Positions 1 to 64,000 of a stretch of DNA of 64,000 nucleotides are shown in pieces (position 1 is the first letter of the stretch; each line of letters begins with the position of its first letter). Below the pieces are notes generated by a model that did no database searches, was not told the DNA's origin, and saw only the letters and a program-made list of their open reading frames with translations. The translations under genes were made by a program, and so were the position numbers. Source of the DNA: Massilia oculi (GTDB lineage Bacteria; Pseudomonadota; Gammaproteobacteria; Burkholderiales; Burkholderiaceae_D); assembly GCF_003143515.1 (NCBI RefSeq), contig NZ_CP029343.1, positions 1,798,001 to 1,862,000 of the forward strand. Direction: 5' to 3'.

Positions 1-1096
1 GATGAACCAGCTCCGGACCTTCGACGAACCCCAGGATGCGCTCGATCTCGGTCGAGGAGTGGCGCATGATGCGCCGCACCTCGCTGCTGGCGTAGTTGGT
101 CAGCCCGCGCGCGAGCGGCTTGCCGGCTTCGTCGACGCAGGTGATCACCTGGCCACGGCCGAATTCGCCGTTGACGGCCAGTACGCCGATCGGCAGCAGC
201 GACTTGCCCTCCTTGGTCAGCTTGGCCGCGGCGCCGGCGTCGATCACGACTTCGCCCGTGGTGTGCAGGTGGTCGACCATCCACTGGCGGCGCGCCGTCA
301 GGCGGCCGGTGGCGGCCAGCAATTGCGTGCCGATCGATTCGCCGCCGGCCAGGCGCGTGAGCACGTCCGGCTCGCGGCCCCAGGCGATCACGGTATGGGC
401 GCCGGAGCGCGCCGCGCGCTTGGCGGCCAGCACCTTGGTCAGCATGCCGCCGCGGCCGATGCTGCTGCCGGCGCCGCCGGCCATCGCCTCCAGGGCCACG
501 TCGCCGGCCTGGGCCTGCTCGATCAGCCGGGCGTTCGGATCCTTGCGCGGGTCGGCCGAGTACAGACCGGGCTGGTCGGTCAGGATGACCAGCGCGTCGG
601 CCTCGATCAGGTTGGCGACCAGGGCGCCGAGCGTATCGTTGTCGCCGAACTTGATCTCGTCGGTGACGACGGTGTCGTTCTCGTTGATGATCGGGACCAC
701 GTTCAGGCGCAGCAAGGTGGTCAGCGTCGAGCGCGCATTGAGGTAGCGTTCGCGGTCGGCCAGGTCGGCGTGGGTCAGCAGCACCTGCGCGGTCTTGACG
801 CCGTGGGCGCTGAAGCTCGATTCGTAGATCTGGGCCAGACCCATCTGGCCGCAGGCGGCGCAGGCCTGCAATTCATGGATGTCGGTCGGACGCTTGCCGA
901 AACCGAGGCGCAGCATGCCCTCGGCGATGGCGCCCGAGCTGACCAGGACGACGTCCTTGCCGAGCGCGCGCAGCGCGGCGATCTGGCTGGCCCAGCGGGC
1001 GATGGCGGTATGGTCGAGACCCCTCCCCTCGTCGGTGACGAGGGAGGAGCCGACCTTGACGATGATGCGGGAGGCTTGTTGGAGTGCTGAGTTCAT
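1..1096 (-). CDS. proB: Glutamate 5-kinase, C-terminal end cut by window edge
   Basis: Phosphorylates L-glutamate to gamma-glutamyl phosphate with ATP, the first step of proline synthesis in the cytoplasm. The reading frame opens with ATG at 1096 and runs off the left edge after 365 codons. An early [10 protein letters not shown] segment begins the amino-acid kinase fold, SSGAIAEGM and [19 protein letters not shown] match the substrate and nucleotide loops, and an RNA-binding-like PUA region follows from about residue 275. The family is about 370 residues, so only the last few codons are missing. Its ATG overlaps the TGA of the upstream small membrane gene, which suggests translational coupling. 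Downstream context is outside the window. Confidence 0.97.
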
Positions 1097-1518
1097 GGCG
1101 ACAGGATCTTCCCCCGCGGTCGCAACGCGAGCAGGGAAAGTCCTGCCAGCAGTTCAACCGCGCAGACGACGAATAATACCCCCGTGGGCAAGCCGATCGC
1201 GAATGCCGCGACGAGGCGGCCGGCCGGCTGGGCCAGGAGGAACAGGGCAGTAAGGTCGCCTAGGATGGGCTGGTCGCCCTGCCTGGCCGCCAACAGCGCC
1301 AACCCCGCGGTAGCGAGGCGGATGCCGACGTAGATGGCGTAGAACTGGCTGTAGCCGTTCACGCCGACGAGAAACAGGCCCATCGCGGCCGCGATGCGGT
1401 CGGGATCGAGCATGGCCGCGAGCGCGGCCAGTGAACTTGCGGTGGCGACCAATTGCAGCAGCTGGCCGCGCAGCCAGGCGCGCGACCAGGTAGCCGTCTG
1501 TGGAACGCTCGCGCTCAA
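1093..1518 (-). CDS. Small four-helix membrane protein, DUF4345-like
   Basis: A 141-residue hydrophobic protein with about four predicted membrane segments (roughly residues 20-37, 45-77, 85-110 and 113-133). The [22 protein letters not shown] pattern and overall layout resemble DUF4345 family proteins; this is recognition from memory, not a search. The likely start is TTG at 1518, two bases after the obgE stop. The next in-frame ATG is residue 37, which would remove a membrane helix. The 3' end overlaps proB by ATGA. It sits between obgE and proB in the same direction, so it is probably co-transcribed with them. Function unknown. Confidence 0.7.
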
Positions 1519-1520
1519 GT

Positions 1521-2633
1521 TCAGTCTTCGATGATCTTGAAGCGTGGATCGTCAGGATCGATCGACGAGATGCCACGCGCTTCCTCGGTCATCGAGGTTT
1601 CTTCGGCGCGCTGCTCGGAATGGCGCTTTTCTTCGAGGTGCAGGTAGATCGCATTGATCAGGTCCTGGCAGCCTTCGCGGTTCAGGGCCGATATCTCGAA
1701 CACGGGGCCCTTCCAGGCCAGGCGCTTGATGACGTCCTTGACGCGCTTCTTGCGCTCGGCGTCGTCGAGCACGTCCAGCTTGTTCAGCACCAGCCAGCGC
1801 GGCTTGTTGAGCAGCTCTTCGTCGTATTTTTCGAGTTCCTTGATCAGGGCCTTGGCTTCCTTGACCGGATCGACCTTCTCGTCGAACGACGACAGGTCGA
1901 CGATGTGCAGCAGCAGGCCGGTACGGGCCAGGTGGCGCAGAAACTGGTGGCCCAGGCCGGCGCCTTCGGAGGCGCCTTCGATCAGGCCCGGAATGTCGGC
2001 GATCACGAAGCTCTTTTCGTGCGACACGCGCACCACGCCCAGGTTCGGGTGCAGGGTGGTGAACGGGTAGTCGGCGATCTTCGGCTTGGCGTTCGACACG
2101 GCCGTGATGAAGGTGGACTTGCCGGCATTCGGCATGCCCAGGAGGCCCACGTCGGCCAGCACCTTCAGCTCGAGGCGCAGGGTGCGACGCTCGCCATCTT
2201 TACCTTCGGTCTTCTGGCGCGGCGCGCGGTTGGTCGAAGTTTTAAAGTGGATATTGCCCCAGCCGCCCTCGCCGCCCTTGGCCAGCAATTCGGTCTGGCC
2301 GTGCTCGGTCAGGTCGGCGATGATCTCGCCATTGTTGTCGTCGATGATCAGCGTGCCAACCGGCATGCGGATGGTAATGTCTTCGGCGCCCTTGCCATAG
2401 CAATCAGAGCCGCGGCCCGGTTCGCCATTCTTGCCGGTATGGACTTTCGAGTAACGGAAGTCGACCAGGGTATTCACATTGCGGTCGGCAACCACATAGA
2501 TCGAGCTGCCCTTGCCGCCGTCGCCGCCGTCCGGACCGCCGAATGGGCGGAACTTCTCGCGACGGAACGAGGCGCACCCGTTGCCGCCGTCGCCAGCGAT
2601 GACTTCAATTCTTGCTTCGTCAATAAACTTCAT
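1521..2633 (-). CDS. obgE: Obg/CgtA GTPase
   Basis: Essential ribosome-associated GTPase acting in 50S maturation and the stringent response. The 370-residue product starts [20 protein letters not shown], the glycine-rich Obg domain (residues 1-158). The G domain follows with G1 GMPNAGKST near 166, G3 DIPGLIEGA near 213 and G4 NKLD near 283. The C-terminus is acidic ([15 protein letters not shown]). Length is normal. It follows rplU-rpmA, the usual order, but an intrinsic terminator-like hairpin lies only 13 bases upstream of its ATG, and the space before the start lacks a good Shine-Dalgarno sequence. Confidence 0.97.
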
Positions 2634-2646
2634 GATTGTGACCGCT

Positions 2647-2683
2647 AAAAAACTAAAAAGGCCCTACCGTGGGCAGAGCCTTT
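2647..2683 (-). terminator. Intrinsic terminator-like hairpin between rpmA and obgE
   Basis: On the minus strand a 12-bp stem (2672-2683 with 2657-2668, two G-T pairs, 3-base loop) is followed by a T-rich run with two interruptions (2647-2659). A second perfect hairpin, GCGCCGC-TGAT-GCGGCGC at 2712-2729, precedes it just after the rpmA stop. Because obgE starts at 2633, this structure probably reduces obgE transcription relative to the ribosomal protein genes rather than ending the operon. Confidence 0.7.
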
Positions 2684-2739
2684 CGATGGAAGGCTTGCGC
2701 CTTGCAAAGAAGCGCCGCTGATGCGGCGCAGATGCGTGA

Positions 2740-3012
2740 TTACGCTGCGACTGCTTCGTTGGCAACGACGGTCACGAACTGCTTCGAGCCCACGCCTTGC
2801 TTGACGAACTTGACGGTACCGTCGACCAGCGCGAACAGGGTGTGATCCTTGCCGGTGCCGACGTTGGCGCCAGCGCGCACTGGGGTGCCGCGTTGACGGA
2901 TGATGATGCCGCCGGCGTTGATTGCCTGGCCGCCGTAGACTTTCACGCCAAGGCGTTTGCTTTCTGAGTCACGGCCGTTGCGGGTAGTACCGCCGCCTTT
3001 TTTGTGTGCCAT
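2740..3012 (-). CDS. rpmA: 50S ribosomal protein L27
   Basis: Structural protein of the large ribosomal subunit near the peptidyl-transferase centre. The 90-residue sequence begins [20 protein letters not shown] and contains [20 protein letters not shown], diagnostic of L27, with no N-terminal extension of the Firmicutes type. It lies 42 bases downstream of rplU in the conserved rplU-rpmA pair. A GGAGTAATACA-type ribosome binding site precedes the ATG. Confidence 0.98.
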
Positions 3013-3054
3013 TGTATTACTCCTTGATGACTAATGCTGGGAACCGGACGGCGA

Positions 3055-3366
3055 TTAGCCGTTGATCGAAACGATCTGGATTTCGGTGAAGTTCTGGCGA
3101 TGGCCCTGACGCTTCTGGTAGTGCTTACGACGGCGCATCTTGAAGATACGGACCTTGTCGTGACGACCATGCGAAACCACTTTCACCAGCACCGTTGCAC
3201 CTTCGACCAGCGGAGCACCAAACTTGATGCTGTCGCCCGCGCCAACGGCGAGGACCTGATCGATCGTGAGTTCGGAACCAATGTCAGCCGGTATCTGTTC
3301 TACTTTAAGTTTTTCACCAGCGACAACTTTGTATTGCTTGCCACCGGTTTTTATGACCGCGTACAT
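3055..3366 (-). CDS. rplU: 50S ribosomal protein L21
   Basis: Large-subunit ribosomal protein binding 23S rRNA. The ORF could open at 3384, but the family start [20 protein letters not shown] corresponds to the ATG at 3366, giving 103 residues, the usual length. The C-terminal [13 protein letters not shown] motif is typical. A near-consensus sigma-70 promoter lies about 90 bases upstream (3458-3486). It heads the rplU-rpmA-obgE operon. Confidence 0.97.
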
Positions 3367-3457
3367 GATTTGAAACCTCATCAAATGTTAAAAGAATCCG
3401 CCAGCAACAGCGCCCCGCGCAAGCGCGCTGGACTGTTCGTAAGCCGGGGAACAGGGG

Positions 3458-3486
3458 ATTATACATAAATCGCCGTGATGCGTCAA
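3458..3486 (-). promoter_or_regulatory. Sigma-70 promoter of rplU-rpmA
   Basis: On the minus strand TTGACG (3486-3481) and a perfect TATAAT (3463-3458) are separated by exactly 17 bases. It points into rplU, leaving a 5' leader of about 85 bases. This is one of the best sigma-70 matches in the window and fits a highly expressed ribosomal operon. Confidence 0.85.
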
Positions 3487-3601
3487 AAGCGACTGACGAT
3501 CTCTTCCGTACGTGGCAGCCTGCCAACGGCGCACAGTCGCCCGAGGTCCTCCCAAGGGCGAGCTCTACCCTGCTGGCAGGACGGATACCCCTTGCATACC
3601 G

Positions 3602-3607
3602 TATAAT
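3602..3607 (+). promoter_or_regulatory. Probable -10 box of ispB
   Basis: A perfect TATAAT lies 41 bases upstream of the ispB start. No good -35 hexamer sits at 16-18 bases, so the promoter is either activator-dependent or weak at -35. It is divergent from the rplU promoter about 115 bases away. Confidence 0.5.
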
Positions 3608-3648
3608 CGCGGCACTCTTATAGTTAACCCACGTTTCGCAGGTCAGCC

Positions 3649-4638
3649 TTGTCAGCCGCCACTCAACACGCCCAACAGAACTCCATCGTCCAGTCGATCG
3701 CTCCAGACATGGAGGCCGTCAACACGGTGATCCGCCAGCGGCTGCATTCCGACGTCACCCTGGTGAACCAGATCGCCGAGTACATCATCAGCGCGGGCGG
3801 CAAGCGCATCCGTCCAGTGCTGGTGCTGTTGCTGGCCAATGCCTACGGCTACCGCGGCACGTCCCACCATGAACTGGCCGCCGTGGTCGAGTTCATCCAC
3901 ACCGCGACCCTGCTGCACGACGACGTGGTCGACGAATCCTCGATGCGCCGCGGCCGCCAGACCGCCAACGCCCTGTTCGGCAATGCCGCCTCGGTGCTGG
4001 TGGGCGACTTCCTGTACTCGCGCTCGTTCCAGATGATGGTTGGCCTGAACAATATGCGCGTGATGCAGATCCTGTCCGACGCGACGAACGTGATCGCCGA
4101 AGGCGAAGTGCTGCAGCTGCTGAACATGCACGACCCGGACGTGACGGAAGCGGCCTATCTGCTGGTGATCCGCTCCAAGACCGCCAAGCTGTTCGAAGCG
4201 GCGGCCGAGCTCGGCGCACTGGTGGCGGGCGCCAACGACGCGCAGATCGCCGCGGCCGGAGAGTATGGCCGCTCGCTGGGCACCGCCTTCCAGCTGATCG
4301 ACGACGTGCTCGACTACGCGGGCGACGCCGCCGAGATCGGCAAGAACCTGGGCGACGACCTGCGCGAGGGCAAGCCTACCCTGCCGCTGATCTGGCTGAT
4401 GGAACATGGCACGCCGGAGCAGCGCGAGATGGTGCGCAATTGCATCGAGCAAGGCGACGAGCAGCAATTCGATGCGGTGCTGGCGGCGGTGACCTCGAGC
4501 GGAGCGCTGGATTACACCCGCACCCAGGCCGAAGAAGCGGCCCGCCGCGCGTCGAACGCGATCGCGGATTTGCCCGACAGCGTCTTCAAGGACAGCCTGC
4601 TCCAGCTCAGCCGTTTCGCTGTTGACAGGAACCATTGA
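3649..4638 (+). CDS. ispB: Octaprenyl diphosphate synthase
   Basis: Long-chain trans-prenyl diphosphate synthase making the ubiquinone side chain from FPP and IPP in the cytoplasm. The 329-residue product has GGKRIRP (residues 50-56), the first aspartate-rich motif DDVVD at 91-95 and the second DDVLD near 222. Length and context (divergent from rplU-rpmA, as in many proteobacteria) match IspB. The start is TTG at 3649. An ATG at 3709 would lose only a poorly conserved N-terminus and remains possible. The sequence TTGACA at its 3' end forms the -35 box of the tRNA promoter. Confidence 0.95.
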   Translation: MSAATQHAQQNSIVQSIAPDMEAVNTVIRQRLHSDVTLVNQIAEYIISAGGKRIRPVLVLLLANAYGYRGTSHHELAAVVEFIHTATLLHDDVVDESSMRRGRQTANALFGNAASVLVGDFLYSRSFQMMVGLNNMRVMQILSDATNVIAEGEVLQLLNMHDPDVTEAAYLLVIRSKTAKLFEAAAELGALVAGANDAQIAAAGEYGRSLGTAFQLIDDVLDYAGDAAEIGKNLGDDLREGKPTLPLIWLMEHGTPEQREMVRNCIEQGDEQQFDAVLAAVTSSGALDYTRTQAEEAARRASNAIADLPDSVFKDSLLQLSRFAVDRNH

Positions 4639-4651
4639 GTAATTTTATAGT
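4622..4651 (+). promoter_or_regulatory. Sigma-70 promoter for tRNA-Pro, overlapping the end of ispB
   Basis: TTGACA (4622-4627) and TATAGT (4646-4651) are separated by 18 bases. The -35 box is inside the last codons of ispB. Initiation near 4658 would give a 35-base 5' leader before the mature tRNA. Confidence 0.7.
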
Positions 4652-4692
4652 AATGCCTTCCCGGGGTGACCTGTAAAGACACCCCGAACCGT

Positions 4693-4769
4693 CGGGGTGT
4701 AGCTTAGCCCGGTAGAGCGCTACGTTCGGGACGTAGAGGCCGGAGGTTCGAATCCTCTCACCCCGACCA
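4693..4769 (+). tRNA. tRNA-Pro, anticodon CGG
   Basis: A 77-base cloverleaf: acceptor CGGGGTG pairs with CACCCCG (4759-4765), the anticodon stem CTACG/CGTAG encloses TTCGGGA with anticodon CGG, the T loop is GGTTCGAATCC, and CCA is encoded (4767-4769). It reads CCG codons, which are common in this GC-rich genome. It is followed 8 bases later by a strong terminator, so it is transcribed as a single tRNA unit. Confidence 0.97.
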
Positions 4770-4777
4770 CAGAATTC

Positions 4778-4813
4778 AAAAAGCCAGACCTGGCGTTGCC
4801 GGTCTGGCTTTTT
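4778..4813 (+). terminator. Terminator of tRNA-Pro
   Basis: AAAAAGCCAGACC (4778-4790) pairs perfectly with GGTCTGGCTTTTT (4801-4813) over a 10-base loop and is followed by more T. The A-rich 5' side means it could also work for the minus strand, although no minus-strand gene ends there other than the nitroreductase at 4856. Confidence 0.93.
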
Positions 4814-4855
4814 TCATTTCCCATGCCTGGCGTGTTGGCCAGGACGTCAGCTTAC

Positions 4856-5494
4856 CTACGCCAGCTCGGTGACGAACTCCGAGAACGGGCGACGCACCTT
4901 TTTCAGGTCGACCAGCCAGTCTCCTTCATCCGCACGGTAGCCGATAGGCAGGAGGATCACCGAACGCAGTCCCCGCTCACGCAGCTTCAGGATCTCGTCG
5001 ACCTTGGCAGGATCGAACCCTTCCATCGGCGTGGCGTCCACTTTCTCCTCGGCCGCGGCGATCAGCGCACTGCCGAGGCCAATATAAGCCTGGCGCGCGG
5101 CGTGCTCGAAATTGGTCTGGGCGTCGCGTTGCGGATACGTCGACAGCAACTGCTGGCGGTAGGCTTCCCAACCTTCGTTCCTGAAGCCGCGCTCGGCGTT
5201 CACCAGATCGAACATCGCGTTGATGCGCTCAGCCGTATAGTTATCCCAAGCGGCAAACACGAGCAGATGCGAAGCCTCCGTCACCTGGGCCTGGTTCCAG
5301 GCATGCGCCCTGATCTGTTCGCGCAAAGCCTCGTTCTTCACCACAAACAGCTCGTACTGTTGCAACCCACTGGAACTGGCCGTCAGGCGCACCGCTTCAA
5401 GAATGCGGTCGAGCTTCTCTTTGGCCACCTTTTTAGTGGGATCCATTTTTTTGGTGGCATAACGCCATTGCAATGTTTGCAGGAGGTCGGACAT
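4856..5494 (-). CDS. NfsB-type FMN nitroreductase
   Basis: Likely oxygen-insensitive NAD(P)H nitroreductase or dihydropteridine reductase-like flavoprotein, cytoplasmic. The 212-residue product starts MSDLLQTLQWRYATKKMD at the ATG 5494, behind GAAGGGA. The longer open frame to 5788 has no family similarity. The RYATKK N-terminus, the SSSGLQQYELFVV FMN-binding stretch and the IPMEGFD-like ATPMEGFDPAKVDEIL near residue 155 match E. coli NfsB in order and spacing. Physiological substrate unknown. It stands alone, convergent with the tRNA. Confidence 0.88.
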   Translation of the reverse strand: MSDLLQTLQWRYATKKMDPTKKVAKEKLDRILEAVRLTASSSGLQQYELFVVKNEALREQIRAHAWNQAQVTEASHLLVFAAWDNYTAERINAMFDLVNAERGFRNEGWEAYRQQLLSTYPQRDAQTNFEHAARQAYIGLGSALIAAAEEKVDATPMEGFDPAKVDEILKLRERGLRSVILLPIGYRADEGDWLVDLKKVRRPFSEFVTELA

Positions 5495-5708
5495 GCAACA
5501 TTCCCTTCTATGTGAGTGAATAATGCGCCATGATGCCCGACCCCGAAGTTTCTTGCCGAGCACCGTCCCATTTTTCCGCGACGCGGCGTCAAGAACAGGG
5601 GGCGCCTTCTGTAAGCCATTTCCGCTGGCGTTCTCCTCCGATGTAGCTCCATGGCTAAGTACGGCAAGCTCAAGCCCGAGAACTCTGGACGATTGTCCTT
5701 TGGTCTGA

Positions 5709-5737
5709 TTGAACGATGAATATCTCTCCCTTAGGAT
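5709..5737 (+). promoter_or_regulatory. Sigma-70 promoter upstream of the OmpA lipoprotein gene
   Basis: TTGAAC (5709-5714) and TAGGAT (5732-5737) with a 17-base spacer, ending 36 bases before the ATG at 5774. The rest of the 279-base gap between the nitroreductase and this gene shows nothing I can name. Confidence 0.55.
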
Positions 5738-5773
5738 GAAATTCGCAAACCCAGGTTTCCCGGGAGGCGCCCC

Positions 5774-6760
5774 ATGATCCTCGCTCACCTATTTCATCAT
5801 CCGTCACGCGCGGTGGCGGGATGCTGTCTGCTTGCCCTGTCCGCGTGTTCCAGCCAGGAGTTGAACCACCAGCTTGCCACCAGCCGGGAGGCGGTCGATC
5901 AGGCGCAGATGGCGGGTGCACAGGAAAACGCTCCTGCGGACTTCGGCGCCGCGGCCGACAAGCTGGCCGGTATCATCGCAACGGGGTGCGCGACCTCCCC
6001 GCCGTCATCCGAGGTGGCTGCCGCACGTGCTGCAATCGACAATGCCGGGCAGGCCATCGACCAGGCGTCAGCCGATCCCCGCGTGGTCAACTACGCTCCC
6101 AGCGAACTCGAACGCGCAACCGCTTCACTGCAAAAGGCGAAGACGGCGTGGAACGACAAGCACGACCTGACGGCCACGCAGCATTTCGCTTGTCTTGCAC
6201 AGCAGCGCGCGGCTACGGCGCAAGAATTTGCCAACGAGCGTGCTGCGGAAAATACCGTGAGGGTCGCAGCGGCAGAACTCAACCAGACGTTGTCGGTTGC
6301 AATGACACAGCGACGCAGCCAACCGAGCGTCATCGCGGAGCTGGCGCGCAAGGACCTGATCGGTTTCGCCCCCGGTAAAGCGACAATCCCGGCCAGCGCC
6401 AAGCGCGCGCTCGACGAATTGGCCGCCACATTGAAAAGCAATCCCGAGCGCGAGATCGTGATCGAAGGGCATACCGACAATGTCGGCAGCCCCCGTTACA
6501 ACCAGGCCCTGGCCTTGAGACGGGCTGAGGCGGTACGTGACTCCCTGCTCCAGCGCGGGATTGCTTCCAGCCGCATCGCGGTCCGGTCTCTCGGCCAAGA
6601 GAATCCGGCATCGAGCAACGCCAGCCGGATCGGGCGCATGGAAAACCGGCGCGCCGAGGTCATCACCGGGGACACGGGCATGCACATGGTGGGATCATCG
6701 CAAATCTCCTCCACGCAGTCGAGCGAGGAAAACGGGCGGTCCAGGCAGCCCGAGCGATGA
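5774..6760 (+). CDS. OmpA-family outer-membrane lipoprotein with DUF4398-like N-terminus
   Basis: Predicted to anchor in the outer membrane by its N-terminal lipid and to bind peptidoglycan by its C-terminus. The signal peptide ends in the lipobox LSAC (Cys near residue 25). Residues about 28-190 are Ala/Gln-rich helix of DUF4398 type. Residues about 205-305 form the OmpA C-terminal domain with IEGHTDNVGSPRYNQALALRR and a final NRRAEV. A 25-residue Ser-rich tail follows, which is unusual. Monocistronic with its own promoter and terminator. Role beyond envelope attachment unknown. Confidence 0.85.
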   Translation: MILAHLFHHPSRAVAGCCLLALSACSSQELNHQLATSREAVDQAQMAGAQENAPADFGAAADKLAGIIATGCATSPPSSEVAAARAAIDNAGQAIDQASADPRVVNYAPSELERATASLQKAKTAWNDKHDLTATQHFACLAQQRAATAQEFANERAAENTVRVAAAELNQTLSVAMTQRRSQPSVIAELARKDLIGFAPGKATIPASAKRALDELAATLKSNPEREIVIEGHTDNVGSPRYNQALALRRAEAVRDSLLQRGIASSRIAVRSLGQENPASSNASRIGRMENRRAEVITGDTGMHMVGSSQISSTQSSEENGRSRQPER

Positions 6761-6818
6761 CGTCAGGAACACGGATCCTGGTGCGGATGGCTTAGTCTCG
6801 CCCCATCCACAGGACTGG

Positions 6819-6851
6819 AAAAGCCAGGTACGGTGCGCCGGTCCGGCTTTT
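6819..6851 (+). terminator. Terminator between the OmpA lipoprotein and gntR genes
   Basis: AAAAGCC (6819-6825) pairs with GGCTTTT (6845-6851), with a partly paired GC-rich interior and T-run on both strands, so it may end both the plus-strand lipoprotein transcript and the minus-strand regulator transcript. Confidence 0.65.
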
Positions 6852-6888
6852 TGCGCCTCGCTTGCCGACAGCGCGATCGCGCGCACGT

Positions 6889-7596
6889 TCAGCGCGCGCG
6901 CCCCCCGGCGCGATTGCCGCCGGCGGCCTGCGGCGCGTTCAGCACTTCCCCCAGACGCTCGAGCAGATTGCGGCGCGCGAATTCGGCATGCTGCTCGGAC
7001 AGCTGACCAGCCAGTTCCACCTGGCCAGCGGCGATCGCACGAGCAATGCCTTCGTGTTCGTCCCAGATCGACTCGCGCTGCCCGGCCGACTGCAGCGCCG
7101 CGCCCATCACGCGGCGCAGGTGGACCCAGTGCAGCTGGGTGGTCTCGAAGATCAGCGGATTGCCGGAAGCGCGGTAGATCGCGGTATGGAAAGCGATATC
7201 CGCATCGATCATGACCTTGACGTCGCCGCTCCTGGCCGCGCGCCGGCCGGCGGCGATGATTCCGGGGCCGAGGTCGATCTTCTGCGCCGCCGCCAGCCGC
7301 GCCGCCAGCGCATCGAGGGCGCCCCGAACCTGGTACAGGTTGCCGATCCACTGCGGATCCATGCCGGCGATGAGCACGCCGCGCCCGGGCGCATCCTGGA
7401 TCAGCCCATCCTTCTTGAGCAGGCGCAGCGCCTGCAGCACCGGCGAACGCGACACGTTCATCTGTTCCGCGATCTCTTCTTGCGTGATGCGGGAGCCGGG
7501 CGGCAGCGTCCCGGCGCTGATCGCGTCCAGCAGGTTCTGGTAGACCTCGTCGACCAGGTCGGGACGAGCTTGAATCTTGGTAAGTTTACTTAGCAT
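6889..7596 (-). CDS. GntR family regulator with FCD effector domain
   Basis: Probable repressor of the neighbouring catabolic genes. The 235-residue product has an N-terminal winged helix (residues about 15-75, with PPGSRITQEEIAEQMNVSRSPVLQALRLL) and an all-helical FCD domain with metal-ligand type residues (DADIAFHTAIYRASGN near 128-145, and DEHEGIARAI near 175). FCD regulators sense organic acids, which suits an aromatic-acid pathway. It is divergent from the Rieske oxygenase operon, and GTATAC-centred operators lie in the shared region, one immediately before its own start, implying autoregulation. Confidence 0.88.
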   Translation of the reverse strand: MLSKLTKIQARPDLVDEVYQNLLDAISAGTLPPGSRITQEEIAEQMNVSRSPVLQALRLLKKDGLIQDAPGRGVLIAGMDPQWIGNLYQVRGALDALAARLAAAQKIDLGPGIIAAGRRAARSGDVKVMIDADIAFHTAIYRASGNPLIFETTQLHWVHLRRVMGAALQSAGQRESIWDEHEGIARAIAAGQVELAGQLSEQHAEFARRNLLERLGEVLNAPQAAGGNRAGGRAR

Positions 7597-7715
7597 GTCG
7601 GCACCTTTGTATTCAGTATACGTGCAAACGGAATGAAGTCAATTGCTGCGCCGCGTCAGCAAAATATGCGCCCACGCGGCATCAAAACGCTTGACTTTGA
7701 ATCCGCAAGAATGGA

Positions 7716-7729
7716 TTCTGTATACAGAA
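7716..7729. promoter_or_regulatory. Perfect 14-bp operator palindrome TTCTGTATACAGAA
   Basis: Completely symmetrical and repeated identically at 14058-14071 before the porin gene. Best explained as the binding site of the GntR/FCD regulator encoded at 6889-7596; that assignment is inferred from position and recurrence. Confidence 0.7.
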
Positions 7730-7856
7730 CACGGAACACACAGAGTCATGGATAAAACCCATGAAGGCTCCATACGATCAGGCTGGTGATCTCGTACCGG
7801 TGCGCCCGCGCCGGACTGAAGCGATAACTGATCGTCCAAAAAATTTTGCCATCGCA

Positions 7857-7870
7857 TTTTGTATACAGAG
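7857..7870. promoter_or_regulatory. Operator-like site TTTTGTATACAGAG at the oxygenase promoter
   Basis: Matches the perfect operator at 12 of 14 positions, and is followed directly by GTACTGAATAC, a degenerate second copy. Its position 42-55 bases before the oxygenase ATG suits repression. Confidence 0.6.
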
Positions 7871-7912
7871 TACTGAATACCCTGCACCCGTGAACCCGGA
7901 GGAGACCCACCC

Positions 7913-9442
7913 ATGAATACCCGAGACAAAGTCGCCGAAGCCGGCGCCCAGCCAACCGTCAAGAAGCTGATCCCGTTCGGCGGCTACCACACCAGCAAGG
8001 TGCCGGGCCACGACCCTGAACTGACCGAGGTCGGCCCCGGCACCCCGATGGGCGAATACATGCGCCGTTTCTGGCATCCGGTCTGCATGTCGCTGGAGCT
8101 CACCGACACCCCGCACTTCCTCAAGATCCTGGGCGAAGAACTGGTCGCCTTCCGCGACGGCTCGGGCCGGATCGGCCTGCTGCACGCCCACTGCGTGCAC
8201 CGCGGCGCCTCGCTCGAATACGGCGCGATCCAGGAGAAAGGCATCATGTGCTGCTACCACGGCATGGTGTTCGACATCGACGGCACCTGCCTGCACGTGC
8301 CCTTCCCCAAGGGCGAGGAGAAGGAGGCCGAGAAGTACGCATGCTCGATCAAGCAGGGCGCCTATAAAGCCTTCGAGCGCCATGGCCTGGTGTTCGCCTA
8401 TATGGGGCCGCCGGAGGAAGAGCCGCCCTTCCCCGAGTGGGAGGGCGACTTCACCGTGGCCGAGGGCGACGAACTGGTTCCGTATTCGAACTTCCAGCAC
8501 TGTAACTGGCTGCAGGTGCAGGACAACGCGGCCGACAACTTCCACCCGACCGCCCTGCACGCGGCCAAGAACGTCGTCAAGGGCCAGTACCAGGGCACGA
8601 CCTTCGACGAGGTCGGCGCGGCCTCGATGGAAGTAGCGCCGGACATGCAGTTCATTCCGGTGCACGGCGGGCGCGGCCTGGCCTGCGCCGGCGCGCGCCG
8701 CGTCAACGGCGACAAGCTGTTCGTGCGGGTCCAGCACCAGGTGCTGCCCAACCTGAGCCTGCACGCCTACACCTCCGAAGACGGCTCGAACAAGAAGCTG
8801 TTCTCGCGCTTCCACATCGTGCGCTGGACCGTGCCGGTCGACGACACCAATGCCAAGATGATCGGCTGGCGCGTGATGGGTCCCGGGATCGATACCCGCG
8901 GCGTCGGCAACAAGGAGATGGTCGGCTACGAAACCATCGACTTCCTCGAAGGCCAGGTGGCCATGCGCCGCCCCGAACGCTTCGGCAAGTACAAGCTGGA
9001 AGACCTGCCGCCGATTCCATCGGACCACCGCGCGCGCGCGAACTACAAGGAATGCCAGTACGCGCCGGGCGACTATGAGGCCATCATCAGCCAGCGTCCG
9101 ATCGCCGTGCACGCCCTCGAGAATCCGACCAAGTTCGACGCCGGCGTGTTCATGTTCCGCAAGCTCCTGCGCGATGCCGTCCGCGGCAGCAATCCGGCCG
9201 CCGGTCCGCAGCAGTTCGCCGAGTGGCTGCGCGAGTCGGGCGGCATGCCCAACAGCTACTGCTCGGGCAATGTGCTGGAGGTGAAGGAAGGGGCGACGGT
9301 CGAGGAAGAAGTGGCGCAACGCCGCCACGTGACGCGCCAGATCGTGGCCATCATCACCGAGAGCGAAAAACTCAAGGGCGACGAACGCGCCGCCTTCGTG
9401 CGCCAGCGCTTCGACGAACTGGAAGGCTCGACCCGCAAGTAA
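7913..9442 (+). CDS. Rieske ring-hydroxylating oxygenase, alpha subunit
   Basis: Terminal oxygenase component that would hydroxylate or O-demethylate an aromatic acid using electrons from the adjacent reductase. The 509-residue product has the Rieske [2Fe-2S] ligands CVH at about residues 101-103 and CCYHG near 120-124, and the mononuclear iron site DNFHPTALH near 207-215, in the spacing of phthalate 4,5-dioxygenase-like (type IA, single subunit) enzymes. No beta subunit gene follows. It is longer than VanA (about 350 residues). Substrate cannot be read from sequence. First gene of an operon under the GntR operators. It starts 11 bases after a GGAGG sequence. Confidence 0.9.
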   Translation: MNTRDKVAEAGAQPTVKKLIPFGGYHTSKVPGHDPELTEVGPGTPMGEYMRRFWHPVCMSLELTDTPHFLKILGEELVAFRDGSGRIGLLHAHCVHRGASLEYGAIQEKGIMCCYHGMVFDIDGTCLHVPFPKGEEKEAEKYACSIKQGAYKAFERHGLVFAYMGPPEEEPPFPEWEGDFTVAEGDELVPYSNFQHCNWLQVQDNAADNFHPTALHAAKNVVKGQYQGTTFDEVGAASMEVAPDMQFIPVHGGRGLACAGARRVNGDKLFVRVQHQVLPNLSLHAYTSEDGSNKKLFSRFHIVRWTVPVDDTNAKMIGWRVMGPGIDTRGVGNKEMVGYETIDFLEGQVAMRRPERFGKYKLEDLPPIPSDHRARANYKECQYAPGDYEAIISQRPIAVHALENPTKFDAGVFMFRKLLRDAVRGSNPAAGPQQFAEWLRESGGMPNSYCSGNVLEVKEGATVEEEVAQRRHVTRQIVAIITESEKLKGDERAAFVRQRFDELEGSTRK

Positions 9443-9459
9443 GGCGGGCGGGCACCATG

Positions 9460-9480
9460 GGCCCGGGATGCGTCCGGGCC
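9460..9480 (+). other. GC hairpin between oxygenase and reductase genes
   Basis: GGCCCGG (9460-9466) pairs with CCGGGCC (9474-9480) around a 7-base loop, with no T-run. It could stabilise the upstream message or separate translation of the two genes. Functional meaning is inferred. Confidence 0.4.
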
Positions 9481-9495
9481 GCTCAGGAGACAAGC

Positions 9496-10503
9496 ATGGA
9501 AATGACACAGACCCACATCAATCCGGCCGACACCCCGCCCGACACCCGCCTGTCGCTGCTGGTGCGCCAGATCCGCTTCGAAGGCCGGGGCATCAACTCA
9601 TACGAGCTGGTGCACCCGCAGGGCGAAGACCTGCCGCCGTTCGAGGCCGGCGCTCACATCGACATCCACCTGCCGAACGGGATGACGCGCCAGTACTCGC
9701 TGTGCAATGCGCCGTGCGAACGGCACCGCTACGTGATCGCGGTGCTGCGCGACGAGAAGGGCCGCGGCGGCTCGAAAGCCCTGCACGATATGCTGAAGGT
9801 GCAGGACATCGCCAGCGTCGGCGCGCCGCGCAACAACTTCGGCCTGGCGCCGGGCGCCCGCAAGGTCATCCTGCTGGCCGGCGGCATCGGCGTCACGCCG
9901 GTCAAGTCGATGGCGCACGCACTGGAAGCCCAGGGCATTCCCTTCGAGCTGCACTACTGCGCGCGCAACCGCGACTGCGTGGCCTTCGGCGAACAGTTCG
10001 ACGCGCACTGGGAGCATGGCAGCGTGCAGTTCCATTTCGACCACGGCAAGCCTGGCGAGGGCCTGGACATCGCGGCCCTGCTGAAGGACCCGGGCGACGA
10101 CACCCACCTGTTCTACTGCGGCCCGGCCGGCTTCATGCAGGCCTGCGCCGACGCCAGCCGCCACTGGCCGGCCGGCGCCGTCCACTTCGAGCACTTCAAG
10201 GCACCGGAGCCGGCGGCCGACGCCTGCGCGCCGGCGACGGCCGGCGCCTTCCTGCTCAGGATCGCCAGCACCGGCGCCGAAATCGAGGTGCCGCCCGAAC
10301 GCAGCATCGCCGAGGCCCTCGAACAGGCCGGCGTGCGGGTCGAGACCTCCTGCCAGGCCGGCCTGTGCGGCACCTGCAGGATCCGCTACCTGGAAGGCTC
10401 GGTCGACCACCGCGACTACATCCTCGGCGCCGACGAGCAGGAGCAGTGGCTGACGGCGTGCGTTTCGCGCGCCACCAGCCCGGTGCTCGTGCTCGACCTC
10501 TGA
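9496..10503 (+). CDS. VanB/PDR-type ferredoxin-flavin reductase of the oxygenase
   Basis: Transfers electrons from NAD(P)H through flavin and [2Fe-2S] to the Rieske oxygenase. The 335-residue product has a flavin-binding barrel with RQYSLCNAP (near residue 73), an NAD domain with LLAGGIGVTPVKSM (near 135) and a C-terminal plant-type ferredoxin domain with CQAGLCGTC and a distal Cys. Domain order matches phthalate dioxygenase reductase and VanB. The chosen ATG at 9496 follows CAGGAGA. The longer open frame to 9223 runs inside the oxygenase gene in another frame. Confidence 0.93.
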   Translation: MEMTQTHINPADTPPDTRLSLLVRQIRFEGRGINSYELVHPQGEDLPPFEAGAHIDIHLPNGMTRQYSLCNAPCERHRYVIAVLRDEKGRGGSKALHDMLKVQDIASVGAPRNNFGLAPGARKVILLAGGIGVTPVKSMAHALEAQGIPFELHYCARNRDCVAFGEQFDAHWEHGSVQFHFDHGKPGEGLDIAALLKDPGDDTHLFYCGPAGFMQACADASRHWPAGAVHFEHFKAPEPAADACAPATAGAFLLRIASTGAEIEVPPERSIAEALEQAGVRVETSCQAGLCGTCRIRYLEGSVDHRDYILGADEQEQWLTACVSRATSPVLVLDL

Positions 10504-10584
10504 TTCCATTCCATCCGACGGCCACGCCGCAGCGCCCGCATGGCGGCGGCAGGCCTTGCGCATTACCCTACCGAAGGAGACAGC

Positions 10585-11418
10585 ATGCTGGACAAAGTGA
10601 AACCCACGACCGCCCAGGCGGCCCCGATCTCGATCTACCAGCCCAAGCAGAGCGGACTGATTTATCCGGAGATCCCCGTATTCGACAACGTCGCCGACGA
10701 GCGCCAGCACCGCAAGGAGCGCCTGGTCGCGGCCTGCCGCGCCTTCGCCCAGCACAAGTTCGACTATGGCTTCGCCGGTCACCTGACGGTGCGCGACCCC
10801 GAATTTCCGGAACTGTACTGGACCAACCCGATGTGCGTGCACTTCGACCAGGTCAGGATCTCGAACCTGATCCTGGCCGACCACAAGGGCACCGTGGTCG
10901 AGGGCGACTACGCGATCAACCGCGCCGGCTTCGTGCTGCACGCGGCGGTGCACGAAGCGCATCCCGATATCATGGCCATGTGCCACGCCCACACCGTGTA
11001 CGGCACCGCCTTCGCGGCGCTGGGCCGCCCGCTCGACCCGATCAGCCAGGACGCCGCCGCCTTCTTCGAGGACCACATCGTGATCCGCGACGAGGCCGGC
11101 CAGGTGGCGGTGGAAGAAAAGGCGGGCCTGGCGGTATGCGACTGGTTCAAGGACGTCAAGGCCGCGATCCACCAGAACCATGGCCTGCTCACCGCCAGCC
11201 GCCACAGCATCGAGTCGGCCGCGTTCTGGTTCATCGCGCTGGAACGCTGCTGCCAGCAGCAGTTGCTGGTCGAGGCGACCGGGATCGCGCCGGTCATGGT
11301 GCCGCCGGACCGCTCGCGCTACAGCCGCGAGCACGTCGGCAGCGACTACATCGGCTGGCTGCACTTCCAGCCAATCTGGGACCAGTTGAAGCGCACCCAA
11401 CCTGATATGTTCGACTGA
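10585..11418 (+). CDS. Class II aldolase/adducin family enzyme
   Basis: A 277-residue zinc-type class II aldolase-fold protein. CHAHTVYG near residue 135 and IHQNHGLLT near 195 supply the expected metal-binding histidines. In oxygenase operons this fold is known for decarboxylases such as the 3,4-dihydroxyphthalate decarboxylase type, as well as for aldolases, so it may process the oxygenase product. That role is inferred. It starts at ATG 10585 behind AAGGAGA. The intervening 81 bases after the reductase hold nothing clear. Confidence 0.85.
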   Translation: MLDKVKPTTAQAAPISIYQPKQSGLIYPEIPVFDNVADERQHRKERLVAACRAFAQHKFDYGFAGHLTVRDPEFPELYWTNPMCVHFDQVRISNLILADHKGTVVEGDYAINRAGFVLHAAVHEAHPDIMAMCHAHTVYGTAFAALGRPLDPISQDAAAFFEDHIVIRDEAGQVAVEEKAGLAVCDWFKDVKAAIHQNHGLLTASRHSIESAAFWFIALERCCQQQLLVEATGIAPVMVPPDRSRYSREHVGSDYIGWLHFQPIWDQLKRTQPDMFD

Positions 11419-11520
11419 AGAGGAATCGTTTTCACCATTGTTGCACGCCGCGCCGGGACAACCCGAAGGCACATGACGGTGCCCTGGCGCGTATTTCATA
11501 CAACAGCAGGAGACAAGACA

Positions 11521-12834
11521 ATGTTGAGTTCTACTTCCGCGGCGGGGGTCGCGGCTACCCGTGACGAAGAAGGCGCCGTCTATGCCAAGGTGATGTGGCG
11601 GCTGCTTCCCTTCCTGTTCCTCTGCTATGTGTTCGCCTATCTCGACCGGGTGAACGTCGGCTTCGCCAAGCTGTCGATGATGAACGACCTCGGTTTCAGC
11701 GAGGCGGTCTACGGCCTCGGGGCCGGCGTGTTCTTCGTCGGCTATGTGCTGTTCGAGGTGCCCAGCAATATCGTGATGCTGAAGGTCGGCGCGCGCTTCT
11801 GGATCACCCGCATCATGGTCACCTGGGGGATCATCTCGGCCTGCACCATGTTCGTCAACACGCCAACCCAGTTCTAAGTGCTGCGCTTCCTGCTCGGGAT
11901 GGCCGAAGCCGGCTTCTTCCCGGCCGTGCTGCTGTACCTCACCTACTGGTTCCCGTCCTCGCGCCGCGGCAAGGTGACGGCGCTGTTCATGACCGGCATC
12001 CCGATGTCGGGCGTGATCGGCGGACCGCTGTCGGGCTTCATCATGGCCTCGATGGTGGGCGTGGGCAGCCTGTCCAACTGGCAGTGGCTGTTCCTGCTGG
12101 AGGCGATCCCGACCGTGCTGCTGGGGGTGGTCGCCTTCTTCTTCCTGGACGACCGCATCAAGGACGCCAAGTGGCTCGATGCCCGCGAGAAGGCGCTGCT
12201 TGAACACAATCTGGCCCAGGACGCCCAGGGCAAGCACCTGCACAAGCTGCGCGACGGCCTGACCAATCCGCGCGTCTGGCTGCTGGCCATGATCTACCTG
12301 TTCTTCACCATGGGCCTGTACGCGATCAGCTTCTGGCTGCCGTCGATCGTCAAGGACAGCGGCGTGGTCGACCCCTGGCACATCGGCCTGCTGACCACCA
12401 TCCCGTACGCGGCGGCGACCGTCGCGATGGTGATGACCGGACGCAGCTCGGACCGCCATGGCGAGCGGCGCTGGCACCTGGCCCTGGCCGGCTTCGCCGG
12501 CGCCATCGGCCTGGTGTGGAGCGTGCTGTACGCCGGCAACACGACGATCGCCCTGATGGGCCTGACGCTGGCGACGATGGGGATCATGACCACGATCTGC
12601 CAGTTCTGGACCCTGCCGCCGACGATCCTCACTGGCGCGGCGGCCGCCACCGGGATCGCCTTCGCCAACTCGGTCGGCAGCTTCTCGGGCCTGATCGCGC
12701 CGTCGATGCTGGGTTACGTGAAGACGGCGACCGACAGCACCGGCAACGGCCTGCTGGTGATCGCGGCCTGCCTGGTGATCGGCGGACTGCTGGTGTTCAC
12801 GATCCCGGCGCACCTGGTGTCGCGCAAGAAGTAG
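11521..12834 (+). pseudogene. MFS transporter (ACS family) interrupted by an in-frame TAA
   Basis: Encodes an anion:cation symporter family uptake protein of the phthalate/4-hydroxyphenylacetate permease type, presumably for the operon's substrate. Residues 1-118 contain helices 1-3 with YLDRVNVGFAKL, then TAA at 11875-11877, then an in-phase continuation of 318 residues carrying the rest of the twelve helices. Family members read TQFYVLRFLLG across this point, so a Tyr codon (TAC) appears changed to TAA by one base. GTG follows the stop directly and could restart translation, giving a split protein. A sequencing error is the other explanation. ATG at 11521 follows CAGGAGA. Confidence 0.85.
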
Positions 12835-12853
12835 ACTGGCGCAGGCACGATCG

Positions 12854-12887
12854 AAAGGCCCCGCTGCGGCGACGCAGCGGGGCCTTT
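12854..12887 (+). terminator. Strong terminator after the MFS gene
   Basis: AAAGGCCCCGCTGC (12854-12867) pairs perfectly with GCAGCGGGGCCTTT (12874-12887) over a 6-base loop, followed by TTT. It ends the oxygenase operon. The convergent porin gene stops 13 bases away, so it may act in both directions. Confidence 0.93.
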
Positions 12888-12899
12888 TTTGCTCGCCTG

Positions 12900-13985
12900 T
12901 CAGAAGCTGTGGCGGATGCCGACGCTGGTGGCCCGGTCGCCCGTGCCGGATTCGATGGCGCTGCCGACCGTATAGCTGGCGCCGTTGCGGTTGTCGATGC
13001 GCGACCACGCCGCGTGCAGCTCGGTGCGCTTCGACAGCGCGTAGCGGTAGCCGAGCGCGAACTGGCTGGCGTCCTGGTTGCGCGCGCCGCGGTCGTCCTT
13101 GTGGATCCACGACGCCATCAGCGCATGCTGGCCGAACGGCACCGTCAGCCCGAGCAGCGCATCCTTGCTGTCGGTCGATGCGAGCGGCGCGTCGGCGTAG
13201 CCATAGGGATTGTCATTGTTGCGCCACACCGAGCTGTTCAGGCCACGGTTGCGGCCATAGCTGGCGTGGGCCTTCAGGATGCCGAAGTCGTAGACCGCGG
13301 CCACGATGGCGTTCCTGGCGTTCTCCGTATTGCGCAAGGCGGCGGTGTCGTTGTTGCGGTCGTGGTAGCCGAAGCGCAGGCGCAGCGGACCGGACGTATA
13401 GTCGAGCGCCATGCCCAGCTGGCGCCCGCTTTCGCGGTCGGCGGCGGTTTCGCCGGCGGCGGCGACCAGTTCGAGGACCACGCCGTGCCGCGTCGGCGAC
13501 ACGTACTTGACCGTGTTGTCCATGCGGCTGAAGGAGTTGCCGGTCACCGCCAGCATGTTCTTCGAGTCGCCCACGTAGCCGGAACCGAAGGGATCGGCCA
13601 TCACCGTCGTCATGTAGTGCGGCGTGTACTGGCGGCCGACCGTCACCGTGCCGAGCCGGCCCTGCAGACCAACGTAGATCTGGCGCCCGAACAGCAGGCC
13701 GCCCTGGCCCATGGCGCCGGTATCGGCCTGGAAGCCGCTCTCCATCAGGAAGATGGCCGACGTGCCGCCGCCAAGATCTTCCGATCCACGGATGCCGATG
13801 CGCGAGCCGGCGCCGACCCCGCTGCTGAGCTTGGTGAGCTTTCCGGCGCTGCCTCCGGCTTCCTGGACCATGGCCACATCGACCACCCCGTACACGGTCA
13901 CCGCATCCTGGGCCGGCGCCGGCGCGCCGGTGGCCGCCAGCAATGCCGCGGCCAGGCATCGGCGCCTCGTCTGCATCGTTTTCAT
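12900..13985 (-). CDS. Betaproteobacterial general porin (16-stranded type)
   Basis: Trimeric outer-membrane channel. The 361-residue precursor has a signal peptide (residues 1-25, cleavage after APAQ), the typical mature start AVTVYGVVDV, GSRIGIRGSEDLGGG near residue 60, GRQY near 115 and a final aromatic residue (GIRHSF), needed for outer-membrane insertion. It belongs to the porin family 4 group. It probably admits the substrate of the oxygenase pathway, because the same palindromic operator found at the oxygenase operon lies 73 bases upstream of its ATG. Confidence 0.93.
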   Translation of the reverse strand: MKTMQTRRRCLAAALLAATGAPAPAQDAVTVYGVVDVAMVQEAGGSAGKLTKLSSGVGAGSRIGIRGSEDLGGGTSAIFLMESGFQADTGAMGQGGLLFGRQIYVGLQGRLGTVTVGRQYTPHYMTTVMADPFGSGYVGDSKNMLAVTGNSFSRMDNTVKYVSPTRHGVVLELVAAAGETAADRESGRQLGMALDYTSGPLRLRFGYHDRNNDTAALRNTENARNAIVAAVYDFGILKAHASYGRNRGLNSSVWRNNDNPYGYADAPLASTDSKDALLGLTVPFGQHALMASWIHKDDRGARNQDASQFALGYRYALSKRTELHAAWSRIDNRNGASYTVGSAIESGTGDRATSVGIRHSF

Positions 13986-14057
13986 TGTCGTCTCCTGGTT
14001 TTTTTGGTTCCGGCAAAGGCATGCCGATGCGGGGACCCATGGGATTCATATACAGTA

Positions 14058-14071
14058 TTCTGTATACAGAA
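14058..14071. promoter_or_regulatory. Perfect 14-bp operator palindrome before the porin
   Basis: TTCTGTATACAGAA, identical to the site at 7716-7729 and preceded by a related ATATACAGTATTC. It lies between the divergent porin and dienelactone hydrolase genes and could control either or both. Confidence 0.7.
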
Positions 14072-14211
14072 CCCATTGTGCGAGGAGCGTGGTGCGGTGT
14101 CAAGAACGCGAACCTGTTCCGATCCCGCCATCGGCCTTATGATATGTCTCGCAACGGCCGGTCGCATGCATCCCACCGGCTGGCATCCACCTTTCAACCA
14201 AGAGGAATCCC

Positions 14212-14910
14212 ATGTCCGAAACCCTCACCGTCACCACCGCCGACCGCGGCTTCGACTGCTACGTCGCGCGTCCCAATGTCGTGGGCACCTACCCTGTCAT
14301 CGTCGTGCTCCAGGAAATCTTCGGCGTGAACGGCGGCATCCGCAGCATCGCGGACAACTACGCCGCCAAGGGCTATATCGCCGTCGCCCCCGACCTGTTC
14401 TGGCGCACCGACCCGGGCATCCAGCTGTCGGAGGCGAACGAAGCCGACGTCGCCAAGGCCTTCTCGATGTACCAGGCCTATGACTTCGACCACGGCGTGC
14501 AGGACATCGCCGCCACCATCAGCGCCGCGCGCACGATGGAAGGCAGCACCGGCAAGGTCGGCGTCACCGGCTATTGCCTGGGCGGCCTGATGACCTACCT
14601 GGCCGCGGCCCGCACCGATGGCGACGCCTTCGCGGCCTATTACGGCGGCGGCACCGACCAGTACCTGCACGAAGCCAAGCACATCGGCGCTCCCCTGCTC
14701 TACCACCTGGCCGGGGCCGACGAATACATCGGGCCGGAAGCGCAGGAAAAGATCAAGGCCGCGCTGGAAGGCAAGGCCGATGCCGAAGTGCATGTGTACC
14801 CCGGCCGCCAGCACGCCTTCGCCCGTCCCGGCGGCAGCCACTACGATCACGACGATGCGACCCTGGCCAACAGCCGCACCGACGAGTTCTTCGCCCGCAC
14901 CTTGCGCTAG
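14212..14910 (+). CDS. Dienelactone hydrolase family protein
   Basis: Cytoplasmic alpha/beta hydrolase of 232 residues. The catalytic Cys is in GYCLGG (near residue 122), the Asp in GADEYIG (near 171) and the His in RQHAFARPGG (near 202), the Cys-Asp-His triad of dienelactone hydrolases. True dienelactone hydrolases act late in chloro-aromatic and related ring-cleavage routes, which fits its place beside the oxygenase island, but the family has many uncharacterised members. It may share the GTATAC operator with the porin. AAGAGGAAT precedes the ATG. Confidence 0.85.
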   Translation: MSETLTVTTADRGFDCYVARPNVVGTYPVIVVLQEIFGVNGGIRSIADNYAAKGYIAVAPDLFWRTDPGIQLSEANEADVAKAFSMYQAYDFDHGVQDIAATISAARTMEGSTGKVGVTGYCLGGLMTYLAAARTDGDAFAAYYGGGTDQYLHEAKHIGAPLLYHLAGADEYIGPEAQEKIKAALEGKADAEVHVYPGRQHAFARPGGSHYDHDDATLANSRTDEFFARTLR

Positions 14911-14920
14911 GCACGCGATC

Positions 14921-14946
14921 GCCCGCCGGGCGCCATCCCGGCGGGC
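14921..14946. other. Perfect 10-bp GC hairpin after the hydrolase gene
   Basis: GCCCGCCGGG and CCCGGCGGGC with a 6-base loop, starting 11 bases after the stop. No T-run follows, so it would need Rho or act as a 3' stabiliser rather than an intrinsic terminator. The rest of the 176-base gap up to terC shows nothing I can assign. Confidence 0.4.
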
Positions 14947-15086
14947 GCCACCGCGCGCTGCGCGTCCCTGCGCCGGTCTGCACGCAGGCAAGCTGTGATG
15001 CACGTGACATTCGCCTGGGAGGCATGATCTAATACCAACGCTGCCAGTCCCGGAACCATCCGGTCTACCTTGCCTTTGGAGAAATC

Positions 15087-16058
15087 ATGCTCGAATCGGC
15101 CGGTACCCCCACTCTGTATCTCTCTTTTTCCGCCCTCGTGGTCGTCATGCTGGCGATCGACTTCTTCGGCCTCAAGACCGCCGGCGACCACAAGGTAGGC
15201 ACCCGGGAGGCGGCCCTGTGGTCGCTCGTGTGGATCACGGTCGCCCTCGCCTTCGGCGGCTGGTTCTACTGGTACGTGGAGGGTATCGCCGGGCCCGTCG
15301 TCGCGCGCGACAAGGCGCTCGAATATCTCACGGGCTACCTGATCGAAAAATCCCTCGCGGTCGACAACGTGTTCGTCTGGATCACCCTGTTCAGCTTCTT
15401 CAGCGTGCCGCCCCAATACCAGAAGCGCGTGCTGATGTATGGCGTGCTCGGCGCCATCGTGATGCGCGCGATCCTGATCTTCCTGGGGGCCCTGCTGCTG
15501 GCCCGGTTTCACTGGATCCTGTACGTATTCGGCCTGTTCCTGCTGTATACCGGCATCCAGATGCTGATGTCGGCCGGCAGCCAACCCGACCTGGCCGACA
15601 ACAAGGTGCTGAAGTGGCTGCGCGGCCATATGCGCATCACCGACGACTACCATGGCGAGCGCTTCTTCGTGATGCGGAACGGACTGCGCCATGCCACGCC
15701 GATGTTCATTGTGCTGATCATGGTCGAGATCACCGACCTCATCTTCGCGGTCGACTCGATCCCGGCCATCTTCGCCGTCACCAATGACCCCTTCATCGTG
15801 TTTACGTCGAACGTGTTCGCCATCCTGGGCCTGCGCGCCATGTACTTCCTGCTGGCCGACATGGCCGACCGCTTCCACCTGCTCAAATACGGCCTGGCGG
15901 CGATCCTGATCTTTATCGGTATCAAGATGCTGTTGCTCGACATCTACAAGATTCCCACCGGTATTGCGCTCGGCGCCGTCGGCGCCATCCTGGTCATCTC
16001 CGTCATCGCCAGCCTGGTCACGACCAGGCCGCAGAAGACCCCGCCACCGGCCCCCTGA
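15087..16058 (+). CDS. TerC/Alx family integral membrane protein
   Basis: A 323-residue inner-membrane protein with about nine helices, the size of E. coli Alx. EKSLAVDNVFVW near residue 88 and VEITDLIFAVDSIPAIFAV near 212 are the paired acidic motifs of the TerC family. Alx relatives export manganese, with metal binding at those acidic residues. Transport of Mn here is inferred from the family. I looked for a yybP-ykoY manganese riboswitch upstream and could not support one. TTTGGAG precedes the ATG. Confidence 0.9.
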   Translation: MLESAGTPTLYLSFSALVVVMLAIDFFGLKTAGDHKVGTREAALWSLVWITVALAFGGWFYWYVEGIAGPVVARDKALEYLTGYLIEKSLAVDNVFVWITLFSFFSVPPQYQKRVLMYGVLGAIVMRAILIFLGALLLARFHWILYVFGLFLLYTGIQMLMSAGSQPDLADNKVLKWLRGHMRITDDYHGERFFVMRNGLRHATPMFIVLIMVEITDLIFAVDSIPAIFAVTNDPFIVFTSNVFAILGLRAMYFLLADMADRFHLLKYGLAAILIFIGIKMLLLDIYKIPTGIALGAVGAILVISVIASLVTTRPQKTPPPAP

Positions 16059-16230
16059 GAGTCGACGCCGCGCAAGCCCGCGCGGCGCTTCTGTCCGGCT
16101 GGAACGCCAACCCTGCCGAAGCCTGATCTTCGCCAGAGCCGCCGCGTTCGCTCCGACTACTGTATCCCGAGCCCCCCGCCGTACCCATCAGGGTGTGGCG
16201 CATGGCTTCCTGACACGAAAGGAGAATCTC

Positions 16231-16980
16231 ATGGCGAGGTTCGGAGTCGAAGCAATCCGGTATTTCAACCATGCGCGCGCCGCCGGCGTGAGCACGGCGG
16301 GAGACCTGACGTACACCTTTAACAGAAGCAATGGATTCGACAGCGCGCTGCGCTCGACCGGCCACACGCGCGCCTTCTACTGGGCCAATACCGACGTCTG
16401 GGAAACCGATCTCCGCGACGTCGACCAGGGCGGCAGCGACCGCAACTGGGTCGACGACGTCGACCTGTTCTGGATCGAAACGCACGGCAATTCCGAGGCC
16501 GACGGGCGGGCGCGCATGCTGTACGACATCGCGCATGGCGAATGGCGCACCTGGTCCGACGGGTGGCAGCTGGGCGAGGACTGGAACAGCGAATGGGTGA
16601 TGGCCTACTCCTGCCACACGGTCAACCTGGACGCCGTCACCGGCTTGTGGAACATCTTCGCGCGCCTGCACATCTATTGCGGCGCCTGGGGCGATATGGT
16701 CGACGGCATCACCACCGACGAATGCGGCGAGGACGTGGCCGACAACCTGGTCGACGGCGACACCGTCTCGGGCGCCTGGCACGACGGCGTGTCCGACTGG
16801 TGGGTCGACAACCATCCGGTCACCGTCTGCGTGGGCGACGCCGCCACCTGGAACGGCGGCGCCATCCGCTGGGATCTGTCCGCCCTGAACCGCGACCACC
16901 TGTGGGGCCACGGCAGCGTGAGTTCCGACCTGGCGCCGGCGCAGCAGGCATGTCTGTTGTGGAAGTGGACGGAGGGCTGA
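16231..16980 (+). CDS. Putative caspase-fold (clan CD-like) protein, DUF6345-like
   Basis: A 249-residue cytoplasmic-looking protein with no signal peptide or membrane segment, very rich in Trp and Asp. I recognise similarity to proteins catalogued as DUF6345 from memory only. Two features stand out. A hydrophobic strand ending in His-Gly (FWIETHG, His85) is followed 43 residues later by a second strand ending in Ser-Cys (VMAYSC, Cys128). This order and spacing match the catalytic His/Cys dyad of caspase-like clan CD peptidases. Function is otherwise unknown. It starts at ATG 16231 behind AAAGGAGA. The downstream gene follows after 3 bases, so the two form one unit. Confidence 0.65.
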   Translation: MARFGVEAIRYFNHARAAGVSTAGDLTYTFNRSNGFDSALRSTGHTRAFYWANTDVWETDLRDVDQGGSDRNWVDDVDLFWIETHGNSEADGRARMLYDIAHGEWRTWSDGWQLGEDWNSEWVMAYSCHTVNLDAVTGLWNIFARLHIYCGAWGDMVDGITTDECGEDVADNLVDGDTVSGAWHDGVSDWWVDNHPVTVCVGDAATWNGGAIRWDLSALNRDHLWGHGSVSSDLAPAQQACLLWKWTEG

Positions 16981-16983
16981 ACA

Positions 16984-17928
16984 ATGAATAAGCAAACCCT
17001 GATCGATAAGCTGATGAAGACCGGCGCGCATGCCGTGCCCGGCCGCGCCGACGTGATCGCGCTCACCCCGCTCACCCGCGACGATGCGCGCGCCAGCATG
17101 AACCGCTTCCTGACCGCGCTGCACGAGGCCGACATCTGCCGCCACGACCGCGCCAACCTGGCCGACCGCGGCGAGCGCAGCGTGGTGTACCTGGCCGATG
17201 GCGCGCGCGCCGTGGTCTACCACGCATCCAGCGCGCTGCGCTACGTGTCCGGCCTGGCGCCGTTCCAGGCGCCCTGGCAGCGGCCGGAAGAAACGCCGGC
17301 GCTGGTGCGCCAGCTGGAACAGGCCGCGCAGCGCATCGACATCGGCGCCTGGGTCGGCGAGCGCGGCAGCCTCGCCTTCGAGCGCCTGTGGCAGACCAAG
17401 GCGCGCGGCAGCGACCGCGACCAGAAGCTCTCGGACACGCTGCTGGTGCGCGCCACCGGCGCCTGGCGCCATGCGGTGGGAGAAATCCCGGTGCTGGGGG
17501 CCGCCTCGGTGGCGCTGCGCCTGGCCGGCGACGGCACGGTCGACGCGCTCGCGCTGAACATCCGGCACAGCGATGCCGAGGTGCTCGACAGCGCGCCCGT
17601 CCTCGAGGCCGAACTGGCGGCGCGCCAGCTGGCCGAGCGCCTGGCCAGCGTGCTGGGCAAGTCCAAGGACCGGCCGCCGGGCGACGTCGTGCAGTCGGCC
17701 ACGATGCGCTTCGGCTATCTCGACCTGGGCAAGCGCAAGGCCCAGCGCGTGCTGGCCCCGGCCTACGTGGCGCAGGTCGTGCTGCAGCACCGGCTCGAGC
17801 GCCAGGCCTATGTGCTGGCGGTGTCGGCCACCGAGCGGCCATACATCGAGCTGCCGCTATTCGGCAACGAGGCGCCGGTGGTGCGCTCGCGTGGCCTGCA
17901 TCCGGAGTGCCGCGACGGAGCGTCGTGA
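16984..17928 (+). CDS. Unknown protein paired with the caspase-like gene
   Basis: A 314-residue soluble protein rich in Ala, Arg and Leu, with no signal peptide, no membrane segment and no family I recognise. It is predicted mostly helical in its C-terminal half (repeated LEAELAARQLAERLASVL-type stretches), with a central segment ERSVVYLADGARAVVYHASS that looks like paired strands. The start lies 3 bases after the stop of the preceding gene, so the products are probably made together. It may be a partner, regulator or substrate of the putative peptidase. It ends 5 bases before the convergent nasA stop. Confidence 0.7.
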   Translation: MNKQTLIDKLMKTGAHAVPGRADVIALTPLTRDDARASMNRFLTALHEADICRHDRANLADRGERSVVYLADGARAVVYHASSALRYVSGLAPFQAPWQRPEETPALVRQLEQAAQRIDIGAWVGERGSLAFERLWQTKARGSDRDQKLSDTLLVRATGAWRHAVGEIPVLGAASVALRLAGDGTVDALALNIRHSDAEVLDSAPVLEAELAARQLAERLASVLGKSKDRPPGDVVQSATMRFGYLDLGKRKAQRVLAPAYVAQVVLQHRLERQAYVLAVSATERPYIELPLFGNEAPVVRSRGLHPECRDGAS

Positions 17929-17933
17929 TCCCG

Positions 17934-20624
17934 TCATGCCACGGCTGAGCGCACCTCCTGCAACAGCGACCTGATCTCGGGCAGGCACGATCCGCAATTA
18001 CCGCCGGCCCGCAGGCAGGCGGTCACCTCGGCCGATGTCTTCAGGTCCTGCTTCGCGATGGCCGCGCAGATCGTGTTGCGGCCGACGCCGAAGCAGGAGC
18101 AGACGGTCGGCCCGGGGTCCGGCCCCGGCGTCGGCGCGCGGCCGGCCAGCAAGGTCGCGCGTTCGCGTGCGCTCAGCCCGGTTTGCGCGAACAGTTCACC
18201 GAGCCAGGCGCGCGCCGGCAGGTCGGGCCGGCGCGACACGAACAGGCAGGCTTCCAGGCGGCCATCGACCACGAGCGCCGCCCGCAGCATGCCTTCCGAC
18301 TTGTCTTCGTATTCGATCCAGTCCGCGTCTTCATCCGCACCGAGCAGCGCGCGCGCCATCGCGGGCGACACCGGCTCGCGGCCGCCCAGCTCATAGCGCA
18401 GGAAGCCGCTGCCGCGCACGCGCGTCCAGTGCGCCACCCGCTCCAGGTTCAGTTCCATGCGGCTCAGGATGAAGCCATACCAGGCCACGCCGAACGGCTC
18501 CACCCGCACCGGCGTGTGCTTGAACTCGGGTTCGCCCGACACCGGATCGACTTCGGGATTGACCAGCGCGCCGACGCGCGCGTCGGACGCGGTTTGCCCA
18601 TTCCAGTGGATCGGCACGAACACCGCGCCGCGCGCGATGCCGCCGCCATGCGCCACGCGCGCCACCATCGCGCCCCACCGCGAGCTGACGCGGGCGAGTT
18701 CTCCTTCTCGCACGCCGGCCAGCAGCGCGTCGTGCGGATGCAGGTCGACGAACGGTTCCGCCGCATGGCCGGCCAGGCGCGGCGACTTGCCGGTGCGGGT
18801 CATCGTGTGCCATTGGTCGCGCAGACGGCCGGTGTTGAGCGCCAGCGGGAACTCGCCGCCCGGCGCATGCACAGGCGCGCGCGGCGTGGTCGCGACGAAA
18901 CGCGCCTTGCCGTCGGGGTGAGAGAAACGGCCGTCGCCGAACAGCCGTGCTGTGCCCTCGGCCGAGGCGTTCAGCGGCCATTGCACCGGCTGCAGCGCAT
19001 CGTAGGCCGCGAGGTCCATGCCGACCAGCGGATCGAGGCGGAAGGCGCGGCGATGGCCTTCGTCATCGTTCTTCCAGGTCGACAGCCGTGCGTGCTCGTC
19101 GAAGATCGCGTGCGCGCCGTCGTAGTCGAAGCCGGCAAAGCCCATGCGTTTGGCCACCTCGCACAGCGCCTGCCAGTCGGCGCGCGCCTCGCCCGGGGCC
19201 GGCAGGAAGGCGCGCTGGCGCGAGATGCAGCGCTCGGAATTGGTCACCGTGCCATCCTTCTCGCCCCAGGCCAGCGCCGGCAGCAGCACGTGCGCATATT
19301 GTCCGACGTCGGTGTTGGCCACCACGTCCGACACCACCACCAGTTCGCAGGCAGCCAGCGCGCGCCTCACCTGGTCGGCATCCGGCATGCTGACCACCGG
19401 ATTGGTGGCCATGATCCATACCGCCTTGACCTTGCCCGCCTCCACCGCGCGGAACAGGTCGACCGCCTTCAGGCCCGGCTTGTCGGCGATGCGCGGTGCG
19501 TCCCAGAAGCCGCGCACCGCCTCGCGATGGCCGGCATTGTCCAGGTCGAGATGGGCGGCGAGCATGTTCGCCAGGCCGCCCACTTCGCGTCCGCCCATTG
19601 CGTTCGGCTGCCCGGTCAGCGAGAACGGGCCCATGCCGGGACGGCCGATGCGGCCGGTGAGCAGGTGGCAGTTGATGATGCTGTTGACTTTATCGGTGCC
19701 GCTCGAGGACTGGTTCACGCCCATCGAGAACGCCGTCACCACTTTTTCGGTGCGGGCGAACAGTTCATAGAAAGCGCGCAGCTGGGCCGGATCGACGCCG
19801 CAGTCGCGCGCCACGTCATCCACCTCGTCATCCACCGTGGCGACTTCCAGCGCCGCCTCCAGCCCATGGGTGTGCGCCGCAACGAAGTCATGGTCGACCG
19901 CGCCCTCTCGCGCCAGATAGGCCAGCAGGCCGTTGAACAGCCGCACGTCGCTGCCCGGCTTGAGCGGCAGGTGCAGGTCGGCCAGTTCGCAGGTGGCCGT
20001 GCGGCGCGGGTCGAGCACGACGATCTGCAATGCGGGACGCGCTTCCTTCGCCTTGACGATGCGCTGGAACAGCGTCGGATGGCACCAGGCGGCGTTCGAG
20101 CCGACCAGCACGATCGCGTCGGCCAGCTCGACATCCTCGTAGCAGCCCGGCACCACGTCTTCACCGAAGGCGCGCTTGTGGCCGGCCACCGCGGACGACA
20201 TGCACAGGCGCGAGTTGGTGTCGATATTGGCGCTGCCGACGTAGCCCTTCATGAACTTGTTGGCGACGTAGTAATCCTCGGTGAGGATCTGGCCCGAGAC
20301 GTACAGCGCCACCGCATCCGGCCCGTGCTCGGCGACGATGCGCCTGAAGCCGTCGGCGACGGTGTCCAGCGCCTCGTCCCAGCTCGCGCGCGCCATCGCG
20401 CCGTCGCGCCTGATGGCTGGCGTCAGCAGGCGGCCATCGAGGCCCAGCGTCTCGCCCAGGGCCGAGCCCTTGACGCACAGGCGGCCGCGGCTGGCCACAT
20501 GATCGGCGTCGCCCTCGATCAGCGCGCCACCATCGCCCAGCGGCGTGGCTTTCACGCCGCAGCCGACGCCGCAATAAGGACAGGTGGTGCGGACTTCTTG
20601 CAGCGGGATCGGCATGTGCGACAT
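17934..20624 (-). CDS. nasA: Assimilatory nitrate reductase, catalytic subunit
   Basis: Cytoplasmic Mo-bis-MGD enzyme reducing nitrate to nitrite. The 896-residue product has an N-terminal [4Fe-4S] motif CPYCGVGCGV with a distal GRLCVKG, molybdopterin domains with NTNSRLCMSS-like DTNSRLCMSSAV near residue 138 (a Cys suited to bind Mo), SGTDKVNSIINCHLLTGRIGRPGMG, and a C-terminal BFD-like [2Fe-2S] domain CSCFGVG...CGSC, as in Klebsiella NasA. ATG at 20624 is preferred over the longer frame from 20657 because the family N-terminus begins there and it clears the upstream stop. Last gene of the nas operon. Confidence 0.95.
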   Translation of the reverse strand: MSHMPIPLQEVRTTCPYCGVGCGVKATPLGDGGALIEGDADHVASRGRLCVKGSALGETLGLDGRLLTPAIRRDGAMARASWDEALDTVADGFRRIVAEHGPDAVALYVSGQILTEDYYVANKFMKGYVGSANIDTNSRLCMSSAVAGHKRAFGEDVVPGCYEDVELADAIVLVGSNAAWCHPTLFQRIVKAKEARPALQIVVLDPRRTATCELADLHLPLKPGSDVRLFNGLLAYLAREGAVDHDFVAAHTHGLEAALEVATVDDEVDDVARDCGVDPAQLRAFYELFARTEKVVTAFSMGVNQSSSGTDKVNSIINCHLLTGRIGRPGMGPFSLTGQPNAMGGREVGGLANMLAAHLDLDNAGHREAVRGFWDAPRIADKPGLKAVDLFRAVEAGKVKAVWIMATNPVVSMPDADQVRRALAACELVVVSDVVANTDVGQYAHVLLPALAWGEKDGTVTNSERCISRQRAFLPAPGEARADWQALCEVAKRMGFAGFDYDGAHAIFDEHARLSTWKNDDEGHRRAFRLDPLVGMDLAAYDALQPVQWPLNASAEGTARLFGDGRFSHPDGKARFVATTPRAPVHAPGGEFPLALNTGRLRDQWHTMTRTGKSPRLAGHAAEPFVDLHPHDALLAGVREGELARVSSRWGAMVARVAHGGGIARGAVFVPIHWNGQTASDARVGALVNPEVDPVSGEPEFKHTPVRVEPFGVAWYGFILSRMELNLERVAHWTRVRGSGFLRYELGGREPVSPAMARALLGADEDADWIEYEDKSEGMLRAALVVDGRLEACLFVSRRPDLPARAWLGELFAQTGLSARERATLLAGRAPTPGPDPGPTVCSCFGVGRNTICAAIAKQDLKTSAEVTACLRAGGNCGSCLPEIRSLLQEVRSAVA

Positions 20625-20637
20625 AAGTGACTCTCTT

Positions 20638-21855
20638 CTACGCGGCCTGCGCTTCACACATTGCAGGCCCGAACAACAATCGATCGCGCAGCGCCGACAC
20701 GTCGGCCCCGCGCTGGATCAGGTCGAAATACCAGGGACCGTCGAGCACGTCGCCATACAGTACGGCGCCCGTGATGCGGTTCCCCTCGAGCACCAGGCGT
20801 TTATAGATGCCGGCGCGGCGGTCGCGCAGCACCAGATCTTGCGTGCCCGGTCCGCCGACGATGTCGCCGGCAGAGTACAAATCGATGCCGGTGACTTTCA
20901 GCTTGGTGGCGGTGGCCTGCTGCACGTAGCGGCGATGACCCAGGCCGGCCAGGTGGGCGGCGCACACGCGCGCCTGGTCCCAGATCGGCGCCACCAGGCC
21001 GAAGGTCGCCTTGCGGTGCTGGACGCATTCGCCCACCGCGTACACGCGCGGATCGTAGCTCTGCAAGGTGTCGTCGACCACGATGGCGCGCTCGACGTGC
21101 AGGCCCGCGGCGCGCGCCAGCGCCACATTCGGACGCACGCCGGCCGCCATCACCACCAGGTCGGCCGGCGCCTCTGTGCCATCCTTGAAGCGCACGCCCT
21201 CCACTCTGCCATTGCCGAGAATGGCCTCGGTCTCGGCACCGAGCAGGATGCGCAGGCCGCGGCCCTCCAGCGCGATCTTGAGCAGCAACGAGGCGTCGAC
21301 GTCGAGCTGCTGGTTCAACAGGCTATGGGTGAGATGGACCACGGTGACGTCCATGCCGCGGCGCAGCAGGCCGTTGGCCGCTTCCAGTCCCAGCAGGCCG
21401 CCGCCGATCACGACCGCGTGCTTGCCGTCGCGCGCCGCCTGCAGCATGGTGTCGACGTCGTCCAGGTCGCGAAAGCCCACCACGCCTGGCAGCTCGGCGC
21501 CCGGCACCGGCACGATGAACGGTTGCGAGCCGGTCGCCAGCAGCAGGCGGTCGTAGGCAACCTCCCTGCCCGACTGCGCGCGCACGATGCGCCGCTTGCG
21601 GTCGATCGCCACAACGGGGTCGCCCGCATGCAGGGTGATGCCGTGCTCCTCGTACCAGCTGCGCGGATGCAGCACGATCTCGTCCGCCGTCTTCTCGCCC
21701 GCCAGGACCGGCGACAGCATGATGCGGTTGTAGTTGACGCGCGGCTCGGCGCCGAACACGGTGATGTCGTACAGCTCGGGTGCCAGCGCCAGCAGCTCCT
21801 CGACGGTGCGCATGCCGGCCATGCCGTTGCCGACCACGACAAGAGAAGACCTCAT
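20638..21855 (-). CDS. NirB-like FAD/NAD(P) oxidoreductase of the nitrate reductase
   Basis: A 405-residue flavoprotein homologous to the N-terminal electron-input part of NirB. It has an FAD motif VVVGNGMAGM at the start, an NAD motif VVIGGGLLGLEAANGL near residue 147 and the YAVGECVQHR flavin motif near 275. It most likely delivers NADH electrons to NasA, the role of Klebsiella NasC or the Bacillus NasB type, although here it lacks an Fe-S domain. The start at 21855 overlaps the nirD stop by ATGA. Confidence 0.85.
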   Translation of the reverse strand: MRSSLVVVGNGMAGMRTVEELLALAPELYDITVFGAEPRVNYNRIMLSPVLAGEKTADEIVLHPRSWYEEHGITLHAGDPVVAIDRKRRIVRAQSGREVAYDRLLLATGSQPFIVPVPGAELPGVVGFRDLDDVDTMLQAARDGKHAVVIGGGLLGLEAANGLLRRGMDVTVVHLTHSLLNQQLDVDASLLLKIALEGRGLRILLGAETEAILGNGRVEGVRFKDGTEAPADLVVMAAGVRPNVALARAAGLHVERAIVVDDTLQSYDPRVYAVGECVQHRKATFGLVAPIWDQARVCAAHLAGLGHRRYVQQATATKLKVTGIDLYSAGDIVGGPGTQDLVLRDRRAGIYKRLVLEGNRITGAVLYGDVLDGPWYFDLIQRGADVSALRDRLLFGPAMCEAQAA

Positions 21856-22199
21856 GCGGCGACCCACACCTGTCCGCCGTCGATCCGCGCCGGATAGCTG
21901 GCGACCGATTGCGCCGGCGCCTCCAGGCACTCGCCGCTCCGCAGGTCGAAATGCTGCTTGTAGATCGGCGAAGCGACCACGATGCGCTCGCCGATGCTGC
22001 CCACCAGCCCACGCGACAGCACGGCGGCCTGCGAGTTCGGATCGTAGTTATCGATGGCGAACACCCTCGGCGCATCGCCGCCGACGCGGAATACCGCCAC
22101 CTGGCGGCCGTTCAGCAAGGCGCACACGCCGGTATCGGGCACGATCTCGTCCAGGTTGCAGACGGCGGTCCAGTGTTCGAGTTGAAGATCACGGTGCAT
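21852..22199 (-). CDS. nirD: Nitrite reductase small subunit
   Basis: A 115-residue Rieske-fold protein partnering NirB in NADH-dependent nitrite reduction to ammonium. WTAVCNLDEIVPDTGVCALLNG and SPIYKQHFDLRSGECLE follow the NirD pattern, in which the Rieske cluster ligands are not conserved, as is normal. TAAAGGAGAGC precedes the ATG at 22199. It lies 11 bases after nirB and overlaps the next gene by 4 bases. Confidence 0.94.
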   Translation of the reverse strand: MHRDLQLEHWTAVCNLDEIVPDTGVCALLNGRQVAVFRVGGDAPRVFAIDNYDPNSQAAVLSRGLVGSIGERIVVASPIYKQHFDLRSGECLEAPAQSVASYPARIDGGQVWVAA

Positions 22200-22210
22200 G
22201 ATGCTCTCCT

Positions 22211-24736
22211 TTATGCGGCGGTGGCGATGGGGATGACGCGGCGGCGTTCGTCGAAGGTGGCCGGACGGACCTGGCCGCGCTCTGGCACGAACACGACGTT
22301 CTCGTCGACCTGCGTGCTGTTGACGAAGTGGCGGAAGCGGCGGCGCACGGCCGGATCGGTCACGGCTTCCTTCCATTCGCAGGCATAGGTGTCGACCACG
22401 TGCTGCATCTGCGCTTCCAGTTCCTGTGCGATGCCGAGGCTGTCGTCGACCACCACCGCCTTCAGGTAATCGAGGCCGCCTTCCAGGTTCTCGCGCCAGG
22501 TGCTGGTGCGCTGCAGGCGCTCGGCGGTGCGCACGTAGAACATCAGGAAACGGTCGGTCAGGCGCACCACCTCTTCTTCGGACAGGTTCGAGGCGATCAG
22601 CTCTGCGTGGCGCGGCTTCATGCCGCCATTACCGCACACATACAGGTTCCAGCCCTTGTCGGTGGCGATCAGGCCGACGTCCTTGCCCTGGGCCTCGGCG
22701 CATTCGCGGGTGCAGCCCGAGACGCCGAACTTGATCTTGTGCGGCGCGCGCAAGCCTTTATAGCGGTTCTCCAGCGCGATGGCGAAGCCGACGCTGTCGC
22801 CGACGCCGTAGCGGCACCAGGTCGAGCCGACGCAGGATTTCACCGTGCGCAGCGACTTGCCGTAGGCGTGGCCCGACTCGAAGCCGGCCGCGATCAGCTC
22901 TTCCCAGATCGCGGGCAGCTGGTCGACGCGGGCGCCGAACAGGTCGACCCGCTGGCCGCCGGTGATCTTGGTGTACAGGCCATACTTCTTGGCCACCATC
23001 CCCACCGCGATCAGGCCATCGGCCGTGACTTCGCCGCCCGGCATGCGCGGCACGACGGAATACGTCCCGTCCTTCTGGATGTTGCCGAGGAAGTAGTCGT
23101 TCGAATCCTGCAGGCTGGCGTGCTTCGGGGTCAAGACGAAATCGTTCCACACCGAGGCCAGGATATTCGCGGCGGTCGGCTTGCAGACGTCGCAACCGAG
23201 GCCCTTGCCGTGGCGCGCCAGCAGCTCGCCGAAGTCCTTGATGCCTTCCACGCGCACCAGGTGGTACAGCTCCTGGCGCGAGTACGGGAAGTGTTCGCAC
23301 AGGTGGTTGTTGACGGCCACGCCCAGTTTCTTCAGCTCGGCGTTGAGCACCTGCGTCACCAATGGCACGCAGCCGCCGCAGGCGGTGCCGGCCGAGGTGC
23401 AGCTCTTGAGGGCGCCGATGGTGGTGGCGCCGCCGGCCACCGCCTCGCACAGGGCGCCCTTGCTGACGTCGTTGCACGAGCAGACCTGGGCCGTGGCCGG
23501 CAGCTTGTCGACGCCGATCGCCGGACGCGCCCCGCCGCTCTCCGGCAGGATCAGGTATTCCGGCGCCTCCGGCAGTTCGATCCTGTTCAGCATCGTCTGC
23601 AGCAGCGCGCCATAGGCTGACGCCTCGCCCACCAGCACCCCGCCCAGCAGGTATTTGCCGCAGCTCGACACGACGATCTTGCGGTAAGTCTGGCGCCGTT
23701 CATCGAGGAATTGATAGCTGCGGCTGCCCGGCGTGGCGCCGTGGGCGTCGCCGATGCTGGCCACGTCCACGCCCATCAGTTTCAGCTTGGTGCTCATGTC
23801 GGCGCCGACGAAACCGCATTCCGTTCCCAGCAGATGCCGCGCCGCGGTGCGCGCCATGTCGTAGCCCGGCGCGACCAGGCCGAACAGCTGGCCACGCCAA
23901 CATGCGCATTCGCCGATGGCGTAGACGTGCGGGTCCGAGGTCTGGCAGCGGTCGTCGATGACGATGCCGCCGCGCGGGCCGATCCCGAGCCCGGACGCGC
24001 GCGCCAGCTCGTCGCGCGGGCGGATGCCGGCCGAGAACACGATCATGTCGGTGTCCAGGTGCGTACCGTCCGCGAACTGCATGCGGTGGTTGGTGTCGTC
24101 GCCATCGACGATGGCCAGCGTGTTCTTGCCCGTGTGGACGCCGACGCCCAGCTCCTCGATGCGGGTGCGCAGCACGCGCGCGCCGGGATCGTCGACCTGC
24201 ACCGCCATCAGGCGCGGCGCGAATTCGACCACGTGGGCGTTCAGGCCCAGGTCGCGCAGCGCCTTGGCGCATTCGAGGCCCAGCAGGCCGCCGCCGATCA
24301 CGACCCCGGACTTGGAACGCGTTCCCGCCTCTTGCATTGCTTCCAGGTCTTCGATGGTGCGATAGACGAAGCAGTCCTTGCGGTCGGCGCCGGGCACCGG
24401 CGGCACGAAGGGATAGGAACCGGTCGCCAGCACCAGGCGATCATAGGCGACGGAGGTACCGTCGGCCAGCGTCACCTTCTGCGCCGCCCGGTCGATCCCG
24501 ACTACTTTCGCATTCAGGCGCAGCACCATGTCTTCACGCTCGAAGAAGCCCGGCGCGACCAGCGACAGGTCGTCCGCACGCTTCCCGGCGAAGAATTCGG
24601 ACAGGTGCACGCGGTCGTAAGCCGGCCGCGGTTCTTCGCCCAGCACCGTGATGCGCAAGTCTTGCCGCCCGCTGGCGGCCAGGGTTTCGAGGAATTTGTG
24701 GCCCACCATGCCGTGGCCGATGACGACGATATGCAT
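22211..24736 (-). CDS. nirB: NADH-dependent nitrite reductase large subunit
   Basis: Cytoplasmic siroheme enzyme of 841 residues reducing nitrite to ammonium. Order: FAD/NAD domains (HIVVIGHGMVGHKFLE at residue 2, VVIGGGLLGLECAKAL near 150), a BFD-like [2Fe-2S] domain (CSCNDVSKG and TACGGC, residues 420-465), then the ferredoxin-like and siroheme/[4Fe-4S] domains with CVGSTWCRYG and SGCTRECAEAQGKDVG (near 640-690). Length is normal. The ATG at 24736 is preceded by AGGGAGCAGCAA and lies 14 bases after narK. The longer open frame back to 25072 is inside narK. Confidence 0.97.
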   Translation of the reverse strand: MHIVVIGHGMVGHKFLETLAASGRQDLRITVLGEEPRPAYDRVHLSEFFAGKRADDLSLVAPGFFEREDMVLRLNAKVVGIDRAAQKVTLADGTSVAYDRLVLATGSYPFVPPVPGADRKDCFVYRTIEDLEAMQEAGTRSKSGVVIGGGLLGLECAKALRDLGLNAHVVEFAPRLMAVQVDDPGARVLRTRIEELGVGVHTGKNTLAIVDGDDTNHRMQFADGTHLDTDMIVFSAGIRPRDELARASGLGIGPRGGIVIDDRCQTSDPHVYAIGECACWRGQLFGLVAPGYDMARTAARHLLGTECGFVGADMSTKLKLMGVDVASIGDAHGATPGSRSYQFLDERRQTYRKIVVSSCGKYLLGGVLVGEASAYGALLQTMLNRIELPEAPEYLILPESGGARPAIGVDKLPATAQVCSCNDVSKGALCEAVAGGATTIGALKSCTSAGTACGGCVPLVTQVLNAELKKLGVAVNNHLCEHFPYSRQELYHLVRVEGIKDFGELLARHGKGLGCDVCKPTAANILASVWNDFVLTPKHASLQDSNDYFLGNIQKDGTYSVVPRMPGGEVTADGLIAVGMVAKKYGLYTKITGGQRVDLFGARVDQLPAIWEELIAAGFESGHAYGKSLRTVKSCVGSTWCRYGVGDSVGFAIALENRYKGLRAPHKIKFGVSGCTRECAEAQGKDVGLIATDKGWNLYVCGNGGMKPRHAELIASNLSEEEVVRLTDRFLMFYVRTAERLQRTSTWRENLEGGLDYLKAVVVDDSLGIAQELEAQMQHVVDTYACEWKEAVTDPAVRRRFRHFVNSTQVDENVVFVPERGQVRPATFDERRRVIPIATAA

Positions 24737-24750
24737 TTGCTGCTCCCTGA

Positions 24751-26049
24751 TCAAGCTGCTGCGGCTGCCGGCGCCGTGTCGGCGCCCGTCGCGGTGAATC
24801 GGGCTGCGATGGCGCAGACGCTGGCGACCAGCACCAGGCCGCCGAGGATGGTGAGCGTCTGCTTGATGTCGCCCGTACCCTTCATCAGGAAGCCGGCCGC
24901 CACCGCGCCGACGTTGCCGCCGGCGCCGACGATGCCGGCCACGCCGCCCAGCGCCTTCGGCGCGATGAACGGCACCAGCGCATAGGTGGCGCCGCAGGCC
25001 ATGTGGGTGAACAGGCCGAACACCAGCATCGCGACCACGGCGAACACGACGCCCTCGGCCTGGGCGAACCACAGCAAGCCGAGTCCTTCGCCGATCATCA
25101 GCACGAACAGCACGGTCACGCGGCGGTTCAGGTCACCCGACAGCGCCGCCTTGTCCGACAGCCAGCCGCCCAGCGCGCGGGCGAACAGCGCCAGCAGGCC
25201 GAAGCTGCCCGCCGCCATGCCGGCCTGGGCCAGCGACAGGTCGAAGTGCTCGACGTAATACACGGCGGCGATGTTATGGATGAAGATCTCGATGCCGAAA
25301 CAGGCGCCATAGGTGACGAACAGCAGCCAGGCGCGGTGGTTGCGGCAACCGGCGACGAAGCTCGCCCATCCGCCCTTGCCGCCGGCATCAGGCATGCGGC
25401 CGGTCTTGCGCAGGTCGTCGTAATTGCCGGCCGGGCAGTCCTGCGTATAGCGCCAGTAGAAGAAGGCCATCACGATCATCATCACGCCCGGCACCACCAG
25501 CGCCAGGCGCCAGCTCAGCGACTGGCTCACGCCCAGCATCACGATGGCGGTGAGCATCAGCGGCATCACCGCCTGCGCCGCGCCGCCGCCGGCATTGCCC
25601 CAGCCCGCCGCCGCCGCGTTGGCGGTGCCGACCACCTTCGGTCCGAACATGACGGAGGTGTGGTACTGGGTGATGACGAAGCTGGCGCCGACCGCGCCGA
25701 TGCCCAGGCGCGCCAGCAGGAAGGCCTCGTAGCTCTGCGCCAGCGCCACGCCCAGCACGGGAATCGCGCCCAGCAGGAGCAAGCCCGTGTACGTCTTGCG
25801 CGGGCCGTAGCGGTCGCACAGCGGACCGACCAGCAGACGCACGAAGATGGTGATCGCAACCGCCGCAATATTGATGTTGGCGATCTGCTCCATCGAGAGT
25901 CCGAATTCGCCCTTGATGACCGGCATCAGCGGCGCGCAGGCGAACCAGGCGAAGAAGCAGACGAAGAAGGCGACCCAGGTGAGGTGGAAGGCGCGCATCG
26001 GCGCCCCCTGGAAGGAAAAGAGCTTGATGCTGTCCGCTTTGCTGGCCAT
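24751..26049 (-). CDS. narK: Nitrate/nitrite transporter, NarK/NasA type MFS
   Basis: Inner-membrane nitrate uptake protein of 432 residues and 12 helices. The family signature is present twice in glycine-rich form: AAAAGWGNAGGGAAQAVMPL in helix 5 and GVAGIVGAGGNVGAVAAGFL in helix 11. Arg pairs in helices 2 and 8 (IFVRLLVGPLCDRYGPRK) suit nitrate binding. First gene behind the NasT-type attenuator leader and sigma-54 promoter, so uptake, nitrite reduction and nitrate reduction are induced together. AAAGGAAGAAC precedes the ATG. Confidence 0.95.
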   Translation of the reverse strand: MASKADSIKLFSFQGAPMRAFHLTWVAFFVCFFAWFACAPLMPVIKGEFGLSMEQIANINIAAVAITIFVRLLVGPLCDRYGPRKTYTGLLLLGAIPVLGVALAQSYEAFLLARLGIGAVGASFVITQYHTSVMFGPKVVGTANAAAAGWGNAGGGAAQAVMPLMLTAIVMLGVSQSLSWRLALVVPGVMMIVMAFFYWRYTQDCPAGNYDDLRKTGRMPDAGGKGGWASFVAGCRNHRAWLLFVTYGACFGIEIFIHNIAAVYYVEHFDLSLAQAGMAAGSFGLLALFARALGGWLSDKAALSGDLNRRVTVLFVLMIGEGLGLLWFAQAEGVVFAVVAMLVFGLFTHMACGATYALVPFIAPKALGGVAGIVGAGGNVGAVAAGFLMKGTGDIKQTLTILGGLVLVASVCAIAARFTATGADTAPAAAAA

Positions 26050-26061
26050 TGTTCTTCCTTT

Positions 26062-26113
26062 AAAAACGAAAAGGCGTCCGCGCTGGCTGCCATGGGCAGT
26101 AGCTGCGGACGCC
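26062..26113 (-). terminator. Leader attenuator terminator of the nas operon
   Basis: On the minus strand the arm at 26113-26105 (GGCGTCCGC) pairs with 26081-26073 (GCGGACGCC), with a nested CTGCC-CAT-GGCAG hairpin inside the loop, followed by TTTTCGTTTTT. It ends 12 bases before the narK ATG, so without antitermination transcription would stop before narK. The 5' arm overlaps the second hexaloop hairpin, so the two structures exclude each other. Confidence 0.85.
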
Positions 26114-26143
26114 GTTGTCCTGTTGCCGTCCCCGCGTTGGGCC
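26107..26143 (-). promoter_or_regulatory. Two-hexaloop ANTAR (NasT) recognition RNA
   Basis: In the narK leader, hairpin P1 (26143-26128) has CCC/GGG closing a six-base loop AACGCG, and hairpin P2 (26120-26107) has GGAC/GTCC closing AACGGC. Both loops have A at position 1 and G at position 4, the published requirements for ANTAR targets, and a 7-base linker joins them. P2 shares bases with the terminator. NasT, encoded upstream in the same cluster, is the expected ligand. Confidence 0.82.
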
Positions 26144-26196
26144 GGCGCTAAGTGAAAATCGTGAAGAGAATCGCCATTGATCCTGTCAGAGGTATG

Positions 26197-26212
26197 AGCA
26201 AGAGGCGTGCCA
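26197..26212 (-). promoter_or_regulatory. Sigma-54 promoter of narK-nirBD-nasA
   Basis: TGGCACG-N4-TTGCT on the minus strand matches the -24/-12 consensus exactly. Transcription would begin near 26187, giving a leader of about 137 bases that contains the ANTAR hairpins and the terminator. This implies nitrogen control through RpoN and NtrC. Confidence 0.85.
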
Positions 26213-26253
26213 CCGGTGCTTCAGGGAGCGGACGCTGATGAAATGCGTTCGGA

Positions 26254-26302
26254 TGCTGCATTGCGGTGCATCGCTCCCCACGATGATGCACCCGCATGCA
26301 CC
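26254..26302. promoter_or_regulatory. Possible NtrC enhancer sites
   Basis: Two TGCA-rich stretches, 26254-26270 (17 bases ending GGTGCA) and 26287-26302 (TGCACC repeated), lie about 70-115 bases upstream of the predicted start. They carry NtrC half-sites (TGCACC/GGTGCA), but neither is a full palindrome, so the assignment is tentative. Confidence 0.35.
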
Positions 26303-26306
26303 GCGT

Positions 26307-27473
26307 TCAAGATCCGGATGGTGCGCCGGCCCAGGCATGCGGATCGCTGCCGTCCCATACCCGGCCGTCGAGCAGGGTCGAGCTGCGCATCGGGGTAGCG
26401 GGCAGCATCGTGCCGGTGCGTTCGGCCGCCTCGCGGTACAGGTCGATGCGGTTGACCTGGGCCGCCAGCGCCAGATAAGGAGGGGCTTCGCGCAGCAGGC
26501 CCCAGCGCCGGTGCTGGGTCATGAACCACATGCCATCCGACAGCCAGGGGAAGTTGACCTCGCCGTCGGCATGGAAGCGCAGGCCGTTGTGGCCGCGCCA
26601 GGCGCCTTCCCGATGCTCGTCGATATGGCTGCCGGCCAGGCAGAACTGCAGCGTCTCGCGGCTGGCGTTGACGTAGGCGGGACTGGCCAGCACCTCGGCC
26701 GCGGCTTCGCGGTTGGTGCGCGAGGCATCGAGCCAGCGCGCCGCCTCCAGCAGCGCGGCGATCATGGCGCGGCAGGTATTCGGGTGGCTGGCCGCGAAGC
26801 CGGCGCGCGTGCCGAGCGCCTTGCCCGGATGGTTCGGCCATACCTGTTCGCTGGACGCGGCTTGCACCCCGGCGCCGTCGCGCTGCGCGCGCTGACCCCA
26901 CGGCTCGCCGGCGCAAAAGCCATCCATATGGCCGGCGGCCAGGCTGGCCGCCATCTGCCCTGGGGGCACCGTCACCGCCTGGCAATCCACCAGCGGGTCG
27001 ACGCCATGCGCGGCCAGCCAGTAATACAGGAACATCGCGTGGTTCCCGGTCGGGAAGGTATGGGCCAGGGTGAGCTTGCGCCCTTTCGCGTCGATCTCGC
27101 GCTTGAGCAGGCCCGGATCGAGGGCGGCGTTGGCGAGCGCGCGCGACAGCGTGATGTTCTGGCCGTTCTGGTGCAGGTTCATCAACACCGCCATATCGCA
27201 CTGCTGGGTGCCGATGCCGTTCTGGATGCCGTAGACCATCCCGTACAGCGCATGGGCCGCATCGAGCTGCTGGCCGATCAGGCGGTCGCGCATCGCGGTC
27301 CAGGACAGTTCGCGTGTGAGCGCGAAGCGCACCCCGTACCGTTCGTCGAAGCCGAGCACCGACGCCATCACCAGCGGCGCGCAATCGGCCAGCGGCATGA
27401 AGCCGATGCGGACGGTCTCGATCTCGGGCCGGTCGGTGCCGGCGATCCAGGCGCCTCTGCCTGCCAATGTCAT
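26307..27473 (-). CDS. nasS: NasS, cytoplasmic nitrate/nitrite sensor
   Basis: A 388-residue NrtA/CmpA-type ligand-binding protein without a signal peptide or lipobox, so it stays in the cytoplasm. In NasS-NasT systems NasS binds NasT and releases it when nitrate or nitrite binds. VRIGFMPLADCAPLVMA, GNHAMFLYYWLAAHG, GHMDGFCAGEPWG and FMTQHRRWG follow the NrtA family, including residues near the nitrate pocket. It sits between nasT and the narK leader in the minus direction, 35 bases after nasT. AAGGAGACGT precedes the ATG. Confidence 0.92.
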   Translation of the reverse strand: MTLAGRGAWIAGTDRPEIETVRIGFMPLADCAPLVMASVLGFDERYGVRFALTRELSWTAMRDRLIGQQLDAAHALYGMVYGIQNGIGTQQCDMAVLMNLHQNGQNITLSRALANAALDPGLLKREIDAKGRKLTLAHTFPTGNHAMFLYYWLAAHGVDPLVDCQAVTVPPGQMAASLAAGHMDGFCAGEPWGQRAQRDGAGVQAASSEQVWPNHPGKALGTRAGFAASHPNTCRAMIAALLEAARWLDASRTNREAAAEVLASPAYVNASRETLQFCLAGSHIDEHREGAWRGHNGLRFHADGEVNFPWLSDGMWFMTQHRRWGLLREAPPYLALAAQVNRIDLYREAAERTGTMLPATPMRSSTLLDGRVWDGSDPHAWAGAPSGS

Positions 27474-27508
27474 ACGTCTCCTTGTCCTTGTCTGTAGTGA
27501 AGCGTGGC

Positions 27509-28153
27509 CTAGCCGAGCAGGTCTTCCACGTCGATCAGGCGCTGCGCGACTTCCGCCAGCTTCAGGTTCTTGTTCATCGCCAGGGTGCGCAGGCGCTGGT
27601 AGGCCTGCTCTTCGGTCAGGCTGTAGCGGTTCATGAGCAGGCCCTTGGCGCGGTCGACGGTCTTGCGCTCCGCCAGCTTCTGGCGCGTGTCGCTCAGCTC
27701 ATCGAGCAGCTTCTGCTCGCGCCGGAAGCGCGCCAGCGCCACATCCAGCACCGGCTTGACGCGCTCGGCCTGCAGGCCGGCCACGATATAGGCCGAGACG
27801 CCGGCGTCCATCGCCGCGTCCATGCTGGCCGGCGCATCGTCCTCGGTGAACAGGACGATCGGACGCCGCGCGTCGCGGGTGGCGATCACGATGTGCTCGA
27901 GCACGTCGCGTGCGTCGGACTCGCTGTCGGCGATGATCAGGTCGGGCTGCAGCTGGGCGATGCGCTCGGGCAGGAAGACGTCGGCCGGCAGCGATGCGAT
28001 CAGGTCGTAGCCCGATTCGAGCAGGCCGATGCGCAGCGCCGTGCTGCGCCGCGTCTGCGCGGCCTGGGCGGCGTCCGGATCGGTGCCGGGCGCTGTTGCG
28101 GAAAGCACGACGACGATCCGCAGATGTGGTGAAGCACTGTCTCGCGATTTCAT
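27509..28153 (-). CDS. nasT: NasT, ANTAR-domain RNA antiterminator
   Basis: A 214-residue response-regulator-like protein: a receiver domain (residues about 10-130) without a full phosphorylation pocket, as usual for NasT, though an Asp is kept in IIADSES. A coiled linker and a C-terminal ANTAR domain follow (RKTVDRAKGLLMNRYSLTEEQAYQRLRTLAMNKN). It should bind the two-hexaloop RNA in the narK leader and prevent termination when freed from NasS. The start at 28153 is chosen from family length; 28198 is possible. The ribosome binding site is weak in either case. Confidence 0.92.
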   Translation of the reverse strand: MKSRDSASPHLRIVVVLSATAPGTDPDAAQAAQTRRSTALRIGLLESGYDLIASLPADVFLPERIAQLQPDLIIADSESDARDVLEHIVIATRDARRPIVLFTEDDAPASMDAAMDAGVSAYIVAGLQAERVKPVLDVALARFRREQKLLDELSDTRQKLAERKTVDRAKGLLMNRYSLTEEQAYQRLRTLAMNKNLKLAEVAQRLIDVEDLLG

Positions 28154-28385
28154 ATGCTTACGATATGCAAGATTCGCACCAGGCGCGAGCATCGCCAATG
28201 GCCCATGCCCTTCTTATGCGGAACGCCTTGCCCGAGATATTCGCATATCGAATGTCTTGCATGAGAGCAACTTAATAATCATTCACAGAATGAATCGCGG
28301 GAATCACAAATCTAAAGTTTGTTTATGATGAGGACGCCCCTATACTGCAACGCAACATCGAAGTATTTATCTCAGGGGAACAATC

Positions 28386-28502
28386 ATGACTGCAGCCATC
28401 CAACGCACCAGCTTCTTCGCGGCAGCCATCTCGGCCATCCGCAGCTTCTCGCAAGATCTGTACGTCGCCCACGGCGGCTACGCTCCGGCAGTGCGGGGTT
28501 GA
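28386..28502 (+). CDS. Small ORF of 38 residues, unknown
   Basis: Starts MTAAIQRTSFFAAAIS behind CAGGGGAAC at good spacing and ends HGGYAPAVRG. A TATACT -10-like box lies at 28341-28346, 45 bases upstream. Its stop is 2 bases before the next small ORF. It is amphipathic with no clear membrane span. Genuine expression is inferred from the ribosome binding site and the tight pairing. I do not know a function. Confidence 0.5.
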   Translation: MTAAIQRTSFFAAAISAIRSFSQDLYVAHGGYAPAVRG

Positions 28503-28504
28503 TC

Positions 28505-28612
28505 ATGCACCCGCTCGAATACGTCACCATCGCCCTGGCCGTCGTCGCCGTGGCAGCCCGCGTCGCGATGTTCCTGCCGCGTCCGCCAAAAGGTCCGTTC
28601 AAGGCCATGTAA
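28505..28612 (+). CDS. Small single-span membrane peptide, 35 residues
   Basis: Starts MHPLEYVTIALAVVAV, with one hydrophobic stretch (residues about 5-25) and a basic, Pro-rich end PRPPKGPFKAM, so N-out/C-in topology is likely. GGGGTT precedes the ATG and the previous ORF stops 2 bases before, pointing to coupled translation. Unknown function. The 207 bases after it, up to the S9 peptidase, show no feature I can support. Confidence 0.5.
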   Translation: MHPLEYVTIALAVVAVAARVAMFLPRPPKGPFKAM

Positions 28613-28819
28613 TACAGGGACGCATTGCGGTGCGTCACTGCCGCGATATCCGCTCCGCATCGGGCGCCGGCCATACTTACGTACCGCCGGCGCTTGTCTT
28701 TACAGCAAAAAAAACCTGTCACATCTCGCGGTCCTGATGAATGCCTGCGCTAGAATGCATGCGCATTTCTGGCAAGCATTGCTGGCAAGTACGCCATTTC
28801 TTCACTCATCAGACCCACC

Positions 28820-31204
28820 ATGCGAACACCTGCACTTACCCTGTTTGCGGCCTCCTTCGCCGCACTGATCGCGCTGCCGGCGGCGGCTTCCACTCCAATC
28901 ACCCTCGACCAGGCGATGAGCCATCCAGACTGGATCGGCACCCCGGTGGAAGACGCCTGGTTCAGCTGGGACGGCAAGCAGGTGTACTACAAGCAGAAAC
29001 GCACCGGCTCGCCGGTGCGTGACGTGTTCCAGGTCGCGGCGGGCAAGGCCCAGCTGGTCAAGGACGCCGATCTGCCGAAGATCGACAGCGCCGACGTCGT
29101 CTACAACCGCAACAACAGCCGCATGCTGGTCCTGCGCAACAACGACCTGTTCGAGCGCGACCTCAAGTCGGGCCAGCTGGTCCAGGTCACCCGCGGCGCC
29201 AGCCGCATCACCGCCGCCCAGTACACGGCGGACGAGCGCGCGGTCCAGTACCGCGTCGGCAACGACTGGTATGTGTGGGACCGTGCCAGCCGTGTCACCG
29301 GCCCGGCCGCCCTGCCGCGCGCCGCCAAGGACCCGAACGCGCCCGAGGACGATCCCTACCGTTCGACCGAGCTGCGCCTGATCGAGCACCTCAAGCGCCA
29401 GAAGGATGACCGCGACGCCCTGCGCGCGCGCACCGACGAACTGCGCCGCGCCGACGCCTCGATGGCGCCGAACCCGGTCTACCTGGGCGACAAGGTCACC
29501 ATCGAAGGCAGTTCGCTGTCGCCCGACGGCCGCTGGCTGCTGGTGGTCACCGCCGCCAAGGGCGCCGACAAGGGCCGCGCCGGCAAGATGCCGCGCTACG
29601 TGAACGAGTCGGGCTACGAGGAGACCGAAGACGTGCGCACCCGCGTCGGCCGCAACATGCCGGTGCCGCATGCACTGAAGCTGGTCGACCTGCGCACCAA
29701 CAAGGTGCAGGACATCGCCTTCGACGCGCTCCCGGGCGTCAATGTCGATCCGCTGGCCGAGCTGCGCGCCGCCGCTAAAAAAGATCCGCTGAAGGGCAAC
29801 CGCCCGGTGGTCGTCTCGGGCGGGCGCAACGCGATCGACTGGAGCGCCAACGGCGCCAACGTCGCCGTCATGCTGCGCGCAGTCGACAACAAGGACCGCT
29901 GGATCGCCAGCGTCGACCTGGGCGCCGCGAAACTGAAGCCCCTGCACCGCCTGAGCGACGGCGCCTGGGTCAACTACGACAACGCCGAATTCGGCTGGCT
30001 GCCGGACAACCGCACGCTGTGGTACCTGTCGGAGGAAAGCGGCTACTCGCACCTGTACACCAAGGACAGCGCCAGCGCCGCCGCGCCGCGCGCCCTCACC
30101 ACCGGCAAGTGGGAAGCCAGCGACGTGCGCTGGACCTATGACGGCAGCACCGCCTACATGCTGTGCAACCGCGAGACGCCGGGCGACTACGAAGTCTGCG
30201 CCGTGAAAGCGAATGGCGCGAATGGTGCAACCGAGGTCCGCGAAGTGACCAGGCTCGATGGCGTCGAGAAGTTCGCCCTGTCGCCGGACGAGAAGAAGCT
30301 GCTGGTGCACTGGTCGTCCAGCTACACCCCGATCCAGATCGCGACCGTGCCAGTCTCGGGCGGCGAAGCGAGCAAGCTGACCGACACCCGTACGCCGGAA
30401 TTCAAGGCGCGCGAGTGGATCCAGCCGCAGTACGTGGCCGTGCCTTCCAGCGCCGGCGGCGATCCGGTGTGGGCAAAGCTGTATCGTCCGGCCCAGCTCG
30501 AGCCGGGCAGGAAGTATCCGGTCGTGATGTTCGTGCACGGCGCCGGCTACCTGCAGAACGTCAGCAAGCGTTATCCGAACTACTTCCGCGAGCAGATGTT
30601 CCACAACCTGCTGGTGCAGAACGGCTACGTGGTGCTGGACATGGACTACCGCGCCTCGAAAGGCTACGGCAGCAAGTGGCGCACCGCGATCTATCGCCAG
30701 ATGGGCCATCCGGAACTGGAAGACTACATCGACGGCGTCAAGTACATGGTGAACCAGCACCAGGGCGACGCCGCCAACGTCGGCATCTATGGCGGCAGCT
30801 ACGGCGGCTTCATGACCTTCATGGCCCTGATGCGCGCACCGGACACCTTCAAGGCCGGCGCCGCGCTGCGCCCGGTGACCGACTGGACCACCTACAACCA
30901 CGAGTACACCGCCAACATCCTGAACACCCCGGACATCGATCCGGAGGCGTACAAGAAGTCGTCGCCGATCGAATACGCGCAGAACCTGAAGGGCCACCTC
31001 TTGATCTCGCACGGCATGATCGACGATAACGTGTTCTACCAGGACTCGGTGCGCATGGCGCAGCGTCTGATCGAGATGAAGAAGGACAAGTGGGAAATGG
31101 CGAGCTATCCGCTGGAGCGTCACGGCTATGTGCAGCCGGAGGCGTGGTATGACCAGTATCGCCGGATTCATGAGCTGTTCGAGCGGTCGCTCAAGCAGAA
31201 GTAA
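28820..31204 (+). CDS. Secreted S9 family prolyl oligopeptidase/dipeptidyl peptidase
   Basis: Periplasmic serine peptidase of 794 residues. A signal peptide (residues 1-24, cleavage after AAAS) is followed by a beta-propeller (roughly 30-520) and an alpha/beta hydrolase domain. The nucleophile is in GGSYGGF (near residue 661), the Asp in HGMIDDNVF (near 735) and the His in ERHGY (near 768). The architecture resembles DPP-IV-like and acylaminoacyl peptidases. Exact cleavage preference is unknown. It stands alone and is followed by a REP-like element. Confidence 0.9.
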   Translation: MRTPALTLFAASFAALIALPAAASTPITLDQAMSHPDWIGTPVEDAWFSWDGKQVYYKQKRTGSPVRDVFQVAAGKAQLVKDADLPKIDSADVVYNRNNSRMLVLRNNDLFERDLKSGQLVQVTRGASRITAAQYTADERAVQYRVGNDWYVWDRASRVTGPAALPRAAKDPNAPEDDPYRSTELRLIEHLKRQKDDRDALRARTDELRRADASMAPNPVYLGDKVTIEGSSLSPDGRWLLVVTAAKGADKGRAGKMPRYVNESGYEETEDVRTRVGRNMPVPHALKLVDLRTNKVQDIAFDALPGVNVDPLAELRAAAKKDPLKGNRPVVVSGGRNAIDWSANGANVAVMLRAVDNKDRWIASVDLGAAKLKPLHRLSDGAWVNYDNAEFGWLPDNRTLWYLSEESGYSHLYTKDSASAAAPRALTTGKWEASDVRWTYDGSTAYMLCNRETPGDYEVCAVKANGANGATEVREVTRLDGVEKFALSPDEKKLLVHWSSSYTPIQIATVPVSGGEASKLTDTRTPEFKAREWIQPQYVAVPSSAGGDPVWAKLYRPAQLEPGRKYPVVMFVHGAGYLQNVSKRYPNYFREQMFHNLLVQNGYVVLDMDYRASKGYGSKWRTAIYRQMGHPELEDYIDGVKYMVNQHQGDAANVGIYGGSYGGFMTFMALMRAPDTFKAGAALRPVTDWTTYNHEYTANILNTPDIDPEAYKKSSPIEYAQNLKGHLLISHGMIDDNVFYQDSVRMAQRLIEMKKDKWEMASYPLERHGYVQPEAWYDQYRRIHELFERSLKQK

Positions 31205-31219
31205 TCCGCACCGCTGACA

Positions 31220-31322
31220 CGTCGTTCCCGCGCAGGCGGGAACCCAAGTCATTTAGCGCGCCACATAGTCAAGCGAAGTGGCAACGCTGAACACTGAGGT
31301 TCCCGCCTCCGCGGGAACGACG
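31220..31322. repeat. Pair of REP-like hairpins (element A)
   Basis: Two hairpins in opposite orientation: GTTCCCGC-GCAG-GCGGGAAC at the left end and GTTCCCGC-CTCC-GCGGGAAC at the right end, each flanked by CGTC/GACG, about 55 bases apart. The flank TTTTCAAGC at the right is also shared with the second element at 49662-49742. It lies between the S9 and M20 peptidase genes, which converge. Confidence 0.8.
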
Positions 31323-31359
31323 TTTTCAAGCCGACGATTGAATCGGGGGTGGCGGTATT

Positions 31360-32601
31360 TCAGGACCGCGGACCGAGAAAATCGAGCAGGGTCAGCGCCA
31401 CCACCTTGGTCGCCTTGCGCAAGTCTTCCAGCAGCAACCGCTCGTCCGCCTTCTTGGCGTTCGACTCCTCCACCGTGCGCGGCCCGGCGCCATACAGCAC
31501 GGCCGGGATGCCATGTTCGCCGTACAGCCGCGCATCGGCATACAGCGGCGTGCCATGCGCGGGAATCTCCTCGCCCATGATGGTGCGGCCATGGCGCTGC
31601 AAACTCTCCACCAGCGGCGCCACGCCCGGCAAGGGCCGCAGCGCCTGCGACAGCAGCAGGCGCCGGATCTCGAGGCGGATGCCGGGCAAGCCGCGCACCG
31701 CTTCCCCGACCAGAGCGCGCACCTGCGCCTCCACCGCCGCCGGATCTTCTTCGGGGATCATGCGCCGGTCCATCCTTAACACCACCCTCCCCGGCACCAC
31801 ATTGGTATTGGTCCCGCCATCGATGCGGCCGACGATCATGGTCGGCGAGCCGATGCCTGCCACGGCGCTGCGGATCTTCTTCAACGCCGGCAGCTCGCCA
31901 TAGATCGCGCTCAGCACTTTCGTGGCGGCCTGCAGGGCGTCGACCGCGGTCTCGGGCATCGCGCCATGGCCCGCCCTGCCGTGCACGGTTACTTCCAGCT
32001 GCAGGCACGCGTTGTGGGCGGTGACGATGCCGTAGCCGAAGCCGGCCGCGATCACGTAGTCGGGTCGCGTCAGGCCCTGGTTCAGCAGCCAGCCCGGCCC
32101 CAGCAGGCCGCCGACTTCCTCGTCGTAGGTGAAGTGCAGCTCGACCGCGCCCGATAACGGTAGGCCCAGCGCCTCCAGCGCGCGGGTCGCGAACACATAG
32201 GTGGCGAAGTCGCTTTTCGAGACTGCCGCCGCGCGCCCATACAGGTAGCCGTCCTCGATCACGGCGCCGTAGGGCGGTTTGGTCCAGCCCTCACCGGGCG
32301 GCACCACGTCGCCGTGGGCATTCAGCGCCAGCGTGGGGCCGTCCCCTCCATACCGGCGGCGCACGATCAGGTTGGTGATGCTCTCCAGGCCGTGGTCCCG
32401 CACGTCCTGCGCCGGCACCGCATGACGCTCGACCGGCCAGCCGGCACGTTCAAGCATGTCCGCCACCGCCTCGGCATGCGGCGCGTTGTTCCCCGGCGGC
32501 GTATCGGTCGGGATCCGCACCACCTCCTGCAAGAAGGCGACCTGCTCGTCGAAGTGCGCGTCGATCCAGTCGGTAAGACGCTGGTGCAAGGGATTGTTCA
32601 T
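31360..32601 (-). CDS. M20 family metallohydrolase (ArgE/DapE-like)
   Basis: A 413-residue di-zinc amidohydrolase. The first metal region reads ALNAHGDVVPPGEGWTKPPYG (near residue 89), the catalytic and ligand Glu pair is in FTYDEEVGG (near 153), and a dimerisation domain follows with VTVHGRAGHGAMPE (near 205). Substrate is uncertain. Its 4-base overlap with puuD suggests a place in urate/ureide breakdown, possibly hydrolysing an N-carbamoyl or N-acyl compound. The start at 32601 matches the family. Longer open frames run through puuD out of frame. Confidence 0.85.
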   Translation of the reverse strand: MNNPLHQRLTDWIDAHFDEQVAFLQEVVRIPTDTPPGNNAPHAEAVADMLERAGWPVERHAVPAQDVRDHGLESITNLIVRRRYGGDGPTLALNAHGDVVPPGEGWTKPPYGAVIEDGYLYGRAAAVSKSDFATYVFATRALEALGLPLSGAVELHFTYDEEVGGLLGPGWLLNQGLTRPDYVIAAGFGYGIVTAHNACLQLEVTVHGRAGHGAMPETAVDALQAATKVLSAIYGELPALKKIRSAVAGIGSPTMIVGRIDGGTNTNVVPGRVVLRMDRRMIPEEDPAAVEAQVRALVGEAVRGLPGIRLEIRRLLLSQALRPLPGVAPLVESLQRHGRTIMGEEIPAHGTPLYADARLYGEHGIPAVLYGAGPRTVEESNAKKADERLLLEDLRKATKVVALTLLDFLGPRS

Positions 32602-33842
32602 GGCGCTTTTCCTGTGCCGGCGCCGGCTTCGAACCAGGCCCCCACCTGGGCGCGTTCGGCATCGGTCATATGGGTGAGATTGGCCAGCGGCATGGCTTTC
32701 AGTTGCACCGTCTGCTGGTAGATGCGGGCCGCATGCTGGCTCACCAGCTCCGGCGTGTCGAGTATCACCCCGCCCGGCGCCGCCGCGAAGCCGGCTTGCG
32801 TCGGCTGCTGCGCGTGGCAGGACACGCAGCGCTGCTCCATGATCGTGCGCACCGTGGCGAAGCGCGCGGCGGCATCCACGCCGGCCGCCACTGCCGGATC
32901 GGCACTGGCGCGCGGCCCTGGGGCCAGCACGACCGCCAATGCCAGCAGCAGCGCCACGCCCGCGGCCGGATACCGCCACTCGATGCGGCCCTTGTGGCGC
33001 AGGTTGAAGAAGTGGCGGATCAGCACCCCTGCCAGCATGATCGCGCCCAGCACGGCCCAGGCATGCGGGTGGTTGTAGGTCATCGCATAGTGGTTGCTGA
33101 TCATGATGAACAGCACCGGCAGGGTGAAATAATTGTTGTGCACACTGCGCTGCTTGGCCTTGATGCCGTGGCTCGGATCGGGCTTCTCGCCCGCCAGCAT
33201 GGCGCCTACCATCTTGCGCTGGCCGGGAATGATCAGCATCGCCACGTTGGCCACCATGATGGTGCCGATCATCGCGCCCACGTGCAGGTAGGCGGCGCGT
33301 CCGCTGAGGAGGTGGGTGAGCACCCAGCTGCTGCCGACCAGCAGCAGCCAGATGGTGGCGCCGAACGCCAGCTGGTGCTGCACCAGCTTCGAACGGCACA
33401 GCAGGTCGTACACGACCCAGCCCGCCACCAGGCTGCCGATGCCGATGCCGACCGCCTGCCAGCTCGTGAGGTCGGCCACGCTGCGGTCGACCATCATCGC
33501 CCTGGCGTTCAGGTAGTAGACCACCACCAGCAGCGCGAAGCCCGAGAGCCAGGTGGAATAGGCTTCCCACTTGAACCAGTGCAGCTCCGGCGGCAGCTCG
33601 GCGGGCGCCACCAGGTATTTTTGCGGGTTGTAGAAGCCGCCGCCATGCACCGCCCATAGTTCGCCGGACACGCCCTTGCGCTCCAGGCTTGATCCGGGCG
33701 CCGGCGGCTTGATGGTGTTGTCGAGCCAGACGAAATAGAAGGAAGCGCCGATCCAGGCGATACCGGTAATGATGTGCAGCCAGCGCAGCAGCAGGTTGAA
33801 CCACTCCAAAGCATATGGCGCCAGGTATCCGGTCTCGAACAT
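32598..33842 (-). CDS. puuD: PuuD-type urate hydroxylase/oxidase with cytochrome c domain
   Basis: Membrane urate oxidase of 414 residues. About eight helices (DUF989 region, residues 1-300, with HIITGIAWIGASFYFVWLDN near 23) carry the urate-oxidising part. A C-terminal periplasmic cytochrome c domain has CVSCH near residue 325 and a distal Met as heme ligand. It converts urate to 5-hydroxyisourate, passing electrons to the respiratory chain. The start at 33842 behind GAGGGAAG gives the family N-terminus MFETGYLAPYALEW. Divergent from a LysR gene. Confidence 0.92.
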   Translation of the reverse strand: MFETGYLAPYALEWFNLLLRWLHIITGIAWIGASFYFVWLDNTIKPPAPGSSLERKGVSGELWAVHGGGFYNPQKYLVAPAELPPELHWFKWEAYSTWLSGFALLVVVYYLNARAMMVDRSVADLTSWQAVGIGIGSLVAGWVVYDLLCRSKLVQHQLAFGATIWLLLVGSSWVLTHLLSGRAAYLHVGAMIGTIMVANVAMLIIPGQRKMVGAMLAGEKPDPSHGIKAKQRSVHNNYFTLPVLFIMISNHYAMTYNHPHAWAVLGAIMLAGVLIRHFFNLRHKGRIEWRYPAAGVALLLALAVVLAPGPRASADPAVAAGVDAAARFATVRTIMEQRCVSCHAQQPTQAGFAAAPGGVILDTPELVSQHAARIYQQTVQLKAMPLANLTHMTDAERAQVGAWFEAGAGTGKAP

Positions 33843-33920
33843 GGGCTTCCCTCGTGAACGTGGTGCGGCTGAGATGGATCGAAGATACGCCGATTCCAAT
33901 TTCTGCGACATGAAATTTAG

Positions 33921-33951
33921 CGTATATTCAACATATCCACCTTGATATACG
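33921..33951. promoter_or_regulatory. LysR-type inverted repeat between puuD and its divergent regulator
   Basis: CGTATATTCAA (33921-33931) and TTGATATACG (33942-33951) form an imperfect palindrome in a low-GC stretch, 14 bases before the LysR ATG and about 79 bases before puuD. Position and symmetry suit a LysR autoregulation and activation site. Confidence 0.6.
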
Positions 33952-33964
33952 TTTCGCCTTTGCG

Positions 33965-34903
33965 ATGTCCAGCCTGCCCCGCAACCTCGACCTGCACCTG
34001 ATCCGCATCCTCTACCTGCTGCTGGTGGAGAAGAACGTCTCGCGGGTGGCGCTCAAGCTGAACCAGCCGCAGCCCTCGATCTCGGCTTCGCTCCGTAAAC
34101 TCCGCGAGCTGACCGGCGACCCGCTGCTGGTGCGCGGCGCGCGCGGCATGGTGCCGACCCAGCACGGCGAGAGCCTGCTCAAGCCTGCCAAGCGCATCCT
34201 CGACGAAGCCGAGAGCCTGTTCGTGCGCAAGGCGCCGTTCGTGCCCGAGCAGGCGACGCGCACCTTCCACATCGCCGCCCCCGACTATCTCGACGCGCGC
34301 TTCCTGCCGAACGTGGTGGCGCTGCTGCGGCGCGGCTCGCCCGGCAGCAAGGTCGTCATCCACGCCCTCGGCCCCGGCCTGGACTACCTGCGCATGCTGT
34401 CCGACGGCGAGATGGACCTGGTGATCGCCAACTGGGACGAGCCGCCCGCCCACCTGCACATGTCCAAGCTGTTCGAGGACCCGATCATCTGCACCATGCG
34501 CGCCGACAGCCCGTACGCCAGGCGCACGGCGCCGGACGCGATGACGCTCGAGGACTACCTCGACCTGCCCCATGTGGCCCCGACCCAGATGCTGCCAGGC
34601 TACCACGGCGTGATCGACGCCTGGCTGGAGCGCCATGGCCTGCAGCGCAGGGTGGCGGTCGAGTCGCCCTATTTCGGCGTGATTCCGTATATGCTGACCC
34701 AGAGCGACCTGGTGCTGACGACCGGCCGCCAGTTCATCCGCGCCTTCGAGAAGACGCTGCCGCTGAAAAGCTTCACGGTGCCGCTCAAGTTTCCGCCGAT
34801 GCGCTTCTACCAGCTGTGGCACCAGCGCGTGCACCAGTCGACCGAACACAAATGGCTGCGCGACCAGGTGAGCAGCGCGGCAAAGGCCTTGATAAAGGAA
34901 TAG
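33965..34903 (+). CDS. LysR family regulator of purine catabolism
   Basis: A 312-residue LysR protein: winged helix (residues 1-65; LNQPQPSISASLRKLRELTGDPLLVRGARG) and a substrate-binding-like effector domain (90-300). It is divergent from puuD across a palindrome, with uraD-allC beginning 2 bases after its stop, so it likely controls urate breakdown in both directions. Effector, perhaps urate or a product, is not known. Confidence 0.85.
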   Translation: MSSLPRNLDLHLIRILYLLLVEKNVSRVALKLNQPQPSISASLRKLRELTGDPLLVRGARGMVPTQHGESLLKPAKRILDEAESLFVRKAPFVPEQATRTFHIAAPDYLDARFLPNVVALLRRGSPGSKVVIHALGPGLDYLRMLSDGEMDLVIANWDEPPAHLHMSKLFEDPIICTMRADSPYARRTAPDAMTLEDYLDLPHVAPTQMLPGYHGVIDAWLERHGLQRRVAVESPYFGVIPYMLTQSDLVLTTGRQFIRAFEKTLPLKSFTVPLKFPPMRFYQLWHQRVHQSTEHKWLRDQVSSAAKALIKE

Positions 34904-34905
34904 AC

Positions 34906-36681
34906 ATGCCGACGATCCGGGAGCTGAACGAACTCGACGCCGACGCTTTCGCCAAGGCGCTGCATGGCATCTACGAACATTCGCCCTGGATCGCGGCGCG
35001 CGCCGCCGCGGCCCGTCCCTTCTCTACACTGGCGGCGCTCAAGCTGGCCTTGCAGGCGGCGGTCGACGGCGCGAGCGATGCGGAGCAGCTGTCGCTTCTG
35101 CGCGCCCACCCGGAGCTGGCCGGCAAGGCCGCCATCGCCGGCGAGTTGACGCGTGAATCGACCGGCGAACAGGCCAGCTCAGGCCTGGATCGCTGCACAC
35201 CCGACGAATACGTTCGGCTGCACGCGCTCAATGCGCAATACAACGAGCGTTTCGGCTTTCCCTTCATCCTGGCCGTGAAAGGCCCGACGGGACGCGGCCT
35301 GGCGCGGCAAGCCATCATCGACACCTTCGTGCGCCGCCTCGACAACGCCCCCGGCGACGAGCTGCGCGAAGCGCTGCGCCAGGTGCACCGCATCGCCGAG
35401 ATCCGTCTCAATGCCCTGCTTGGTGTCGAGCCCTCCATCGGGGTCACCGTGATGGACTGGTGCGAGACCCTCGGCGCCATCAGCGACAGCGACGCCGGCC
35501 TGACCTGCGCCTACATGACGCCGGCCCACCAGCGCACCGCCGACACCATCGCCGGGTGGATGCGCGACGCCGGCATGACGGTCCGGGTCGACGCCGTCGG
35601 CAACGTGGTCGGCCGCTACGCCGCAACCCGGCCCGGCGCCAGGACCTTGATCACCGGCTCGCACTACGACACGGTGCGCAACGGCGGCAAGTACGACGGC
35701 CGGCTCGGCATCCTGCTGCCCATCGCGCTGGTTGGCCGGCTGCATGCACGCGGCGAGCGCCTGCGCTACGACCTCGAAGTGATCGCCTTCGCCGAAGAAG
35801 AAGGCGTGCGCTATCGCAGCACCTTCCTCGGCAGCAGCGCCGTGGCCGGCGGCTTCGACCTGGCCCTGCTCGATGCGCGCGACGCCGACGGCATTGCGCT
35901 GCGCGACGCGCTGGCGGCCGCCGGCCACGATCCGGCCGCCATCCCCGCCATCGCGCGCGATCCCGCCATGGTGCTCGGCTTCGTCGAGGTGCATATCGAG
36001 CAGGGACCGGTGCTGCTCGGGCGCGGCCTTCCGCTGGGCGTGGTGAGCGCGATCGCGGGCAGCTCGCGCTACCTGGTCGAACTGAAGGGCGTGGCCAGCC
36101 ATGCCGGCACCACGCCGATGGGCATGCGGCGCGACGCCGCCGCCGCCGCCGCTGAAATCGTGCTGCTGGTGGAAAGCCGCTGCAGCGGCCCGGCTTCACT
36201 GGTCGGCACGGTCGGCCAGCTGGAGGTGCCGGCCGGCTCGGTCAACGTGGTGCCCGGCGCCTGCCGCCTGTCGCTCGACATCCGCGCCGCGGACGACGAG
36301 ACTCGCCTGGCGGCCGTGGACGACATCCTGGCCGGAGTCAGGCAAATCTGCGCGCGGCGCGGCATCCAGGAAAAACTGCACAAGCTGCTCGAGATCGACG
36401 CCGCGCCCTGCGCGCCGCGGCTGATGAACCAGCTGGCGTCCGCGGTCGAACGCGCCGGCCTGCCGTTCTTTGCATTACCTTCCGGCGCCGGTCACGACGC
36501 GATGCGCATGGCCCGGCTGAGCGAGGTCGCGATGCTGTTCGTCCGCTGCGGCAACGGCGGCATCAGCCACAATCCGCTCGAGACCATGAGCGCCGACGAC
36601 GCCGAAATCGCCGGCATGGTGATGCTCGACTTTCTGCGCGCCTTTACTCCGGCGGCAGCGCCGGCAGGATCGGCGTCGTGA
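34906..36681 (+). CDS. Fused OHCU decarboxylase / allantoate amidohydrolase
   Basis: A 591-residue bifunctional enzyme for two non-adjacent steps of urate breakdown. Residues 1-170 are OHCU decarboxylase (UraD), with RAHPELAGKAAIAGELT, TRESTGEQASSGLD and PFILAVKG. Residues about 180-585 are M20/M28-type allantoate amidohydrolase (AllC), with ITGSHYDTVRNGGKYDGRLG, AFAEEEGVRY, VEVHIEQGPVL and GAGHDA metal and substrate residues. A short linker joins them. The fusion type exists in other proteobacteria (I recall a curated bifunctional family). ATG at 34906 follows AAAGGAATAG. Confidence 0.9.
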   Translation: MPTIRELNELDADAFAKALHGIYEHSPWIAARAAAARPFSTLAALKLALQAAVDGASDAEQLSLLRAHPELAGKAAIAGELTRESTGEQASSGLDRCTPDEYVRLHALNAQYNERFGFPFILAVKGPTGRGLARQAIIDTFVRRLDNAPGDELREALRQVHRIAEIRLNALLGVEPSIGVTVMDWCETLGAISDSDAGLTCAYMTPAHQRTADTIAGWMRDAGMTVRVDAVGNVVGRYAATRPGARTLITGSHYDTVRNGGKYDGRLGILLPIALVGRLHARGERLRYDLEVIAFAEEEGVRYRSTFLGSSAVAGGFDLALLDARDADGIALRDALAAAGHDPAAIPAIARDPAMVLGFVEVHIEQGPVLLGRGLPLGVVSAIAGSSRYLVELKGVASHAGTTPMGMRRDAAAAAAEIVLLVESRCSGPASLVGTVGQLEVPAGSVNVVPGACRLSLDIRAADDETRLAAVDDILAGVRQICARRGIQEKLHKLLEIDAAPCAPRLMNQLASAVERAGLPFFALPSGAGHDAMRMARLSEVAMLFVRCGNGGISHNPLETMSADDAEIAGMVMLDFLRAFTPAAAPAGSAS

Positions 36682-36747
36682 GTAGCTTCTCAGTGCAGGT
36701 GGACGTCGTGCCCCGGCCATGGAATTGTCCAGGGCGCAAGCGCACCG

Positions 36748-38232
36748 TCATCGCGCGCCCCGCCCTTCCATCCCTTTCATCATGAGGCCGTAGACCACGG
36801 CGGCGATCGCGACGCCGACGAACCACGCATAGGTATAGATCGTCTTGAAGGCGTCGCCGACGTCGGGGAAGCTGGCCGGGAAGGCCGCGTTCAGGAAGCC
36901 GGGGATATTGGGCAGCACGCCCAGCGCGAAGGCCACCAGCGCCGCCTTGTTCCAGCCATTGCCATAGCCGTAGATGCCATCGTGGCGATACAGCTGGTCG
37001 ACGTCGAGCGTGGTCTTGCGCACCAGGTAGTAGTCGACCACCAGCACGCCGGCGATCGGTCCCAGCAAGGCCGAGTAGCCGACCAGCCAGGTCATGATGT
37101 AGTTCTGGGTCGACTCCAGGATCTTCCAGGGCATCATGAGCAGCGCCAGCCCGGCCGTGATGTAGCCGCCGGTGCGATAGCTGATGCGGCGCGGCGCCAG
37201 CGCCGAGAAATCGTAGGCAGGGCCGACCAGGTTGGCCGCGAGGTTCACGCTGACCGTATCGACCAGCAGCACGATCAGGGCGACCAGCAACGCGATGCCG
37301 GTCATGCGGCTGGCCAGGTCGACCGGGTCCCACAGCGCCTTGCCGTACAGGACCACGGTGGCCGAGGTGACGATCACCGCCAGCGCAGCCAGCAGGCCCA
37401 TGGGCAGCGGCAGGCCGACGGTCTGGCCGATCACCTGGTCGCGCTGCGACCTGGCGAAGCGGGTGAAGTCGGGGATGTTCAGCGCGAGGGTCGCCCAGAA
37501 GCCGATCATGGCGGTCAGCGACGGCCAGAAGGTGGACCAGAACTGCCCCTCTTTGGCCCCACCGGGCACGAATTGCGAACGCTGCTCGAGCAGCGGACCG
37601 AAACCCTCCCCGCCGACCTGCCTGTGCACCCACCACAGCAGCACGAAGCAGATCGCGATTTTCAGGGGAGCGGTCCAGGTCTCGAGCTGGCGGATCGACT
37701 CCATGCCGTGCACCACGAAGTACAGCTGGATCGCCCAGAACGCGAGGAAACAGGCCAGCTGCGCCAGGTTGATGCCGAGCCAGCCGAGCGCTTCGCCACC
37801 GATCGGGGCGCCGTTCATCACGCCCAGCAGGGTATAGATCATGCTGCCGCCGAACCAGGTCTGGATGCCGTACCAGCCGCAGGCGACGATGGCGCGCATC
37901 AGCGCCGGCAGCCTGGCGCCGCCAGTACCGAACGAGGTGCGCGCCAGCACCGCGTAGGGAATGCCGTACTTGGCCCCGGCATGGCCGATCAGCAGCATCG
38001 GCACCAGCACGATGGCGTTCGCCAGGAACACGGTCAGCACCGCCTGCCAGCCCGACATGCCGGCCTCCACCAGGCTGGCCGACAGCGTGTAGGCGGGGAT
38101 GCACATCACCATGCCCACCCACAGGGCGGCGAAGTGGTACCAGCGCCAGGTGCGCTGGGCTGCGGTGGTTGGAGCGAGGTCGTCGTTCCAGAGGTCGTTG
38201 TCGGTATAGGTCGGATGAGTCACGGCGCGCAT
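36748..38232 (-). CDS. NCS1 family purine/allantoin/hydantoin transporter
   Basis: Inner-membrane symporter of 494 residues with 12 helices. NDDLAPTTAAQRTWRWYHFAALWVGM at the start, FGTGGARLPAL and IPDFTRFAR near 245 are typical of NCS1 permeases (PucI, Mhp1, FurE types). Substrate, probably allantoin, urate or a pyrimidine base, is suggested by its neighbours only. It converges with uraD-allC. The 66 bases between them hold nothing clear. Confidence 0.88.
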   Translation of the reverse strand: MRAVTHPTYTDNDLWNDDLAPTTAAQRTWRWYHFAALWVGMVMCIPAYTLSASLVEAGMSGWQAVLTVFLANAIVLVPMLLIGHAGAKYGIPYAVLARTSFGTGGARLPALMRAIVACGWYGIQTWFGGSMIYTLLGVMNGAPIGGEALGWLGINLAQLACFLAFWAIQLYFVVHGMESIRQLETWTAPLKIAICFVLLWWVHRQVGGEGFGPLLEQRSQFVPGGAKEGQFWSTFWPSLTAMIGFWATLALNIPDFTRFARSQRDQVIGQTVGLPLPMGLLAALAVIVTSATVVLYGKALWDPVDLASRMTGIALLVALIVLLVDTVSVNLAANLVGPAYDFSALAPRRISYRTGGYITAGLALLMMPWKILESTQNYIMTWLVGYSALLGPIAGVLVVDYYLVRKTTLDVDQLYRHDGIYGYGNGWNKAALVAFALGVLPNIPGFLNAAFPASFPDVGDAFKTIYTYAWFVGVAIAAVVYGLMMKGMEGRGAR

Positions 38233-38297
38233 GCGAAGTCAAACTGTGGAATCGATGCGCGCGAGTGTAACGCAAACGTCAATACGACGCGAAAACC

Positions 38298-39275
38298 TCA
38301 GGCCTGCAGGTCGGCATGGATCGCCTGCGCCGCCTGCAGGCCATGGCGGCGGGCCTGCATCCGCTCCAGGTGCGCCGCCACGCAGTCGCCGCCGGCATAG
38401 ATGCCCGGCAGCGCGGTGCGGAAGCACCCGTCGACCTCGATCCGGTCGCCCTCGCGCGACTGCTGGCGCACCAGCGGGTCGTATTCGGCCCCGGGCGCGC
38501 GGCCCACTGCCTTGAACACGGCGTGGGCGGCGATCTCGGTGAAGCCGCCGGTGTCGACCATGCGGTCGCCCAGCAGGCGGGTCTGCTCGAAGCGCACCGC
38601 CCCGACCGCACCGCGTTCGTCGCGCAGCACCTCGAGCGGCGCGACCCAGCCGCGCACCCGCACGAAGCAGGCGCGCGCGACTTCTTCTTCGCGGCCGTCG
38701 GGCGTCAGGGCGTGGCGCAGCGCCAGCGTGACGTCCTGGGCGCCCAATTGCTTGAGGCGCGCCGCCATGCCGACCGCGCCGCGGCTGGCGCCGATCACGA
38801 TCGCGCGCTGCGGCACCGGCAGCGCCAGCAGGTCGTCCAGCGCATACACGGCGGCCAGCCGGCGGCCGGCGTCGACCAGGCCGGCCGGATCGCTGCCGGA
38901 CAGCGCCAGCACGCGGCTGGACGCCAGGCCGACGCCCAGGAAGATCGCGTCATGCCACAGGTGCAGGTCGGCCAGCTCGAGGTCGACGCCCAGCTTGCGC
39001 TTATATTCGCAACGGATGCGGCCCTGGGCCTGCAGGCGCTCGAACAGCGCCTGTTCGGATGCGCACGCCGGCGCAGTCTCACTCATGCGCTCGCGCGAGC
39101 GCGCTTCGTATAGCACGACGCCATTGCCGAGCAGCGCCAGCCGGATGGCGCAAGCCATGCCGGCCATGCCGGCGCCGACCACGGCCACCTGCTTGCCGGT
39201 CGGCGGCGCCGGTTCGCCGGCGAGGGAAGATGCTTTGGATGCGGACAGGTCCAGGACGTCGGTGGTGGCGGTCAT
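38298..39275 (-). CDS. Reduced PreT-like FAD/NAD oxidoreductase
   Basis: A 325-residue protein resembling the flavin part of PreT, the dihydropyrimidine dehydrogenase electron-input subunit. It keeps the FAD motif VAVVGAGMAGMACAIRL (near residue 30) and the late GIYAGGDCVAAH. It lacks the roughly 120-residue N-terminal Fe-S domain, shows a shortened region after the first nucleotide motif, and its second motif is GASRGAVGMA instead of GGGNTA. No preA partner is nearby. It may be a decayed gene or a repurposed enzyme. It is 60 bases downstream of the aminotransferase. Confidence 0.65.
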   Translation of the reverse strand: MTATTDVLDLSASKASSLAGEPAPPTGKQVAVVGAGMAGMACAIRLALLGNGVVLYEARSRERMSETAPACASEQALFERLQAQGRIRCEYKRKLGVDLELADLHLWHDAIFLGVGLASSRVLALSGSDPAGLVDAGRRLAAVYALDDLLALPVPQRAIVIGASRGAVGMAARLKQLGAQDVTLALRHALTPDGREEEVARACFVRVRGWVAPLEVLRDERGAVGAVRFEQTRLLGDRMVDTGGFTEIAAHAVFKAVGRAPGAEYDPLVRQQSREGDRIEVDGCFRTALPGIYAGGDCVAAHLERMQARRHGLQAAQAIHADLQA

Positions 39276-39335
39276 CGGTCTCTCTTTCTTCTCAGGCGGG
39301 GCGTGGCGCGCCCTCTGTGTTGTCAGTCCATGCGC

Positions 39336-40652
39336 TCAAGCCAGTTGCGTCAGGACCCTGGCCAGCTTGCCGAACAATTCGTCGACGTGTTGTTTTTCCA
39401 GTACCAGCGGCGGCGACAGCGCGATGATGTCGCCCGTAATGCGGATGAGGAGGCCCTCGGCGAAGGCCTGCTTGAGCGCCGCATAGCCGCGCGCGCCGGG
39501 CTGGCCCGGGATCGGCGCCAGCTCGATGGCGGCGATGATGCCGATCGAGCGCAGGTCGATCACGTGCGGCAGGCCGCGCAGCGATTGCAGCGCCTCCTCG
39601 AAATACGGCTGCATGCGCGCCGCGTTGTCCAGCACCGCCTGTTCGCGGAACACGTCCAGCGTGGCCAGCGCGGCGGCGCAGGCCAGCGGGTGACCGGAAT
39701 AGGTATAGCCGTGAAACAGCTCGATCCCGGCCGGCCCCTCCATGAAGGCGTCGTGGATGAAGGACTTGCTGAACACCGCGCCCATCGGCACCGCGCCATT
39801 GGTGATGCCCTTGGCCGTGGCCATCAGGTCGGGCTCGACGCCGAACCAGTCGCTGGCGAAGGGCGTGCCCAGGCGTCCGAAGCCGGTGATGACCTCGTCA
39901 AAGATCAACAGGATGCCGTGGCGGTCGCAGATCTCGCGCAGGCGCTTGAGATAACCCTTGGGAGGAATCAGTACGCCGGTCGAGCCGGATACCGGCTCCA
40001 CGATCACGGCCGCGATGGTCGACGGGTCGTGCAGCGCCACCATGCGTTCGAGGTCTTCGGCCAGTTCGACGCCGTGTTCGGGTTCGCCGCGTGCATAGGC
40101 GTTGCGCTCCAGGTCATGCGTGTGGCGCAGGTGGTCGACGCCCGGCAGCAGGGGCCCGAAGTGCTTGCGGTTGGCGCCGATGCCGCCGACCGAGATGCCG
40201 CCGAAGCCCACGCCATGGTAGCCGCGCTCGCGGCCGATCAGGCGCGTGCGTCCACCCTCCCCGCGCGCGCGGTGGTAGGCCAGCGCGATCTTGAGCGCGG
40301 TGTCGACCGCTTCCGATCCCGACCCCGTATAGAACACGTGGCCGAAGCGGTGGCCGCTGAACGCCATCAGGCGTTCGGCCAGTTCGAAGGCGGCCGGGTG
40401 GCCCATCTGGAAAGTGGGTGCGTAGTCGAGCTGGCCGGCCATCGCGGCGATGGCTTCGGCGATCTTCGGCTGGCCGTGGCCGCAGGGCACGCACCACAGG
40501 CCGGCGGCGCCGTCGAGCACCTGGCGGCCATCGACGTCGCGGTAATACATGCCTTTGGCGGAGACCAGCAGGCGCGGATCGCGCTTGAAGTCGCGGTTAT
40601 TGGTGAATGGCATCCAGAAAGATGACATCGCGGAAGGCCTGGACTCATACAT
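39336..40652 (-). CDS. Class III omega-aminotransferase, beta-alanine:pyruvate type
   Basis: PLP enzyme of 438 residues. LWCVPCGHGQPKIAEAI, the cofactor loop FYTGSGSEAVDTALKIA (near residue 105), DEVITGFGRLG (near 255) and the PLP lysine in ATAKGITNGAVPMG (near 284) match omega-amino acid:pyruvate transaminases. It would convert beta-alanine, the end product of reductive pyrimidine breakdown, to malonate semialdehyde, consistent with the adjacent PreT-like gene. ATG at 40652 follows GGGGAGCG. Confidence 0.87.
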   Translation of the reverse strand: MYESRPSAMSSFWMPFTNNRDFKRDPRLLVSAKGMYYRDVDGRQVLDGAAGLWCVPCGHGQPKIAEAIAAMAGQLDYAPTFQMGHPAAFELAERLMAFSGHRFGHVFYTGSGSEAVDTALKIALAYHRARGEGGRTRLIGRERGYHGVGFGGISVGGIGANRKHFGPLLPGVDHLRHTHDLERNAYARGEPEHGVELAEDLERMVALHDPSTIAAVIVEPVSGSTGVLIPPKGYLKRLREICDRHGILLIFDEVITGFGRLGTPFASDWFGVEPDLMATAKGITNGAVPMGAVFSKSFIHDAFMEGPAGIELFHGYTYSGHPLACAAALATLDVFREQAVLDNAARMQPYFEEALQSLRGLPHVIDLRSIGIIAAIELAPIPGQPGARGYAALKQAFAEGLLIRITGDIIALSPPLVLEKQHVDELFGKLARVLTQLA

Positions 40653-40862
40653 GATGCGCTCCCCGTTCAATGGCGCTCTGAAGCAATGAAGTTTGAACAA
40701 GAATGGCGAGACTTGCAACAGGCACGCGGTTGGCGGCATGCGCGAGCGCAAAAACATGCGACACGCATCGTGTTAGCCCCAGGAAAAGCCATGGGTCGTC
40801 GCCCTGCCTGCAGGCGTCACGGCAGTGGTATGCTAGCGCTGATCACACTGGCAATGCAAACC

Positions 40863-41426
40863 ATGTCGACTTATATCACCCCTGTCCTGACCACCGAACG
40901 CCTGGTGCTGCGCCCGCTGGCCGCGAGCGATGCGCCGGCCCTGCACACCATCTTTTCCGACCCGGCCGTGGTGCGCTACTGGAGCGCCGAACCGTGGACC
41001 GACATCTCCTTCGCCGAAGCCGCCATCGCCCGCGCGCTGGAAGCCTACCGCGACGAGACCGAGCTGCGCTTCGCGATCGAACTGGCATCGAACCGCGAGC
41101 TGATCGGCACCGTGGCCCTGCACCACTTCTTCAACCAGAACAGGCGCTGCGAACTCGGCTACGCGCTCGGCAGCGCGCACTGGGGCCATGGCTACGCCTT
41201 CGAAGCGGTATCGGCCGCGCTGGACCATGGCTTCCGCGAGGTCGGCCTGAACCGGGTCGAGGCCGACATCGACCCGCGCAACGTCGCCTCCGGCCGCGTG
41301 CTGGAAAAACTGGGCTTTCGCAAGGAAGGCTTCATGCCGCAGCGCTGGCTGGTGCACGGAGAGTACGCCGACACCGTCTTCTACGGCCTGCTGCGCGACT
41401 ACTGGAACGACAGGACGGCCCCTTGA
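40863..41426 (+). CDS. RimJ/RimL-type GNAT N-acetyltransferase
   Basis: A 187-residue GNAT. LTTERLVLRPLAASDA at the start, RRCELGYALGSAHWGHGYAFEAV (acetyl-CoA loop near residue 95) and NVASGRVLEKLGFRKEG (near 140) are classical. Substrate unknown; such proteins acetylate protein N-termini or small amines. ATG at 40863 is used, with an in-frame ATG 9 bases upstream; neither has a strong ribosome binding site. The next gene overlaps by one base (TGATG). Confidence 0.85.
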   Translation: MSTYITPVLTTERLVLRPLAASDAPALHTIFSDPAVVRYWSAEPWTDISFAEAAIARALEAYRDETELRFAIELASNRELIGTVALHHFFNQNRRCELGYALGSAHWGHGYAFEAVSAALDHGFREVGLNRVEADIDPRNVASGRVLEKLGFRKEGFMPQRWLVHGEYADTVFYGLLRDYWNDRTAP

Positions 41427-42064
41427 TGGCAAGACGGAATCGCACGATGAAGGCCCTGGCGGCAGGTTCGAGCCTGGCGCTGTCCCTGCTGGCCATGGCG
41501 CCGCAATCGGCCGCGGCCCAGGCCACGCTGCCGACCTGGCGCGAGATCACCATCTTCGCGACCGATGCCGGCTATCCGGCGGCGCTCGCGCGGCGCGGCG
41601 TGCAGGGCAATGTGACGGTCGAACTGGCCCTCGACGACAAGGGCCGCAAAGGGGTCGTTTCGGTGCGCGACTCCTCGCGCTCGGCCGAACTCGATGCGCT
41701 GGCGCTGGCCATGGCCAGGCGGCTGGACATCCCTGCTACTGGCGAGCACCGCAGCGGCCTGGTGATCTTCAAGTTCAAGAAAGACCACGGCACCACCATC
41801 GCCACCAAGAGCTGCGCCGATTTCAACGTCGATGCCGCCTGGCAGGCCGCCACCTTCCCGGAACGCAGCCTGCGCGAGTTGCCGGTGACCTATGAAAGCA
41901 TCGGCACGCTGATCTACAGCATGCACCGCGAAGGCTCGGCGCGCCAATCCTTCCCGGCCCTGGAACCGGTCCTGAACGCCACGGTGGCGGCCTGCGCGCG
42001 CACGCCCGAGGCCGGCATGCTGGACGTGATGCGGCAAGAGGCGCTCAAGCTGATCGGGCAATAG
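41426..42064 (+). CDS. Periplasmic protein with TonB C-terminal-like domain
   Basis: A 212-residue exported protein: a signal peptide (residues about 8-32, cleavage after SAAAQ), then a TonB C-terminal fold (residues 45-100, with YPAALARRGVQGNVTVELALDDKG). The last 100 residues are unrecognised. There is no N-terminal membrane anchor or Pro-rich spacer, so it is not a functional energy-transducing TonB. An internal ATG at 41447 also gives a signal peptide. Translationally coupled to the GNAT gene. Confidence 0.7.
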   Translation: MARRNRTMKALAAGSSLALSLLAMAPQSAAAQATLPTWREITIFATDAGYPAALARRGVQGNVTVELALDDKGRKGVVSVRDSSRSAELDALALAMARRLDIPATGEHRSGLVIFKFKKDHGTTIATKSCADFNVDAAWQAATFPERSLRELPVTYESIGTLIYSMHREGSARQSFPALEPVLNATVAACARTPEAGMLDVMRQEALKLIGQ

Positions 42065-42160
42065 CGCGTATTTACCAGCGAGGACGGGGTCGACAGCGTC
42101 CCCGTTCATCCGCCCTCACGACCGCCCGTCCCCGGATTCGCACCGTTTATCGGATCGCTC

Positions 42161-42189
42161 TTGGCGTAACATGGGTGCATCCCTACAGT
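42161..42189 (+). promoter_or_regulatory. Sigma-70 promoter before the LytS/LytTR operon
   Basis: TTGGCG (42161-42166), 17-base spacer, TACAGT (42184-42189), 32 bases before the ATG of the small membrane protein at 42222. Confidence 0.6.
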
Positions 42190-42221
42190 AGGGTCATCAT
42201 TGTTAGAAAGGACTTGCACGC

Positions 42222-42500
42222 ATGAAAACCATTCATACGCCCACCAGTCGCTTCCAATCGATCCTGCGCAATATGGAAGTTGCTGGCCGCACAACCTGGC
42301 GCCTGGCGAAGTCCAGCGCCCGTTCGCTGCGCCGCATGCCGTGGCCGGTGTTGCTGGTGATCGCGATCGTGCTGGCGGCGCTGATCACCATCGTGCCGAT
42401 CGTGCTGGCGCTGTTCGTCGGCCTGCTGCTGCTGAAATTCCTCGCCATCGCCATCTTCGGCCGCGAGCCGCGCCGCATCGAGCATTACACGCAAGAGTAA
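42222..42500 (+). CDS. Small membrane protein ahead of the histidine kinase
   Basis: A 92-residue protein with a basic N-terminus (TTWRLAKSSARSLRRMP) and two closely spaced hydrophobic spans (residues about 45-80). GAAAGGAC precedes the ATG. It is co-directional with, and 5 bases from, the LytS-type kinase, so it could modulate that sensor. I do not recognise a family. Confidence 0.7.
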   Translation: MKTIHTPTSRFQSILRNMEVAGRTTWRLAKSSARSLRRMPWPVLLVIAIVLAALITIVPIVLALFVGLLLLKFLAIAIFGREPRRIEHYTQE

Positions 42501-42505
42501 ATACC

Positions 42506-43402
42506 ATGGCCGCCACCCAGATCAACCGCGCACTCGACTTCGTCCGCGACGCTTTCCGCGAGGCGGGCGTGCTGTGGTGGCGCTTCTTCGACTGGCTCGC
42601 CCTGATCGAGTGGCGCCAGCTCTATCTGGTCTGGTTCCTGGTGTTCGTGACCGGCATGTTCGTCAAGCTGACGGAGCCGGCGATCTGGTTCATCCTGATC
42701 TCGTTCGGGGTCAAGGTGCTGGCCGGCGGCAAGCGCCGCGCCGAGCTGCTGGCGCGCGACGCCTCGACCAAGGCCGACGTCGCCAATCTCGAGCGGCGCC
42801 TGACCGAGGCGCAGATGGCCACGCTCCAGGCCCAGGTCGAACCGCACTTCCTGTTCAACACGCTGGCCCTGATCGGCCAGCTGATCGAGACCGACCCCAG
42901 GGAAGCGGCGCGCGTGCACGGCCACCTGATCGAATACCTGCGCGCCTCGCTGCCGCAGATGCGCAATACCAGGGGCGCGGGCGGCACATTGGGCAAGCAG
43001 GTCGAACTGTCGCGCGCCTACCTGTCCATCATGCAGGCGCGCATGAAGGAAAGGCTGGCGGTGCGCTTCGAGGTGCCCGACTTCCTCGGCAGCTCGCCGT
43101 TCCCGCCGATGATGCTGCAGACCCTGATCGAGAACGCGATCAAGCATGGCCTGGAGCCGAAGGTCGCGGGCGGCACGATCACGGTGCGCGCGCGGGTCGA
43201 AGGCGCCACCCTGTGCGTCGACGTGTGCGACGACGGCGTCGGCTTCAACCTGCATGCCGGCAGCGGCGTCGGCCTGGCCAACATCCGCGAGCGGCTGGCG
43301 CTGTTGTATGGCAAGGATGCCGAACTCGTGATCGAAGCCCTGCCGGGCGGCGGCGCCTGCGTGTCGATCCGCCTGCCCTATCGCATGACGGAAGACGGCT
43401 GA
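42506..43402 (+). CDS. LytS/YehU-type sensor histidine kinase
   Basis: A 298-residue inner-membrane kinase with two membrane spans (residues about 36-72), a short coiled linker, then the His_kinase domain with phospho-acceptor His114 in QVEPHFLFNTLALIG and an HATPase domain (LIENAIKHGLEPK near 210, GVGLANIRERL near 255). There is no periplasmic sensor domain, so the membrane itself or the small neighbouring protein may supply the signal. One-base overlap with the response regulator. Confidence 0.9.
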   Translation: MAATQINRALDFVRDAFREAGVLWWRFFDWLALIEWRQLYLVWFLVFVTGMFVKLTEPAIWFILISFGVKVLAGGKRRAELLARDASTKADVANLERRLTEAQMATLQAQVEPHFLFNTLALIGQLIETDPREAARVHGHLIEYLRASLPQMRNTRGAGGTLGKQVELSRAYLSIMQARMKERLAVRFEVPDFLGSSPFPPMMLQTLIENAIKHGLEPKVAGGTITVRARVEGATLCVDVCDDGVGFNLHAGSGVGLANIRERLALLYGKDAELVIEALPGGGACVSIRLPYRMTEDG

Positions 43403-44199
43403 TGGCCCACCCGCACCCGACGGCCCTGATCGCCGACGACGAAGCGCCCATGCGCGACCAGCTGCGCGCGCGCCTGCACGAGGCGTGGCCGGAGCTGCGC
43501 ATCGTGGCCGAAGCGGCCAACGGCGCCGAAGCGGTGGCGCTGGCGCTCGAGCACAAGCCCGACATCGCCTTCCTCGACATTCGCATGCCGGGCATGGGCG
43601 GCATCGATGCCGCGCGCCAGATGTACGAGCGCTGCCACATCGTGTTCGCCACCGCCTACGACCAGTATGCGGTCGAGGCCTTCGAGCAGGGCGCCATCGA
43701 CTACCTCCTCAAGCCCGTCACCCTGGCGCGGCTGGAAACGACGGTGGCGCGCCTGCGCCGCCGGCTGGAGCACACGCCGCAGGACATCGGCGCGCAACTG
43801 GCCCGGCTGGCGCAGCTGGCGCAATTGAGTGAGCAGCTTCTGGTCCAGAACGGGGCCGCCGCCGCCAAGCCGGCGTATCTGCGCTGGATCCAGGCCCAGT
43901 CCGGCAACAGCCTGCGCATGGTGAGCACGCGCGAAGTGCTGTTCTTCCAGTCGGACGACAAGTACACGCGGGTGCAGACCGCCACCGCCCAGCACCTGAT
44001 CCGCAAGACGCTGAAGGAACTGGAAGAAGAGCTGGACCCGGACGAGTTCTGGCGCATCCACCGCTCGACCCTGGTGCGCGTGGATGCGATCGCGGAGGTG
44101 CGGCGCGACCTGCGCGGGCGCCAGATGCTCAGCCTGCGCGGCTACCCGGAAGAACTGGAAGTGAGCCGCAACCACGGCGCGCTGTTCCAGCAGATGTAA
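43402..44199 (+). CDS. LytTR response regulator
   Basis: A 265-residue cytoplasmic regulator: receiver domain with ADDE (11-14), phospho-acceptor Asp59 in FLDIRMPG and the switch Lys in YLLKPV. A linker follows, then a LytTR DNA-binding domain (residues 160-265, with SGNSLRMVSTREVLFFQSDDKYTRV and FWRIHRSTLVRVDAI). Partner of the preceding kinase. Targets unknown. It ends 6 bases from the convergent carbonic anhydrase gene. Confidence 0.92.
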   Translation: MAHPHPTALIADDEAPMRDQLRARLHEAWPELRIVAEAANGAEAVALALEHKPDIAFLDIRMPGMGGIDAARQMYERCHIVFATAYDQYAVEAFEQGAIDYLLKPVTLARLETTVARLRRRLEHTPQDIGAQLARLAQLAQLSEQLLVQNGAAAAKPAYLRWIQAQSGNSLRMVSTREVLFFQSDDKYTRVQTATAQHLIRKTLKELEEELDPDEFWRIHRSTLVRVDAIAEVRRDLRGRQMLSLRGYPEELEVSRNHGALFQQM

Positions 44200-44205
44200 A
44201 GCGCG

Positions 44206-44760
44206 TCAGGGCTGCGCCGGCGTATTCTGGTAATTGTCCTTGACCCGCACGTAGTGCTCGGCCGAGTAGCGCAGCCAGCTCTTCTCGGCGTCCGTCAGCG
44301 GACGCACCTTCTCGGCCGGCCGGCCCATGTACAGGAATCCGCTTTCCAGCCGCTTGCCCGGCGTGACCAGGCTGCCGGCGCCGAGCATCACCAGGTCTTC
44401 GATCACGGCGTCGTCCATCACGATGCTGCCCATGCCGACCAGGCAGTCGTTGCCGATGCGGCAGCCGTGCAGGATGACCGAATGGCCGACCGTGACGTAG
44501 TCGCCGATGACCAGGGGCGAGCCCTGCGGCTTGTGGGGTGTGCGGTGGGCGACGTGGCCCATCGTCAGGTCCTGGATATTGGTGCAGCGGCCGATGACGA
44601 TGTCGTTGACGTCGCCGCGCAGCACGGCGTTGCACCAGACCGAGGAATCGGCGCCGATGCGCACGTTGCCGATGACCTGGGCCGATGCGTGGAGATAGAC
44701 GCCGCCGGCGAGTTGCGGGAGGGCGTCGAGATAGGGAGCGATAGGCATGATGGCCGCCAT
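44206..44760 (-). CDS. Gamma-class carbonic anhydrase family protein (YrdA-like)
   Basis: A 184-residue left-handed beta-helix protein of hexapeptide repeats. Metal-ligand histidines are in MGHVAH, VGHSVILHGC. RGDVNDIVIGRCTNIQD and ESGFLYMGRPAEKVRPL match E. coli YrdA closely in order. Carbonic anhydrase activity is not certain in YrdA relatives. ATG 44760 and 44748 are both possible. Confidence 0.88.
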   Translation of the reverse strand: MAAIMPIAPYLDALPQLAGGVYLHASAQVIGNVRIGADSSVWCNAVLRGDVNDIVIGRCTNIQDLTMGHVAHRTPHKPQGSPLVIGDYVTVGHSVILHGCRIGNDCLVGMGSIVMDDAVIEDLVMLGAGSLVTPGKRLESGFLYMGRPAEKVRPLTDAEKSWLRYSAEHYVRVKDNYQNTPAQP

Positions 44761-44832
44761 CTTACTCTCGCCGCGTCATGGATGCGACATCGTTTGCTGC
44801 TATGCTGGGCCGTTCCTGCACACGATCCGCCC

Positions 44833-46041
44833 ATGATTCAACGCCCCGCCGCCCCGCCCTCCTCTGCATGGTCCATCTTCTGGATCTTCCTGAAACTCGG
44901 CCTGACCTCGTTCGGCGGCCCGATCGCCCATCTGGGCTACTTTCGCAACGAGTTCGTCCTGCGCCGCCAGTGGCTCGACGATGCGCGCTATGGCGACCTG
45001 GTGGCGCTGTGCCAGTTCCTGCCCGGGCCGGCGTCGAGCCAGGTCGGCTTTGCGCTCGGCGTCCTGCGCGGCGGCGGACTGCCTGGTGGCCTCGCGGCCT
45101 GGGTCGGCTTCACGCTGCCTTCGGCGCTGCTGATGTTCGCGTTCGCGCTGGGCGCGGCGGGCCTTTCCGGAGCGGCGGCGAACGGTGTCGTGCACGGCCT
45201 CAAGCTGGTGGCGGTGGCCGTGGTGGCGCAGGCGGTGTGGGGCATGGCGCGCACCCTCACGCCGGACCGCAGGCGCATCGCGATCGCGCTCGCCGCCATT
45301 GCAATCGTGATCCTGGCCAGCGGGCCGGCCGGGCAACTGGCCGCCATCGCCGCGGGCGCCGGCGCCGGCTACTGGCTGTGCCGGGGTCCTGTCGCGCAGC
45401 CCGGTGCGGAGCTGTCCGTACCGATTGGCCGCCGTGCCGGCAGCGCGGCGCTCGTGCTGTTCGCCGTCCTGCTGCTCGGGCTTGCGCTATTGGCCGCCCT
45501 GACGGCATATCGCCCGCTGGCGCTGTTCGATGCCTTCTACCGCTCCGGCGCCCTGGTCTTTGGCGGCGGCCACGTCGTGCTGCCGCTGCTGCAGGCCGAG
45601 ACGGTGGCCAGCGGCTCGATCCCGAATGAGACCTTCCTGGCCGGTTATGGTCTCGCCCAGGCGCTGCCCGGACCGCTGTTCGCGTTTGCGGCTTTCCTCG
45701 GCGCCCAGGCAAGCATGACGGCGAGCGCGCTTGCTGGCGCCGCGATCGCCCTGCTGGCGCTGTTCTTGCCCGGCCTGTTGCTCGTCTACGGGACGCTGCC
45801 GTTCTGGGACCGCCTGCGCCGTCATGCCGCCGCGCGCCACGCGATGATGGGCGCAAACGCCGCCGTGGTCGGCATCCTCGCCGCCGCGCTGGCCGATCCG
45901 GTGTGGACGGGCGCCGTGTTCGACGTGCGCGACGCCGGCATCGCGCTGGCCGGCTTCCTGCTGCTGGTGGTCTGGAAAGCGCCGCCATGGATCGTCGTGA
46001 TCCTGTCGGCGGCGGCAGGGGTCATGCTGGCAGGCGCTTAG
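44833..46041 (+). CDS. chrA: Chromate transporter ChrA
   Basis: Inner-membrane efflux protein of 402 residues made of two homologous CHR halves. The first has FGGPIAHLGYFRNEFV and LCQFLPGPASSQVGF (residues about 25-65). The second has GGGHVVLPLLQAE and GLAQALPGPLFAFAAFLGA (near 240-295). Long-chain ChrA exports chromate. The substrate is inferred from the family. It overlaps the convergent DUF2076 gene by 4 bases at the 3' end. Confidence 0.9.
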   Translation: MIQRPAAPPSSAWSIFWIFLKLGLTSFGGPIAHLGYFRNEFVLRRQWLDDARYGDLVALCQFLPGPASSQVGFALGVLRGGGLPGGLAAWVGFTLPSALLMFAFALGAAGLSGAAANGVVHGLKLVAVAVVAQAVWGMARTLTPDRRRIAIALAAIAIVILASGPAGQLAAIAAGAGAGYWLCRGPVAQPGAELSVPIGRRAGSAALVLFAVLLLGLALLAALTAYRPLALFDAFYRSGALVFGGGHVVLPLLQAETVASGSIPNETFLAGYGLAQALPGPLFAFAAFLGAQASMTASALAGAAIALLALFLPGLLLVYGTLPFWDRLRRHAAARHAMMGANAAVVGILAAALADPVWTGAVFDVRDAGIALAGFLLLVVWKAPPWIVVILSAAAGVMLAGA

Positions 46042-46724
46042 CCGAATAATCCTTCGTCGGAACCGTCGCCGTCGAAGAAGCCGCCCAGGCTGTCGTCGTT
46101 GTTGTTGTCGGCCAGGCTGTCGCCGCCCGGCTCGTCGATCGCGCCGATGCCGGCCTGGTCCGCCAGCGCCCCGCCCCCTGCCGCCTCGGCGGCGCCACCG
46201 TCGGCCGCATTGTCCGCCAACAAGTGGTTCGAGGCGCCCTGCCCGTCATTGCCCAGCAGGTTGCCGATGCCGTGGAACAGGAAGCTGCCCGCCGCCACAC
46301 CGGCCGCCGTGGCTGCCACCGTGCCCAGCAGACCGCCGCCGGCGCCGCCCAGGAAGCCGCCGCTTTTCGCCGTCTGGGCCTGCGGTGCGGAGCCGGTCGG
46401 TCCGTTTTGCTGGTATGCCCCCTGCTGGATGCCCGGGACCGGATTCGATGGCTGGCCTTGCGCGGAGTTGCCCCATTGATTGGCGTCGAGGAAGCCCCCG
46501 CCGCCCTTGCCGCCCTGGTTCTCCAGTTCGGCGATGCGCGCCTTGGCATTGCCCAGCGCCTGCTCCACCAGCAAGGCGCGCTGCACCAGCAGGTAGGCGG
46601 CGTCCGGCTGCTGGGCCACGGCGCGCGCGATCAGCGCATCGGCCTCCGGATCCTTGGCCACGCCACGGGCCTGCACCAGCTGGCCCAAAAAATCCTGCAA
46701 CATCTTTTCGTCGGATGGGTTCAT
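46038..46724 (-). CDS. DUF2076 family protein
   Basis: A 228-residue protein. An N-terminal helix (SDEKMLQDFLGQLVQARGVAKDPEADALI) and a QQPDAAYLLVQRALLVEQAL repeat match DUF2076. A Gly/Ala-rich middle (near residues 120-155, GGFLGGAGGGLLGTVAATAAGVAAGSFLF) could insert in a membrane. The tail is Asp-rich. Function unknown. ATG at 46724 follows AGGAGCTCG. Confidence 0.82.
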   Translation of the reverse strand: MNPSDEKMLQDFLGQLVQARGVAKDPEADALIARAVAQQPDAAYLLVQRALLVEQALGNAKARIAELENQGGKGGGGFLDANQWGNSAQGQPSNPVPGIQQGAYQQNGPTGSAPQAQTAKSGGFLGGAGGGLLGTVAATAAGVAAGSFLFHGIGNLLGNDGQGASNHLLADNAADGGAAEAAGGGALADQAGIGAIDEPGGDSLADNNNDDSLGGFFDGDGSDEGLFG

Positions 46725-46904
46725 TGTCGAGCTCCTGTCTGATGGACGTATTCCACCATGTTGTGGATAAGTCATCGGAATTCAAGTTGTCCAATGGCGA
46801 CCTCATCGTCCCATGCGACATGCCCTGATCGCTTTCCGCCCCGCTTGTTGCTATGCTGTCGGCTGGCGCCGCGAGCGGCATTCATCATTTCAAGGAAGCA
46901 CAAC

Positions 46905-47441
46905 ATGGTCTCGCTGCAAGAGCAGTTATTGAAAGCCGGCCTGGTCGACAAGAAGAAGGTCAAGCAGGTCAACCAGGACAAGAGCAAGCAACACAAGGAA
47001 GTGTTGCGCACCGGCGTGGAAAAGGTCAACCAGTCGCGTGAAGCGGCGCTCGAGATGCAGCGCAAGAACGCCGAGCGCGCGCGCGAGCTGAACGCCCAGC
47101 GCGACGCCGATGCCGCCCAGAAAGCCATCCTGGCCCAGATCGCCCAGCTGGTGCAGCAGAACAAGCAGTCGAAGGGCAAGGGCGACGTGCCCTATAATTT
47201 TACCTTCGGCACCAAGATCGAACGCATCCACGTGACGGCGCAGATCGTGGAGCACCTGGTGGCGGGACGCCTGGTGATCGTCCACATGCATGGCAGCTTC
47301 GAGCTGGTGCCGCGCGTGATCGGCGAAAAGATCGCCCAGCGCGATGCCTCGATCGTGGTCCAGATCAAGAAGAAGGCGCAGGAGGTGGAAGAAGACGATC
47401 CGTACGCGGATTACAAGATTCCTGACGACCTGATGTGGTAA
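46905..47441 (+). CDS. DUF2058 family protein (YaiL-like)
   Basis: A 178-residue highly charged cytoplasmic protein. It begins with a basic coiled region (SLQEQLLKAGLVDKKKVKQVN) and ends DDPYADYKIPDDLMW, both diagnostic of DUF2058/YaiL. YaiL is nucleoprotein- or polysome-associated in E. coli, with no known function. AAGGAAGC precedes the ATG. An imperfect hairpin (CGGCCCCGAT with ATCGGAGGCCG, 47451-47479) follows. Confidence 0.88.
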   Translation: MVSLQEQLLKAGLVDKKKVKQVNQDKSKQHKEVLRTGVEKVNQSREAALEMQRKNAERARELNAQRDADAAQKAILAQIAQLVQQNKQSKGKGDVPYNFTFGTKIERIHVTAQIVEHLVAGRLVIVHMHGSFELVPRVIGEKIAQRDASIVVQIKKKAQEVEEDDPYADYKIPDDLMW

Positions 47442-47491
47442 TCAGAAACGGCCCCGATGACGTTCCAATCGGAGGCCGACTGGACGAACGC

Positions 47492-47818
47492 TTACTGCTT
47501 CGTCTTGTTTTCGATGTCCTGCACGTCCGCACGGGTCTTGTCCGGTGACCGCTCGTCCTTGTTTTTCGACTGCCCAAGACCGGATGCGGTCGTCTCTTGC
47601 TTGCTGCCGCCCTGGAAACCGGGATCGACGACATTCGCGCTTTCCGGGCCCTCGGCCGCCGGGTTCGCCTGCTTGTCGCGCCCGGTGTTGGCGGGCAGTT
47701 GCCGGTCGACGGTTCCCTTCCTTTCGGCCTGGGTAGTGCTCGCACCGGTCTTGTCGGCCTGGGCCGCGGCGCTTGCCGCGATAATGACACCACTCAACAG
47801 CACGATGACGTTCTTCAT
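47492..47818 (-). CDS. Small secreted hydrophilic protein
   Basis: A 108-residue precursor with a signal peptide (MKNVIVLLSGVIIAASAAAQA, cleavage near residue 20). The mature part is very hydrophilic and low in hydrophobic residues (Lys, Asp, Gln, Thr, Gly), probably disordered. No family recognised. The start at 47818 is chosen because GGAGGAAACC precedes it and it gives a clean signal peptide. Confidence 0.6.
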   Translation of the reverse strand: MKNVIVLLSGVIIAASAAAQADKTGASTTQAERKGTVDRQLPANTGRDKQANPAAEGPESANVVDPGFQGGSKQETTASGLGQSKNKDERSPDKTRADVQDIENKTKQ

Positions 47819-47894
47819 GGTTTCCTCCGAATCAAGGTTGGTCATGTAAGGATGTCATCACAGTGGTGCCCGAATGCGGGATCACAAGGCCTGT

Positions 47895-48299
47895 TCAATT
47901 TCCCAGGTCACGGCCGCCAAAGGCATTCGGCAGCTGCGCCGCCGCGGTGGTCTCGAACACGTCGCCGCTCAGGTTGGTCAGCACCACCGGCAGCTCGTTG
48001 CCACCCAGCTCCAGGATCACCTGGCGGCAGGCGCCGCAGGGCGCGATCGGACCGTCGGTCTGGCCGATCACGGCCAGGGCCGCGAAATCGCCCGGCCGGT
48101 AACCGCTGGCGATGGCGCTGAACAGGGCGGTGCGCTCGGCGCAGTTGCACAGGCCATAGGACGCATTCTCCACATTACAGCCGCGGAAGATGCGGCCATC
48201 CTTGCATTCCAGCGCGGCGCCCACCTTGAACTTCGAGTAAGGGGCATAGGCCAGCTCGCGCGCTGCGCGCGCTTCATCGATCAGTTTCGCGTATTTCAT
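47895..48299 (-). CDS. cdd: Cytidine deaminase
   Basis: Zinc enzyme deaminating cytidine and deoxycytidine to uridine forms. The 134-residue, homotetrameric-type protein has GCNVENASYG, the catalytic CAE in NCAERTALF (near residue 53) and PCGACRQ (near 88) with the remaining zinc cysteines. It follows deoA by 7 bases as the last gene of the nucleoside operon. Confidence 0.95.
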   Translation of the reverse strand: MKYAKLIDEARAARELAYAPYSKFKVGAALECKDGRIFRGCNVENASYGLCNCAERTALFSAIASGYRPGDFAALAVIGQTDGPIAPCGACRQVILELGGNELPVVLTNLSGDVFETTAAAQLPNAFGGRDLGN

Positions 48300-48306
48300 G
48301 TGTGGC

Positions 48307-49629
48307 TCAGGGACGAACGGTGCGGTGGATCATCGGCTCGACGGCCGGCTTGTCGATAGCGACGTGGTAGGCGGCCTGCACCTGGCGAATGGCCTGTTCG
48401 GCGGCTTCTTGCGAACGCGCATGCACCATCGCCAGCGGCTGGCCGACGGCGATCGTGTCGCCCAGTTCCACCAGCCCGGTCAGGCCGACCGCGAAGTCGA
48501 TCGCATCCTGCGGACGCACGCGGCCACCGCCCAGCGCCACCACGGCCAGGCCCAGTTCGCGGGTATCGACCGCGCTCGCATAGCCGGCCTGCGGCGCAGG
48601 CACGGGCACGATGACCGGCGCCGTTTCCAGGTATGCGTCGGGCTTGTCCATCAGGTCGGCCGGGCCGCCCAGGGCGGTCACCATGCGCGCGAAACGCTCG
48701 GCGGCTTCGCCCGAATCGAGGGCCGCCTGCAGCCGGGCGCGCGCTTCCTGCTCGCTCGACGCCAGGCCGGAAATGACGAGCATCTCGGCGCACAGCGCCA
48801 TCGTCACCTCGTGCAGGCGCGCGGGACGCGACTTGCCTGTCAGGTAGTCGATCGCGACGCGCACTTCGACGGCATTGCCGGCGGCGTGGCACAGCGATTC
48901 GTTCATGCCGGTGAGGATGGCCGAGGTGCGGGTGCCGGCGCCGTTGCCGACGTTGACGATCGATTCGGCCAGCTCCAGCGATTTCGCCGGCGTCGGCATG
49001 AAGGCGCCGCTGCCGACCTTGACGTCCATCACCAGCGCGTCCAGGCCCGCCGACAGCTTCTTGGACAGGATCGAGCCGGTGATCATGGCCACCGATTCCA
49101 CGGTCGCCGTGGTGTCGCGGATGCTGTAGAAACGCTTGTCGGCCGGCGCCAGCTGGGCGGTCTGGCCGATGATGGCCACGCCCACGTCCTGCACCACCTG
49201 GCGGAACTTCTCCGGTTCCGGCACCGTGCTGTAGCCCGGGATCGAATCGAACTTGTCGAGCGTGCCGCCGGTGTGGCCCAGGCCGCGGCCCGAGATCATC
49301 GGCACGAAGCCGCCGCAGGCCGCGATCATTGGTCCCAGCATCAGCGACACCACGTCGCCGACACCGCCGGTCGAGTGCTTGTCGACCACCGGACCGGGCA
49401 GGTCCAGGGATTTCCATTCCATGACCTGGCCCGAATCGCGCATCGCCAGCGTAAAGGCGACGCGCTCGTCCATCGTCATGTCGTTGAAGTAGACCGCCAT
49501 CGCGAACGCCGCGATCTGGCCTTCGGTGACGCTGCCATCAGGGATGCCGCGCACGAAGAACTGGATCTCTTCGGCGGAGAGGACTCCACCGTCGCGCTTC
49601 TTGCGGACGATTTCTTGGGGGAGGAACAT
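48307..49629 (-). CDS. deoA: Thymidine phosphorylase
   Basis: Cleaves thymidine and deoxyuridine with phosphate to the base and 2-deoxyribose 1-phosphate. The 440-residue product aligns with E. coli DeoA from the first residues ([15 protein letters not shown]) and has [25 protein letters not shown] and [12 protein letters not shown]. The frame stays open to 49689 because it continues into the REP element, but ATG 49629 is the family start. Confidence 0.96.
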
Positions 49630-49661
49630 GATTGTGTCCGTTCTCACTAATAGCTTGAAAA

Positions 49662-49742
49662 CGTCATTCCCGCGGAGGCGGGAATCCAAGTCTGTTCGCG
49701 ATATGCTGGCTTACCTGGATTCCCGCCTGCGCGGGAATGACG
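49662..49742. repeat. Pair of REP-like hairpins (element B)
   Basis: ATTCCCGC-GGAG-GCGGGAAT at the left and ATTCCCGC-CTGC-GCGGGAAT at the right, both flanked by CGTC/GACG, with the same loops in the same order as the reversed element at 31220-31322. It lies inside the nucleoside operon between the double ALDH gene and deoA, so it would form stable RNA hairpins in that message. Confidence 0.8.
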
Positions 49743-49763
49743 GGGTTCGAGGTTCCGGGACGA

Positions 49764-52142
49764 TTACACGCCGTACGGAATCCAGACATTCTTGACCTGG
49801 CTTGCATGCTGCAGCACAGTGCGGCCGCAGGCCTGCTTCGGATCGAACCAGTCGCGGCCCCTGGCGCCGCCGGTCCAGGTGCGCTTGAGCGATTCCGCCG
49901 ACAGGCGCTCCACTTCCGCGCAGCCTTCCTGTGACCCGTCATGGCGCCACACCGCATCGATGTCGCCATGGGTCGCCAGCGTGCGCGCCAGCTCGTCGGC
50001 CGAGCCAGTGACGATGTTCAGCGCGCCGCCCGGCAGGTCCGAGGTATCCAGCACCTGGTACAGGTCGATGCTCGATAACGGATGCTGCTCCGACGGCACC
50101 GCCACCACGCGGTTGCCCAGGGCCAGCGCCGGCGCCACCAGCGAGATGAAGCCCAGCAGCGGATTCTCGTTCGGGCAGACGATGCCGATCACGCCGACCG
50201 GTTCGTTCAGCGCCACGGTGATGCCGTGCATCGGCGGCTGGTGCGCCGCGCCGTCGTATTTGTCGGCCCACGCCGCCCAATAGAACAGGCGCTCGATCGA
50301 GGCGGCCACTTCGCGCGCCGCATCCTTCGACCCGGTCTGCTGCGCGATGCGCTGGGCGAATTCGTCGGCGCGGATCGCCAGGTTCTCGGCGATGTAGTAC
50401 AGCACCTGCGCGCGGTTGTGCGCGGTCGCCCTGGTCCAGCCGGCGGCCTTGTGCGCCGCCTCGACGGCGTTGCGGATGTCCTTGCGGCTGCCTTCGCCGA
50501 CATCCGCCAGGAAGTCGCCGTTGGCGCCATGGATGGCGCGGCTGTAGGCGCCGTCAGGGCGGGCCTGCTTGCCGCCGATGTACAGCTTGGCGGTGCGGTC
50601 GACCGCGAACGGGCTGTCTTCCTGCGCCGGTTTGGCCTTGGCCTTCTCGGCCACGAGCGGCGCCGCTGGACGCGCATCTTCCGCCAGCGGCGTCAGGTAT
50701 TCATACATCCCCTCCTTGCCGCCTTCGCGGCCGTAGCCCGATTCCTTGTAGCCGCCAAAGCCGCAGGCCGCATCGAACTGGTTCGCGGTGTTGATCCACA
50801 CCACGCCGGCCTTGATCTGCGGGACCACGTCCAGCGCCAGGCTGATCGACTCGCTCCACACGCAGGCCGCCAGGCCGTACACGGTGTTGTTCGCCAATTG
50901 AACCGCTTCAAGCGGGGTGCGGAAGCTCATCGCCACCAGCACCGGGCCGAAGATCTCGGCCTGGGCCACGGCGGCCGACGTCGACGCGCCCGTGATCAGG
51001 GTCGGCAGATACCACGAACCGGTGGTCGCCAGCTCGACGCTCGGCTGCCACACCTCGCACCCTTCGGCGCGCGCCGATTCGACCAGGCCGTGGATGCGCT
51101 GCTGCTGCACCGGGTCGACCAGCGCGCCGATGTCGTTCGATTTATCCAGCGGCGAACCGACGCGCAGGTTCTGCATGCGCGCCTTGACCTTGCCGATGAA
51201 GCGTTCGTATACCGATTCCTGCACCAGCAGGCGCGAACCGGCGCAGCAGACCTGGCCCTGGTTGAACCAGATCGAATCGACCAGGCCTTCGACCGCCGCA
51301 TCGAGGTCGGCGTCGTCGAACACGATGAAGGGGGATTTGCCGCCCAACTCCAGCGACAGCTTCTTGCCGCTGCCGGCGGTCGCCTTGCGGATCAGGCGAC
51401 CGACTTCGGTCGAGCCGGTGAAGGCGATCTTGTCGATGCCGGGGTGATTCACGATGGCTTCGCCCACGCGGCCGTCGCCGGTCACGATGTTGACGACGCC
51501 GGCCGGCACGCCCGCGCGCTGGCAGAGCTCGGCGAACAGCAGCGCGGTCAGCGGCGTGTACTCGGCCGGCTTGAACACGACGGTATTACCGGCGGCCAGC
51601 GCCGGCGCGATCTTCCACGCCAGCATCAGGAGCGGGAAGTTCCACGGCACGATCTGGCCCACCACGCCGACGGCGCGATAGTCGGCGAATTCTTCCGACT
51701 GCAGCTGGGCCCAGCCCGCGTGATGGTAGAAGTGGCGCGCGGCCAGCGGCAGGTCGGCATCGCGGGTTTCGCGGATGGTCTTGCCGTTGTCGAGCGTCTC
51801 GAGCACCGCGAACAGGCGCGCGTGCTTTTGCAGAAGGCGCGACAGCGCGTACATGATTTTTGCGCGGCCATGGCCGCCAAGGGCCACCCAGCCCGGCTGG
51901 GCGCGGCGCGCGGCGGCGACGGCGCGTTCGACGTCGTCTTGCGTCGCTTGCGTCACCTGCGCCAGCTCGCTGCCGTCGGCCGGGTTGTTGGTGGCGAAGG
52001 TCTCGGCGGCCTCGCTCCAGGCGTTGTCGATGAACAGCCCGAAACGGCGGCCATGCTGGTCCAGCCACGCGAGCGCTTCCTTGGTACTCTCTGGTGCGGG
52101 ACCGTAATCCATGGTGTTAAGAATCTCTTTGATTGTTGGCAT
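49764..52142 (-). CDS. Double-domain aldehyde dehydrogenase (ALDH16-like), second half degenerate
   Basis: A 792-residue protein made of two ALDH units. The first (residues 1-500) is complete: VPWNFPLLMLAWKIAPALAAGN, catalytic Glu in LELGGKSP and catalytic Cys in NQGQVCCAGSR. The second (about 535-792) keeps the cofactor-binding part but ends early and lacks the Cys/Glu pair. In this operon it probably oxidises acetaldehyde released by DeoC to acetate. The role is inferred. ATG at 52142, 14 bases after deoC. Confidence 0.85.
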   Translation of the reverse strand: MPTIKEILNTMDYGPAPESTKEALAWLDQHGRRFGLFIDNAWSEAAETFATNNPADGSELAQVTQATQDDVERAVAAARRAQPGWVALGGHGRAKIMYALSRLLQKHARLFAVLETLDNGKTIRETRDADLPLAARHFYHHAGWAQLQSEEFADYRAVGVVGQIVPWNFPLLMLAWKIAPALAAGNTVVFKPAEYTPLTALLFAELCQRAGVPAGVVNIVTGDGRVGEAIVNHPGIDKIAFTGSTEVGRLIRKATAGSGKKLSLELGGKSPFIVFDDADLDAAVEGLVDSIWFNQGQVCCAGSRLLVQESVYERFIGKVKARMQNLRVGSPLDKSNDIGALVDPVQQQRIHGLVESARAEGCEVWQPSVELATTGSWYLPTLITGASTSAAVAQAEIFGPVLVAMSFRTPLEAVQLANNTVYGLAACVWSESISLALDVVPQIKAGVVWINTANQFDAACGFGGYKESGYGREGGKEGMYEYLTPLAEDARPAAPLVAEKAKAKPAQEDSPFAVDRTAKLYIGGKQARPDGAYSRAIHGANGDFLADVGEGSRKDIRNAVEAAHKAAGWTRATAHNRAQVLYYIAENLAIRADEFAQRIAQQTGSKDAAREVAASIERLFYWAAWADKYDGAAHQPPMHGITVALNEPVGVIGIVCPNENPLLGFISLVAPALALGNRVVAVPSEQHPLSSIDLYQVLDTSDLPGGALNIVTGSADELARTLATHGDIDAVWRHDGSQEGCAEVERLSAESLKRTWTGGARGRDWFDPKQACGRTVLQHASQVKNVWIPYGV

Positions 52143-52156
52143 GACGAAGTCCGGAA

Positions 52157-53113
52157 TTAAGGTTGCGCGTGGCGATGGGCGGCCGAGTAGTTCCCGGTCA
52201 CATAGTGCTCCAGCTGGCGCTCGATGTCGGTCAGCAGGCTGGAAGCGCCGATGCGGAACAGGTGCGGCTGCAGCCAGTCGTTGCCCAGTTCTTCCTTCAT
52301 CACGGTCAGGTATTGCAGCGCCGCCTTGGCGCTCGACACGCCGCCGGCAGGCTTGTAGCCGACCTGGAAGCCGGTCAGTTCGTGGTAGTCGCGGATCGCG
52401 CGCACCATCACCAGCGATACCGGGATGGTGGCGTTGACGCCCTCCTTGCCGGTCGAGGTCTTGATGAAGTCGGCGCCGGCCATCATGCACACCATCGATG
52501 CCTTGGCCACGTTTTCCAGGGTGATCAGGTCGCCGGTGGCCAGGATGGCCTTGACGTGCGCTTCGCCGCAAGCCTGGCGGTAGGCCACCATCTCGTCGTA
52601 CAGCGCTTGCCAGTTACCGGTCAACACGTGCTGGCGGGTGATCACGATATCGATCTCGGTCGCGCCCGCGGCCACCGACAGCGCGATCTCGCGCACCTTG
52701 GTTTCCATGCTCGACAGGCCGGCCGGGAACGCGGTCGACACGGCGGCGATCGGCAGGCGGCCGTTCAGCACCCTGACGGCCGGGGCGATCATCTCGTGGT
52801 ACACGCAAACCGCGCCGGTGCTCAAGGTCTCGAGGCCCAGGGCTTGCATCAGGTCGGCGCGCAGCGGGCGCATCGCCTTCATGCACAGGCGCTCGACGCG
52901 GCCCGGGGTGTCGTCGCCGCCGAGGGTGGTCAGGTCGATGCACTCGATGGCGCGCACCAGCCAGGCGGCCTGGTATTCCTTCTTGACCGTGCGGCGGTTC
53001 GCCAGGCTGGCGGCGCGGCGGTCGGCCGCATTGCGGTTGACCTTGACGCCATTGACCAGGCCCAGGTCCAGCGCCATGCCGGCATTACGTTTGAAATCCA
53101 GGGGCTGGGTCAT
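52157..53113 (-). CDS. deoC: Deoxyribose-phosphate aldolase, long (DERA-like) form
   Basis: Class I aldolase splitting 2-deoxyribose 5-phosphate into glyceraldehyde 3-phosphate and acetaldehyde. The 318-residue product is longer than E. coli DeoC (259) and resembles the eukaryotic type. The Schiff-base Lys is in DFIKTSTGKEG (near residue 218), the second Lys in VGYKPAGGV (near 255) and the Asp in EIDIVITR. Overlaps deoB by ATGA. Confidence 0.95.
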   Translation of the reverse strand: MTQPLDFKRNAGMALDLGLVNGVKVNRNAADRRAASLANRRTVKKEYQAAWLVRAIECIDLTTLGGDDTPGRVERLCMKAMRPLRADLMQALGLETLSTGAVCVYHEMIAPAVRVLNGRLPIAAVSTAFPAGLSSMETKVREIALSVAAGATEIDIVITRQHVLTGNWQALYDEMVAYRQACGEAHVKAILATGDLITLENVAKASMVCMMAGADFIKTSTGKEGVNATIPVSLVMVRAIRDYHELTGFQVGYKPAGGVSSAKAALQYLTVMKEELGNDWLQPHLFRIGASSLLTDIERQLEHYVTGNYSAAHRHAQP

Positions 53114-54303
53114 AGCAGTGCGGTTCCGTTCGAAAGTGGTTTGACGCCGAGGTGTTTGGCCAGGGTGGCGCCGATGCTCGAGAAGGTGTCGGCGGTCGGC
53201 AGTTCCTGCGCCTTGACGTTCGGGCCGAAGAAGATCATCGGGATGTGCTCGCGGGTGTGGTCCGAGCCGGGCGCGGTCGGGTCGCAACCGTGGTCGGCGG
53301 TGATCACGACCAGGTCGCCATCCTTCAGCTTGGCCATGAATTCCGGCAGGCGCGCATCCAGCTCATGCAGCGCGTTCGCATAGCCGGCGACGTCGCGACG
53401 GTGGCCGAAGTGCATATCGAAGTCGACGAAGTTCACAAAAGTGAGCGACTTGTCGCCCGCCTCATCGGCCACTTCCAGCAGGCGGTCGAACAAGGCCATA
53501 TTGTCCGGCCCCTTGACCAGGCGCGTCACACCTTGCGCCGCGAAGATGTCGCTGATCTTGCCGAGGGCGATCATCTCGCCGCCCGCGTCCTTGACGTGGT
53601 CGAGCAGGGTCGGCGCGATCGGCGGCACGGCGTAGTCGTGGCGGTTCGACGTGCGCTTGTAGTCGCCGTTGGCGCCCACGAAAGGACGCGCGATGACGCG
53701 GCCGATATTGTAGGGCTTGACCAGCTCATAGGCCGCTTCGCACACCTGATACAGGCGCTCGAGGCCGAAGTGTTCTTCGTGCGCCGCGATCTGCAGCACC
53801 GAGTCGGCCGAGGTGTACAGGATCGGCTTGCCGGTGGCGACGTGCTCGTCGCCCAGTTCGTTGATGACGGTGGTGCCCGAGGCGTGGCAGTTGCCCAGCC
53901 AGCCCGGCACGCCGGTCAATTGCTGCAGCTTGTCGGTCAGCTCTTTCGGGAACGACGGCACGGTCTTGGGGAAGTAACCCCAGTCGAACAGCACCGGCAC
54001 GCCGGCGATTTCCCAGTGGCCGCTCTGCGTGTCCTTGCCGGTCGACTGTTCGCGGGCGACGCCCCAGGCGCCGGTGAAACCGTCGCGCAGGTCGAAGCCG
54101 GGCGCCCATTCGCCGCTCGCCTTGTGCGCGGCAGCGGCCAGGCCCAGTTTCTCGAGGTTCGGCAGCGACATCGGCTTGCCCTCTTTGGCAGCCCACTCGG
54201 CGATGTGGCCGAAGGTGTTGGCGCCAGTGTCGCCGTATTGATCGGCGTCCGGCAGTGCGCCGAGGCCGAAGGAATCAAGCAGGAGGATGAATGCGCGTGA
54301 CAT
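53110..54303 (-). CDS. deoB: Phosphopentomutase
   Basis: Mn-dependent alkaline-phosphatase-fold enzyme converting (deoxy)ribose 1-phosphate to 5-phosphate, linking the phosphorylases to DeoC. The 397-residue product has LLDSFGLGALPDADQYGD at the start, TGKDTQSGHWE with the phosphorylated Thr (near residue 90), DFDMHFGHRRD and ITADHGCDP/DHTREHIP metal motifs. Between xapA and deoC in the operon. Confidence 0.96.
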   Translation of the reverse strand: MSRAFILLLDSFGLGALPDADQYGDTGANTFGHIAEWAAKEGKPMSLPNLEKLGLAAAAHKASGEWAPGFDLRDGFTGAWGVAREQSTGKDTQSGHWEIAGVPVLFDWGYFPKTVPSFPKELTDKLQQLTGVPGWLGNCHASGTTVINELGDEHVATGKPILYTSADSVLQIAAHEEHFGLERLYQVCEAAYELVKPYNIGRVIARPFVGANGDYKRTSNRHDYAVPPIAPTLLDHVKDAGGEMIALGKISDIFAAQGVTRLVKGPDNMALFDRLLEVADEAGDKSLTFVNFVDFDMHFGHRRDVAGYANALHELDARLPEFMAKLKDGDLVVITADHGCDPTAPGSDHTREHIPMIFFGPNVKAQELPTADTFSSIGATLAKHLGVKPLSNGTALL

Positions 54304-54330
54304 GGTCTTCGCTCTTCCTATTCAAATGAT

Positions 54331-55173
54331 TTATGCGTCGGTGCGCGGGGTCGAGCCCAGGCGTTCAATGTAAGCGTGGATCAGGGTGACCATGTCCTTG
54401 GCCGCAACCGCCGCGTATTTCAGCGTCTGCTCGTGCGACAGCGCGAACGGCGACAGGCCCTCGGCCAGGTTGGTGATCGCCGAGACGGCGGCGACCTTCA
54501 GGCCACAGTGGCGCGCGGCGATCACTTCCGGGATCAGCGACATGCCCACCACGTCGGCGCCCAGCGTTTTGAAGGCGCGGATTTCGGCGACGGTCTCGAA
54601 ATGCGGGCCGGCTGCGGCCAGGTACACGCCTTCGTGCAGGACGATGCCCTTCTCCGCGGCCACGGCCTTGACCTGCTCGCGGATTTCCGCGTCATACGCG
54701 TTTGACATGCTGAAGAAGCGCGGGCCGAAGCGCTCGTCGTTCGGGCCGGCCATCGGGCTGCCCGGCAGGAAATTGATGTGGTCGGTGATCGCGACCAGGC
54801 TGCCGGCGTCGGCTTCGACGCGCAGCGAACCTGCCGCATTGGTGACGAACAGCAGCTCGCAGCCGATTTCCTTGAGGGTGCGGATGGCCGAGGTCATCAC
54901 GCCCGGGCCATAGCCTTCATAGAAGTGGCCGCGGCCCTTCATGCACGCGACCGGCACGCCGGCGAGAAGGCCCAGCACCAGTTCGCCGGCGTGGCCGTGC
55001 ACGGTGGAGATCGGAAAGCCCGGCAGGTCGGCATAGCTGATCGACACCGCGTCGACCAGTTGTTCCGCCAGCACGCCCAGTCCGGAACCGAGGATCAGCG
55101 CCACACGCGGTGCGAAACCCGGCTTGCGGGCGCGAATGATGTCGGCGGCTTCGAATGGGGTATTGCTGGACAT
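54331..55173 (-). CDS. xapA: Purine nucleoside phosphorylase, XapA/PNP-II type
   Basis: Trimeric-type phosphorylase of 280 residues acting on purine nucleosides, including xanthosine in E. coli XapA. ALILGSGLG (near residue 26), TVHGHAGELVLG, KGRGHFYEGYG, FVTNAAGSL and EVIAARHCGLKVAAVSAITN match XapA. The ATG at 55173 follows AAGGAATATC. First gene of the minus-strand nucleoside operon. A perfect TATAAT lies upstream. Confidence 0.92.
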   Translation of the reverse strand: MSSNTPFEAADIIRARKPGFAPRVALILGSGLGVLAEQLVDAVSISYADLPGFPISTVHGHAGELVLGLLAGVPVACMKGRGHFYEGYGPGVMTSAIRTLKEIGCELLFVTNAAGSLRVEADAGSLVAITDHINFLPGSPMAGPNDERFGPRFFSMSNAYDAEIREQVKAVAAEKGIVLHEGVYLAAAGPHFETVAEIRAFKTLGADVVGMSLIPEVIAARHCGLKVAAVSAITNLAEGLSPFALSHEQTLKYAAVAAKDMVTLIHAYIERLGSTPRTDA

Positions 55174-55266
55174 GATATTCCTTGATAAAAACGGGTGATG
55201 TGGGATCGCGGATGAGAGAGGCAGATGTCCAGCGCGCGCGAGTGCAGCGCATTTGGACAACTAGAT

Positions 55267-55272
55267 ATTATA
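55267..55272 (-). promoter_or_regulatory. -10 box for the xapA-deoBC operon
   Basis: Perfect TATAAT on the minus strand, 94 bases before the xapA ATG, in a notably AT-rich pocket (about 55255-55435). No good -35 is visible, so an activator (for example CRP or a nucleoside regulator) may be needed. Confidence 0.45.
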
Positions 55273-55388
55273 ACTATGCATGATTGGCGATATGTATGGC
55301 AAATACACTTTTTCTTCTCGATTTATATTTTTTAAAGATAAATTGTGTGACGTGCCACGGAGCATGCTTACACTGAAAGAAAGATTCG

Positions 55389-55417
55389 TTGACATGCCTC
55401 AAACAATTGTCTAGCAT
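55389..55417 (+). promoter_or_regulatory. Sigma-70 promoter of psuK
   Basis: TTGACA (55389-55394), 17-base spacer, TAGCAT (55412-55417). Initiation near 55424 would leave only about 10-30 bases before the possible ATG codons, so the message is nearly leaderless. Confidence 0.6.
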
Positions 55418-55433
55418 AATAAAACAATTGTCT
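55402..55433. promoter_or_regulatory. Tandem ACAATTGT operators at the psuK promoter
   Basis: AACAATTGTCT occurs at 55402-55412 and again at 55423-55433, exactly 21 bases (two helical turns) apart. Each contains the perfect palindrome ACAATTGT. One is in the promoter spacer and one at the start site, so a bound protein would repress psuK. Confidence 0.65.
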
Positions 55434-55434
55434 C

Positions 55435-56577
55435 ATGCGCCTGGCGGCGCACATGAACGCGATGCCGAAAAAAGAACAGTTATACGAGCTGATCCGTTCC
55501 AATCCCTTCATCTCGCAGCAAGACCTGGCAGGCCATCTCGGCCTGTCACGCTCCGCGGTCGCCAACTACATCGCCACCCTGGTGCGCGAGCGCCGCATCC
55601 TCGGCCGCGCCTATGTGCTGCCCGACCACCGGCCGATCCTGTGCGTCGGCGCGGCCAACCTCGACCGCAAGTTGCGCACGCTCGGCAGGCTGGCCCTGAA
55701 CACCTCGAACCCCGCGCGCCAGACCGAATCCTTCGGCGGCGTCGCGCGCAACATCGCCGAGAACCTGGCGCGCCTGGGCGTCCCCACGGCGCTGGTCACG
55801 GCGGTCGGCGGCGATTCGTCCGGCCGCGCCCTGCTCTCCTACGCCGACGAAACCGGCATCGATACGCGCGGCGCGCTGCGCGTGGACGGCGCCGCCAGCG
55901 GCACCTACACCGCGGTGCTCGACGAGGACGGCGACATGCGCGTGGCCCTGGCCGACATGGAGATCAACGAGTCGCTCACGCCCGATTTCCTGGCGACCCG
56001 CGAACAGCAGCGCGCCGGCGCCTCCCTGATCGTCGCCGACCTGAACCTGCCGCGCGAGGCCGTCGCCACCCTGCTGGAAGGCAGCCGGCGCGACGGCGTG
56101 CCGATGGTAATCGTCGCCGTCTCGGAACCGAAGATCGACCGCCTGCCGCGCGACCTCACCGGCCTGCGCCTGCTGATCCTGAACCTGGGCGAGCTGGCGG
56201 CGCGCGTCGGCCGGCCGCTGGCGACCGATGCCGACATCGCCGCGGCCTGCGCCGAATTGCGGCGCGATGGCGTCCAGGACGTGATCGTCACGCGCGGCTC
56301 GCTGGGCGTCGTGTTCACGACCGCCACCGGCATCGGGCTGCTCGAAGGCCAGGCCGTCGACGCGGCCGACATGATCGACGTCACCGGCGCCGGCGACGCC
56401 TTCGCCGCCGCCGTCTGCTGGAGCCTGTACAGCGGCCAGCCCGAACTGGACCTGGAGCTGGCCTGCCGCCGCGGCCAGACCCTCGCCGCCATGACCATCG
56501 CCTGCGCGCAGACCGTCTGCCCGCAACTGGCGCCGGGGCTGTTCGACGCCCCGGTCCAGGACATCGTCACCGACTGA
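55435..56577 (+). CDS. psuK: Pseudouridine kinase with N-terminal winged helix
   Basis: PfkB-type kinase phosphorylating pseudouridine to the 5'-phosphate. The product is 380 residues from ATG 55435; ATG codons at 55453 and 55462 are also plausible. Residues 10-62 form a winged helix (SNPFISQQDLAGHLGLSRSAVANYIATLV), followed by the kinase domain with LCVGAANLDRKL, GGVARNIAENLARLG and the catalytic DVTGAGDAFAAAV (near 319). A DNA-binding domain on this kinase family is common and may regulate its own promoter. Followed by psuG after 14 bases. Confidence 0.88.
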   Translation: MRLAAHMNAMPKKEQLYELIRSNPFISQQDLAGHLGLSRSAVANYIATLVRERRILGRAYVLPDHRPILCVGAANLDRKLRTLGRLALNTSNPARQTESFGGVARNIAENLARLGVPTALVTAVGGDSSGRALLSYADETGIDTRGALRVDGAASGTYTAVLDEDGDMRVALADMEINESLTPDFLATREQQRAGASLIVADLNLPREAVATLLEGSRRDGVPMVIVAVSEPKIDRLPRDLTGLRLLILNLGELAARVGRPLATDADIAAACAELRRDGVQDVIVTRGSLGVVFTTATGIGLLEGQAVDAADMIDVTGAGDAFAAAVCWSLYSGQPELDLELACRRGQTLAAMTIACAQTVCPQLAPGLFDAPVQDIVTD

Positions 56578-56591
56578 ATAGAGATTCGACC

Positions 56592-57508
<917 letters not shown>

Positions 57509-57533
57509 CGGCAACGAAAAAGCGCGGACCGCC

Positions 57534-58442
57534 ATGTCGATCGACCTCAAACAGCTCAAGTACTTCCTGGCGGTGGCCGAGGAAAAGAGCTTCAGCCGCG
57601 CCGCCGAGCGCCTGCACATCTCGCAGCCGCCGCTGTCGCAGCAGATCATGAAGCTCGAGAGCGAACTGGGGGTGAAGCTGTTCACCCGCACCACGCGCAG
57701 CTTCGAGCTGACCGTGGCCGGGCGCGCGCTGATGGTCGAGGCGGCCGAGCTGCTGGGCAAGATGCGCATGACCATCGACACGATCCGCCAGATCGACCGC
57801 GGCGAAGTCGGGCGGCTGCGGGTCGGCATCGTCGGCTCGGCGATGTGGGGCCCGATCCCCGGGCTGCTGGAGCAGTTCCAGAGCCAGTTTCCGCGCGTGA
57901 CCTGGACCATCCACGAGCTGGGTCCGAACGACCAGTGGGAAGCGCTGCGCAGCAAGCAGATCGATGTCGGCTTCTGGCGCGAACCGCGCATCGAACAGGA
58001 CGTGCTCAAGCAGGCCAACCTGCGCCAGGAACTCTGTTTCAGGGAGCAGTTCTGCGTGGCGGTCAATGCCCGCCATCCGCTGGCCGAACGCGATTTCATC
58101 GACCTGCCCGAGATCGCGGGCGAGCCCATGCTGACCCTGCACCTGGACCAGTCGGCCGAGCCGCGCTACCTGATCCAGTGCTGCGTCAACGCCGGCTTCC
58201 AGCCGACCATCTTCCAGGAAGCGGCCGAGCCGCAGACCCTGCTGGCCATGGTCGGCGCCGGCCTGGGCGTGGCCCTGATGCCGGACACCACCAGCCGCAT
58301 CGGCTGGCCGGGCGTGCGCTTCCTGCCGATCCACGCCCACGCGCCATCGGCCAACCTGTACATCAGCTATCCCGCGCAGGACGACGCGCCGGTGGTGCGC
58401 GCCTTCCTGAAGATCCTGTTCCCCGAAGAACAGCCTGCCTGA
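57534..58442 (+). CDS. LysR family regulator downstream of psuG
   Basis: A 302-residue LysR protein: winged helix (LKQLKYFLAVAEEKSFSRAAERLHISQPPLSQQIMKLE) and an effector domain (RLRVGIVGSAMWGPIPGLLEQF onward). The DNA-binding part resembles BenM/CatM-like regulators. In phase with the frameshifted psuG frame, so a fused product is possible. ATG at 57534 has only a weak GCGGA sequence before it. Targets unknown. Confidence 0.85.
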   Translation: MSIDLKQLKYFLAVAEEKSFSRAAERLHISQPPLSQQIMKLESELGVKLFTRTTRSFELTVAGRALMVEAAELLGKMRMTIDTIRQIDRGEVGRLRVGIVGSAMWGPIPGLLEQFQSQFPRVTWTIHELGPNDQWEALRSKQIDVGFWREPRIEQDVLKQANLRQELCFREQFCVAVNARHPLAERDFIDLPEIAGEPMLTLHLDQSAEPRYLIQCCVNAGFQPTIFQEAAEPQTLLAMVGAGLGVALMPDTTSRIGWPGVRFLPIHAHAPSANLYISYPAQDDAPVVRAFLKILFPEEQPA

Positions 58443-58637
58443 ACCGCGAACCTGGGTCCTGTCTGACGGAGTCGGACGAGCCGAACCGCATTTGTCCCGC
58501 AAACAATTTCTCTATCGCATCTTATTGCATCGTTTTCAGGCAAAAATCCGCCGCACGATTGAGCGTGATTGACGATCTTTTAATATCTCCTCCGGTATGA
58601 TGGTTATCAAGTTCAATAACTTTCCCAGGGGGCTCGC
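58443..58637. other. Intergenic region upstream of the carotenoid operon
   Basis: 195 bases, lower in GC than its neighbours. It should hold the crt promoter. TATGAT (58597-58602) and TTGACG (58570-58575) are present but 21 bases apart, too far for a normal sigma-70 promoter. I see no convincing terminator or operator. Confidence 0.4.
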
Positions 58638-59633
58638 ATGAAGACAGCAACACCGCGCTACGACGGGCTCCGCCTGGAACAGTTCGATCGCGCACCGGTC
58701 GACGAGATGGCCGAAATGCGGTTCGCCATCGATCGCCGCATCGACGAGTTGCTGGCCGTCAGTGGTCCGCTCGACCAGTTGACCAACGCCATGCGCGCCT
58801 CCGCGCTCAGCGCCGGCAAGCGCATGCGCCCCCTGCTGCTGATGCTGGTCGCACGCGACCTCGGTTGCGCATCGAAGGCGTTGATCGACGTTGCCTGCGC
58901 GGTCGAACTGGTGCACGCCGCGTCGCTAATCCTCGACGACCTTCCATGCATGGATGACGCCAGCCTGCGGCGTGGCAAACCTGCCATCCACATCCAGTTC
59001 GGCGAAGACGTGGCCATCCTTGCCTCGGTCGCCTTGCTGAGCCGCGCCTTCGGCGTGTTGTCGCAGGCCCAGGACATCCAGCCGGCCACGCGCGCGCGCC
59101 TGGTCGCGACCTTGGCGCAAACCGTGGGCGAACAGGGCCTGGTGCGCGGCCAGTTCGAAGACCTGCACGGCGGCGCCCGCTCACCGGAAGCCATCGCCAC
59201 CACCAATGAACTCAAGACCGGCCTGCTGCTGGGCGTGGCGGTCGACATGGCGTCCATCATCTGTCATGCCGGCGACGATGTCGCCCAGCAACTGCGCGCC
59301 TTCGCGCTCGCGGCCGGTCAGGCCTTCCAGATCAAGGACGACTTCCTGGACGGCAAGGACAGCGCCGTGACCGGCAAGGACACGGACAAGGACGTTGGCA
59401 AGGCAACCCTGATCAACACGCTGGGCCGGGACGAAGCCTTGCGCCGCCTCGCTGCGTGCCTGCTGGAGGCCGACCGCTGCCTGGTCGCCGCCGTCGGCGC
59501 CAAGGGCCGTACGCGCCAGTTCGTGGCGCAACTGTTCGCCAAGGAGGCCAAGGCCAAGCGTTTCGCGCCCGAGCCGGCCAAGGCCCGCGACGCGCGTCCG
59601 AACGCCCAGCTGGCCGAACTGCCTCTCACCTGA
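58638..59633 (+). CDS. crtE: Geranylgeranyl diphosphate synthase
   Basis: Condenses FPP with IPP to C20 GGPP, the entry to carotenoids. The 331-residue product has AGKRMRPLL (near residue 57), the first Asp-rich motif DDLPCMDD (near 98, the CxxxC-less bacterial type) and DDFLDGKD (near 234). A Lys/Ala-rich C-terminal tail of about 30 residues is longer than usual. AGGGGG precedes the ATG. First gene of the crt operon. Confidence 0.92.
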   Translation: MKTATPRYDGLRLEQFDRAPVDEMAEMRFAIDRRIDELLAVSGPLDQLTNAMRASALSAGKRMRPLLLMLVARDLGCASKALIDVACAVELVHAASLILDDLPCMDDASLRRGKPAIHIQFGEDVAILASVALLSRAFGVLSQAQDIQPATRARLVATLAQTVGEQGLVRGQFEDLHGGARSPEAIATTNELKTGLLLGVAVDMASIICHAGDDVAQQLRAFALAAGQAFQIKDDFLDGKDSAVTGKDTDKDVGKATLINTLGRDEALRRLAACLLEADRCLVAAVGAKGRTRQFVAQLFAKEAKAKRFAPEPAKARDARPNAQLAELPLT

Positions 59634-59648
59634 CCGGCGCGGTTCCGC

Positions 59649-60971
59649 ATGGCGCATTTCGCGGTCGTGGCTCCGGCGCTCTACAGCCATTTCAATACCT
59701 TGTCGAAGCTGGCGCTCGAACTCATCGCGCGCGGGCACCGGGTGACCTTCGTGCATCGTCCCGACGCCATCGACTATGTCAAGGATGCACGGATCGGCTT
59801 CCACGCGATCGGCAGCGATACCCATCCGGCAGGCTCCCTGCCCGCAATGCTCGCCAGGGTGGCGCATCCCGGCTCGCCGCTGGGCCTGCGCCGCGTGATC
59901 CTCGACATGGCGGCCAGCACCACGATGCTGTGCCGCGAACTGCCGTACGCGCTGCGCCGGCTGCAGGCCGATTTTATTGTCGCCGACCAGATGGAAGCGG
60001 CCGGCGGCCTGGTGGCCGAGGGCATCGGCATGCCCTTCGTCTCGGTCGCCTGCGCGCTGCCGGTCAACCGCGAGCCGGGCATCCCGCTGCCCGTCATGCC
60101 GTTCATGTATGAAGACAGCGAGCGCGCCTTCAAGATCGTCGAAGGCAGCACCATGGTCTACGACTGGATGATGCGCCCGCACGAGCGCGCGATCTCCGCC
60201 GCAGCCCGGCAGCTCGGATTGAGCCCGCGCGCCAAACTGCACGAATGCCTGTCGCCGCTCGCCCAGGTCGGCCAGATCGTGCCGGGCTTCGATTTCCCTC
60301 GGCGCTCGTTGCCGCCGCATTTTCATCACGTCGGCCCGCTGCACAGCCCAGCCGCGGCGCCAGCGCAAACGCCGGCGCAGTCGCCTGCCGAACTGGCCGC
60401 GCTGCTGCCGCCCGCATCGAGCACGCGCCCCTTCGTCTACGCCTCGCTCGGCACCCTGGTCAGCCAGCGCTTCGGCCTGTTCAAGCGCATCGCGCAAGCC
60501 TGCGCGCGCCAGGACGCGCAACTGCTGGTCGCCCATTGCGGCGGCCTGGATGACGCCCAGGTGCGCGCGCTCGAACGCATCGGCGACACCCGTGTGCACG
60601 CCTTCGTGCCCCAGCTTGCCGTGCTGGCGCGTGCCGACGCCGTCATCTCGCATGCCGGCGCCAACACCGTGATGGAAGCCATCGCCACCAGTACGCCGAT
60701 CCTGGCGCTGCCGATCGCCTTCGACCATCCGGGCGCCGCCGCCCGTGTCGAATATGCCGGCGTCGGCCTGCGCGCCTCGCCGCGCTTCGCCAGCGTCGGC
60801 GAGCTCTCGGGCAAGCTGCGCCGCCTGCTGGACGAGCCGGGCTTCCGGCAGCGCATGGCGCCGCTGGCCGACCAGATCCGCCAGGCCGGCGGCGCGCCAC
60901 GCGCGGCCGACGTCATCGAGGCCGCGCTCGGCCTTCAACCCGCGACCCGAGGCCTGGCCAGCCATGGATGA
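59649..60971 (+). CDS. crtX: Zeaxanthin glucosyltransferase
   Basis: GT-B fold glycosyltransferase (440 residues) adding glucose from UDP-glucose to the hydroxyls of zeaxanthin. HFNTLSKLALELIARGHRVTFVH at the start, FVYASLGTLVSQR (near residue 265) and the UDP-binding region HAFVPQLAVLARADAVISHAGANTVMEAI (near 318-346) are the family signatures. Between crtE and crtY in the Pantoea-like order. It implies a CrtZ hydroxylase nearby, not seen in the window. Confidence 0.9.
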   Translation: MAHFAVVAPALYSHFNTLSKLALELIARGHRVTFVHRPDAIDYVKDARIGFHAIGSDTHPAGSLPAMLARVAHPGSPLGLRRVILDMAASTTMLCRELPYALRRLQADFIVADQMEAAGGLVAEGIGMPFVSVACALPVNREPGIPLPVMPFMYEDSERAFKIVEGSTMVYDWMMRPHERAISAAARQLGLSPRAKLHECLSPLAQVGQIVPGFDFPRRSLPPHFHHVGPLHSPAAAPAQTPAQSPAELAALLPPASSTRPFVYASLGTLVSQRFGLFKRIAQACARQDAQLLVAHCGGLDDAQVRALERIGDTRVHAFVPQLAVLARADAVISHAGANTVMEAIATSTPILALPIAFDHPGAAARVEYAGVGLRASPRFASVGELSGKLRRLLDEPGFRQRMAPLADQIRQAGGAPRAADVIEAALGLQPATRGLASHG

Positions 60972-62160
60972 ACATCGCAATGCGCACAGCACGGTCGCCT
61001 ACGACCTGATCCTGGCCGGCGGCGGCCTGGCCAACAGCCTGATCGCGTGGCGCCTGCGCAGCGAGCGTCCCGAGCTGCGCATCCTGGTGCTCGAACAGGG
61101 CAAGCGCCTGGGCGGCAACCATACCTGGTCGTTCCACGACAGCGATCTCGACGCCGCGCAGCTGCGCTGGATCGCGCCGCTGGTCACGCACCGCTGGCCG
61201 CGCTACGACGTGGTGTTTCCCGACCTGGCCCGCACTTTGGCGGGCGGCTACGCCAGCATCGCCGCGCTCGACCTGGCCCACGTCGTCGAGCCGGCCCTCG
61301 GCGCTTCGCTGCGCACCGGCGTCTGGATCGACGATGTGACCCCCACCAGCGTGCGGCTGGCCGATGGCGAAACCCTGCGCGCGCGCGCCGTCATCGACGG
61401 CCGCGGCATGCGCGCCAGCAGCCACCTCGCGCTCGGCTACCAGACCTTCCTCGGCCAGGAACTGCGGCTCGACGCCGCCCACGGCCTGACCGCGCCGGTG
61501 ATCATGGACGCCAGCGTGGCCCAGCAGGGCGGCTACCGCTTCGTCTACCTGCTGCCCTTCGGGCCCGACCGCGTGCTGGTCGAGGACACCCATTACGTCG
61601 ACAGCGCCGCCTGGTATCCGGAGCGCCTGCGCGCCAACATCGCCGCCTACGTGGACGCGCGCGGCTGGCGCGTGCGCGACATGCTGCGCGAAGAGCAAGG
61701 CTCGCTGCCGATCGTGCTGGCCGGCGACTTCGACCGCTTCTGGGACGAGCTTCACGGTCAGCCCAGCGTCGGCCTGCGCGCCGGCCTGTTCCATCCGACC
61801 ACCGGCTACTCGCTGCCGCACGCGGTGCGCCTGGCCGAGCGCATTGCCGCCCTGCCCGAGCTGTCGGCCCCCAGGCTGTTCGCCGCCATCCGCGCACAGG
61901 CGCGGCAAGCCTGGGACGAACAACGCTTCTTCCGCATGCTCAACCGCATGCTGTTCCTGGCCGGCAGCCCCGACCACCGCTGGCGCGTGATGCAGCGGTT
62001 CTATCGCCTGCCCGCGCCCTTGATCGCTCGCTTCTACGCCGGTCGTCCGACCCTGGTCGACAAGGCGCGCCTGTTGACCGGCAAGCCGCCGGTACCCGTC
62101 ATGGAAGCCTTTGACGCGGTACGCAAGACCCACCCCTATCAGATCAGGATCGCAGAATGA
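60964..62160 (+). CDS. crtY: Lycopene beta-cyclase
   Basis: Cyclises both ends of lycopene to beta-carotene. The 398-residue flavoprotein has DLILAGGGLANSLIAWRL at the N-terminus (dinucleotide motif), LGGNHTWSFHD and LFHPTTGYSLPHAVR, typical of the CrtY family. ATG at 60964 overlaps the crtX end by 8 bases. crtI begins with an ATGA overlap. This is the cyclase that commits the pathway to beta-ring carotenoids. Confidence 0.93.
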   Translation: MDEHRNAHSTVAYDLILAGGGLANSLIAWRLRSERPELRILVLEQGKRLGGNHTWSFHDSDLDAAQLRWIAPLVTHRWPRYDVVFPDLARTLAGGYASIAALDLAHVVEPALGASLRTGVWIDDVTPTSVRLADGETLRARAVIDGRGMRASSHLALGYQTFLGQELRLDAAHGLTAPVIMDASVAQQGGYRFVYLLPFGPDRVLVEDTHYVDSAAWYPERLRANIAAYVDARGWRVRDMLREEQGSLPIVLAGDFDRFWDELHGQPSVGLRAGLFHPTTGYSLPHAVRLAERIAALPELSAPRLFAAIRAQARQAWDEQRFFRMLNRMLFLAGSPDHRWRVMQRFYRLPAPLIARFYAGRPTLVDKARLLTGKPPVPVMEAFDAVRKTHPYQIRIAE

Positions 62161-63683
62161 ACCAGATGAATTTCAAGCCGAGACTCGAACCAAAGCGCGC
62201 CGTCGTGATCGGCGCCGGATTCGGCGGCCTGGCGCTGGCCATCCGCCTGCAGGCCGCCGGCATGCAAACGACCCTGCTCGAAAAGCGCGACAAGCCGGGC
62301 GGCCGCGCTTACGTCTATGAAGACCAGGGCTTCGTGTTCGACGCCGGCCCCACCGTGATCACCGATCCGTCGGCGATCGAGGAGCTGTTCACCCTGTGCG
62401 GCAAGAAGATGGGCGACTACGTCGAGATGCTGCCGGTCGCGCCCTTCTACCGCCTGTGCTGGGAAGACGGCAGCCACTTCGACTACGCCAACGACCAGGA
62501 TGCGCTGGACCGCCAGATCCATGCGCGCAACCCGGCGGATGTCGCCGGCTACCGGCGCTTCCTGGCGTATTCGAAGGCGGTGTTCGACGAAGGCTACCTG
62601 AAGCTGGGCGCCGTACCGTTTCTCTCCTTCCGCGACATGATCCAGGCCGGCCCGCAACTGGCGCGGCTGGAGGCGTGGAAGAGCGTGTACGGCATGGTGT
62701 CGCGCTTCGTCAAGGACGAGCAGCTGCGCCAGGCCTTCTCCTTCCACTCGCTGCTGGTGGGCGGCAACCCCTTCGCCACCTCGTCGATCTACACCCTCAT
62801 TCACGCGCTGGAACGGCGCTGGGGCGTCTGGTTCCCGCGCGGCGGCACCGGCGCCCTGGTGAAAGGCCTGGTGCGGCTGTTCGAGGACATGGGCGGCAAG
62901 CTGGAACTGAACGCATCGGTGGCGCGCATCGAGACCACCGGCAATCTCGTCAGCGGCGTGCGGCTGGAAGACGGCCGCTGGTTCACGGCCGATGCGGTGG
63001 CGTCGAATGCCGACGTGGTCCACACTTATTGCGACCTGCTGAAAAACCACGGGCGCGGCAGCAGCAACGGCGAGGCGCTCAAGAAGAAACGCTTCAGCAA
63101 TTCGCTGTTCGTGCTGTACTTCGGCCTGGATAAACACCACGAGCAGCTGCAGCACCACACGGTGTGCTTCGGCCCGCGCTACCGCGAGCTGATCAAGGAC
63201 ATCTTCAACGGCAAGACGCTGGCCGACGATTTCTCGCTCTACCTGCACGCGCCCTGCGTCACCGATCCCTCGCTGGCGCCGCCCGGCTGCGGCAGCCACT
63301 ACGTGCTGGCGCCGGTGCCGCACCTGGGCAATGCGCCGATCGACTGGGAGACCGAAGGCCCGCGCTACCGCGACCGCATCTTCGACTACCTCGAACGGCG
63401 CTACATGCCGGGCCTGCGCAGCCAGCTGGTAACCAGCCGCATCTTCACGCCGCACGACTTCCGCGACCAGCTCAATGCCCACCTGGGGTCGGCCTTCTCG
63501 CTGGAGCCGATCCTGACCCAGAGCGCCTGGTTCCGTCCGCACAACCGCGACCCCGAGCTGCCCAACCTGTACCTGGTCGGCGCCGGCACCCATCCCGGCG
63601 CCGGCGTGCCGGGCGTGATCGGCTCGGCCAAGGCGACCGCCGGCCTGATGCTGGAGGGCGTGCATGCAGGGGTGCATTCATGA
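62157..63683 (+). CDS. crtI: Phytoene desaturase
   Basis: Membrane-associated flavoenzyme performing the four desaturations of phytoene to lycopene. The 508-residue product has the FAD motif AVVIGAGFGGLALAIRL, EKRDKPGGRAYVYEDQGFVFDAGPT, RGGTGALVKGL and the C-terminal LYLVGAGTHPGAGVPGVIGSAKA signature of bacterial CrtI. Overlaps crtY and crtB by ATGA on both sides. Confidence 0.96.
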   Translation: MNQMNFKPRLEPKRAVVIGAGFGGLALAIRLQAAGMQTTLLEKRDKPGGRAYVYEDQGFVFDAGPTVITDPSAIEELFTLCGKKMGDYVEMLPVAPFYRLCWEDGSHFDYANDQDALDRQIHARNPADVAGYRRFLAYSKAVFDEGYLKLGAVPFLSFRDMIQAGPQLARLEAWKSVYGMVSRFVKDEQLRQAFSFHSLLVGGNPFATSSIYTLIHALERRWGVWFPRGGTGALVKGLVRLFEDMGGKLELNASVARIETTGNLVSGVRLEDGRWFTADAVASNADVVHTYCDLLKNHGRGSSNGEALKKKRFSNSLFVLYFGLDKHHEQLQHHTVCFGPRYRELIKDIFNGKTLADDFSLYLHAPCVTDPSLAPPGCGSHYVLAPVPHLGNAPIDWETEGPRYRDRIFDYLERRYMPGLRSQLVTSRIFTPHDFRDQLNAHLGSAFSLEPILTQSAWFRPHNRDPELPNLYLVGAGTHPGAGVPGVIGSAKATAGLMLEGVHAGVHS

Positions 63684-64000
63684 ACGCGTACGCCGGCACC
63701 AAGCTGATGGAACACGCGACCCAGACCATCGAGGTCGGGTCCAAGAGCTTCGCGGCGGCTGCCAGGCTGTTCCCGCCCGCCACCCGGCGCAGCGTGCTGA
63801 TGCTGTACGCCTGGTGCCGCCATTGCGACGACGTGGTCGACGGCCAGGAACTGGGCTTCGCCGCAGCCACGCCGAGCGCCTACGGCGCCAGTTTCGAGCT
63901 CGATCGCCTGTACGACGACACCCGGCGCGCCTATTCCGGCGAGCAGATGCGCGATCCGGCCTTTGCCGCCTTCCAGGAAGTGGCGCTGGGCCATGCGATC
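63680..64000 (+). CDS. crtB: Phytoene synthase, C-terminal part beyond window edge
   Basis: Condenses two GGPP to phytoene. 107 codons are visible. GSKSFAAAARLFPPATRR is the family N-terminal signature and LYAWCRHCDDVVDG holds the first aspartate-rich substrate motif. The frame runs off the right edge. ATG at 63680 overlaps the crtI stop. Confidence 0.95.
   Translation, partial: MNAYAGTKLMEHATQTIEVGSKSFAAAARLFPPATRRSVLMLYAWCRHCDDVVDGQELGFAAATPSAYGASFELDRLYDDTRRAYSGEQMRDPAFAAFQEVALGHAI

Follow-up and report, generated by a model that had tools for sequence, protein, structure and literature searches.

The leader of the narK–nirBD–nasA operon of Massilia oculi, within the 64,000 nt stretch of contig NZ_CP029343.1 analysed here (the window), holds three hexaloop hairpins (A, B and C) rather than the two per leader of NasS/NasT ANTAR systems. 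With a probability of about 0.7, it is read as a nitrate-responsive NasS/NasT antitermination leader in which A and B would act as successive NasT sites before C. The system type is known; the third docking loop appears to be the departure from the usual two. All features below are on the (−) strand and are given in window positions.

The operon, its regulators and its promoter

The narK gene (24751–26049) encodes a NarK-family nitrate/nitrite MFS transporter (TIGR00886, 299.4 bits, slightly below the cut-off of 311.7). It is accompanied by nirB (22211–24739; TIGR02374, start inferred from the HMM match) and nirD (21852–22199; TIGR02378, start inferred), both above cut-off, by a gene for an FAD/NAD(P) oxidoreductase resembling the NirB N terminus (20638–21855; profile matches, start inferred) and by a nasA-type gene (17934–20657). 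The nasA-type product is a molybdopterin oxidoreductase with a C-terminal BFD-like Fe-S domain; its Pfam domains scored above cut-off and the nitrate and formate reductase models matched it below theirs.

Profile and solved-structure matches identified nasS (26307–27473), encoding an NrtA-like binding protein, and nasT (27509–28153), whose receiver-like and ANTAR domain product is the regulator adjoining the operon (PF03861, 76.3 bits against a cut-off of 27.3). The only solved relatives of NasT at E ≤ 0.001 were 6wsh (EutV), 1s8n (Rv1626), 4akk (NasR) and 1qo0 (AmiR). NasS matched NMT1_2 (277 bits) and NrtA 2g29 (E = 1.5e-61), and a signal peptide was absent as judged by eye, so that it is predicted to be a cytoplasmic sensor. 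The first-pass annotation had placed an ANTAR protein and an NrtA-like protein lacking a signal peptide upstream on the same strand, and these matches agree with it. In an alignment with EutV, NasT retains the residues that hold G4 (R142, K149, E160 and Y164) and also Met172, and differs at K147 (Arg), R175 (Asn) and R177 (Lys); residue numbers follow the available part of PMC8934654, with an inferred chain offset of 2.

A second ANTAR gene in the genome (C1:2076463, L002) was rejected as a second NasT: by eye its product is a distinct response regulator, and a dehydrogenase-like gene follows. When the genome was searched with the leader model for further NasT targets, the window site alone was significant; L156 and L157 (E = 0.19 and 0.94) had neither promoter nor terminator by eye and were discarded.

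The promoter TGGCACG-N4-TTGCT (26197–26212; TGGCACG at 26212–26206, TTGCT at 26201–26197) was read directly, exactly as first described, and matches the sigma-54 consensus. It was present in all 26 aligned leaders, the relatives having been chosen by that motif. Promoter geometry predicts a transcription start at 26185–26189, about 12 nt past the −12 element. A candidate NtrC-like site, TGCACCGCAATGCAGCA (26254–26270), matches 10 of the 12 positions of the consensus, its right half being degenerate. Similarly placed sites, also with one degenerate half, occur in most relatives (best scores averaging 9.0 in the 26 leaders vs 7.7 in letter shuffles). RpoN and NtrC (680.9 bits, cut-off 558.6) are both encoded in the genome, and nasT has a sigma-54-like promoter of its own, TGGTGCGAATCTTGCA (28166–28181), which matches at 10 of 12 positions; all 22 relatives scanned, from the 25 described below, have a site with a score of 9–11 of 12. 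The sigma-54 control of the operon suggested earlier is supported by the conserved promoter, by the presence of RpoN and NtrC and by the promoter of nasT; nasF of Klebsiella oxytoca is also under Ntr/sigma-54 control.

Three hexaloop hairpins and a terminator

Hairpin A (26168–26183; GGATC-AATGGC-GATTC) occupies the predicted transcript's 5′ end. Hairpin B (26125–26146) has a stem of 26146–26139 and 26132–26125 with one G.A mismatch and the loop AACGCG (26138–26133). Hairpin C (26107–26120; GGAC-AACGGC-GTCC) is the putative antiterminator. Each loop has A at position 1 and G at position 4 (A1/G4). The intrinsic terminator (26062–26113) has its 5′ arm at 26113–26105 and its 3′ arm at 26081–26073, followed by the T-run TTTTCGTTTTT; loop bases 4–6 and the 3′ arm of hairpin C are common to the terminator 5′ arm. 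The first-pass annotation had reported two hexaloops. Both are real, but hairpin A was missed, and the extent given for hairpin B (26143–26128) was too small, whereas hairpin C at 26120–26107 and its sharing of bases with a terminator at 26113–26062 were confirmed. The 'unusual nested hairpin' described in the terminator loop proved on folding to be the distal portion of a single, interrupted terminator stem; relatives' terminators carry comparable, sequence-divergent distal stems (by eye).

Folded whole, the leader forms its hairpins together with the terminator (−48.9 kcal/mol, z = −3.25), and the terminator by itself gave z = −6.0. A leader ended before the terminator 3′ arm forms all three hexaloop hairpins, with a stability close to that of shuffled sequences (z = −0.70; 54 of 200 as good), and the single hairpins were not clearly more stable than shuffles (19, 20 and 8 of 200 as good for A, B and C, respectively). 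Since shuffles were often equally stable, folding energy alone is no proof of the hairpins, which are established, at the level of sequence, by conservation and covariation.

Of 80 loci with NasS homologues, 25 carry a sigma-54 motif in the 450 nt that follow the gene, and these supplied the relatives. Eight of the 55 loci without the motif, together with L094, run by eye into permease-like, cobA-like or other genes, and many motif-less homologues may therefore be NrtA-type. The leader as a whole, and hairpin A within it, were present in all 25 relatives selected by NasS and promoter motif alone. The NasS/NasT attenuation circuit originally proposed is well supported by the ANTAR protein NasT, the NrtA-like NasS and the conserved leader.

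A larger alignment of 47 leaders comprised that of the window, those of 22 of these relatives (three near-identical ones being left out) and 24 found with R1, a model in which all three hairpins are represented. R1 fetched 29 relatives of 55 places in 54 genomes, of which L158 and L159 (repeats of L019 and L026), L184 and L185 (near-copies) and L182 were excluded; in L182, which is outside the 47, the stem of hairpin C is damaged (GGAC/GTGT, by eye). RNAalifold recovered all three hairpins unprompted from the 47 sequences. In 46 distinct Oxalobacteraceae sequences all 230 pair cells of hairpin A were paired, 12 of them as G-U, and two-sided changes occurred in three of its five pairs, each compensatory change being confined to one sequence; none of 500 shuffles was as high on any of five measures. 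This stronger signal came with rows fetched by a model that includes hairpin A. In the 26-row alignment the covariation was weak because hairpin A barely varies: 48 of 500 shuffles reached its paired percentage, 42 its tally of pairs changed on both sides and 180 its tally of two-sided cells. Two-sided cells numbered 24 in the hairpin B stem (0 of 500 shuffles), but as many pairs with such changes were reached by 91 of 500 shuffles. No covariation was seen for the terminator in the aligned leaders. Compensatory changes, for which an alignment had been recommended, were seen in hairpins A and B. In 47 of 47 leaders A1 and G4 are retained by each of the three loops, a feature whose absence from relatives was to have counted against the earlier reading.

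Loop A also supplies the ATG of a short leader ORF (26177–26148; M-A-I-L-F-T-I-F-T-stop). This candidate was rejected because no more than 14 of the 26 leaders keep an ATG there and the position of the stop varies.

Proposed role and recurrence of the third hexaloop

Sigma-54 RNA polymerase would start about 12 nt beyond the −12 element. When nitrate is absent, NasS would hold NasT and the terminator would halt transcription before narK; when it is present, NasT would be freed to bind the A1/G4 hexaloops, and a stabilized hairpin C, whose 3′ part is the terminator 5′ arm, would allow read-through into narK–nirBD–nasA. The loops are ordered with A at the extreme 5′ end, then B, then C, and most likely A would load NasT as the RNA emerges and B would hand it to C. 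The sequence data establish the promoter, the three hairpins with their conservation and covariation, the clash between hairpin C and the terminator and the gene neighbourhood, whereas the binding of NasT to each loop (hairpin A included), the succession of steps and any benefit of the third loop are what we infer.

For the R2 model 29 of 36 candidate leaders were used, the near-copies L006 and L102 (L110 was kept) and five with long linkers (L098, L109, L114, L118 and L121) being excluded. A test independent of the three-hairpin model covered 53 loci in 45 genera (60 loci minus the window's own L212 and the truncated L193, L205, L207, L232, L238 and L240). Within the 90 nt preceding hairpin B these loci held 42 hexaloop hairpins, of which 17 were A1/G4, compared with 6.4 % in letter shuffles (p = 2.8e-10, a value that ignores relatedness). 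Two of the 17 (AGAGAA and ATAGGA) seem to be chance hits; with the other 15 loci, third loops recur in 13 of the 45 genera examined. In other genera the extra hairpin shares the A1/G4 loop and differs in the sequence of its stem.

In an ordinary two-loop ANTAR switch, which we consider unlikely here, only B and C would matter, adjoining each other and the terminator as they do, and A would be a 5′-end stabilizer or pause hairpin unbound by NasT. Many relatives display two loops only, and the very 5′ position of A, whose stem begins 14–18 nt past the −12 C, is the place expected of a stabilizer. For a plain stabilizer the bases of the loop would not matter, but loop A is invariably A1/G4 and reads AANGGC, like loop C, in 42 of 47 leaders, terminator pairing constraining only loop C; loop B, by contrast, lacks GC at positions 5–6 in 42 of 47. 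The enrichment for A1/G4 among upstream hexaloops in other genera likewise counts against this alternative.

The deviation of loop B at positions 5–6 would suit an arrangement in which A works together with C, B being a relaxing leftover or spacer, as would the B–C linker of a single nucleotide in 16 of 47 leaders. However, B retains A1 and G4 throughout and its stem covaries to the extent given above, and this arrangement is still less probable. A DNA operator in place of an RNA element is very improbable: hairpin A does form an inverted repeat (GGATC-N6-GATCC) just past the start, near-perfect and strongly conserved, whose spacing from the promoter hardly varies, but its six spacer bases are asymmetrically conserved and match ANTAR loops, the G-U pairs suit RNA, and the extra hairpins elsewhere share the loop and not the stem.

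It is moderately likely that ANTAR leaders in general are not limited to two loops, that triple-hexaloop leaders, whose additional NasT site lies at the extreme 5′ end of the transcript, arose repeatedly in Gammaproteobacteria (the GTDB class that includes Burkholderiales) and work as a relay from A through B to C, loading NasT early or raising its effective concentration, and that the Rfam family RF03032 (narK RNA) is no more than a sigma-54 promoter followed by the NasT/NasR leader of nitrate genes.

Comparison with narK RNA and known ANTAR systems

An Rfam search of the window at gathering thresholds returned a tRNA alone and nothing at the leader. The only informative sub-threshold match there was RF03032 (19.2 bits against a cut-off of 43.2), which jumps 62 bases where the model expects 26. 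The window leader shares the RF03032 anatomy of promoter and hexaloops before a nitrate gene: the 5′ part of the consensus reads as a sigma-54 promoter, its sole modelled hairpin is an A1/G4 hexaloop and its 3′ end is a second one. RF03032-type leaders were taken from 42 loci of 45 places, less two without the C motif (L012, which looks like a chance coding match, and the truncated L107). GGCAY-N5-TTGC lay upstream in 35 of 40 loci, compared with 0.15 % of shuffles, and A1/G4 hexaloop hairpins of at least 5 bp before the last hairpin numbered 1.0 per leader in the 40, compared with 0.023 in dinucleotide shuffles; in this count 4 bp stems were missed, L105 was given the wrong C and its third loop scored as none, and 'terminator' means a T-run only. 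An ANTAR match to NasT was found in 34 of 34 RF03032-matching genomes (within 10 kb in 30) and 68 of 69 R2-matching genomes, compared with 153 of 300 overall. RF03032 thus resembles the window leader in its promoter, hexaloops 1 and 2, downstream T-run and nearby NasT-like genes, whereas the Rfam model pairs hexaloop 1 only and includes the promoter. Although RF03032 is catalogued as a separate cis-regulatory family, an independent ligand-binding RNA merely close to nas genes is extremely improbable given the promoter and two hexaloops spelled by its consensus, the upstream motif and the ubiquitous ANTAR match. Recognition of RF03032 as a promoter with an ANTAR leader would give a catalogued RNA a function, would make part of an RNA model promoter DNA and predicts operons that answer nitrate via NasT-like proteins.

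Searches of a mostly open-access literature found no paper on narK RNA, narK motif or RF03032. None on three-hexaloop leaders was found there among titles and abstract openings, and only PMC8934654 joined hexaloop, ANTAR and nitrate; the available parts of PMC7266159 and PMC8164766 mention neither narK RNA nor three loops.

According to the accessible parts of the sources cited here, the NasS/NasT systems of Paracoccus denitrificans and Bradyrhizobium also have an ANTAR protein, NasT, that is freed by nitrate and acts on leader hairpins, and the Paracoccus nasTS adjoins its operon as in the window (PMC3795266, PMC5424462, PMC6759348). Paracoccus NasT binds the nas leader with nitrate (PMC3795266). 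Unlike these leaders, that of the window has three hexaloops with a perfect sigma-54 promoter directly before them; two hairpins (HI and HII) are named in Paracoccus, although its leader is said to contain 'a series' that is not displayed, making their number uncertain (PMC3795266). Bradyrhizobium narK, which has predicted NasT hairpins, went up and not down without nasT (PMC6759348), an observation that counts against the explanation proposed here.

The K. oxytoca nasF leader, as far as the parts consulted describe it, likewise has A1/G4 hexaloops, P1 and P2, with P2 overlapping the terminator, but has two hairpins and is served by a single-protein NIT-ANTAR sensor, NasR (PMC3369936, PMC7496416). 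The EutV leaders of Enterococcus faecalis, in the sections available, similarly combine dual A1/G4 hexaloops with terminator overlap, under phosphorylation control and with a linker of 5–12 nt (PMC3369931, PMC8934654). The linkers of the 47 leaders often fall outside this range (B–C shorter than 5 nt in 34, of which 16 have 1 nt, and A–B longer than 12 nt in 33), which also counts against the explanation. For EutV leaders a model of hand-over from recruitment to antitermination has been put forward (PMC8934654, PMC3369931); the 2022 structure paper proposes the loop-to-loop hand-over and asks what makes a pair of loops necessary for ANTAR proteins, given that a dimer occupies a single loop at any time (PMC8934654). 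The ANTAR leaders described in these sources have two loops; a three-loop leader makes the hand-over testable, and its natural occurrence in many genomes of one family and in other genera opens the model to single-base tests.

The narK leader and its third hexaloop

The first-pass annotation had placed a sigma-54 promoter, two A1/G4 hexaloops (A at loop position 1, G at position 4) and an overlapping terminator before narK. Direct reading of the minus strand gave a perfect sigma-54 site at 26212–26197, hexaloop hairpins B (26146–26125) and C (26120–26107), both A1/G4, and a terminator at 26113–26062 whose 5' arm is part of hairpin C. The loop count was incomplete, as scanning the leaders of NasS-bearing relatives revealed a third hexaloop, hairpin A (GGATC-AATGGC-GATTC, 26183–26168). 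Folding showed hairpin C and the terminator to be mutually exclusive: the terminator replaced hairpin C in the full leader, with its 3' arm present (−48.9 kcal/mol, z −3.25), and hairpin C formed when the leader was cut before that arm. Without the 3' arm the leader was no more stable than its own shuffles (z −0.70; 54/200 as good), and the case for the hairpins therefore rests on conservation.

Hairpin A was present in all 25 relatives picked solely by NasS and the promoter motif. In a 26-row alignment its five inner pairs were intact in every row with little covariation, the paired percentage being matched by 48 of 500 shuffles and the two-sided cells by 180 of 500. In a 47-row alignment, to which 24 rows were added with a search model that itself contains hairpin A (R1, all three hairpins), all 230 cells were paired and three of the five pairs showed two-sided change, each in a single sequence, values that no shuffle reached. 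RNAalifold recovered all three hairpins without a supplied structure. The stem of hairpin A begins 14–18 nt downstream of the −12 C, and would thus start a few bases from the predicted 5' end of the transcript.

All three loops retained A1 and G4 in 47/47 rows. Loop C was AACGGC in 46 rows and loop A AANGGC in 42, with GGC at positions 4–6 of loop B in five; among two-loop leaders the first loop carried GGC at these positions in 21 of 27. The GGC in loop A, unlike that in loop C, is not accounted for by pairing in the terminator. The loop sequences suggest that hairpin A inherited the role of a strong first loop and that B relaxed.

Recurrence of third loops and the RF03032 family

A second model, R2, covered only hairpins B and C, as aligned in 29 leaders, and left hairpin A out. 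Seven of the 10 pairs in this alignment showed two-sided changes (equalled by 13 of 500 shuffles), and its covariation score was 0.573, against 0.176 in shuffles (equalled by none). At E ≤ 0.001 per genome, R2 found matches in 69 of the 300 order genomes and in 46 of the 369 class genomes. The 90 nt preceding hairpin B at 53 of the 60 retrieved loci (45 genera) contained 42 hexaloop hairpins with stems of at least 5 bp, of which 17 were A1/G4, compared with 6.4 % in letter shuffles (p = 2.8e-10, treating loci as independent despite kinship). Fifteen of these 17, in 13 genera including that of the window, look like real third loops; third-hairpin stems vary among genera, with the loop constant as AANG. 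Third loops on 4-bp stems were seen by eye at L189, L191 and L197 (one genus) and at L201. At locus L121 (near 1550–1580) the hexaloop of the middle hairpin starts with C, not A (CAAGGA, by eye), and may be the remnant of a third loop. The genomes G311, G365, G213, G203, G026, G639, G515, G561, G516, G569 and G695 each had two or three R2-type leaders, so NasT control could extend to more than one operon in them.

The informative Rfam match of the leader was a sub-threshold one to RF03032, 'narK RNA' (19.2 bits, cut-off 43.2; E 1.4 in 2.8 kb), the remaining sub-threshold matches resembling chance. The promoter part of its consensus (GGCaC..UUGCU) reads as a sigma-54 promoter, the sole modelled hairpin (GGcagCC-AACGGC-GGcugCC) has an A1/G4 hexaloop, and a second hexaloop (CGAC-AAAGAC-GUCG) is unmodelled. 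RF03032 matched 13 of 145 family genomes at E ≤ 0.001 (none above cut-off), 34 of 300 order genomes (three above) and none of 14 control genomes. At the loci found, the second hexaloop motif with a T-run behind it was present in 40/42, and a sigma-54 pattern lay upstream in 38/40 (loose) or 35/40 (strict), compared with 3.5 and 0.15 % in shuffles. All 34 matching order genomes had an ANTAR match to NasT, against 153/300 overall (p = 1.5e-11, treating genomes as independent despite kinship; the match may be a different ANTAR protein). It lay within 10 kb of the leader in 30/34, and in 24/34 it was upstream on the leader's strand at a distance below 2.5 kb. Such a match was present in 68 of the 69 R2-matching genomes, the exception being a genome of 67 % completeness. 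In G026, G233, G311 and G406 the NasT match was limited to the ANTAR part of frames of 426–493 aa, as expected of a NasR-type protein. A literature search found no paper describing RF03032 as a sigma-54 promoter plus ANTAR leader, the motif's likely source paper lying beyond that search. Judged by these sequence features, RF03032 is a nitrate-gene ANTAR leader with a sigma-54 promoter, which gives this orphan family a function.

Neighbouring genes and transcriptional control

Domain and profile matches identified nasT (ANTAR), nasS (NrtA-like), narK, nirB, nirD, a NirB-like FAD oxidoreductase and nasA, and the earlier identities of nasT and nasS held, structural relatives included. The convergent neighbour of nasA, encoding a 314-aa protein (16984–17928, plus strand), matched nothing in Pfam or NCBIfam at E ≤ 0.001. 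The closest named relatives by NasS were Massilia arenae (96 %) and M. timonae (95 %). Two Massilia genomes each carried two NasS/NrtA homologues (L017/L065 and L018/L094), one with a triple leader and the other (L065, L094) with a transporter-permease-like gene immediately downstream (by eye).

As to the proposed double control of the operon, the sigma-54 side (promoter and RpoN) is clear. NtrC is also encoded in the genome, and its candidate site (26270–26254) has an equivalent at about the same position in the majority of the 26 leaders; one half is degenerate, and NtrC control of the narK operon is therefore graded only as likely. A motif match also placed a sigma-54-like promoter of nasT, TGGTGCGAATCTTGCA, at 28181–28166 (minus strand); sites of this type, scoring 9–11 of 12, lay 689–785 nt before nasS in all 22 relatives scanned. 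The start predicted for nasT transcription lies so near the start codon that the mRNA may have almost no leader.

Comparison with known NasT and EutV systems

The first-pass observation was correct: the type of switch is known, and this leader is a three-loop variant of it. In Paracoccus, nitrate is described as freeing NasT from NasS, and NasT as binding the nas leader (PMC3795266). The ANTAR dimer EutV is described as holding one hexaloop at a time, with a hand-over from recruitment to antitermination proposed (PMC8934654). In an alignment with the EutV structure, NasT retained the G4-holding residues and Met172 (numbering offset inferred). Binding of NasT to the loops is predicted, and the three-loop leader fits a relay in which NasT would pass from A to B to C. 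The eut leader has linkers of 5–12 nt, lengths of 3 or 14 nt being harmful (PMC3369931), whereas here the B–C linker was shorter than 5 nt in 34/47 rows and the A–B linker longer than 12 nt in 33/47, which counts against a simple carry-over of the EutV rules.
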